A stretch of 37,715 nucleotides of DNA from Acidobacteriota bacterium. GTDB lineage: Bacteria > Acidobacteriota > Vicinamibacteria > Vicinamibacterales > Fen-181. Where the stretch lies: positions 1 to 37,715 of the forward strand of contig JADGOB010000025.1 of assembly GCA_017883185.1 (NCBI GenBank), given 5' to 3'. This document shows, piece after piece, positions 1 through 37,715 of this stretch (its first letter is position 1; each line of letters opens with the position of its first letter). The position numbers and the translations under genes are program-made. The notes beneath the pieces are model-generated. The model did no database searches and was not told the origin of the DNA. It was given only the letters and a program-made list of their open reading frames with translations.

Positions 1-1422
1 ATCCGTGCGGCCAAGCAGGTCGGCGACCGGCTGGCCGGCCCCGGCCCCCTGCAGGCCCAGGAGCCGTGCCGCAGCGCTGTTGATCGTCGTCACCCGCCCG
101 GCGGCATCCACCGAGACCACGCCGGTGGTGATGCGCTCGAGCACGGTCTCGATGTAGCGACGCCGCGCCTCCACCTCCTGGTGCTGCCGCTGGAGATCCT
201 GGGCCGAACGCTCGAGGTCCTGCCGGCTATTCGACAGTTCGCCCGTCATCGCGTTGAACGCTTCGACCAGCGCCCCGAACTCGTCGGAGGTCTCTGGCTC
301 GAGACGGTGATCCAGGTGCCCTGCGCCAATGTCACGCGCCGCCGCGGCCAGCATCTGGATGGGCCGCGTGATCCGCTTGGCCAGGTAGAAGCCAATCCAC
401 GTCGCGCCCACGAGGATCATCAGCGTCACCATCAGGAAGAACGAGATGTAGACGCCGAACATGTTGCTCTTGAGCACCTTGAGCTTGCTGTACTGCTCGT
501 AGGCATCCGTCATCCGTCGCGACCGGTCTGCCATCTCGCCCGTGAGGTAGTCCGAGGCGACGACCACCCCCGCCAGCCTGCCGTCCCGGCCGAGAACCGG
601 CGCGGCAGAACGCAGCAGTTCGCCGCCGCCCCCCAGCGGCTCGAAGCCGTGCGTCTCTGCGCTTCCCGACGCGACGCGTTCGGCCAGGCGATCGGCCGAG
701 ACCCTGTTGTAGTCGGGAGGGAACGACGGGACGCGCACCTCCGCCACCGCCGAGACGTCCGGCCGGGGCCCGCGGCCAAGCACCACGCGGTAGACCTCCA
801 CCATGCTGGTGCGCAGCGGCGCGACCTCGGGCTTGATGACCTCGAACACCCTCGTCACGTCGGCGTCCGGAAAGCCCAGCGGCGCGAGGGCGAGCGCGAT
901 GCGCTGCGAGGTGTCACTCACCAGCTTCTGCCGCTCGCGGTAGTAGTCCCCGGCCGTCCGGTTGGCCGACGCGACAATCTCCTCCATCGGCGCGTTGAAC
1001 CAACGGTCGAGATTGGTCCGAATCAGCTCGCTCCCGACGAACAGGACGAGCACCGACGGGATGAGCGTCATGCCGAGCAGGACGCCGACCAGCTTCGACC
1101 GGAACCTGGCGAACGGCAGGCCGCGCCGACGCTCGACCATCAGCTTGAGGATGTTCCGCGCGAGGACGAACACCAGCGCGAGGATCATCGCCAGGTCGGC
1201 GGCCGACAGGGCGTAGAGCACGAACTCGGTGAGGAAGTCCGGCGAAAACCGCGACGACCGCGATCCGAAGCTGAGCGTCGCGGCGAGCGCCGTCACCAGC
1301 AGCGCGATCCCGACGACAATGAGCAGCGGGTTGTCGCGGAACGGGCGCCGCTCGGAGGCCTGCCGCCGCGGCCGCGGCCGGGCCGGGGAAGGCGCCGGGG
1401 AAGTGTCCCGCAGGGTAAGCAT
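1..1422 (-). CDS. NtrY-like membrane sensor histidine kinase (3' end outside window)
   Basis: Translation from the ATG at 1422 gives 474 residues with no stop before the window edge. Hydrophobic segments lie at about residues 31-50, 63-90, 110-130 and 320-346. A roughly 190-residue extracytoplasmic region follows the third segment. A HAMP linker begins at KRITRPIQMLA (about 349-359) and runs through the DEFGALVEAFNAM motif. A coiled linker (about 398-425) leads into the start of a PAS domain (IETVLERITTGVVSVD). This three-plus-one membrane layout followed by HAMP and PAS is that of NtrY, whose PAS domain precedes HisKA and HATPase domains. Those catalytic domains would lie beyond position 1 and are not seen. 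The ATG directly abuts the TAG of the DUF4390 gene, so the two are probably translationally coupled. An NtrX-type response regulator would be expected next. The family call is firm; the signal sensed is unknown. Confidence 0.88.
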   Translation of the reverse strand, partial: MLTLRDTSPAPSPARPRPRRQASERRPFRDNPLLIVVGIALLVTALAATLSFGSRSSRFSPDFLTEFVLYALSAADLAMILALVFVLARNILKLMVERRRGLPFARFRSKLVGVLLGMTLIPSVLVLFVGSELIRTNLDRWFNAPMEEIVASANRTAGDYYRERQKLVSDTSQRIALALAPLGFPDADVTRVFEVIKPEVAPLRTSMVEVYRVVLGRGPRPDVSAVAEVRVPSFPPDYNRVSADRLAERVASGSAETHGFEPLGGGGELLRSAAPVLGRDGRLAGVVVASDYLTGEMADRSRRMTDAYEQYSKLKVLKSNMFGVYISFFLMVTLMILVGATWIGFYLAKRITRPIQMLAAAARDIGAGHLDHRLEPETSDEFGALVEAFNAMTGELSNSRQDLERSAQDLQRQHQEVEARRRYIETVLERITTGVVSVDAAGRVTTINSAAARLLGLQGAGAGQPVADLLGRTD

Positions 1423-1992
1423 CTACTGGATCAGCGTGAAGCGCGCTTCGCCGGTCGGCGCGCCATGTTCCCAGGGCCAGAACAGGAGCCAGTTGACCCG
1501 CGGCCGCGTGCGGGCCCGCACGCGGACGTAGTACTCGGCGTTCTCTTCGAGCTGTTTCGTGCTGAACAGCGGCAACTGCTTGAACACCGTCATCCACTCC
1601 CGCACCTGCTCCTCGTCCTCGGTCAGCCGCGGTTCCTCGCCGCGGCCATCCACGGTGCGAGAGAGCTGGTGCTGACGGGTGAGGTTGTCGTACCGCGCGG
1701 TCGCCGTCACCGTCGTCGTGGCCAGCGTGCGGTCGAACCAGAGCGTGCCGCCCCGCCGCAACTCGATCTCATATGCGATCGTCGCGGTCAGGCCGCTCCG
1801 GATCGTTGCCTGCAGTTCGCGCGTGAACCCATGGGTCAGCGTGAACGAGACGTGCACGTGGCCGTCCTTCGCCAGCGACTTCACCTGCAGGTCCACCTCG
1901 TTCGCCGCGCGCACGGGTCCGCCTATCGCGGCCAACAGCACCAGGCTGGCCACGAGGGGGAGCAGCACGCCGGCGAGCAGTGGCTTCATCAT
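1423..1992 (-). CDS. DUF4390 domain exported protein
   Basis: The 189-residue protein starts with a signal peptide (MMKPLL, hydrophobic core to about residue 24, cleavage near VRA-AN). A beta-rich domain follows, with the pattern [24 protein letters not shown] and a C-terminal [11 protein letters not shown] motif, as in DUF4390 proteins. That family has no biochemical function and typically sits just upstream of an ntrY-type kinase, as here. Its ATG (1992-1990) overlaps the nrdR stop in an ATGA arrangement, and its stop abuts the kinase ATG. An extracytoplasmic accessory role for the kinase is plausible but is only inference from position. Confidence 0.8.
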
Positions 1993-2447
1993 TCGCTCGC
2001 GTTCAACAGCTCTTCCAGTTGCTTCCGGAATTCGCCCACGTCGCGGAAGTTGCGGTAGACCGACGCGAACCGGACGTAGGCCACCTCGTCGAGCCCCTTG
2101 AGCGCCTGCATGACGAAGAGACCCACCTCAGCGGTGGCGATCTCCTTCTCGGGCCGCTCCTGGAGCGTCGCCTCGACACGGTCGGCCACCTTCTCGAGGG
2201 CGGAGACGCTGACCGGCCGTTTCTCGCACGCCTTCAGCATGCCGGCAATGAGCTTCTGCCGCTCGAACCGCTCGCGGCTTCCGTCCTTCTTCACCACCAT
2301 GTAGGGGATCTCGTCGATCCGCTCGTAGCTGGTGAACCGCCGCCCGCAATCCAGGCACTCCCGGCGCCGGCGAATCACCTCGCCTTCCTTGCTCTCGCGC
2401 GAATCGACGACCTTGTCGCCCAGATGACCGCAATACGGGCACTTCAC
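1989..2447 (-). CDS. nrdR: Transcriptional repressor NrdR
   Basis: This 152-residue protein has an N-terminal zinc ribbon (CPYCG at the start, then [14 protein letters not shown] near residue 31) and an ATP-cone ([18 protein letters not shown] onward). Together these define NrdR, the ATP/dATP-sensing repressor of ribonucleotide reductase genes. The start is a GTG at 2447: translation from there gives the canonical MKCPYCGH, whereas longer frames upstream read antisense to the flippase gene. The GTG overlaps the flippase stop as GTGA, and the stop overlaps the DUF4390 ATG. No NrdR box or ribonucleotide reductase gene is visible in the window, so the targets lie elsewhere. Length and motifs match the family throughout. 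Confidence 0.95.
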
Positions 2448-3493
2448 TTGGCTTCCTCCTTCGACGCTCCACCCTCGCTCGCGAGTCGGCGCATGCCGCC
2501 AAGCGTCAGTCCTTCCTGCAGCATGAAGAAGATTCCCAACAGCGTCACCGGCACGAACGAGATCGCGTGCAGCACGACCGCGGCGCCGATCGCCTTCTCG
2601 GTGGAGGCGTGGTAGAACGACACCACGGCGATCTGGTAGAACTTGTGAAACCCGCCAATCGCGCCCGGCGTGGGCATCGCGACGCCCACGACGAGCAGCG
2701 CCATGACCAGGAACGAGCCGACGAACGGCACCTCGACCGAAAACGCCCGGGACACCAGCCAGATCCCGCCCGCGATCGACAACCACAACGGGAACGACCA
2801 GGCGAACACCAGGAACAGTTGTTGCGGACGCCGGACGGCACCCAGGCCCAGGGCGAATGTCTGCGCCATCCCGTCCACCAACCGGGCCAACCGCGGCGGC
2901 AGCCGACGCTCGACGCGCGCGGACAGGCGGCCAGTCGCCTCCGGGTGCCCCGCCAGGAAGTAGAAGACGGCCAGGATCGCCACCGTGGCCGCCGCGGCCG
3001 TCAACCCGCCCGCCTGCACCGCCCTGAACACCGCGGGGTCCAACCTGGCGAGCGCGGGATCGGCGGTTAGCAGGAAGACCGCGAACAAGACCAGCACCGT
3101 CGCCATGTCGAACACGCGTTCGAGGACCACCGTCGCGAACGCGGCCGTGGCGTTGAGGCCTTCGTGCTGCGCGAGCAGGTAGGGGCGCAGGAACTCCCCG
3201 GCCCGGGCCGGCAGCAGAAAACTGGCGGCGAACCCGACGACGGTTGCGCGAAACGCGATCAAGAACCGCGTCGGCCCCAACCCCGCGAGCAGGTACTGCC
3301 ACCGCATCGCCCTCAGCGCATAGGTCGTCATCGTGGTGACCAGTGCGAGCAGGAGCAGGTCCACCCGCCCCCGGGTCATCTCGGCCCACACCTTGGATAG
3401 ATCCGCCCCGCGGAGGAACCATGCGAGCAGAGCGACAGCCAGCGCAACGACGACAGCGGTACGAAGATGGGCGCGCATGTCGGGGCAAGGCAC
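2444..3493 (-). CDS. Flippase-like integral membrane protein (UPF0104/LPG_synthase_TM family)
   Basis: The protein has about 349 residues and roughly eight hydrophobic helices. It carries the family signatures [25 protein letters not shown] (a P-A-R-x-G-E-x-x-R-P motif) and [15 protein letters not shown]. These match the lysylphosphatidylglycerol synthase transmembrane / UPF0104 group, which includes putative lipid or polyprenyl-glycan flippases; substrate cannot be told from sequence. ATG codons at 3493 and 3478 (MRAHLRT) are both possible and neither has a clear ribosome-binding site; 3478 puts the positively charged N-terminus next to the first helix. It is the first gene of the operon leading into nrdR, with a 4-bp overlap. 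Confidence 0.85.
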
Positions 3494-3715
3494 TTTACTA
3501 TAAGATCGCGTCCAAGTCTATGGTGCGCCACTACTTACTGTCCGTGTCCGGCCGGGTGTCAGTGGCCTGAGGCCTGTGGCCAACCCGATCAAGAGGGGCG
3601 GACACCGCCGACACCGCCCGCCCACTTGCGAGTCCCCCCGGCAGACCTGTAACATAACCAGCCCTGCGTCTCAACCATGACCGCCAGGCTGAGCCTGGTC
3701 CATCGTGAGGTCCCC

Positions 3716-4633
3716 ATGGCGCTCGCTGCTCCGCTCCTCAGCACCTCGTTTCCCGAACTCACGCCCACGCGGCGCGGCAAGGTTCGCGACTTGTACGAGG
3801 CCGATGGCGATCTGCTCATCGTGGCCACCGACCGGATTTCCGCGTTCGACTACGTGCTCGGATCGGGGATTCCCGACAAGGGCAAGGTGCTGACGCAGTT
3901 GTCCACGTTCTGGTTCAACCTGACGGCCAACGTGGTCCCGAACCACTTGCGGTCGGTGAACCCTGACGAGTTCCCGCCAGCGCTGCGCCGTCACGCCGAC
4001 GTCTTGCGGGGACGGTCGATGCTGGTGCGCCGAACCGACCCGGTGCCGATCGAGTGCGTGGTTCGCGGCTACCTGGTCGGGTCAGGCTGGGCGGAATACC
4101 GCAAGACCGGAACGGTATGCGGCATCGCGCTTCCGCCGGGACTGCGCGAGGCGGACCGACTCCCCGAGCCGATCTTCACGCCGTCCACGAAGGCCGACAG
4201 CGGCCACGACATCAACATCAGCGAAGACGAGGCCGCACGCCTGGTGGGGCGCGAGTTGGTGACGACGCTGAAACGGCTGTCCCTCCAGGTGTACTCGACG
4301 GGCGCCGCCCACGCCGAAACCAGGGGCATCATCGTCGCGGACACGAAATTCGAGTTCGGCATCGTCGGCGACGACGGGCGGGAGCAGGTCCTGCTGATCG
4401 ACGAAGTGCTGACGCCCGATTCGTCACGGTTCTGGCCCGCCGACGCCTACAAGCCGGGTGGCAGCCAGCCGAGCTTCGACAAGCAGTACGTCCGCGACTA
4501 CCTCGAGCAGATCAAGTGGGACAAGCAACCGCCCGTGCCCTCGCTCCCAGACGAGGTCATCGCACGCACCAGGGAAAAATACGTGGAGGCACTGCGGCGC
4601 CTGGCGGGCCACGGCGTGGACGAGCGGAGCTGA
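3716..4633 (+). CDS. purC: Phosphoribosylaminoimidazole-succinocarboxamide synthase (SAICAR synthetase)
   Basis: PurC joins aspartate to CAIR with ATP in step 8 of de novo purine synthesis. The 305-residue product has the long-form pattern: RRGKVRDLYE near the N-terminus, IVATDRISAFDYVL, the VRGYLVGSGWAEY and FTPSTKADSGHDINIS motifs, and LLIDEVLTPDSSRFW with a C-terminal KQYVRDYLE. It resembles the roughly 300-residue yeast-type SAICAR synthetases more than the short bacterial ones. I placed the start at ATG 3716 (MALAAP), preceded by GTGAGG; an in-frame ATG at 3677 would add 13 residues that do not look conserved. The small Fis-type gene follows after one base. Confidence 0.95.
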   Translation: MALAAPLLSTSFPELTPTRRGKVRDLYEADGDLLIVATDRISAFDYVLGSGIPDKGKVLTQLSTFWFNLTANVVPNHLRSVNPDEFPPALRRHADVLRGRSMLVRRTDPVPIECVVRGYLVGSGWAEYRKTGTVCGIALPPGLREADRLPEPIFTPSTKADSGHDINISEDEAARLVGRELVTTLKRLSLQVYSTGAAHAETRGIIVADTKFEFGIVGDDGREQVLLIDEVLTPDSSRFWPADAYKPGGSQPSFDKQYVRDYLEQIKWDKQPPVPSLPDEVIARTREKYVEALRRLAGHGVDERS

Positions 4634-4800
4634 CGTGCACGAACAGCTGGAACGGCTGGTCGATGAGATGGTCGAGCGGGGCATCCTGTTCGACGACGCG
4701 GTGGGCGCGTTCGAGCGCAGCTTCATCGCGAAGGTACTCGAGCGCACGGACGGCAACCTCACCTCCGCCGCGCGGGAGCTGCGCATCCACCGCAACACGC

Positions 4801-6288
<1,488 letters not shown>

Positions 6289-6589
6289 GACATCAGCTTC
6301 TCATTTTTTCGGGCACTCATGCCACCGGCTGGCCATTGCGTCCGGCCGGCGCGGCGCGGGCGCGACGATTGGACGCGCGCGAAAGAGGCCGCCGCGTCGA
6401 TCGCCGCCGACCTGGTTGGCCGGCGGTGAGCGCGTGCCCAGGCGACCATCTGCCAGACGATTCGCGGTCTGGGCCCCCCGCAGGCAGGCAGCCTCGGTTC
6501 CGGTTCATCCCCCGCACTCACGCATCGTCTTCAGGGGGCCCCAGTGATCGGGCAGTGGCTCTTCTCCGGGAGTGGTGTCGAGGGCGGCC
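6289..6589. other. Divergent intergenic region between cysS and the groESL promoter
   Basis: These roughly 300 bp contain no convincing gene on either strand. Short open frames here lack recognisable domains and good starts. The region must hold the cysS promoter on the minus strand, but I cannot point to clear -35/-10 boxes for it. The groESL control elements begin at 6590. Confidence 0.5.
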
Positions 6590-6617
6590 TTGACACGCCC
6601 GTGCGACGGGCTATAAT
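6590..6617 (+). promoter_or_regulatory. Sigma-70-type promoter of groESL
   Basis: A perfect -35 box TTGACA (6590-6595) and a perfect -10 box TATAAT (6612-6617) are separated by 16 bp. This is the best consensus promoter in the window. The last T of the -10 box is also the first base of the CIRCE operator, so bound HrcA would block the promoter and transcription start. Confidence 0.9.
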
Positions 6618-6643
6618 TAGCAGTCGAGCACAATGAGTGCTAA
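6617..6643 (+). promoter_or_regulatory. CIRCE operator (HrcA-binding site)
   Basis: The arms TTAGCAGTC (6617-6625) and GAGTGCTAA (6635-6643) are separated by 9 bp. The CIRCE consensus is TTAGCACTC-N9-GAGTGCTAA, so only one base (G for C at arm position 7) differs. It starts at the end of the -10 box, the usual place for HrcA repression of chaperonin operons. No hrcA gene is in the window. Confidence 0.92.
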
Positions 6644-6750
6644 CAGTCTCGCGGAGTCGGTTGCTAACGACCGCTCTGTGCGAGTGCCAAACCGCCTCGC
6701 GGCTCCCGGGCCGGGGGCACGTCAACTGCCAGTAAGTGGGGGTGACATCG

Positions 6751-7038
6751 ATGAAAGCCAGACCGCTACACGATCGGATCCTCGTCAAGCGCATCGAAGA
6801 GGGCGAACAGAAGATCGGGGGAATCATCGTTCCCGATAGCGCCAAAGAAAAGCCGCAGCAGGGCAAAGTGGTGGCCGTCGGCGGCGGCAAGGTCAAGGAC
6901 GACGGGGGGCGCATCGCCTTGGATGTCAAGGCCGGCGACACGATCCTCTTCGGGAAGTACTCGGGTCAGGAAATCAAGCTCGATGGCGATGAGTTCCTGA
7001 TCATGCGTGAAGAGGAAGTCCTGGCGATCCTCGACTAG
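6751..7038 (+). CDS. groES: Co-chaperonin GroES
   Basis: The 95-residue protein begins [15 protein letters not shown] and has the mobile loop region [19 protein letters not shown], the roof-loop region and the C-terminal [13 protein letters not shown]. It caps GroEL in ATP-dependent folding. The start at ATG 6751 is chosen because GGGGGTGA lies just upstream and because it gives the standard N-terminus; an in-frame start at 6736 would add five unconserved residues. It is the first gene of the CIRCE-controlled operon, 43 bp ahead of groEL. Confidence 0.97.
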
Positions 7039-7066
7039 TCTCGTCCCTGATTTCACCAAGTCCTGA

Positions 7067-8707
<1,641 letters not shown>

Positions 8708-8718
8708 AGATCGGATCA

Positions 8719-8803
8719 GTCGGTGAGCTCGGTCAGTCGGTGAGTTCAGTCAGTCGGTGAGTTCAGTCAGTCGATGAGCCCGGTCAGTCGACGGATCGGG
8801 TCA
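8719..8803. repeat. Tandem 17-bp repeat, five units
   Basis: Five adjacent 17-bp units occupy 8719-8735, 8736-8752, 8753-8769, 8770-8786 and 8787-8803, followed by a partial sixth. Units 2 and 3 are identical (GTCGGTGAGTTCAGTCA); units 1 and 4 differ from them at a few positions, and unit 5 more. Each begins GTCG and ends GTCA. The array starts 11 bp after the groEL stop and lies before the terminator, so it would be in the 3' untranslated region of the groESL mRNA. Confidence 0.9.
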
Positions 8804-8830
8804 GTCGAAAACTGCGGTCGCCAAGACATG

Positions 8831-8868
8831 AAGGCCCGGTGGGCTTGCGCCTGCCGGGCCTTTTCTTT
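8831..8868 (+). terminator. Rho-independent terminator of groESL
   Basis: The stem AAGGCCCGG (8831-8839) pairs with CCGGGCCTT (8854-8862), enclosing a 14-nt loop that can form a further GGC/GCC pairing. A T-rich tract TTTTCTTT (8861-8868) follows. This is a classical intrinsic terminator, 124 bp after the groEL stop. Confidence 0.88.
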
Positions 8869-8915
8869 CGGCACGCCACACGCGGGAGAGGTGCGCCAGC
8901 AAACCTTTCCACGGG

Positions 8916-9252
8916 ATGAAGGGAACGATGCAGGAGGGCGGGAGCCGCGTGGCGCTCATCGCCAACTGGCCCGGCACGACACCGGCTGGCGTGGTCAATC
9001 ACGACCTGACGGACTTCAGCGACTTCTTCCCCACGTTTGCCGACCTGGGCCGGGCCAAGCTGCCCGCGAACCTGACGATCGACGGCCACAGCTTTGCCGC
9101 GCCGCTGACGGGACGGAAAGGCGCGCTCGGCGCGAAGCCGGCTCCAGGCGGTCCTCGATCAGCATCCCGCCGCCAAGGGCAAGGGCAAGCGCGCGACGCG
9201 CAAGGGACCGCAACAGCAGGCGCAGAAGAAGAAGAAAAAGAAGGTCGCGTAG
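8916..9252 (+). pseudogene. Relic of an arylsulfatase C-terminal region
   Basis: One frame from 8916 reads GGSRVALIANWPGTTPAGVV then LTDFSDFFPTFADLGRAKLP and IDGHSFAAPLTG. This is the conserved C-terminal third of sulfatase-family (S1) enzymes. After about 9115 homology moves to another frame, reading RLQAVLDQHPAAKGK and a very Lys/Gln-rich tail ending at the TAG 9250-9252. The catalytic N-terminal part with the C/S-x-P-x-R formylglycine motif is absent, and the piece between the two blocks is shortened. It is therefore a truncated, frameshifted remnant without a start codon context. It points towards the convergent aminotransferase gene. Confidence 0.75.
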
Positions 9253-9297
9253 CTCCCTGGCCACGACGCGACCTCGCGGCGCAGTGAGGCGTGCCGT

Positions 9298-10653
9298 CTA
9301 CCGGTAGGCCGCGTGGAAGGCGGCCAGGCGCTCCACCACCTGCTCGATCTCTCTCGTCGGCGGCAGGATGGTGGTCCGGAAGTGCGCGGTGCCCGGGATC
9401 TGCCCGAACCCGGTGCCTGGCACCACGCAGATGCCGGTCTGTTCGAGCAGCGTCATGCAGTACTCCTCGTCCTTGCGCCCCGCCGGCAGCGTGATGCGCG
9501 GGAAGGCATACATCGCGCCGGCCACGGCGTTGCACTGAATGCCCGGGATCCGGTTCAGCCCGTCGGCCAGCAACGTGGCCCTGGTCTTCAACTCGCCGAG
9601 GATGCCGTCGCGTTCCTGCGCGTAGCGATCGTACGACGGCTCGCCGGGTTTCGGCGGACGCACCATGCAATAGGTGGCCACCTGGCCGGTGAGATTCGCA
9701 CAGAGCGACACCGACTGCAGCTTGGTGATCTGTGCCACGACGTCGGCCGGCACGTTCCGCACTTCCATGTAGCCGCCGCGCTGTCCGCACTCGCCCAGGA
9801 ATCCCTTGGAGCACGAGTGGAAGCTGAAGAGGCTGACGTCGGCCTCGCCCGTCTCCGTCATCACGCGCGCAAACGACACGAAGCGATCGCCTTGCAGGTA
9901 CACGTTCTCCTGGTAGACCTCGTCGGCGAGAATCGCCAGGCCGTGCGTCTTCGCGAAGTCGATCAGCATCTCGATGTTGTCCCGATCGAGCACAGAGCCG
10001 GTCGGGTTCCCTGGGTTCAGCGCGCAAATCGCCTTCACCCTCACGCCGTAGCGACGCGCCTCCTGGAGGCTCTCCGCCAGCATCGACTGACTCAACTTCC
10101 AATCGTGGCCCTCGTCGAGGTAGTAGCCAACCTGCTTCCCCTCGTAGAGCGTGATGGTGGCGCTATACAGCGGGTACTGCGGGATCGGAATCATGATCCC
10201 GTCCTGCGGACCGCTGATCAGCATCCGCAGCGCGGTCTGAACGCCCTTTGACGCGCCGTCGGTCAGGTAGATCGCCTCGGGATCGGCTTCGATGGCGTCG
10301 CGCTCGCGGATGAACTCGGCCACCGCCTCCCGGATGAACCGCACGCCCTTGCTCTCCGAATACGCGCCGAGCCCGTACCTGGTGCCCTTCAAGATCCTCC
10401 CGGCCGTCTCAATGACGTCGGGCGGAAACAGGTCGCCGGCCCGATGCATGAGGTCCGGGTACTGGCACAGCGCGAGCACCTGCCGCAGATACGTCAACGG
10501 GCGCTGCTCGAGCGCCTGCGGGTTCCCGATGTTGCAGTAGATGATCTCCTGTCCCTGGCGCTCCAGTTCCTGCGCGCGGGCGACGATGGGTCCACGAACG
10601 GCGTACTCCGTTTCGAGGACGGCCTTGCCGATCTCCTTCAGCTGGATGGTCAT
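9298..10653 (-). CDS. Alanine aminotransferase-like PLP enzyme (class I/II)
   Basis: The 451-residue protein is a fold-type I aminotransferase: GNPQALEQRPLTYLRQVLA near the N-terminus, LTDGASKGVQTALRML, ALNPGNPTGSVL, LADEVYQENVY, and SFHSCSKGFLGECGQRGGY with the PLP-binding lysine in SCSKG. The long insertions and this active-site sequence fit the eukaryote-like alanine transaminase (GPT) subgroup, which exchanges alanine and 2-oxoglutarate for pyruvate and glutamate. Close relatives can use other amino acids, so the substrate is inferred. The start at ATG 10653 (MTIQLKEIG) is preceded by GAAAGGACC; a longer frame to 10731 adds 26 unconserved residues. It stands 120 bp downstream of the VanZ-domain gene. 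Confidence 0.9.
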   Translation of the reverse strand: MTIQLKEIGKAVLETEYAVRGPIVARAQELERQGQEIIYCNIGNPQALEQRPLTYLRQVLALCQYPDLMHRAGDLFPPDVIETAGRILKGTRYGLGAYSESKGVRFIREAVAEFIRERDAIEADPEAIYLTDGASKGVQTALRMLISGPQDGIMIPIPQYPLYSATITLYEGKQVGYYLDEGHDWKLSQSMLAESLQEARRYGVRVKAICALNPGNPTGSVLDRDNIEMLIDFAKTHGLAILADEVYQENVYLQGDRFVSFARVMTETGEADVSLFSFHSCSKGFLGECGQRGGYMEVRNVPADVVAQITKLQSVSLCANLTGQVATYCMVRPPKPGEPSYDRYAQERDGILGELKTRATLLADGLNRIPGIQCNAVAGAMYAFPRITLPAGRKDEEYCMTLLEQTGICVVPGTGFGQIPGTAHFRTTILPPTREIEQVVERLAAFHAAYR

Positions 10654-10773
10654 GATGGTCCTTTCGGGAGGAGCCAGGGGGGCGCGTGTGGACGACCGGC
10701 GACCTCGCACTGCAGATTCTTGCGGAAACACGCGACGGAATCAACGTGAGCGGGAAAACGGCGTAAAAACGGT

Positions 10774-11790
10774 TCACTCGAGGCGCAGAGCACCCAGGTA
10801 GACGTGCGTTGGCTCCACAAGCCGATATGCAAACAGGATCACGCCGCGAATTCGCCGTAGGTCCATCTCCCGGCGATCGGGCGCCATTCGAATCTCGTCG
10901 ATCGGAATCGCCACGCGGTTGATGCCCGGGTGGATGACAAGCGATCGATTGAAGCGATCGGCCGTGCGCTGATCGTGGGCAGCATCGTGGACGCGGAGCA
11001 CCAGCCACAGCGGCCGGTCGAGGTCCGAGACGACCGCGAACACCAGGCGGCGATACCCGCGCCAGTCGGGATACGGCTCATCGAAGGCGATGCCAGGATA
11101 GGTGCCCGGCTCGAGGTCGAGGCGCGCGAGCAGCTCGCCGGTCGCCGCCAGCCCTCGAGGCACCATGGAGGCGGGCGTCAGCGTGCTGCCGCTCGCCTCC
11201 ACGAGACGGCGCTCCCACCATGAACCGTCCAGGGCGAACAGCGTCGGGAAGGCCCGATCCCTGGCCGCATACAACGCCGCGGTCATGGCCAGGTGCGCGC
11301 CCGCTGCCGCCAGGAGCACCAGGGCGACAGCCACCGCCGACAACCGGCCGCGCCGAGTGTGAATCGGTCCGGCGCCCGGCGCGCCCCACGGCACGGCCGC
11401 GGCAAGCAGCAGGAACGCCCCCGCACCCGCGATGTCTCGAAGGAAATCCTCGATCGACGCCTCGCGGTTCGCCTGGAAGACCTGGAGGCACTCGGTCGCC
11501 GCGCCGACCACCAGCGTGACGACAAACGCCGTCCACCACGTCCGCGAACCATGATCCGGCCGAGTGCGTATTCGCAGGAGCCCGAGGAGAGAGAGCGCCA
11601 CGAGGCCGAACAGCGGCGTGTGGCCCGCGTCGAAGAGCGCGTCCCAGAAACGCGTGCGCTCCGGGGCGTCACCGAGGATCAGGAACAGCAGGAGACCAAC
11701 CAGCAGGAGGATCCAGGCACCCGCGTGCACGAGAGGCCCTCGTGGGTGGCCATCGCGTCCCGCCGTCGTGAGCGCTTGCGGTTCTTGCAC
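10774..11790 (-). CDS. VanZ-domain membrane protein with C-terminal beta-sandwich-like domain
   Basis: The 338-residue protein starts at GTG 11790, directly abutting the stop of the tonB-like gene. Residues about 22-125 form a VanZ-like domain with four hydrophobic helices and the signature GHTPLFGLVALSLL, then ATECLQVFQANREASIEDFLRDIAGA. A further helix (about 149-170) leads to a C-terminal region of about 160 residues rich in beta-prone segments (YRRLVFAVVSDLDRPLWLVL, HVYLGALRLE), resembling a carbohydrate-binding sandwich. VanZ itself is linked to teicoplanin resistance, but the wider family is of unknown function. The C-terminal domain call is from pattern only. Confidence 0.75.
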   Translation of the reverse strand: MQEPQALTTAGRDGHPRGPLVHAGAWILLLVGLLLFLILGDAPERTRFWDALFDAGHTPLFGLVALSLLGLLRIRTRPDHGSRTWWTAFVVTLVVGAATECLQVFQANREASIEDFLRDIAGAGAFLLLAAAVPWGAPGAGPIHTRRGRLSAVAVALVLLAAAGAHLAMTAALYAARDRAFPTLFALDGSWWERRLVEASGSTLTPASMVPRGLAATGELLARLDLEPGTYPGIAFDEPYPDWRGYRRLVFAVVSDLDRPLWLVLRVHDAAHDQRTADRFNRSLVIHPGINRVAIPIDEIRMAPDRREMDLRRIRGVILFAYRLVEPTHVYLGALRLE

Positions 11791-12720
11791 TCAGCGGAGG
11801 GTGAACGTCAGCTCGATCGAGACGAGGACGGCGACCGGCTGGCCCTGTCTCTTGCCGGGGACGAAACGCCACTGCTTGGCGGCTTTGATCGCCTCCTGGT
11901 CGAGCCCGAAGACAGGGTCCAGCGACTTGACAATCGACACCTGGCCGACCGTGCCGTCGGGAAGAACCACGCACTCCAGGACAACCGTGCCCTGGATCTT
12001 GGCGCGCATGGCGTCGGCGGTGTACTGCGGCTTGACCTCGCGCAACACGGCGGGGCTTTCGATGCCGCTGCCGGGACGATAGGGGCCACCTCCGGTGCCG
12101 CCGCCCCACCCCGGGCCAAGCCCGGACCCTGTGCCAGAGCCTATTCCGGTCCCCGTGCCGGTTCCCGATCCGCCGCCACTTCCCGGCCCCTGCGACAGCG
12201 CCGACGCCAGGCCATCGAGCGATCCAGGCACCCTCAGCGACGCGTCGGCCATCGTCTTGGCCGGGATCTCGAACGCCGGCGGTGGCGGGGGGGTGTCGCT
12301 TGGCTTGACCTGGGGCATCGGCAGGGCGACCGGCTTGGTGACCGGAACCGTGATCTTGTCCCGGCCCGGCAATTCGGCCTTGCGCGGCGGCGCCGGCATC
12401 CGGTTGCCGCCACCACCGCCGCCACCACCCGGGCCGGGCTGGTTCAGCCAGACGATATCGTGGAACGGCATCATGTCCGCCGGTAACGCCGTCATGCCAC
12501 CGGCGGGCGCGTATCGGAGGAACGCCAGCACAAGGGCGACAGCGACGAGGTGTACCACCACCGAGAAGGCGGTGCGTTCCCAGACGGCCTGGACGGTATC
12601 CGGACCGGTTCCGGCGTACTGCCGGGAAAACAGTTCTGGCAGGCTCGGGGTCTCCACGGCGGTAGACACGTGCCCGACAGGCGCGTCGTCGCCGTTCTTA
12701 CTTGTCGCGGTGTCAGGCAT
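11791..12720 (-). CDS. TonB-like energy transducer protein
   Basis: The 309-residue protein has a cytoplasmic N-terminus, one membrane segment at about residues 52-69 (VVVHLVAVALVLAFLRY), a long Pro-rich then Gly/Ser/Thr-rich spacer, and a C-terminal TonB_C domain (PQYTADAMRAKIQGTVVLEC, then AIKAAKQWRFVPGKRQGQPV). TonB couples the inner-membrane proton gradient to outer-membrane receptors. The spacer is odd: a (GGGG) run near residue 97 and a long Gly-Ser-Thr block around 177-215 replace the usual Pro-Lys repeats. No ExbB/ExbD genes are adjacent, so it may be one of several orphan TonB proteins. The stop abuts the VanZ-domain start. Confidence 0.85.
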   Translation of the reverse strand: MPDTATSKNGDDAPVGHVSTAVETPSLPELFSRQYAGTGPDTVQAVWERTAFSVVVHLVAVALVLAFLRYAPAGGMTALPADMMPFHDIVWLNQPGPGGGGGGGGNRMPAPPRKAELPGRDKITVPVTKPVALPMPQVKPSDTPPPPPAFEIPAKTMADASLRVPGSLDGLASALSQGPGSGGGSGTGTGTGIGSGTGSGLGPGWGGGTGGGPYRPGSGIESPAVLREVKPQYTADAMRAKIQGTVVLECVVLPDGTVGQVSIVKSLDPVFGLDQEAIKAAKQWRFVPGKRQGQPVAVLVSIELTFTLR

Positions 12721-12954
12721 CGGTCGAGGCCGTCACTTCCTTCCAACAATGATCCGGCACCAAGCCTCCACGGGCAAATGCAAATCGAATGCCTTCAGCC
12801 CGGTCGTCGATACCCAAGAAATTGGATGGGGCCGGGAACGTCACGCAGCAGCCACGTCCGGACACGACCTCTCAACAGGACATCGACAGCGCCGCCCGTC
12901 GAATCAACCGTGCCCTACTCCTCTATTACGACGCGAAGTCAGCTGCGTTTCTGT
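12721..12954. other. Intergenic region without recognised features
   Basis: I see no gene, RNA or clear repeat in these 234 bp between the tonB-like gene and the stress-protein gene. The local base composition is lower in GC than its neighbours, as expected for a promoter region of the tonB-like gene. Confidence 0.4.
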
Positions 12955-13413
12955 TCAGAGCCGGCCAGTCCACGCGCCGATAGCGGCGTTGCCGCCTCCG
13001 TAGCAGTGCAGCGTCGACAACGCGTCCGCGGCCCTCGGCTCGCTTCGGACCGCCACCAGGACGCCGCCGCGCACGGTCAGCGTCTCGAAGATGCGACCGT
13101 CGTGCGGCTGGAATCCGACCCGTTTCAGGCTTGATGCCAGGCCGACCTTCGCCAGGTTGCCGGCACCAGCGTCCAGCGCCGACAGCAGGCTGCCCGCGCC
13201 GACGGCCGGGCCGATCCCCTGCAGGTCCATCTTGTCGGGCGTCCTGCCAAACACCTTCTGAAGCAGTCCGGACGTGTCGGGGCTCTCCTTGGCCAGCACC
13301 GTCAGCGCCTCAGCTGGAAATCCCTGGCGCTTCAGCGCGTCGATCCCGCGCTCCGCCGAGGCCACATCCTTGAAGACCCCAATCGTGAATCGACCGGTTT
13401 CCACATCAGCCAC
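12955..13413 (-). CDS. YflT/general stress protein 17M-like domain protein
   Basis: The 152-residue product begins at GTG 13413 (MADVETGRFTIGVFKD). Its first 45 residues, TIGVFKDVASAERGIDALKR then GFPAEALTVLAKE, match the ferredoxin-like domain of the heat-induced stress protein YflT / general stress protein 17M family. A Gly/Ala-rich middle part (GIGPAVGAGSLLSALDAGAG) follows, and a second ferredoxin-like half ends near RGGVLVAVRSE. The function of the family is unknown. It is divergent from tatA. Confidence 0.7.
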   Translation of the reverse strand: MADVETGRFTIGVFKDVASAERGIDALKRQGFPAEALTVLAKESPDTSGLLQKVFGRTPDKMDLQGIGPAVGAGSLLSALDAGAGNLAKVGLASSLKRVGFQPHDGRIFETLTVRGGVLVAVRSEPRAADALSTLHCYGGGNAAIGAWTGRL

Positions 13414-13586
13414 TCAGCACCTCGTCGAAAAGGCCATCGTCGAACCCAACATTGGCACGTCGCCAATCAGACGGCATGACCTTACTGTAAGCTTGATGGC
13501 GACATGCTTCAAGCCCGCGGCTTCGATTCCAGTACAATGGCACGATCCAACGGGTGGTCGCGGGTGAGACCGGAAGGACCTGACAC

Positions 13587-13748
13587 ATGGGACAGCTTGG
13601 ATTTCCTGAACTGCTGCTGATCGCGGCCATCCTGGCGCTGGTCTTCGGCGCCAATCGCCTGCCGGAACTCGGCCGTGGCCTGGGTAAGGCCATCCGCGGT
13701 TTCAAGGAGGCCACCAGGACCGACGACCACCGCAGCCCACCCGCCTAG
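13587..13748 (+). CDS. tatA: Sec-independent translocase subunit TatA/TatE
   Basis: This 53-residue gene is too small for most length cut-offs. It encodes MGQLGFPELLLIAAILALVF followed by GANRLPELGRGLGKAIRGFK, the single N-terminal membrane helix, the hinge with FG..RLPELG, and the amphipathic helix that define TatA/E, the pore-forming component of the twin-arginine exporter. GGAAGGA at 13572-13578 is a good ribosome-binding site eight bases before ATG 13587. The acidic/polar C-terminal tail is very short, ending EATRTDDHRSPPA. The stop codon lies exactly at the border of an IS630 relic, so the tail may have been trimmed. No tatC is nearby. Confidence 0.92.
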   Translation: MGQLGFPELLLIAAILALVFGANRLPELGRGLGKAIRGFKEATRTDDHRSPPA

Positions 13749-14003
13749 TACAACGTCCAACAACTTCGCTTCGAACTTCGGGTCAGGGGTGAATGTGAAG
13801 CTGCGGGCGTGATGGGGCTGCAATCCCGATTCGACCAGGACCTCGTGAACGGTCGCAGCCGGCAACGCCAGATCGCGGGCCAGCGTCCGGTCGGTCCACC
13901 GGCTATGGGCCTCGGGCTGCTGACAGACGCGGGTTTGGATCCGCTGCCACACATCCGGGCCGTGCTTGGGCGGACGGCCCGGACGTGGCGCATCCAGCAA
14001 GAC
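13749..14003 (-). mobile_element. IS630-family transposase fragment
   Basis: The minus-strand frame reads LLDAPRPGRPPKHGPDVWQR, then WTDRTLARDLALPAATVHEV and a piece ending DPKFEAKLLDVV. These are the second helix-turn-helix and the linker of IS630-type transposases. The fragment stops just where DVVGLYL and the DDE catalytic domain should begin, exactly at the tatA stop codon. The first helix-turn-helix is also missing. No terminal inverted repeats remain. It is a dead remnant wedged between tatA and the TetR gene. Confidence 0.8.
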
Positions 14004-14011
14004 GGTTGACG

Positions 14012-14668
14012 CTAGCGCCGGTCCCGCGGCGCCGAACAAGACAGGTACGACTCCAGCATCGTCACCAGTTCGTCGACGAAGCTTGTCCGGGAGATGATTT
14101 GCTGATCCGGATGGGCCGCGAACCGATGGGTCAAGCTCTCGACGGTCTGCACGACCACGAAGCCGGCCTGTTCCAGGTGTACGCGCCGGACCTCGGAGTA
14201 CAAGCGCAGAAGGCCAGCCAAGGTCTTGGCGGCGGCTCGTTCGGCCTCGAGCAGCGCCTGGTGGACGCGATCGGGCAACGGCGTGTCCTCGAGCAGGATG
14301 TGCTGCAATTTTGGCCGCTCGGAGTGCATCTCCAACATCCCCGTCACGTAGTCGTGGAGTGCCGCGCGCAGTCCATGCTGTTCAGCAACCATGTGGTCCA
14401 CCCATTCGTGGAGGCGGTGGTCGGTCTCGGCGATGTGCCGCTCGAGTAACGCCACGGCGATCGCCTCCTTGCTCGGGAAATACTGATACAGCGTTCCGAT
14501 GGACACTCCCGCCCGCTCGGCGATGCGGTTGGTGGTCCCAGCCGCGTACCCATGTGCCTCGAAGACCTGAGCCGCGGCAGAGAGGATTCCGTCTACCGTC
14601 GCCCTCGATCGCTTCTGGACCGGCGGTTTTCTGGGCTCGAGGCGCTGTTTATGAGCCGTCATGGGCAC
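14012..14668 (-). CDS. TetR-family transcriptional regulator
   Basis: The protein has 218 residues from ATG 14668, or 216 from ATG 14662 (MTAHKQ). Its N-terminal helix-turn-helix is typical of TetR: RSRATVDGILSAAAQVFEAH, then TTNRIAERAGVSIGTLYQYF and PSKEAI. The C-terminal ligand and dimer region (about 80-215) is variable, with a TetR_C-like helical pattern. It is divergent from the P-type ATPase with about 90 bp between them, so it probably represses itself and that transporter. A 6-bp inverted repeat immediately upstream of its start is a candidate operator. Ligand unknown. Confidence 0.88.
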   Translation of the reverse strand: MPMTAHKQRLEPRKPPVQKRSRATVDGILSAAAQVFEAHGYAAGTTNRIAERAGVSIGTLYQYFPSKEAIAVALLERHIAETDHRLHEWVDHMVAEQHGLRAALHDYVTGMLEMHSERPKLQHILLEDTPLPDRVHQALLEAERAAAKTLAGLLRLYSEVRRVHLEQAGFVVVQTVESLTHRFAAHPDQQIISRTSFVDELVTMLESYLSCSAPRDRR

Positions 14669-14690
14669 CAGTCTGAATGCGAGTAGACTG
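14669..14690. promoter_or_regulatory. Candidate TetR operator, inverted repeat CAGTCT-N10-AGACTG
   Basis: CAGTCT (14669-14674) and AGACTG (14685-14690) form a perfect inverted repeat with a 10-bp spacer, at the start of the tetR gene in the divergent spacer. A second short repeat, ATTG-CTCA-CAAT, begins at 14700. The position is right for TetR autoregulation, but six-base arms are only modest evidence. Confidence 0.4.
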
Positions 14691-14759
14691 AACGTGAATA
14701 ATTGCTCACAATAGCTGTGCCGTCAACCATCCAGTTTGGTTGGCCTTCCTGGAGGAATC

Positions 14760-17378
14760 GTGAGCGAGCCAAACCGGAACACGAGCGAAACGCCCAACAC
14801 TGGCACGCGGACCACCAGCGCCGTGCTGAATCTCAGCGGGCTGCCAGGGCTCGGCGAAGAGGACGCCCGGGCGCGGTTGCAGCAGGAGGGGCCGAACGAG
14901 CTTCCCGCGCAGAAGAAGCGGAGCGTGTGGTCCATCGCTTTCGACGTGGCTCGTGAGCCCATGTTCCTCATGCTCGTCGCTGCGGGCAGCTTGTACCTCC
15001 TCATGGGCGAGCCAGCCGATGCCCTGATGCTGCTCGGCTTCGTGTTCGTGGTCATGGCCATCACCATCATCCAGGAGCGGCGCACGGAACGAGCCCTGGA
15101 GGCGCTGCGAGATCTGTCGAGCCCCCGAGCCCTCGTCATTCGTGATGGCGTGCATCGGCGCATTGCAGGCCGCGAAGTGGTGCGGGGTGACCTCGTCGTC
15201 CTGTGCGAGGGCGACCGCGTCCCCGCGGATGGTCTTCTGCGACGAGCGATCAACCTGGCTTCGGATGAGTCGCTGCTGACCGGAGAGTCCGTTCCCGTCA
15301 GGAAGGTCCCGTCGGTCGACGCCCTGGCACTCGACAGGCCTGGTGGCGACGATCTGCCCTCGGTGTTCTCTGGAACCCTGGTCACCGCCGGGCAAGGCAT
15401 TGCCGAGATTGCGGCCACGGGCCTGCGCTCAGAACTCGGCAAGATCGGCAAGGCGCTGGAGCAGGTCGAACCGGAGCCGACCCTCCTGCAGAAAGAGACG
15501 GGGCGCCTGGTGCGCACCTTCGCCACCGTGGGGCTCATGGCGTGCGCGCTGGTGGTGGTGGCCTTCGCGTTCACGCGCGGAGGCGGTGCCGACGTCTGGA
15601 AGCAGGGCTTCCTCGCCGGCATTGCGATGGCGATGGCCACGCTTCCCGAAGAGTTTCCGGTCGTGCTGACGGTCTTCCTGGCGCTGGGCGCCTGGCGGAT
15701 CTCTCGCAGTCACGTGCTCACGCGGCGGATGCCGGCGGTCGAGACGCTGGGGGCTGCCACGGTCCTGTGCGTCGACAAGACGGGCACGCTCACGCAGAAC
15801 CAGATGACCCTGCGACAGCTCGGCGTGTCCAGCAGCGCCTTCGACCTCGCGACGCTCCGTGGCGCGCTCCCGGAGGATCTGCACGGCCTCCTCGAGCACG
15901 CGATCCTGGCAAGCAAGCGCGACCCCTTCGACCCGATGGAGCGGGCGCTGCACGAGGCGGGAGACCGGCAGATCAAGGACACAGAGCATCTGCATCCGGG
16001 CTGGTCGCTCACACGGGAATATCCGTTGACCCCAGGCCTGCTTGCGGTGAGCCATGCCTGGTGCACCGGGAACGACGACGAGGTGGTGGTGGCGGCGAAG
16101 GGCGCGCCCGAGGCCATCGCCGATCTCTGCCACCTGACACCGGCGCAACATGAGTCGCTGTCGCGGGACGTGGCGACCCTAGCGTCCAAGGGCCTTCGAG
16201 TTCTTGGCGTCGCGCGAGGCGTCACGTGCATGGGAAGCCTCCCCGAGGAGCATCACGACCTGTCGCTCCAGTTCGTCGGATTGCTTGGGTTCGAGGACCC
16301 GTTGCGGCCAACCGTCCCTGCCGCGGTCGCCGAATGCCAGGCCGCCGGAGTGCGCGTGGTGATGATCACGGGTGACTATCCCACGACCGCCCAGAGCATC
16401 GCCCGCCAGGCGGGGCTTGCGAACTGCGAGACGGTCATCTCCGGACCCGAGCTCGACCGAATGTCGGACGAGGATCTGGCCCGGCGTATTCGGGACGTGC
16501 AGGTCTTTGCCCGCGTGGTTCCCGAGCAGAAACTGCGCATCGTCACCGCATTGAAGGCAAACAAGGAGGTCGTCGCCATGACCGGCGACGGGGTCAACGA
16601 CGCCCCGGCGCTGAAGGCCGCGCACATCGGCATCGCCATGGGCGGTCGCGGCACGGACGTGGCCCGCGAGTCCGCGGCCCTTGTGCTGCTGGACGATGAC
16701 TTCTCGTCCATCGTCGCCGCCATCCGTCTCGGCCGGCGCATCTTCGACAATATCAAGAAGGCGATCGCCTTCATCCTGGCGGTGCATGTGCCCATCGCGG
16801 GCCTGTCGATGCTGCCGGTCTTCTTCGCCGACTGGCCCCTCCTCCTGCTGCCGGTCCATATCGTGTTCCTGGAGCTGATCATCGACCCCTCGTGCTCCCT
16901 CATCTTCGAGGCCGAGGATGCCGAGGCCAACGTGATGCACCGGCCGCCCAGGAGAACGGATGAGCGGCTGTTCTCGACGCGGACCATCGGAATCGCCGTG
17001 ATGCAGGGGGTCAGCGCTCTCGTGGTCTGCCTGGGGGTCTTCCTGCTCGCTCGGGCCGACCATTCCGCGGACGCCGCCCGCGCACTGACGTTCGCGACCC
17101 TGGTCGTGGCTTCCATCGTCATCATCCTCGTCAACCGGTCTTGGACACGCTCCGTCTTTGCGATGCTGCGTGTCCCCAACGCCGCGCTGTGCTGGGTCGT
17201 GCTCGGCGCCAGCGTCTTCCTCGCGGTGGTTCTTGTGGTCCCGTTCGCACAGCGACTGTTTCACTTCGCACCGCTTCACGCGACGGACCTCGTCCTCAGC
17301 CTCGGGGCCGGGTTGGTCTGCGTCCTGTGGTTCGAATTGGTGAAGCTCGCAGGATGGCACGAGCGGGTTCACGCATGA
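14760..17378 (+). CDS. P2-like cation-transporting P-type ATPase
   Basis: The 872-residue pump has a cation-ATPase N-domain (LSGLPGLGEEDARARLQQEG then PNELP), the actuator motif TGES (174-177), the phosphorylation motif DKTGTLTQ with Asp339, the nucleotide-binding KGAPEAI, and TGDGVNDAP near 608-616. About ten hydrophobic helices are visible. The architecture is that of calcium/sodium-type (P2) ATPases. The fourth helix carries ATLPEEFPVVLTV instead of the SERCA-type PEGLP, and the sixth carries LELIIDPSCSLIFEAE, so the ion is uncertain. The start is GTG 14760 behind GGAGGA; a TTG at 14736 is less likely. It is divergent from tetR. Its stop overlaps an ATG in a second frame. Confidence 0.9.
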   Translation: MSEPNRNTSETPNTGTRTTSAVLNLSGLPGLGEEDARARLQQEGPNELPAQKKRSVWSIAFDVAREPMFLMLVAAGSLYLLMGEPADALMLLGFVFVVMAITIIQERRTERALEALRDLSSPRALVIRDGVHRRIAGREVVRGDLVVLCEGDRVPADGLLRRAINLASDESLLTGESVPVRKVPSVDALALDRPGGDDLPSVFSGTLVTAGQGIAEIAATGLRSELGKIGKALEQVEPEPTLLQKETGRLVRTFATVGLMACALVVVAFAFTRGGGADVWKQGFLAGIAMAMATLPEEFPVVLTVFLALGAWRISRSHVLTRRMPAVETLGAATVLCVDKTGTLTQNQMTLRQLGVSSSAFDLATLRGALPEDLHGLLEHAILASKRDPFDPMERALHEAGDRQIKDTEHLHPGWSLTREYPLTPGLLAVSHAWCTGNDDEVVVAAKGAPEAIADLCHLTPAQHESLSRDVATLASKGLRVLGVARGVTCMGSLPEEHHDLSLQFVGLLGFEDPLRPTVPAAVAECQAAGVRVVMITGDYPTTAQSIARQAGLANCETVISGPELDRMSDEDLARRIRDVQVFARVVPEQKLRIVTALKANKEVVAMTGDGVNDAPALKAAHIGIAMGGRGTDVARESAALVLLDDDFSSIVAAIRLGRRIFDNIKKAIAFILAVHVPIAGLSMLPVFFADWPLLLLPVHIVFLELIIDPSCSLIFEAEDAEANVMHRPPRRTDERLFSTRTIGIAVMQGVSALVVCLGVFLLARADHSADAARALTFATLVVASIVIILVNRSWTRSVFAMLRVPNAALCWVVLGASVFLAVVLVVPFAQRLFHFAPLHATDLVLSLGAGLVCVLWFELVKLAGWHERVHA

Positions 17379-17403
17379 GCCCGAACCGTCGGAAACCGCG
17401 TAG

Positions 17404-17640
17404 CAACCGCCCCACAGCGGCCACCACGATGCTGAACTCCTCGATCTCTCGCACCTGGCGCATCGTCTGCTCGCCAACAAGAAGCTTCTGATTCTGGCAG
17501 GCGTCGTGCTCCTGTCGGTCATTGCGCTTGTCGCCATCTTCGTGCTGTCGCTGCTTGGCCAGGTCGTCGACTACGTCGGCAAGAGCGGGCTCAACGGCGT
17601 GATCGACCGCGTGTGGCAAGGGATGGGTGGTGGCAAGTAG
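17404..17640 (+). CDS. Candidate small membrane protein without a clear start
   Basis: An open frame from 17404 to the TAG at 17638-17640 reads ELLDLSHLAHRLLANKKLLI, then a hydrophobic helix (AGVVLLSVIALVAIFVLSLL) and a tail GLNGVIDRVWQGMGGGK. The composition looks coding. The only usual in-frame start before the helix ends is GTG 17506, which would lose the charged N-terminal part. An ATG at 17375 overlapping the ATPase stop opens a different frame that ends at 17491. A frameshift or a rare start could join the two. It may be an ATPase accessory peptide, but this is uncertain. Confidence 0.4.
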   Translation, partial: QPPHSGHHDAELLDLSHLAHRLLANKKLLILAGVVLLSVIALVAIFVLSLLGQVVDYVGKSGLNGVIDRVWQGMGGGK

Positions 17641-17651
17641 GTACGCCTGAT

Positions 17652-19622
17652 TCAGATCAGCGTACGCACGTCGCCGACGCGCCGGGTGATCCGCTCACGG
17701 TCCAGGTATTCGAGCAGCGGGATCGCGTATTTTCGCGAAATCCCGTAGCGCTCCTTGAACGTCGCCACATCGATGCGCGCCTGGCTGCTCCCTGCCCCGT
17801 CCTTCAACGCCGCCATCTCCTGCCTGAGCTGCTCGAGCGCCTGCTGGTGGAAGAAGATGACATCGAGCTTCACCAGCACCTTCTGACGGACCAGCAGCTT
17901 GACGATGCGGTCCATGACCTCGGCGCTGACGCCGTGCGCCTGCGCCACGTCGCGCGGGGCCGGACTCTTCAAGCCGGCGGCGAGGAACGCGGCCTCAGTG
18001 GCCTGACGCGCGTGCTCCTCCTCGTCCGTCAGCGACACGCGATGGGAGGCCAGCGCCAGGCGCTCCCGGCCGGTGACCTTGCGCGCCTGCTGGAGGTCGG
18101 ACAGGACGCGATCGAACACGCCCTCCCCCGCCTTCGCACACACGCGTTCCCGCACTTCCTCGCGCGGCATCCCCTCGGACAGCGGCTCGGCGCGGTGGTG
18201 GTCGCCCAGCCGTGTCAACACGGCGCGCGTGAGCGTCTCGAGGACCGCGGGTGACACGAGCACGTCTCCGGCCCTGACCGCCATGCCGGCACGCGAGAGG
18301 CGTTCGATCGCGTCGCCGGTCTGCTCCGGCTCGAACCCGGCCCGGCTGACCAGCGCGGCCACGCTCAACCCGACCGCGCCGCGTTCGGTGACCATCACCG
18401 CCACCGCCCGGTCCGCCGCCTCGGTCGGCGCGAGGCCACCCGGGTCGAGCTTCTCGAACCGGTCGCGCGCCACCGCTGTGCGGATGGCGCTACGCGCCGG
18501 GTGCGGGTCGAGCACCAGGCCGCCGGCGATCGTGATCGGCGGGGAATACGCGCGCAGGATGAACCGGTCGCCGCGGGACAGCACGGCGGGCGCCTCGAGG
18601 CGCACGCGAACGTAGGCGTCCTCGCCCCCGGGGACTTCGGCCCCCGGCAGGAGCGTGACATCCGTGTGTCCGGCGGGGCGGCCTGACGGCAGGACTGCCG
18701 CGATCGCCACGCGCCCGAGGATCTCGCTCGTGCCCTGGTGGAAACGCACACGCGACCCGTGGCGCAGCGCGCGGACGCTGGACACCACCTGCAGCCGGGC
18801 GTCGATCATGCGCGTGGGCTCCAGCGTCCCCGGCGTCAGGAGCGAATCGCCCCGCCCGATCTCCTCGAGCTCGATGCCTCCGAGGTTCAAGGCCACGCGC
18901 TGCCCGGCCTCGGCGGCAGGCACCGGCTCGCCGTGCACCTGCACGCCCCGGACCTTGACCCGCCGGTGCCCCGGCAGCATCGCCAATTCGTCGTCCAGGT
19001 GCACGCGCCCGGACAGCAGCGTCCCGGTCGCGACGGTCCCGAACCCCTTGACGGAGAACGCGCGGTCGATCGGCATCCGGACAGCTCCGGACGCCGACCG
19101 TCGCCGCGCGCGTCGCCCGAGGTCCACGAGCGCCTGCTTGAACGCCTCGAGTCCTTCACCGCTCCGGGCGGACACGGCCACGATGGGAGCCTCCGCGAGA
19201 AAGGAGCCCGCGACCAGGTCCCGCGTCTCCATCTGCACGAGCTCGATGGTGTCCGGGTCGGCGAGATCCGCCTTGGTGATCGCGATGAGGCCGTCGGGCA
19301 CGGCGAGGAGACGGCAGATCTCGAAGTGTTCCCGCGTCTGCGGCATCACCGACTCGTCGGCGGCCACGACGAGCACCACCGCGTCGATGCCCCCGACGCC
19401 CGCGAGCATGTTCTTGACGAACCGCTCGTGGCCAGGCACGTCCACGAACGAGAAGGCGAACTCGCCCGTCGTCCAGTGAGCGAACCCAAGATCGATCGTG
19501 ATCCCGCGCGCCTTCTCCTCCTTCAGGCGGTCGGGATCGGTTCCCGTCAGCGCGAGCACGAGGGCGCTCTTGCCGTGGTCGATGTGGCCTGCGGTACCGA
19601 TGATGACGTGGCGTATGGGCAT
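17652..19622 (-). CDS. selB: Selenocysteine-specific elongation factor SelB
   Basis: SelB delivers Sec-tRNA to UGA codons marked by a SECIS hairpin. The 656-residue protein has the EF-Tu-like GTPase domain ([19 protein letters not shown], then [24 protein letters not shown] and TKADL), beta-barrel domains II and III, and a long C-terminal region of winged-helix repeats (about 430-656) ending [20 protein letters not shown], the mRNA-binding end of SelB. Length and motifs fit a full protein. No selA, selC or selD is adjacent, and no selenoprotein is evident in the window. It is convergent with the ATPase locus and lies downstream of rnr. Confidence 0.95.
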
Positions 19623-19739
19623 GACTTGGTCGGAGGACAGAAGACGGAATCCAGAGTCCGGAACTTGGTCCCTGATGCGCGAAGTCTTCGACGTCGGGGA
19701 AAAGAAATCGTGGTTGTCCGCCGAAGGCCGGGAGCCGGA
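19623..19739. repeat. Degenerate CAGAAG-type interspersed repeat between rnr and selB
   Basis: The spacer contains CAGAAGACGGAATCC from about 19637, which matches 13 of 15 bases of CAGAAGTCAGAATCC in the spacer before ispH (34562-34576). It continues with GAGTCCGGAAC and a local GAAGTCTTC palindrome (about 19680). I take both as members of one short interspersed repeat family. No gene is seen here. Confidence 0.45.
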
Positions 19740-22019
19740 TCACCGCCGGCCGCGACGACGGGCGTTTTGTCCGGGACGCGGCCGCTTGCGCAGCGCTTCC
19801 CGCTTCGGGGCCACCTGGCTGCGCCGCGGTCCACGTCGCCGCTCGTCCTGCCGGACCGCCTCGAGGATCTCGACGAGCCCCAGCTCGATCTGCCGCTTTC
19901 CGAGATCCACGCGAACCAGGCGCACCCGCACCAGGTCGCCCAGCCTGTACACCTTGTGCGTGTTCTCGCCCCGCAGGGTGTGCGTCGTCTCGAGGAAGCG
20001 GTAGTAGTCGTCCGCCATGGTGGACACGTGCACCAGCCCCTCGACGACGTGCTCGACCAACTCGATGAACAGGCCGAACGAGGCGACGCCGGTGATGTAG
20101 CCGTCGAACTCGTCGCCGACTTTGTCGCTCATGAAGCGGACTTTCTTCCACTGCACGAGCTCGCGCTCGGCTTCGTCCGCCCGCCGTTCACGGTCGGAGG
20201 TGTGGCGCGCGATCTCGGGCAGGTCCTCCTGGAGTTCCTCGCGTTCGGCCTCGTCCAGGGTCGCCTGGCGCGCCGCGCGAAGCAGCCGGTGCACGACGAG
20301 GTCCGGGTAGCGCCGGATGGGTGAGGTGAAGTGCGTGTAGCTCGAAAAGGCCAGGCCGAAGTGCCCCAGGTTGGCCGGCGCGTACCGCGCCTTCTGCATC
20401 GTGCGGAGCATCAGCACCGCGATGGGCCGCTCCTCGGGCTTGCCATGGATCTTCTGCAGCAGCGCCTGGAAATGGCGTGGCCGAACGGTGTGCGGAGGGA
20501 CGGCGAGGCTGTACCCCAGGCTCGAGACGAACTCCTCGAACTTCTCGACCTTCAGCGGGTCGGGCTGCTCGTGAACGCGGTACAGTCCCGGCACCACGCT
20601 GGTGTCCAGGAACTCCGCCACCGTCTCATTGGCGAGGAGCATGAACTCCTCGATGATCCGGTGCGCGATGTTCCGCTCGGAGGCGACGATCGCCTCCACC
20701 CGGCCCGCGTCGTCGAGCACCACCTCGGCCTCGTCGAAGTCGAAGTCGATCGAGCCGAGGCGATGGCGCCGCTCGTTCAGGACCTGGAACAACTCGCGCA
20801 TCAGTTCGAACAGCGGCACGAGCGGCTCGTATCGGGCCGCGATGGCGGGATCGGCGCCGGTCAGGATCGCGTTGACGTCGGAATACGTCATCCGCTCACG
20901 GGTCCGGATGATCCCGTCGTGGAATTCGTGGCGCACGACCGTGCCGCGGCGATCGACTTCCATGAGGCACGATTGCACGAGCCGATCGACGCGGGGGTTC
21001 AGGCTGCACAGGCCGGTGGCCAGCTCTTCCGGGAACATGTGCAGCGCGCGGTCAGGGAAGTACACGGACGTGCCGCGCTCGTACGCCTCTCTGTCGAGCG
21101 CGCTCCCCTCGAGGACATAGTGCGAGACGTCCGCGATGTGGACACCGAGCCAGAAGTGTCCATTGTCCAGCCGCTCGATCGAGATCGCGTCGTCGAAATC
21201 CCGCGCGTGCTCACCGTCGATCGTCACGATGTCGAGGTGACGAAAATCGGTGCGCCCGGCCAGGTCCTGCTTGCGGGCGTGCATGGTCCGCGGCGACCCG
21301 CGGCCCTCGAGCATGCGGCGGGCCTCAGCCACCGCTTCCTGGCCGTGCTGGTCGGGCAATCCGTACTTGCGGGTGATAATGGTGGCGTCCACGCCCGGGT
21401 CATCGATGTTCCCCAGGACTTCCGTCACGCGCCCGATCGGCCCGCGCGTGGCCGTGGGCCAGCTGGTGATCTCGACCGTCACCATCTGGCCGGCCCGCGC
21501 GCCGCCCGATTCGGCGGGCGGAACCGCCACCTCGGTCAGCAACCGCTGGTCGAACGGCGCGACGAAGCCGAGGCCAGCCTGGTCGGTGTCGAATCGACCG
21601 ACCACCGTCGCGTTCGCGCGGTCGAGGATCTTGACGATGCGTCCCTCGGGCCGGTCGCCGCCGCGGCAGCGTTCGATCCGCGCCACGACGCGGTCACCGT
21701 GCATCGCCTCCTTCATGTTCGGAGCGGCGATGAAGACGTCACGTTCGGCCGGGTCCTTCGACCGCTCCGGAATCACGAACGCGTACCCGCCGGCGTGGGA
21801 TTGGAGGCGGCCGACGACCAGGTCCATCTTGTCGGCGAGGCCGTAGCGTTTGCCGCGAACCTCGATCAGATCGCCGTCTGCGACGAGCGACTCGAGCTGC
21901 CGACGGAACCCCGGACGCTCCTCGCGGGGCACCTGGAGAAGCTGCATCAGCTCGCGGGACGACGCAGGGTGCTGCGCGCGTTCGCGAACCAGCCGAAGAA
22001 CGTCGTCTCGTGTGAGCAC
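19740..22019 (-). CDS. rnr: Ribonuclease R (RNB-family 3'-5' exoribonuclease)
   Basis: RNase R degrades structured RNA from the 3' end. The 759-residue protein has an N-terminal winged-helix region (about 1-65), cold-shock domains, and the RNB catalytic domain with [20 protein letters not shown] containing the metal-binding aspartates. It continues with [20 protein letters not shown] and [20 protein letters not shown], then an S1 domain ([20 protein letters not shown]) and a very basic tail ([15 protein letters not shown] onward) as usual for RNase R. The start is GTG 22019, seven bases after the stop of the preceding small gene, so both are probably one transcript. Confidence 0.96.
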
Positions 22020-22026
22020 GCGCGGC

Positions 22027-22443
22027 CTACTTTCCGGAAGCGGCGCCAGCCCGGGCGAGCGCCTTCAGCGCGTCGCCGACGCGCGAGTTCGCGGCCTGGT
22101 CAACGCCGCCCGTCAGTTGCTGCGCCTCGCCGGCCTTCACGAGCGCCTCGCGCACGGCCGCGGTCTCATCGGCACGCCCCGCCTGCTCCAGCAGTCCCTC
22201 CGCGATGCCCATCGACTTCTTGGCCCGCTCGATGTTCGCGCTCGCCCGGCCGAAGTTCAACTCGAACACGTCTACGCGCGCCTGCCAGAGCGACGCGCGC
22301 GCTTCGGCCAGCTGCGCGTGCAACTCGGCCGCGCGCGCATGTTCTTCGGCCGCCCAACGGCCCGCCGCGCCCCACAGCCACCCCGCGCCGATTGCCACCA
22401 CCAGAGCGAGCAGTGCCAGCAGCGTCATCTTCATCTTGCTCAT
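22027..22443 (-). CDS. Membrane-anchored helical/coiled-coil protein of unknown function
   Basis: The start at ATG 22443 (MSKMKMTLL) is set by a strong AGGAGGGG five or so bases upstream; the longer frame to 22563 lacks support. The 138-residue product has one N-terminal hydrophobic helix (about 7-27) followed by an almost wholly alpha-helical region rich in Ala, Glu and Arg (EEHARAAELHAQLAEARASL, ASANIERAKKSMGIAEGLLE). I recognise no family. It precedes rnr closely and is 43 bp downstream of the glycerate kinase gene. Confidence 0.75.
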   Translation of the reverse strand: MSKMKMTLLALLALVVAIGAGWLWGAAGRWAAEEHARAAELHAQLAEARASLWQARVDVFELNFGRASANIERAKKSMGIAEGLLEQAGRADETAAVREALVKAGEAQQLTGGVDQAANSRVGDALKALARAGAASGK

Positions 22444-22486
22444 CGAGCCCCTCCTAACTTCGACGTCGCGACTGCATCCGAGACCA

Positions 22487-23845
22487 TTATCTGACAGATC
22501 CGACCACGGCTGTCCAAGCCGGCGGACGACGTTCTTGACCAGGACTGAGATCCGACGAGGCATGACAGGGCCGCAGGCTCCGCCCGCGGCTGCCGCCTGG
22601 CGCCAGCAACAGAACCTGGATGTCGCCGACGTTGGTATCGGTGGGACCGGTGATCACCAGGTCGCCGAGCGCCTGGAAGTAGGTGTAGGCGTCGTTGTTG
22701 CGGAGGTAGGCATCGACGGCGCCGATGCCCGCCTCCTCGCTCCGGCGAAACGTGCTCTCGTCGGCCATGGCCCCGGCAGCGTCCGTTGGACCATCCACGC
22801 CATCCGTGCCGCCGCTGAGCAAGGCGGCGGGTCTCCCGAGACCCGCCAGCGCACCGACAACCGACAGGACCAGTTCCTGGTTCCGGCCGCCCCGGCCGAA
22901 GCCAGTCACGCGAACCGTGGTTTCGCCCGTCGCGATGACGCATGTTTCCGCGCTCGCGTTGTCGGCCAGGCGCACCGACTCCTCCACGAACCTGGGACCC
23001 GCGACACGAGCCTCGCCGACCACCGGCTCCGGCAGGACCATGGCGCGGTATCCCATGGCCTCGGCGGCCCTCGCAGCGCCGGCGGCGGCATCCGTGCGGG
23101 AGCCGATGACCCGCGTGGTGACGTGGCCCAGACGCGGATCGGCGGGCTTGGGTGTTTCCGGCAGCACACCGTTCGCGCCGCGCCGCAGAAGCGTCACGAC
23201 CGCCTGCGGGTAAGCCTCGACGCCGCCAAAGCGCGCCAGAATGTCGAGGGCCTCCGCGAACGTGCCGGGGTCGGGAACCGTCGGCCCGGAACCGATGATG
23301 CTGAGGTCGTCATCAACCACGTCGGAAATCGCGAACGCCAGCGTCGGCGCGACGGCTGCGGCCGCCAGTTGTCCGCCCTTGATGGCGGAGAGGTGCTTCC
23401 GCACGGTGTTCAGCGCGTGGATGTCGGCACCAGCCAGGAGCAACCGCCGCGTCGTCGCCTGTTTATCCTGGAGCGTGATGCCGGGGCGCGGGAGCGCCAC
23501 CAGCGATGAGGCCCCGCCCGACAGGAGCACGAGCAGGAGATGATCGGCGGGGACACTCCGCGCCAGTGCCAGCGCGCGCTCGCCGGCCGCGACGCTTCGC
23601 GTGTCAGGAACCGGGTGGCTGCTCTCCAGCCAGACGAGCGGCGACGTCAGGTCGGCCGGGCCGTGAGTCCCGACGGCGATGCCGGCGACGATGCGAGCGG
23701 CGCCGGTCCATCGACCGAGCGCGGTGGCCATGTGGGCCGACGCCTTGCCGAGAAGAAGGACATGGACCGGACGGTCCAGCAGGTGGCGGTGTCCGGGGAA
23801 AGCAAGAGCCGATTCGAGCAAGCGCGGCGCGCTCGACGCCTCCAC
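22487..23845 (-). CDS. Glycerate 2-kinase (GckA/MOFRL family)
   Basis: The protein shows the family pattern: VLLLGKASAHMATALG, SSHPVPDTRSVAAGERAL, VLLSGGASSLVALPRPGI, LNTVRKHLSAIKGGQLA, ISDVVDDDLSIIGSGPTVPD, and the C-terminal MOFRL motif FGRGGRNQELVLS then LLSGGTDGVDGPTDAAGA. It phosphorylates glycerate to 2-phosphoglycerate. GTG 23845 gives 452 residues but misses a conserved-looking helix: the frame upstream reads LSPLLTRFRRDLLAIFRAAV, typical of the family's N-terminus. No ATG, GTG or TTG lies in that stretch; a CTG at 23902 overlaps the stop of the preceding gene as CTGA. The true start is therefore probably upstream of 23845. About 35 residues after GDIQVLLL are a non-conserved tail. 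Confidence 0.88.
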   Translation of the reverse strand: MEASSAPRLLESALAFPGHRHLLDRPVHVLLLGKASAHMATALGRWTGAARIVAGIAVGTHGPADLTSPLVWLESSHPVPDTRSVAAGERALALARSVPADHLLLVLLSGGASSLVALPRPGITLQDKQATTRRLLLAGADIHALNTVRKHLSAIKGGQLAAAAVAPTLAFAISDVVDDDLSIIGSGPTVPDPGTFAEALDILARFGGVEAYPQAVVTLLRRGANGVLPETPKPADPRLGHVTTRVIGSRTDAAAGAARAAEAMGYRAMVLPEPVVGEARVAGPRFVEESVRLADNASAETCVIATGETTVRVTGFGRGGRNQELVLSVVGALAGLGRPAALLSGGTDGVDGPTDAAGAMADESTFRRSEEAGIGAVDAYLRNNDAYTYFQALGDLVITGPTDTNVGDIQVLLLAPGGSRGRSLRPCHASSDLSPGQERRPPAWTAVVGSVR

Positions 23846-23898
23846 GGCCGCTCGAAAGATTGCGAGAAGGTCCCGACGAAAACGTGTGAGGAGGGGGC

Positions 23899-24189
23899 TC
23901 AGTTCACCTTCTTCGGGTCGGACCAGGCCGACAGATTCGTCACGACATCGAATTGTCTCAGCAGGTGGCCCATCAACTGGTCAGCGTCCTTCGACCGGCA
24001 AAGTTGATCAAGGCGAGCGAGCAATCGGCCGAGTGCCTGCTCGGCCGATGAATACGCGCGCTCCGAATAGTACTCGCGCTGGCGACGGAGGCAGCGCTGA
24101 TGCTTGATCAGTTCCTCGCGGTAGAAATCAATCTGGATACCCGGACGCTGAACGCTTGATGGCCACTGGTCGGTCACGAAGCCATGCAT
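23899..24189 (-). CDS. Hypothetical protein, 96 residues
   Basis: The start at ATG 24189 (MHGFVTDQW) is preceded by AAGGAG at good spacing. The product is helical and charged (REELIKHQRCLRRQREYYSE, QALGRLLARLDQLCRSKDAD) with no signal peptide or membrane helix. I recognise no family. The coding stretch is visibly lower in GC than its neighbours, which may mean transfer or weak selection. Its stop overlaps a CTG in the glycerate kinase frame, suggesting coupled translation. Confidence 0.6.
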   Translation of the reverse strand: MHGFVTDQWPSSVQRPGIQIDFYREELIKHQRCLRRQREYYSERAYSSAEQALGRLLARLDQLCRSKDADQLMGHLLRQFDVVTNLSAWSDPKKVN

Positions 24190-24292
24190 GCGACTCCTTA
24201 AGCAGTCAGGGAAATCACGGTAGGCACTTTCCAGTCTAGTGGTGGCCCGAGTACCTGTCAACGGCGACCAAATCACTCCGGGCACTCGGTCG

Positions 24293-25183
24293 TCATCGCA
24301 GACGTCGCGCGGCCACGAGACCGCCGACGCAGCCGACGAGCATCCCGCCCAGCAGGATCAGCGCGACCGCACCGGCCGAGAGGAACTGGATCGCGTTCCC
24401 GTCCACCAGGCCCGAGGCGACGGCCGCCAGAGGTGGCCGCGCCAGATCGAGGCCGGCGCGAAGGAGCACGAGGGCCAGGATCGCGCCCGAGCCGCCCTGG
24501 ATGATCCCCTCGCACACAAAGGGGCCGCGGATGTACGACATCGGCGCGCCCACCAGTTCCATGATCTCCACCTCGTCGCGACGCGCGTAGAGCGCGAGCC
24601 GGACGACGTTGGTGACGGTCAGCCCGGCGGCGAGAACCAGCACCGCCGCCAGCGAGAGGCCCGCCCACCGGATGAACACGATGAGCGACGCGAACCGGTC
24701 CAGCCATTGGCGGTCGTATCGAACGTCAGCCACGCCGGACATCGTCCGCAGGCGTGTCGCGAGCGTCTCGAGGGCAGAGGCGTTGACCGCGGACGAACCC
24801 AGCCTGACCTCGAACGACGCCGGAAACGGATTGCCCGGAGCGCCGGCCGTCGCGGGCGCCAGTTCGGGGAAATCGCGCCTGAACCTGGCGAGCGCCGCCT
24901 CTTTCGTTACGACGTCCACACCGGCGATTGAGGCATCGGCCCGGAGCGCCCGTTCGACCGCGCCGCGCTCGACCGGCGTGGCTTCGTCGCGGAGGTAGAC
25001 GGAGAACTCGGCCGATCGGCTCCACTCGCTCACCGTGCGCTCGAGGTTCGCGCTGAGGAGCAGGAACAAGCCGAGCACGAAAAGCGCGATCGTGATCGTG
25101 AGGATGGACAGGACGCTGGAACGGCGACCGCGCCACAGGCTGAGACACGCCTCGGAGAGGAAGTACTTCAGGCCGCCGATCAC
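24293..25183 (-). CDS. ftsX: Cell-division protein FtsX
   Basis: The 296-residue protein starts at GTG 25183 and has the FtsX plan: a cytoplasmic N-terminus (GLKYFLSEACLSLWRGRRSS), first helix about 24-44, an extracytoplasmic domain (FSVYLRDEATPVERGAVERA onward), and three C-terminal helices with the conserved RRDEVEIMELVGAPMSYIRG. With FtsE it forms an ABC-type complex that activates peptidoglycan hydrolases at the septum. It lies 16 bp after ftsE in the usual order. Confidence 0.93.
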   Translation of the reverse strand: MIGGLKYFLSEACLSLWRGRRSSVLSILTITIALFVLGLFLLLSANLERTVSEWSRSAEFSVYLRDEATPVERGAVERALRADASIAGVDVVTKEAALARFRRDFPELAPATAGAPGNPFPASFEVRLGSSAVNASALETLATRLRTMSGVADVRYDRQWLDRFASLIVFIRWAGLSLAAVLVLAAGLTVTNVVRLALYARRDEVEIMELVGAPMSYIRGPFVCEGIIQGGSGAILALVLLRAGLDLARPPLAAVASGLVDGNAIQFLSAGAVALILLGGMLVGCVGGLVAARRLR

Positions 25184-25199
25184 GCGCCACCCCCGCCGG

Positions 25200-25859
25200 T
25201 CATGCCGTCTCCACGAGTCGGCCGTGGTCGAGCGTGATCGCCCGGCGTCCGACGTGCCGAATCAATTCACGGTCATGCGTCGCCACGAGGACGGTCGTGC
25301 CCGTGCCGTTGATCTCCCGGAACAGGTTCATGATGTCGAGCGCGAGGTCGGGGTCGAGGTTCCCCGTCGGCTCATCCGCGAGCACCAGCACCGGCTCGTT
25401 CACCAGCGCCCGCGCGATGCCCACGCGCTGCTGCTCGCCGCCCGACAGTTCGACGGGATAGGCGTTGGCGCGGTGCTGCAGGCCCACCCACTTGAGCACC
25501 TGGAACGTCCGCCGGCGCTGCTGCACGTCGGGTACGCCGAGGATGCGCAGGGCGAACATCACATTCTCGAACACGGTCTTGCGCGGAATGAGCTTGAAGT
25601 CCTGGAAGACGAACCCCACCGCCCGGCGGTAGGCCTGGACGTCGGCCGGCGCGAGCGCGGCCAGGTCGCGGCCGTCTACCTTGACGTGCCCGCCGGTCGG
25701 CATTTCCTGCCGCAGCAAGATGCGGAGCAGCGTCGTCTTCCCCGCGCCGCTGGCGCCCGTCAGGAAGGCGAACTCTCCCCGGTCGACATGAAGGGTGATG
25801 TCGTCGAGCGCAAAGACGTCGCGAGCGTAGAGCTTCGAGAGCCCTTCGATTTCGATCAC
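25200..25859 (-). CDS. ftsE: Cell-division ATP-binding protein FtsE
   Basis: The 219-residue ABC ATPase begins at GTG 25859 (IEIEGLSKLYARDVFAL); an in-frame ATG at 25889 would add ten residues. Walker A (TGASGAGKTTLLRILL), the Q-loop (FVFQDFKLIPRKTVFENV), the signature (LSGGEQQRVGIARALV), Walker B (VLVLADEPTGNLD) and the H-loop (VATHDREL) are all present. The QDFKL sequence and short length identify FtsE among ABC ATPases. It is the partner of the following ftsX. Confidence 0.95.
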   Translation of the reverse strand: MIEIEGLSKLYARDVFALDDITLHVDRGEFAFLTGASGAGKTTLLRILLRQEMPTGGHVKVDGRDLAALAPADVQAYRRAVGFVFQDFKLIPRKTVFENVMFALRILGVPDVQQRRRTFQVLKWVGLQHRANAYPVELSGGEQQRVGIARALVNEPVLVLADEPTGNLDPDLALDIMNLFREINGTGTTVLVATHDRELIRHVGRRAITLDHGRLVETA

Positions 25860-25880
25860 GGTGGCTCGTTCGACTGCCGC

Positions 25881-25896
25881 CCCGGGCATGCCCGGG
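25881..25896. repeat. Perfect 16-bp palindrome in the ftsE 5' region
   Basis: CCCGGGCATGCCCGGG is its own reverse complement. It covers the alternative ATG of ftsE (25889). In the mRNA it could form a hairpin with no loop, or it may be chance in GC-rich DNA. Confidence 0.4.
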
Positions 25897-25974
25897 ACAA
25901 CGACATGCAGGCGCCGCCGAGTATAGCACGGCGTCACGGACCGGCCGGCCTGCAGGCGGCCTGGCGCTCGGTGC

Positions 25975-28503
25975 CTACCTGGCCTCGTACCGATCGAGTT
26001 CGGCCCGGAACAATCCGAAACCGGTCTCGATCTCCAGTACCAGCGGAACTCGCCGCGCGTCGGCACTGATCCACAGCGTCGTCCGCACGCTGGGAGCACG
26101 GCCGCCCGAGGACGACAGGCGCGGGCTGACACGGAACGCGTCCACCTGGCCACCCGCGTGCGCAATCTGTTCCACGCGTTCGACAGTCAACTCCACCACG
26201 TAACTACGGCTGCCTTCGACCACCGGGAACCGGGCGGTGTACCCGGCCGCGAGCGGTAGCGCCCGCGCGTAGTAGAACGCGCTCAGCCCGTCGCGCGCGC
26301 CGCGAGGCAGCGGCAGCGCCGGCCCTTCGCCGATCGTGACGGTTCGGGCCGCCGGGTCGAACCGCGTGGCCCGATCCACGACGCGGCGCCCCTCGCGCAA
26401 GTGCTGTTCCTGTCGGACCGGGAGCAGCGAGGCGTCCGTCCAGGTCTCGATGCGGTCGCGCGCTTCGAAGAAGCGGGCTACCCAGTTCGCGGTCTCGACC
26501 TCCACCGCGAAGTGGCGCGCGGCGTCGGCGGACGGGAGTGGGAGCCCGGTGTCGCCGGCTGTCGAGGCGGTGAACGTGGCCTGCCCCGCGGCCACCCCCA
26601 CGGCGGCCCCGCTGAGCCACATCACCCGATAGACCGCTCTCTCACGCGATGGAAACGGCAGCGGCCCGGCGGCGGGCGGCGCCGGCAGTTCGGGACGCGG
26701 CATCGCCGCTTCAGCGTCGGGCGTCCAGCGCAGTTCGTAGATCGTCTCCCCTCCAAGCCTCGCACGCTCCACGAGGGGACCGTCGGCCGACATGGCCAGA
26801 GGGCTCGGAGTCACGACGAATCGCACGTTGAGATCCCGCAGCGTCCACAGCGCGTCCGCAGAGGGCACCTGGTTCAGCGTGTCCACGAGGCCCATGAAGA
26901 AGGCGGGGCGCTGGCCGCTGTAGCCGTTGACGATCGGCCGCCGATGCTCGAGGGAGCGCACCATCGCCGGCGTGTTGCCCAGATCCGGGTCGAGCGGCAG
27001 GTGAAGGACCGCGCCGGCACCCGGCTCGCCGGCCAGCCACTGCCCCACCGCCGTCGCCCGCGGCGGGGCCGCGACGGTCGGGAGCGGGACGTTGACGTAT
27101 TCGAGCCCGGCGAGCGCGATCATGGCGAACGGCCAGGCCGTCAAGACGCCACGGCGCGCCGGCACGACGGCGGTTCGGCGACGAAGCCCTTCGATGCACA
27201 AACACGGCGACGTATTTGTGCCCTCAGGACTTCGTGCTGAGCGAGCACAACCGGCCACGTGCGCCGAAAACCGATCGTGGCCGTAATGGCGAGTCGAAGT
27301 ACGAAGGAGTTCACCGACTCCGAGCGCCGCGAGGACACTGAGGCCGAACGTGACGAGCACGCCGAAGCGCGCAGGCGCACGCACCGCCTGGAATCCGAAC
27401 ACGAAGCGGTGCAGCAGGGAGTACAACCAGCGGACGCCGTCCGGGCCCAGCGACAGGATGCCGCCGGCCAGGATGACCGCCGCCATCGCCAGCACCAGCG
27501 GCCGGCTGTCGCGACGCCAACCGAACCATGCCCCGACGATCGCGAGCCCCGTCAGCACGAACCCCGGGAACAACTCCTGCTCGGGCCCCTCGTGCCGGCT
27601 GGAACTGGCGGCAGACTCGGCGGGCGGCCGCAGCAGGCCGGTCCTCCCGTAGAGCAGATTCCCCGGCGGCACGCGCAGGTAGCTGGCCGCGAGGGCTTCA
27701 TGTTGCGACGCCTCGTAGAGGTTCCTCGCAAACCCCTCCCGCTGCTGAACCTGCCAGTACGGCCAGGCAAACGGCGCGACGAGCACGCTGCCAACGACCC
27801 CGGCGAGCACCAGGCGCCGCCATGTCGCCCCGCTTCTCCACCGCCCGATGCCCGCGGCAAGCGCGCACGCGCCCAGGACGAGCGCGAGCGCGCCGATGAC
27901 GCCCCAGTAGACGGACGAGATCGCCTGCAGCGCGGCGACCAGGCCGAGCCACACCGCGTCCCGCCGTCGGCGCCCCGCCATCAGGCGGTGCAGGCACAGA
28001 AACGTGAGCGGCATCCAGTAGAGCGACTGTAACTGGAGGTGCAGCAGGTGCGCGAAGTGGAAGGGCATGAAGCCCCAGGCCGTCCCGGCCAGCAGCGCCC
28101 CGGCGGGCGACCCGGTCACCGCGCGCGCGAACGCGTACATCGCCACCACGCCCCCGGCGAGCGATCCGAACAGCAGCGCGTTGTAACAGAACGTCAGGCT
28201 GCCCGTGACGAGGGAGACCGGCACCAGTAGGAGCGCCTGCAGGATCAGGTGATCGGAGTACGCGAGGGTGCGTTCCGCGGGGAAAAAAATGTTCGCGTTG
28301 AAGATTCGACCGGTGAACAGCGCGATCGGATCGCGGGTGATCGTGCCGAGGTCCCACCCGAGAATCCACAGGTTGAGATACGGATCACCGGGCCCCGTCG
28401 GCGCGACGAGGCGGGTGAACGGATGGAGCGCCAGCGGCCACGTCAGCACGGTCGCCGCGATCGCGGCCCACAGGACGACCACGACACCCTCACGCCACCT
28501 CAC
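25975..28503 (-). CDS. Large polytopic membrane protein, GT-C/YfhO-like, with C-terminal DUF3108-like domain
   Basis: The 842-residue protein starts at GTG 28503, overlapping the gatB stop as GTGA. The N-terminal 420 residues or so have about ten hydrophobic helices and an early loop with GDPYLNLWILGWDLGTITRD, the acidic loop seen in GT-C-fold glycosyltransferases and YfhO-like proteins. An extracytoplasmic part (GAVLHLPLDPDLGNTPAMVR, RRPIVNGYSGQRPAFFMGLV) follows. From about residue 620 it changes to a beta-rich domain (RAVYRVMWLSGAAVGVAAGQ ... RVPLVLEIETGFGLFRAELD) resembling DUF3108 periplasmic proteins. Residues about 398-459 are an odd, less GC-rich insert with DNA hairpins. Function is probably surface polymer assembly, but only by analogy. 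Confidence 0.75.
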   Translation of the reverse strand: MRWREGVVVVLWAAIAATVLTWPLALHPFTRLVAPTGPGDPYLNLWILGWDLGTITRDPIALFTGRIFNANIFFPAERTLAYSDHLILQALLLVPVSLVTGSLTFCYNALLFGSLAGGVVAMYAFARAVTGSPAGALLAGTAWGFMPFHFAHLLHLQLQSLYWMPLTFLCLHRLMAGRRRRDAVWLGLVAALQAISSVYWGVIGALALVLGACALAAGIGRWRSGATWRRLVLAGVVGSVLVAPFAWPYWQVQQREGFARNLYEASQHEALAASYLRVPPGNLLYGRTGLLRPPAESAASSSRHEGPEQELFPGFVLTGLAIVGAWFGWRRDSRPLVLAMAAVILAGGILSLGPDGVRWLYSLLHRFVFGFQAVRAPARFGVLVTFGLSVLAALGVGELLRTSTRHYGHDRFSAHVAGCARSARSPEGTNTSPCLCIEGLRRRTAVVPARRGVLTAWPFAMIALAGLEYVNVPLPTVAAPPRATAVGQWLAGEPGAGAVLHLPLDPDLGNTPAMVRSLEHRRPIVNGYSGQRPAFFMGLVDTLNQVPSADALWTLRDLNVRFVVTPSPLAMSADGPLVERARLGGETIYELRWTPDAEAAMPRPELPAPPAAGPLPFPSRERAVYRVMWLSGAAVGVAAGQATFTASTAGDTGLPLPSADAARHFAVEVETANWVARFFEARDRIETWTDASLLPVRQEQHLREGRRVVDRATRFDPAARTVTIGEGPALPLPRGARDGLSAFYYARALPLAAGYTARFPVVEGSRSYVVELTVERVEQIAHAGGQVDAFRVSPRLSSSGGRAPSVRTTLWISADARRVPLVLEIETGFGLFRAELDRYEAR

Positions 28504-29942
28504 TGCCGCTCCAACTCGCGCTGGAGCAGCGCGTTGACGACGGCCGGGTTCGCCGTTCCGCGAGTGGCCTTCATCACCTGCCCGACGAAGAAGCCGAACA
28601 CCAGCGTCTTCCCCGCCTTGAACTGCGCGACCGGCTTCGGGTTGGCGGCCACGACGTCGCGCACGATCGCGGCCAGGGTCTCCCGGTCATCGATCTGCGC
28701 AAGACCCTCGCCACGCACGACGTCGTCGGCGGTGCGCCCGCTGCCCCACATCTTCTCGAACACCTCCTTGGCCATGCTCCCGCTGATCGTCCCCGCCTCG
28801 ACCACCGCGATCAGCCCGGCCAGCGCCTCGGGCGTCACACCCGCCTCTTCGATCCCGGCGCCCGACTCCTTGAGCTTCCGCGGCACCTCTCCGGTCATCC
28901 AGTTGGCTGCTGCCTTCGGACGACCCGATGACTTCGCCACGGACTCGAAGAACCGCGAAACGGCCGCCGAGCCGGCCAGCAGCGCGGCGTCGTAGTCCGA
29001 GAGGCCGAACTCGACCATCAGTCGCTGTCGCCTGGCGTCCGGCAACTCGGGCATCCTCGCCCGCGCCGCCTCAATCCGATCGGCAGCGATGGCGAGAGGC
29101 GGAAGATCCGGTTCCGGGAGGTAGCGGTAGTCGTGCGCCTGTTCCTTGCTGCGCATCACCACGGTGCGGCCGGTGGCGACGTCCCAGAGTCGCGTCTCGT
29201 GCTCGACCCGCATCCCCTTCTCCAGCACCGCCTCCTGACGCACGATCTCGTAGTCCAGCGCCCGTTCGAGGTAGCGGAACGAGTTCAGGTTCTTGACCTC
29301 GACCCTCGTCCCGAGCGTCCCGTCGCCGGCCCGCCGGAGCGAGACGTTCGCGTCGCAGCGCACGTGCCCTTCTTCGAGGTTGCCCCCGTTGACGCCCAAC
29401 TCCACGAGGATCGCCCGCAACCGCTCGAAGAACTCCGCCGCGTCGGCCGCGCTCCGCAGATCCGGGCGGGTGACGATCTCGATGAGCGGCACGCCGCTCC
29501 GGTTGAAGTCCACGTAGCTGTGTCGGTCGGAGTCGGCAAAACCGTCGTGCATCGATTTCCCGGCGTCCTCCTCGAGGTGCACGCGGATGATCCCCACTCG
29601 CGTCGTGGTCTCCCCGGTCGTCCACTCGAGCGCGCCGTCGAGTGCGAGCGGCCGGTCGTACTGCGAAATCTGATATCCCTTCGGAAGATCCGGGTAGAAG
29701 TAGTTCTTGCGGGCGAACACCGACACGGGCTGCACCCGGCACCCGAGCGCGAGCGCGGCGAGGATGGCGAACTCGACGGCCCGCGCGTTCAACACCGGCA
29801 AGGCGCCCGGCAGGCCAAGGCACACCGGGCAGACGAGCGTGTTGGGCGGGTCCCCCGCGCGAACCGCGCAGCCGCAGAAGATTTTCGTGTCGGTGGCAAG
29901 CTGGGCGTGAATCTCCAGCCCGATGACCGGCTCCCAAGTCAT
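28500..29942 (-). CDS. gatB: Asp-tRNA(Asn)/Glu-tRNA(Gln) amidotransferase subunit B
   Basis: The 480-residue protein begins MTWEPVIGLEIHAQLATDTK and has ARKNYFYPDLPKGYQISQYD, HLEEDAGKSMHD, YVDFNRSGVPLIEIVTRPDL, GHVRCDANVSLRR, RSKEQAHDYRYLPEPDLPPL and the C-terminal YqeY-like tail (EGLAQIDDRETLAAIVRDVV to FFVGQVMKATRGTANP). GatB is the kinase and tRNA-binding subunit of the GatCAB amidotransferase, implying that Gln-tRNA and/or Asn-tRNA are made indirectly. The start is ATG 29942; an open frame further upstream reads antisense to a receiver relic. No gatA or gatC is adjacent. Confidence 0.96.
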   Translation of the reverse strand: MTWEPVIGLEIHAQLATDTKIFCGCAVRAGDPPNTLVCPVCLGLPGALPVLNARAVEFAILAALALGCRVQPVSVFARKNYFYPDLPKGYQISQYDRPLALDGALEWTTGETTTRVGIIRVHLEEDAGKSMHDGFADSDRHSYVDFNRSGVPLIEIVTRPDLRSAADAAEFFERLRAILVELGVNGGNLEEGHVRCDANVSLRRAGDGTLGTRVEVKNLNSFRYLERALDYEIVRQEAVLEKGMRVEHETRLWDVATGRTVVMRSKEQAHDYRYLPEPDLPPLAIAADRIEAARARMPELPDARRQRLMVEFGLSDYDAALLAGSAAVSRFFESVAKSSGRPKAAANWMTGEVPRKLKESGAGIEEAGVTPEALAGLIAVVEAGTISGSMAKEVFEKMWGSGRTADDVVRGEGLAQIDDRETLAAIVRDVVAANPKPVAQFKAGKTLVFGFFVGQVMKATRGTANPAVVNALLQRELERQ

Positions 29943-29970
29943 GCCGGTATGGTAACAGAGGGGCAGACGT

Positions 29971-30174
29971 TCAGGCGCGGCCGTCCCGCGAGGCGCCACC
30001 GGGTGTCTCGAGCAGGATATCCGCGACGCCTGGGTCGCACGGCGCTTCCTCGAGCGTCCTGACCGCCTGCTCGGCGTTCGCCGCCTCCACCGCGGCACAC
30101 CCCAACCCCTCGACCCACTGGGCCACCAGGCCCCTGATGCCGGTTTCATCATCGACGACGAGCACGCGGTCCAT
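29971..30174 (-). pseudogene. Truncated response-regulator receiver domain
   Basis: From ATG 30174 the frame reads MDRVLVVDDETGIRGLVAQW, then EGLGCAAVEAANAEQAVRTL. This is the first half of a receiver domain with the acidic pair in VVDDE. Homology fades at DPGVADILLETPGGAS, where the phospho-acceptor Asp and the LMP.MDG loop should be, and the frame ends after 67 residues. The rest of the domain and any output domain are missing. It sits 28 bp before gatB on the same strand. Confidence 0.65.
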
Positions 30175-30244
30175 GTCCCCTCCGCGCCGACGCGGTCCCA
30201 CTACGCACGCCCTGGAAGAAGGGGCGCCCCCTTGGTTCCCGCAG

Positions 30245-30904
30245 TCAGTCCGCCTTCACCAGCTCAGTCGGCTTCCGGCGGATGATCGTCCCATCCAGCT
30301 GATGCCGTTCGAGGCGGCGATATAGCGCCCGTCAGCTCAGGCCGAGCATCTTGGCGGCCACCTTCTTGTTGCCGCACGCGCGCCTCGGGGTGCGCGTGAT
30401 GTGGTCGCGCTCGATGCTCGCCAGCGACTCCGTGTCGTCGTCAGCGGGGACCTGCTCGGCGGTCACCTGCACCATCGCGTTGGAAAAGCTCGGCGGCGCC
30501 AGCTGAAGGGGCGGGTCGATCGTGGCGGGCAGGGTGACCGCGAGATCCTGCTCGGTGATCAGGTCGCCCTCAGCCAGGATGCACGCGCGCTCGACGACGT
30601 TTCGAAGCTCGCGGACGTTGCCCTCCCAGGCGCTGTCGATGCCGGCGTAGCCCGTCATCAGGATGACTTCGCACCCGGGGACCGTCTCACGAATCGCACG
30701 CAGGACGTCGAGACCGTTGACGTCGGGCATGCGCAGGTCCACCATGGCGAGGTCAGCGGGCTGGCGGCGCAGCTGCTCGAGGGCCTGCCGGCCTCCGGCG
30801 CAGGTGACGACGTCGAACCCCGCGCGCCGGGCAAAGCGGGCCACGACGTCGAGAATCCGATCGTTGTCGTCCACGAGCAGAAGCAGCGGATGCTGGGAAG
30901 TCAT
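30245..30904 (-). pseudogene. NtrC-type response regulator relic: AAA+ core deleted, nonsense codon in Fis domain
   Basis: From ATG 30904 (MTSQHPLLLLVDDNDRILDV) a receiver domain runs through MVDLRMPDVNGLDVLRAIRE to LMTGYAGIDSA. At about 30630 it joins in frame to WEGNVRELRNVVERACILAE, the end of the sigma-54-interaction AAA+ domain. All the ATPase core (Walker A, GAFTGA loop, Walker B), roughly 280 residues, is gone. A Fis-type domain follows (CGNKKVAAKMLGLS), then a TGA at 30334-30332 where family members have Arg (LSRRALYRRLERH). Past it the frame reads RALYRRLERHQLDGTIIRRK to the TGA at 30245-30247. The truncated 190-residue product could still be made, but it cannot activate sigma-54 transcription. 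Confidence 0.8.
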
Positions 30905-31025
30905 TGAACTCTCCACCCTCGCACGCTGGTGTGCGCGTGCGTCGCGCAGGGAAATGGGTACACCACTTGCCAACAGGGAAATCGGCGGCGTGGATGGAAG
31001 CTTGAAGAAACAGGCGCCTTGTTCG

Positions 31026-31961
31026 ATGCGGTGGGTCGCGGCTATCGCGTTCGCCGCCCTGCTGTATGCGTGCGCCTTCCGCCCACCGGCCCGGCCGCCG
31101 ACGACCGTTCCCGCTCGTCCGCCGACGGCGAGCACACTCCGTGTGCGGTCAGGTCGCGGCGTCGAGCGTGTGGCCACGGAGGATTACGTGGCGGGCTGCG
31201 TGGCGGCCGAGCTGGGCTCGATCGACGCCGACCCACCCTCAGCAGCACGGGCCCGCGACGTACAAGCGATCCTCTGCCGCAGCTTCGCCCTCGCCAGTAT
31301 CGGACGTCATCGTGACGAGGGCTTCGACCTCTGTGCCACCACCCACTGCCAGGTCTACCGTCCCTTGCCCGCCACGGTGATCGGACGGTTGGCCCGCGAA
31401 GCGACGACGCGGACCACCGGCCTCGTCCTCCTGGTGGATGGGTGGCCGGTTCTCCCGGTCTATCACGCCGATTGCGGCGGCCACACGAGCGGGGCGGAGG
31501 ATGTGTGGGGCGGGACCGGGGTGAGTTTCCTGGTCGGGGCGAGAGACGAGGCGTGTCCGCGCCGGCCGGCGTGGCGCCTCGAGGTGTGGTTGGCCCGCCT
31601 CGAGGACATTCTCGCTGAAGACCCGCACACCGCCGTCAACGGGCCGCTTCGGGGCGTGGCGATCGAGCGGCACGACGCGGCCGGCCGGGCGGCGTTCGTC
31701 CGGCTCGATGCCCGGCCGCCGCGAGTCGTCCGCGGTGCCGACTTCCGGACGGCGCTGCTGCGCGCCCTCGGCCCGACGTCACTCCGGAGCACGCTGTTCG
31801 CCGTCTCCCGGCGCGGCAATGCGCTGGTGTTCGAGGGACACGGAAACGGGCACGGCGTGGGGCTCTGCCAGGCCGGGGCTATCGCCCGCGCGGCCGGGGG
31901 CGACCAGCCCGCGGCCATCCTTGCGCACTATTTCCCCGGCGCCACGGTCGGCTCCAGGTAG
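31026..31961 (+). CDS. SpoIID/LytB-domain lipoprotein
   Basis: The 311-residue protein from ATG 31026 has a short signal peptide and lipobox-like LYAC with Cys16, then a Pro-rich linker. The SpoIID domain follows: VERVATEDYVAGCVAAELGS, AILCRSFALASIGRHRDEGF, LCATTHCQVY, YHADCGGHTSGAEDVWGG, and the C-terminal GHGNGHGVGLCQAGAIARAA then ILAHYFPGA. SpoIID-type enzymes cleave glycan strands of stripped peptidoglycan. In non-sporulating bacteria such proteins are envelope or septal factors. In-frame ATG 30954 (after AGGGAA, very close) and TTG 31002 are alternative starts that would give a longer, more basic N-terminus. It is divergent from the NtrC relic. Confidence 0.85.
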   Translation: MRWVAAIAFAALLYACAFRPPARPPTTVPARPPTASTLRVRSGRGVERVATEDYVAGCVAAELGSIDADPPSAARARDVQAILCRSFALASIGRHRDEGFDLCATTHCQVYRPLPATVIGRLAREATTRTTGLVLLVDGWPVLPVYHADCGGHTSGAEDVWGGTGVSFLVGARDEACPRRPAWRLEVWLARLEDILAEDPHTAVNGPLRGVAIERHDAAGRAAFVRLDARPPRVVRGADFRTALLRALGPTSLRSTLFAVSRRGNALVFEGHGNGHGVGLCQAGAIARAAGGDQPAAILAHYFPGATVGSR

Positions 31962-32089
31962 GAGGCCTGGTCTGGTCAGGAACGGGGCACCAGGGTCTGA
32001 TCCGTGCGCGAGAGCGCACGCCTGTGTTCAAGTTCGCTCACGATCCGCCGATTGACGTTGGAGCGGGTGGTAGCGACACCCAAGATGGC

Positions 32090-32637
32090 ATGGTGGCGAT
32101 GACAAGTGTGCTCCTGGCCGAAGACGACCCGTTCATCCGGCGCGTGTCGGAGGTGTCGTTGAAGCGCGCGGGCTTCACCGTGCGGTCGGTCGGAGACGGG
32201 ACCGAGGCGCTGCAGTTGCTCGAGGACGGTCTCGTGGACCTCGTGATCCTCGACGGCCTGATGCCGACGATGGATGGCCTCGAAGCCTGTCGTCGCCTGA
32301 AAGCGAACCCCCGGACTGCCGCCATCCTCATGCGGATCATCGACGACACCAGCGAGTTGAAGTCCCTCGAGCACCTCGGGTACGATCAGGCCACCGTCGA
32401 GCGGTTGACGCGCGTGCTCAAGCTCCCCGACGGGCTGATACTCTTCACCGGGCCCACAGCATCGGGCAAGACGACGGGACTCTACGCGAGCCTGAACCAG
32501 CTTCGCGACGGCCGCACGAACATCGTCGCGTGCTGGAGCTTGGCGCCGACGACTACCTGATCAAACCCTTCGAACCGGGAGTCCTCGTCTCCCGTGTGCG
32601 GGCGGCGTTCCGGCGCGCTAGCCGGCACGTGGCATAG
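32090..32637 (+). pseudogene. Response-regulator receiver gene interrupted by a GspE/PilB ATPase fragment
   Basis: From ATG 32090 or 32099 ([20 protein letters not shown]) the frame is a receiver domain with [20 protein letters not shown] and RTAAIL. At about 32330 it becomes [20 protein letters not shown], then [20 protein letters not shown] (Walker A) and [11 protein letters not shown] to about 32527, the core of a type II secretion/type IV pilus ATPase. After that the receiver resumes in another frame as [20 protein letters not shown] to [15 protein letters not shown] and the TAG at 32635-32637. The original frame stops at 32560. The receiver is thus split at its fourth strand by about 198 bp of foreign coding sequence. 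The Hpt gene starts one base after the original stop. Confidence 0.85.
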
Positions 32638-32638
32638 C

Positions 32639-32980
32639 ATGAGCGACCAGGCTGACGAACTCGAAGCGATGCTCGCGGGGATGCGGCCGCAGTTCCTCGA
32701 CACGGCCGCCGAGCGGGTCTCTGTCATCTCCGAGGAAGCGTCAGGTCTTGCCATTGCGGTCGACCCGGTGGCGTCGCTCACGCGGCTGGTGCGGGAGGCG
32801 CACACCCTCAAGAGCGGCGGCGCCATGTTCGGTTTTTCTTCGCTCGGCGATGCCGGCGGCCGAGTCGAACAGATCGGCAAGGCACTCCTCGCCGGCGGCG
32901 TGCCTCTCCCCGGGATCGAGCCTCTTCACGAGGCCGTCGCTGCCCTTCAGGGCATTCTCTCGGCCGCCCGCAACGGCTAA
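32639..32980 (+). CDS. Hpt (histidine phosphotransfer) domain protein
   Basis: The 113-residue protein starts at ATG 32639, one base after the stop of the interrupted receiver gene. It is one Hpt four-helix bundle with the phosphorylated His in LVREAHTLKSGGAMFGFSSL, followed by GRVEQIGKAL. Hpt proteins pass phosphate between receiver domains in phosphorelays. It was probably cotranscribed with the adjacent receiver before that was broken. Whether it still serves another kinase is unknown. Confidence 0.85.
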   Translation: MSDQADELEAMLAGMRPQFLDTAAERVSVISEEASGLAIAVDPVASLTRLVREAHTLKSGGAMFGFSSLGDAGGRVEQIGKALLAGGVPLPGIEPLHEAVAALQGILSAARNG

Positions 32981-33044
32981 CAGCCCGTGGTGTGCGCAAG
33001 TCGCGCCCGGAATCGTTCGGCGCTCCCTCGCCATTCCCGTACAA

Positions 33045-33095
33045 TGAGCGAAGAACCGCCGAGCGTTCCCCCGGCACCCGGCGGTTCTTCGCTCA
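33045..33095. repeat. Perfect 16-bp inverted repeat (hairpin) between the Hpt gene and the ECF sigma gene
   Basis: The left arm at 33045-33060 (TGAGCGAAGAACCGCC) is the exact reverse complement of the right arm at 33080-33095, with a 19-nt loop. No T-run follows on either strand, so it is not a standard intrinsic terminator. A -10-like TACAAT (33040-33045) touches its left edge. Confidence 0.85.
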
Positions 33096-33176
33096 ACCCG
33101 GACGAGCCTCTTTGGTTCCGACTCGACCGGGTTATGAAGACAGGCGGTAAACGTTTTGCCGGGCGCATCGTAGTTC

Positions 33177-33887
33177 ATGGCAGGAGAGAACCGGGGACCG
33201 AGAGATCCGCGCATGCAGAATGCACCAGAGGAAACCGCGCTGTCGGATGTGCCGGTGGAAACGCTGCCGGTGTCCCTGCCCGCTCTGACCCGCCCCGACG
33301 AGGATTCGCGGATTGCCGCCGAGGTCAAGGCGTTCGTGCGCGACGGGAACCTGGCGGCCGCCCGAGACCATTTCGCGGCCCTGGTCGTGCGACAGCAACG
33401 GCGGGCGTCGAGGATCGCCTATCACTTCCTGCGGGACGCCGCGGACGCGGACGAGGCGGTGCAGGATGCCTTCGTGAAGGTGTTCTCGCACATCGAGTCG
33501 TTCAGGGAGGACCTCCCGTTCGAGGTCTGGTTCACCCGGATCCTGATCAATGGCTGCCTGGATCGGCAGAAAGCCCGCCGGCGCCGTGCGCGGTGGATGA
33601 TCCCGTCGCTCGACGTCGAACAAGGAGAACGGTCGCGGACCGAGTCGGTCCCGAGCCACGGTCCCTCGCCCGAAGAATTGTTGCTCTTGCGTGAGCGTCG
33701 TACGCAGATCGCGTCGGCCGTCGGCAAGTTGCCCGAGAGGCAACGTACGATCTTCCTCTTGTGCCACTACCAAGGGTGCTCGTCGAAAGAGGTCAGCACG
33801 ATCACGGGGCTGAACGAATCGACCGTTCGCGTGCACCTGTTTCGCGCCGTCCGCAAGCTGCGCTCGTTGCTCGGAGGGAACCTATGA
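33177..33887 (+). CDS. ECF-type RNA polymerase sigma factor
   Basis: The 236-residue protein has region 2 (HFAALVVRQQRRASRIAYHF, then LRDAADADEAVQDAFVKVF and EVWFTRILINGCLDRQK) and region 4 (LPERQRTIFLLCHYQGCSSK, then ITGLNESTVRVHLFRAVRKL). A Pro/Glu-rich linker lies between them. The N-terminal 45 residues are extra. ATG 33177 is used; ATG 33213 (MQNAPEE) is a possible later start. Its stop overlaps the ATG of the zinc-finger anti-sigma gene as ATGA, the usual ECF/anti-sigma arrangement. Confidence 0.92.
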   Translation: MAGENRGPRDPRMQNAPEETALSDVPVETLPVSLPALTRPDEDSRIAAEVKAFVRDGNLAAARDHFAALVVRQQRRASRIAYHFLRDAADADEAVQDAFVKVFSHIESFREDLPFEVWFTRILINGCLDRQKARRRRARWMIPSLDVEQGERSRTESVPSHGPSPEELLLLRERRTQIASAVGKLPERQRTIFLLCHYQGCSSKEVSTITGLNESTVRVHLFRAVRKLRSLLGGNL

Positions 33888-34525
33888 AAATGGATCGCTT
33901 TCATCCCGCTGATGACCGGCTCATCGCCCTCTACTTCGGCGACGGAGAGGCCAATGCCGAGGAACGGCGAGCCGTGCGACAGCACCTGCATGGATGCGAG
34001 ACGTGCACGTGGCGGTACACCGAATTGACCGCCCCGCTCGAGCGGTTGCGCCAGGATGCAGCCAGCGAGGCGGACGAAGTGTTCACACCGTCCCGGCTCG
34101 ACGCGCAGCGGGCCCGGATCCTCGACACGCTGGCCGAAACCGCCCACGCGTCCCGCGTGATCCCGTTCCCCGCGGGCACGACCCGTCTCGACCGGTCGGT
34201 GGTTCGTCGTCCGATCGCCCGCTGGGTGGCGGCGGCGGCCGCAGCCGGGCTCCTCGTCGGTGTCATGGCTGGCCGGCTCCTCGACACTGGAACCGGCCCG
34301 TCGGTGTCCCCCGCGCCGGTCGTTCGCTCCACCAAGGCGACGATCGCGGCTCCGACCCTCATCAGCGACAGCCCGATGCCAACGTTGACCGGAGAACGTG
34401 ATGAGGCGATGTTGAGCGAGATCGATCAGGCGGTGTACAGCCAGCGCATCGCCGCGCTCTCGGCGCTCGACCAGCTGACGCCTCACATCCGCCAGGAGAC
34501 CGTTCTCGCCAGGGCCATCCGCTGA
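33884..34525 (+). CDS. Zinc-finger anti-sigma factor, membrane-anchored
   Basis: The 213-residue protein begins MKMDRFHPADDRLIALYFGD and has the ZAS motif H34-x3-C38-x2-C41 (RQHLHGCETC), which binds the cognate ECF sigma. One hydrophobic helix at about 105-126 (RWVAAAAAAGLLVGVMAGRL) leads to a periplasmic C-terminal tail. GGAGGGAA just upstream and the ATGA overlap with the sigma gene support ATG 33884. The stress sensed is unknown. Confidence 0.88.
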   Translation: MKMDRFHPADDRLIALYFGDGEANAEERRAVRQHLHGCETCTWRYTELTAPLERLRQDAASEADEVFTPSRLDAQRARILDTLAETAHASRVIPFPAGTTRLDRSVVRRPIARWVAAAAAAGLLVGVMAGRLLDTGTGPSVSPAPVVRSTKATIAAPTLISDSPMPTLTGERDEAMLSEIDQAVYSQRIAALSALDQLTPHIRQETVLARAIR

Positions 34526-34547
34526 CGTATACTGAATAGATAGAATT

Positions 34548-34623
34548 CAGAAGTCAGAAGTCAGAAGTCAGAATCCGGACGGCGGAAGTCTGGAGGCAGA
34601 AGACTTCTGGATTCTGACTTCTG
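34548..34623. repeat. CAGAAGT direct repeats and 15-bp inverted repeat before ispH
   Basis: CAGAAGT occurs three times head to tail from 34548, followed by CAGAATCC. The sequence at 34562-34576 (CAGAAGTCAGAATCC) is exactly complementary to 34609-34623 (GGATTCTGACTTCTG), with 32 nt between. A nested GAAGTC/GACTTC pair (34585-34590 and 34602-34607) extends the fold. The structure ends ten bases before the ispH ATG. Confidence 0.9.
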
Positions 34624-34633
34624 TCTGTCCCCC

Positions 34634-35848
34634 ATGCCTGAACTGATCTATCGCAAAGGGTTCTCGCTGAAGCACGAGGTTGCCGGCGAACTGGAAGCCG
34701 ACTACCACAGTACGCTCGTCCAGGCGATCAAGACCGCCGACTTCCGGTATCAGCGCGGCCGCCTCACGGTCCACCTGGCCCGGGAGTTCGGGTTCTGCTA
34801 CGGCGTGGATCGCGCGGTGGATTACGCCTACCAGACGCGGCGCCGGTTCCCCGATCAGGCCGTTTACCTCACGGGCGAGATCATCCACAACCCGCACGTC
34901 AACGAGAAGTTGCGGGCGCTGGGCATCAAGTTTCTTTCGGATCCTGGCTGCGCGATCGAGGCGCTCGGCGCCGGCGACGTCGTCATCCTCCCGGCATTCG
35001 GCGTGACGGTGCGCCTGCTCGAGCAGTTGCAGCACCAGGGGTGCACGCTGGTCGATACCACCTGCGGGTCGGTGCTGAATGTCTGGAAGAACGTCCGGCA
35101 ATACGCCCGCGACGGCCAGACGGCGGTGATCCACGGGAAGATTCACCACGAGGAGACGCAGGCGACGGCGTCGCAGGCCACCGAGCAGCCGAACGGGAAG
35201 TACCTGGTCGTGTTGAATCGGGCGGAAGCGGCGGAGGTGTGCGACTACATCCGGAACGGCGGCGACAGCGGCGCCTTCCTCGAGCGGTTCGGGGCGGCGG
35301 CATCGAAGGGCTTCCACCCCGAGCGCGACCTGGGCCGTATCGGTCTCGCGAACCAGACGACGATGCTGATGTCCGAGTCGCTCGAGATCGCGGAGATGTT
35401 CCGGAATGCGATGGTCGATCGCTACGGAGCGGAGCGCCTGGACGAGCGGTTCCGCGCGTTCGAAACGATCTGCAGCGCCACGCAGGACCGGCAGGATGCG
35501 GTGGTGGCGCTGCTCGATGAGCACGCCCTCGACCTGATGCTCGTGATTGGCGGCTACAACAGCAGCAACACCACCAACCTGGCGAAGATCTGCGCCCACC
35601 GGCTGCCGACGTATCACATCGCGGACGTGCCGGCGCTGATATCGGCCGCAACGATCAGGCACAAATCGGTCAAGGAACGCGCCGAAATCGTCCAGACCGA
35701 CTGGCTGCCGCCAACGGGCCCCGTGTCCGTCGGCATGACGGCCGGCGCCTCCACGCCGGACAACATCGTCGGCATGGTCGTGGAACGGCTCTCGCGGTTG
35801 GTGAATTCTGACCCCGCGTCCTCTGTTTGCCCGCTGCCCTCCGGGTAA
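34634..35848 (+). CDS. ispH: 4-hydroxy-3-methylbut-2-enyl diphosphate reductase, long form
   Basis: IspH makes IPP and DMAPP in the last step of the MEP pathway and uses a 4Fe-4S cluster. The 404-residue protein has the three cluster cysteines in AREFGFCYGVDRAVDYAY (Cys55), VDTTCGSVLNVW and ETICSATQDRQDAV. It also has the substrate motifs LTGEIIHNPHVNEKL, HGKIHHEETQA, IGGYNSSNTTNLAKIC and GMTAGASTPDNIV. The extra N-terminal stretch (LIYRKGFSLKHEVAGELEAD) and overall length place it with the plant/cyanobacterial-type long IspH rather than the roughly 315-residue E. coli form. A repeat-derived hairpin ends ten bases before its ATG. Confidence 0.95.
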   Translation: MPELIYRKGFSLKHEVAGELEADYHSTLVQAIKTADFRYQRGRLTVHLAREFGFCYGVDRAVDYAYQTRRRFPDQAVYLTGEIIHNPHVNEKLRALGIKFLSDPGCAIEALGAGDVVILPAFGVTVRLLEQLQHQGCTLVDTTCGSVLNVWKNVRQYARDGQTAVIHGKIHHEETQATASQATEQPNGKYLVVLNRAEAAEVCDYIRNGGDSGAFLERFGAAASKGFHPERDLGRIGLANQTTMLMSESLEIAEMFRNAMVDRYGAERLDERFRAFETICSATQDRQDAVVALLDEHALDLMLVIGGYNSSNTTNLAKICAHRLPTYHIADVPALISAATIRHKSVKERAEIVQTDWLPPTGPVSVGMTAGASTPDNIVGMVVERLSRLVNSDPASSVCPLPSG

Positions 35849-35908
35849 ACGTCCCTCCCCCTCCTGTCGTAATTGTCAATGAGGTGCAGGAGTGTGTCGG
35901 GGGTGTTC

Positions 35909-36445
35909 ATGAAGCGAGTGGTCACAGCGGTGCTGTTGGGCCTGTTGCTGACGCCGTTCGCTGCGGCAGACCCGCATCGGACTGGCGTCCAGCGTCCGTC
36001 CCAGCCCGAACCCCAGGTGCGGGACGGGCAGCGGGGTGACCAGCGGGGCGGGCCGCCGGGAGGCGCGCAGCGGTCCAAATGGTGGCAGGACGAGAAGATC
36101 AAGGCCGACCTTCGGCTGGCGCCCGAGCAGACGGCGCGAATCGAGGAGATTTTCGAAACGGCGTTCCCGAAGATGAAGGACATATTCGACGACCTGCGCC
36201 GTCGCGAGGAGCAGCTCTCGAACCTGATTAGCGGCAACGACGTCACTGAAGTCCAGGTCCTGAAGCAGGCCGACCAGGTGGAAGCGGTCCGGAGTTCGAT
36301 GAGCAAGGCCCGCACCCTGATGCTGTTCCGCATGCGCCGGGTGCTGTCGGCCGACCAGCGGACGAAGCTGGCGGAAATCGAGAAGGCGCACGACAAGGAG
36401 CGCGGCCCGGGGCGTCTCCCGGAGCGGACCCCGACCGATCGATAG
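35909..36445 (+). CDS. Spy/CpxP-like periplasmic protein
   Basis: The start at ATG 35909 gives 178 residues: a signal peptide (MKRVVTAVLLGLLLTPFAAA), a Gln/Pro/Gly-rich linker, then two helical segments with LRLAPEQTARIEEIFETAF and RMRRVLSADQRTKLAEIEKA. The two repeated L-x-x-x-Q-type motifs identify the LTXXQ (Spy/CpxP/heavy-metal resistance) family of periplasmic chaperone-like proteins. A longer frame from 35873 would bury the signal peptide. It is directly followed by a TolC-like gene, a frequent arrangement ahead of RND efflux systems. Confidence 0.82.
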   Translation: MKRVVTAVLLGLLLTPFAAADPHRTGVQRPSQPEPQVRDGQRGDQRGGPPGGAQRSKWWQDEKIKADLRLAPEQTARIEEIFETAFPKMKDIFDDLRRREEQLSNLISGNDVTEVQVLKQADQVEAVRSSMSKARTLMLFRMRRVLSADQRTKLAEIEKAHDKERGPGRLPERTPTDR

Positions 36446-36491
36446 AATGCGCTACGCCCTCATTCAATTCCCGAAGGTGGGAGGCAGATCC

Positions 36492-37715
36492 GTGAAGAAG
36501 TTGTTCAGCCCGATTCGAACCTTGTGTGTCGCAGCGTGTGCCGTGCTGGCGGTTGAGGGAACCCCCCACGCCCAGTCGGTCACACAGGCGACGGTTTCCG
36601 ACCTGTTGGCGCAGGCCAAGACCCAGTCGCAGACCATGCCACCAGCCCAGACCGGTGCCGTGACTCCCAACGCACCGGGCCTGGAACTGACGATGGATGA
36701 GGCGGTGGCCAAGGCGCTGCAGTTGAACATCGATCTCAGCGTGGCGCGGCTCAACCCGGAGCTCCAGGATTGGGCGCTGGCGCAGGCATACGGCGTGTAC
36801 GCCCCGACGCTCTCGTCGACGATCGGCGAACAGAGTCTGACCAGGGCGCCGGGCAGCCAGATCGGTGGCGGAGCGAAGGTCAAGACGAAGACGACGACGT
36901 ACAACTTCGGCGCCACCCAGGCCCTGAAATGGACGGGCGCGACGGCCAGCGTCAACTGGACCAACTCCCGCCAGGCCACCGACAACAATTTGACGACGCT
37001 CAATCCCCGGTTCGACGCCGGCCTGCAGGCGTCGATCACACAGCCCCTCGTGCGCAACCGGTCGATCGACGCCAACCGCCAGGCCCTGGTGACGGCTGAG
37101 ATCAATCGCCGTATCGCCGACATCTCGCTGAGGGCCACGACCATCAACACCGTGGCCAACACCAAGGACGCTTACTGGGATCTCGTCTACAACATCCAGG
37201 CGGTGGAAGCGGCGAAGACCTCCCTGGCGCTCGCGCAGAAGCTGGTCGAGGACAACAAGATCCGCGTTGAGATCGGCACACTGGCGCCGCTCGACATCGT
37301 GTCGGCGCAGGCCGAAGCAGCCACGCGTCAGCAGACCCTGGTGACGGCGCAAGGCAACCTGCAAACGTCGGAACTCGCGCTCAAGCGGATGATCGTCAAC
37401 GGCACGAGCGACCCGCTCTGGAACGCCCGGCTGAATCCTGTCGACCGACCGCCTACCAATGTCGAAGAGAAGATCGACCTGGAGGCAGCGCTGCGCACGG
37501 CCCTCGAGAACCGGACCGACATGGTCATCGCGAGGAGGAACCTCGAAATCAGCGACATCGGCCTGAGGTACCAGCACAACCAGACCCTGCCGGGCGTCGA
37601 TCTCATCGGCTCGTACCAGACGGCCGGCACAGGCGGCGTCCAGCTCAATCCCCCGCCCCCCGTTTACGGCGGCTACGCAGATGCGCTGAGCCAGCTGGCC
37701 AAGTTCCAGCTCCCC
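36492..37715 (+). CDS. TolC-family outer-membrane efflux protein (3' end outside window)
   Basis: GTG 36492 follows GGGAGGC at good spacing and starts a signal peptide (VKKLFSPIRTLCVAACAVLA, cleavage near PHA-QS). In-frame ATG 36447 would add 15 residues. The 408 visible residues carry OEP-type repeats: LTMDEAVAKALQLNIDLSVA, a beta segment region (YNFGATQALKWTGATASVNW), and helical parts such as VANTKDAYWDLVYNIQAVEA and GTLAPLDIVSAQAEAATRQQ. TolC proteins form the outer-membrane channel of efflux or type I secretion systems. The membrane-fusion and pump genes probably lie to the right. Confidence 0.9.
   Translation, partial: MKKLFSPIRTLCVAACAVLAVEGTPHAQSVTQATVSDLLAQAKTQSQTMPPAQTGAVTPNAPGLELTMDEAVAKALQLNIDLSVARLNPELQDWALAQAYGVYAPTLSSTIGEQSLTRAPGSQIGGGAKVKTKTTTYNFGATQALKWTGATASVNWTNSRQATDNNLTTLNPRFDAGLQASITQPLVRNRSIDANRQALVTAEINRRIADISLRATTINTVANTKDAYWDLVYNIQAVEAAKTSLALAQKLVEDNKIRVEIGTLAPLDIVSAQAEAATRQQTLVTAQGNLQTSELALKRMIVNGTSDPLWNARLNPVDRPPTNVEEKIDLEAALRTALENRTDMVIARRNLEISDIGLRYQHNQTLPGVDLIGSYQTAGTGGVQLNPPPPVYGGYADALSQLAKFQLP

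Follow-up and report, generated by a model that had tools for sequence, protein, structure and literature searches.

Probable decay of an NtrC-type response regulator gene in a two-component cluster that appears to be undergoing loss in an acidobacterial genus

Overview and features of the region

The regulator gene at positions 30904–30245 (minus strand) of the window is very probably an ordinary pseudogene, derived from a full sigma-54-dependent response regulator and lying in a cluster that is itself being lost. The window is the whole 37,715-nucleotide stretch of DNA analysed here (contig C33 of genome G000, a 4.85 Mb draft in 395 contigs), and the cluster, composed of two-component and pilus ATPase genes, lies between gatB and lytB/ispH. 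Two genomes of the same genus served as the main references: G001, the nearest relative (DNA ~95–96% identical here), and G004, which carries an intact orthologue. The features discussed below are the following:

28500–29942, minus strand: gatB, intact flank and control gene
29971–30174, minus strand: HD-GYP response regulator remnant, directly upstream of gatB, aligning with residues 1–55 of the 342-residue G004 protein; the remainder is deleted
30245–30904, minus strand: probable NtrC-type regulator pseudogene (a cut receiver continuing in frame into a remnant of the AAA+ lid, a linker and a Fis-type helix-turn-helix broken by a stop; from translation, Pfam and alignment to relatives)
30332–30334, minus strand: TGA interrupting the helix-turn-helix in frame; the codon is CGA in G001 and CGC in G004 (alignment)
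30629–30631, minus strand: junction codon of the deletion, where 798 bp present in G001 and G004 are missing (alignment)
31002–31961, plus strand: SpoIID-like gene within the cluster, seemingly intact
32024–32560, plus strand: chimeric ORF, a single-domain response regulator receiver followed in frame by PilB/GspE ATPase residues 298–367
32512–32634, plus strand: C-terminal remnant of the PilB-receiver protein, residues 675–715, in a frame different from that of the preceding PilB piece
32594–32980, plus strand: Hpt-domain ORF, seemingly complete in the window, of which G001 retains only the tail

Structure of the regulator remnant

The minus strand of 30904–30245 translates to ...EVILMTGYAGIDSAWEGNVREL..., then ...KKVAAKMLGLS*RALYRRLERH.... 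The motif WEGNVREL begins at codon 93; codon 191 (30334–30332) is the TGA, which leaves a 190-residue frame from ATG to TGA. The initial annotation, made from the letters of the window, had described a receiver joined in frame to WEGNVREL and a TGA inside the Fis-type helix-turn-helix, and the translation bears out both. Its figure of about 280 omitted residues has to be lowered, since alignment to relatives gives 798 bp, or 266 codons. Its description of the AAA+ domain as cleanly removed does not hold: the cut also takes the end of the receiver (with the KPF lysine) and half of the lid, and it does not fall at domain borders, because the Pfam Response_reg match ends within the domain (positions 2–86/111) and the AAA_lid_14 match covers only positions 41–74/87. 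No Pfam match to Sigma54_activat was found in the remnant, and the match to HTH_8 (2–31/42, below cut-off) ends where the TGA stands.

The G004 orthologue resembles NtrC-family sigma-54-dependent response regulators in having all four domains (Response_reg, Sigma54_activat, AAA_lid_14 and HTH_8), with a receiver match at 2–110 and a lid match at 1–74; NtrC and AtoC are the NCBIfam models that fit it best, although neither match reaches its cut-off. The window copy differs from the family in having no Sigma54_activat domain, only half of the lid, and a receiver and a helix-turn-helix that both lack their ends. The G004 motifs KPF (codon 106), GETGTGKE (Walker A, codon 174), GAFTGA (codon 221) and GGTLFLDE (Walker B, codon 239) are all absent from it. 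Thus neither a complete receiver with its conserved lysine, nor an AAA+ core with Walker A, Walker B and GAFTGA, nor a whole Fis-type helix-turn-helix is present. Judged from its sequence, the remnant cannot act as an NtrC-type activator, because the ATPase is absent and both the receiver and the helix-turn-helix are incomplete, and it would give no functional product.

A deletion and two stop codons

When the window was aligned with G001 and G004, 798 bp were found to be missing from it. The ends of this deletion, as judged by eye from the aligned sequences, share almost no homology (1–2 bp in common). The G001 gene is otherwise of full length and its helix-turn-helix is open, but it carries a TGA of its own at codon 367 (in GNVREL*N), and the G004 orthologue is open across 486 codons. 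Both stops, that of the window and that of G001, are changes of CGA to TGA. Neither the deletion nor the TGA of the window is present in G001; therefore, both lesions would most simply have arisen after the two lineages split. Polarisation assigned only 6 base changes to the window lineage and left 9 differences unassignable, too few to put the two lesions in order. The kept frame over the junction is most likely luck, with a chance of roughly one in three, since a different lesion has disrupted this gene in G001.

The surrounding cluster

In G004 the gene order is gatB, HD-GYP response regulator, the regulator studied here, SpoIID-like gene, single receiver, PAS histidine kinase, MshEN-T2SSE ATPase with a C-terminal receiver, Hpt, sigma factor, an ORF that matches the zinc-finger ORF of the window, and lytB. 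In the window, a deletion of ~2.2 kb has removed the histidine kinase, which in G004 stands between the single receiver and the ATPase, and has thereby produced the chimera at 32024–32560 (plus strand), in which the Walker-A part of PilB/GspE is retained. In G001, the HD-GYP gene, the kinase and PilB are gone from their place, and the receiver, which is whole, is continued in frame by the Hpt tail. The window and G001 differ in their junctions, both within the regulator and from the receiver on. The gatB-side end of the HD-GYP deletion looks similar in both, so that a first deletion at this place may be common to the two. The HD-GYP remnant had seemed to rejoin its own C-terminus in frame, and among ungapped offsets the expected one scored best, but shuffles equalled it in 70 of 500 trials (48 bases) and in 89 of 1000 (72 bases). 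Taken together, these lesions point to parallel and ongoing loss of this regulatory cluster.

The frame is kept at 3 of the 4 deletion junctions in the cluster whose frame is clear, which would happen by chance with a probability of about 0.1 (the HD-GYP junction was left out of the frame counts). With a further sigma-54 activator remnant from the same genome (on contig C189, see below) the count becomes 3 of 5, or about 0.2 by chance at one third for each junction; both probabilities were calculated by hand. These counts bear on the idea that selection holds the deletions in frame, so that short expressed hybrids (receiver-lid from the regulator, receiver-PilB at 32024 and receiver-Hpt tail in G001) serve as tolerated or useful intermediates of gene loss. 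Frame retention among the junctions is not beyond chance, and we consider selection of this kind very unlikely.

Full-length relatives and relaxed constraint

A search with the window protein of 60 genomes, G000 included, gave as best matches outside G000, among the matches listed, G001 (92% and 87% identity for the two halves) and G004 (88% and 78%). Apart from the window's own, no match in that set covered both halves in one piece. A comparison with orthologous loci, which the initial annotation had suggested, did yield full-length versions: besides the full-length G001 gene and the intact one of G004, a total of 14 loci (G004 and 13 others, picked for well-matching receivers and not a census; L089 and L108, whose contigs are equally long and whose tails are identical, are apparently a single record) were read from receiver start to stop, and all of them are open for 462–486 codons, past the helix-turn-helix. 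Near-full-length matches to the G004 protein were found in 20 of 22 loci, partly overlapping with the 14, and the remaining two are cut by contig ends. Among plasmids, 587 records were matched, each at less than 60% identity in its best place.

Three candidates for short forms were rejected. Short frames matching the helix-turn-helix half in G003:C421 and G043:C745 are both cut by contig ends. The third, in G008:C273, is a receiver-less, frame-shifted fragment with a full-length copy on the same contig, and is not a receiver-HTH protein; this sigma-54 activator fragment (L125, 7592–8124) belongs to a genome of another family in the order.

Constraint was estimated from pairwise Nei-Gojobori counts between the window and G001. 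On both sides of the junction, where the initial annotation had suggested comparing codon substitutions, dN/dS is raised (0.52 in the receiver, 0.70 from lid to helix-turn-helix), against 0.15 in gatB, 0.15 in the ABC gene (without its first 100 codons), 0.23 in lytB and 0.27 in the ftsX-like gene. The pooled ratio of non-synonymous to synonymous differences is 19.5:10.5 in the regulator and 35:63 in the control genes (Fisher P = 0.003, rounded counts). Few substitutions carry this signal, since the receiver part has a single clear window-lineage change (D14N) and three more differences that are unpolarised. Of the polarised base changes, the window side has 2 synonymous and 4 non-synonymous ones (two of the latter in one codon) and the G001 side 6 and 9; another 9 are ambiguous. 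The receiver dN/dS to G004 is 0.10 from the window and from G001 alike, and that between G001 and G004 over the segment missing from the window is 0.09. The regulator was thus strongly constrained earlier, as the receiver value to G004 indicates, and much less so after the window and G001 split. Disruption relative to intact homologues and constraint relaxed relative to neighbouring genes, both expected of a pseudogene, are found here, the second on few substitutions.

The initial annotation had left two options, decay in progress or conversion of an activator into a small protein consisting of the receiver alone. The first is well supported by the full-length relatives, the independent TGA in the sister gene, the relaxed dN/dS and the broken neighbours. 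A small functional protein (receiver or receiver-lid) ending at the TGA would account for the kept frame and for the 190-residue ATG-to-TGA frame, but its receiver stops short of the conserved lysine, it has no ATPase and its helix-turn-helix is truncated. Moreover, the constraint expected of such a protein is missing (dN/dS 0.5–0.7), and the sister gene is disabled too, by a different lesion. Relatives conserving the short form without the TGA were looked for, and none of the 14 loci read has it. Remodelling into a small regulator is therefore very unlikely.

The cluster in other genomes

Neighbouring genes were scored as detected when more than half of the query was covered at an E-value of 1e-15; the genomes compared are mostly drafts. 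Outside the genus, parts of the cluster order, with gatB and/or sigma-lytB, were found in further families of the order (L111, L076) and also at L079 and L080, and G006 has a similar gene set away from gatB. In G002 (same genus), gatB, SpoIID, sigma and lytB are consecutive, with no signalling gene of the cluster detected between them. None was detected in G003 either (same genus, only 77% complete; two contigs, the second with the start of gatB beside SpoIID), nor in G005 (same family), where the SpoIID gene likewise went undetected. The best matches to the window protein anywhere in G002, G003 and G005, among the matches listed, are weak (E-values of 1e-17 to 1e-15).

As G000 is itself a draft, a metagenome assembler might have skipped 798 bp of a full gene, with the TGA as an error. 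However, the longest words common to the 60 bp around both breakpoints (7 bp in G001, 6 bp in G004) were judged too short for a k-mer misjoin. Both flanks continue at 95–96% identity with G001 (outside the cluster, 22844–29962 aligns as a single piece at 97% with one gap opening, and 33103–37715 at 95% with seven), the cluster holds several further separate lesions, and the sister, assembled separately, is broken as well. An artefact of this kind is hardly credible. Suppression or recoding of the stop, suggested by RALYRRLERH still being readable past the TGA, is extremely improbable, for the longer hybrid would regain the whole helix-turn-helix but still be without the ATPase and the receiver end.

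Proposed course of decay

For the regulator as a pseudogene, we propose that an ancestor encoded receiver, AAA+ and Fis-type helix-turn-helix domains in a sigma-54-dependent response regulator located between gatB and lytB/ispH, and that constraint on it relaxed in this lineage; we infer that loss of need for the cluster was the cause. After the split, the window lineage would have undergone a simple 798 bp deletion with 1–2 bp common to its ends and a C-to-T change turning CGA into TGA, and the sister would have acquired an independent CGA-to-TGA stop elsewhere in the gene. Retention of the frame over the junction would be an accident with a chance of one third.

That young pseudogenes are removed by deletion has been described for Salmonella (Kuo and Ochman 2010; PMC2916853). 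The present case is similar in its full-length relatives, its combination of nonsense change and deletion, its relaxed constraint and the loss in related lineages; it differs in concerning an acidobacterial lineage, compared across species and not as a population sample. One genus thus offers three stages of the cluster: whole in G004, breaking by different lesions in the window and G001, and undetected at its place in G002 and G003. It can serve as a worked example, and it cautions against taking an in-frame domain junction seen in a single genome as evidence for a new protein.

Related genes in the same genomes

T2SSE has 11 matches in G004 and 5 each in G000 and G001; of those in G000, one is the window remnant and one lies below the cut-off. 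We considered whether decay was caused by loss of the type IV pilus machinery and dropped the idea: the pilB-pilT-pilC stretch of G001:C42 (L113) has no close match in G000, but G000:C307 starts where C42 ends, so that an assembly gap is possible. There are 29 Sigma54_activat matches in G000, 45 in G004 and 28 in G001. Those of G000 comprise 22 that are essentially full, 4 weak ones in long frames and 3 short remnants: L116 (about 9740–10180, C189), whose AAA+ and HTH pieces do not share a frame; L117 (8014–8181, C99); and L118 (556–747, C138), less than 600 bases from a contig end and perhaps cut by the assembly. Finally, the PilB/GspE-type ATPase of G004 (L072, 4420–6567, minus strand) has a C-terminal receiver of its own (MshEN-T2SSE-REC), through which a two-component signal might act directly on a pilus or secretion motor.
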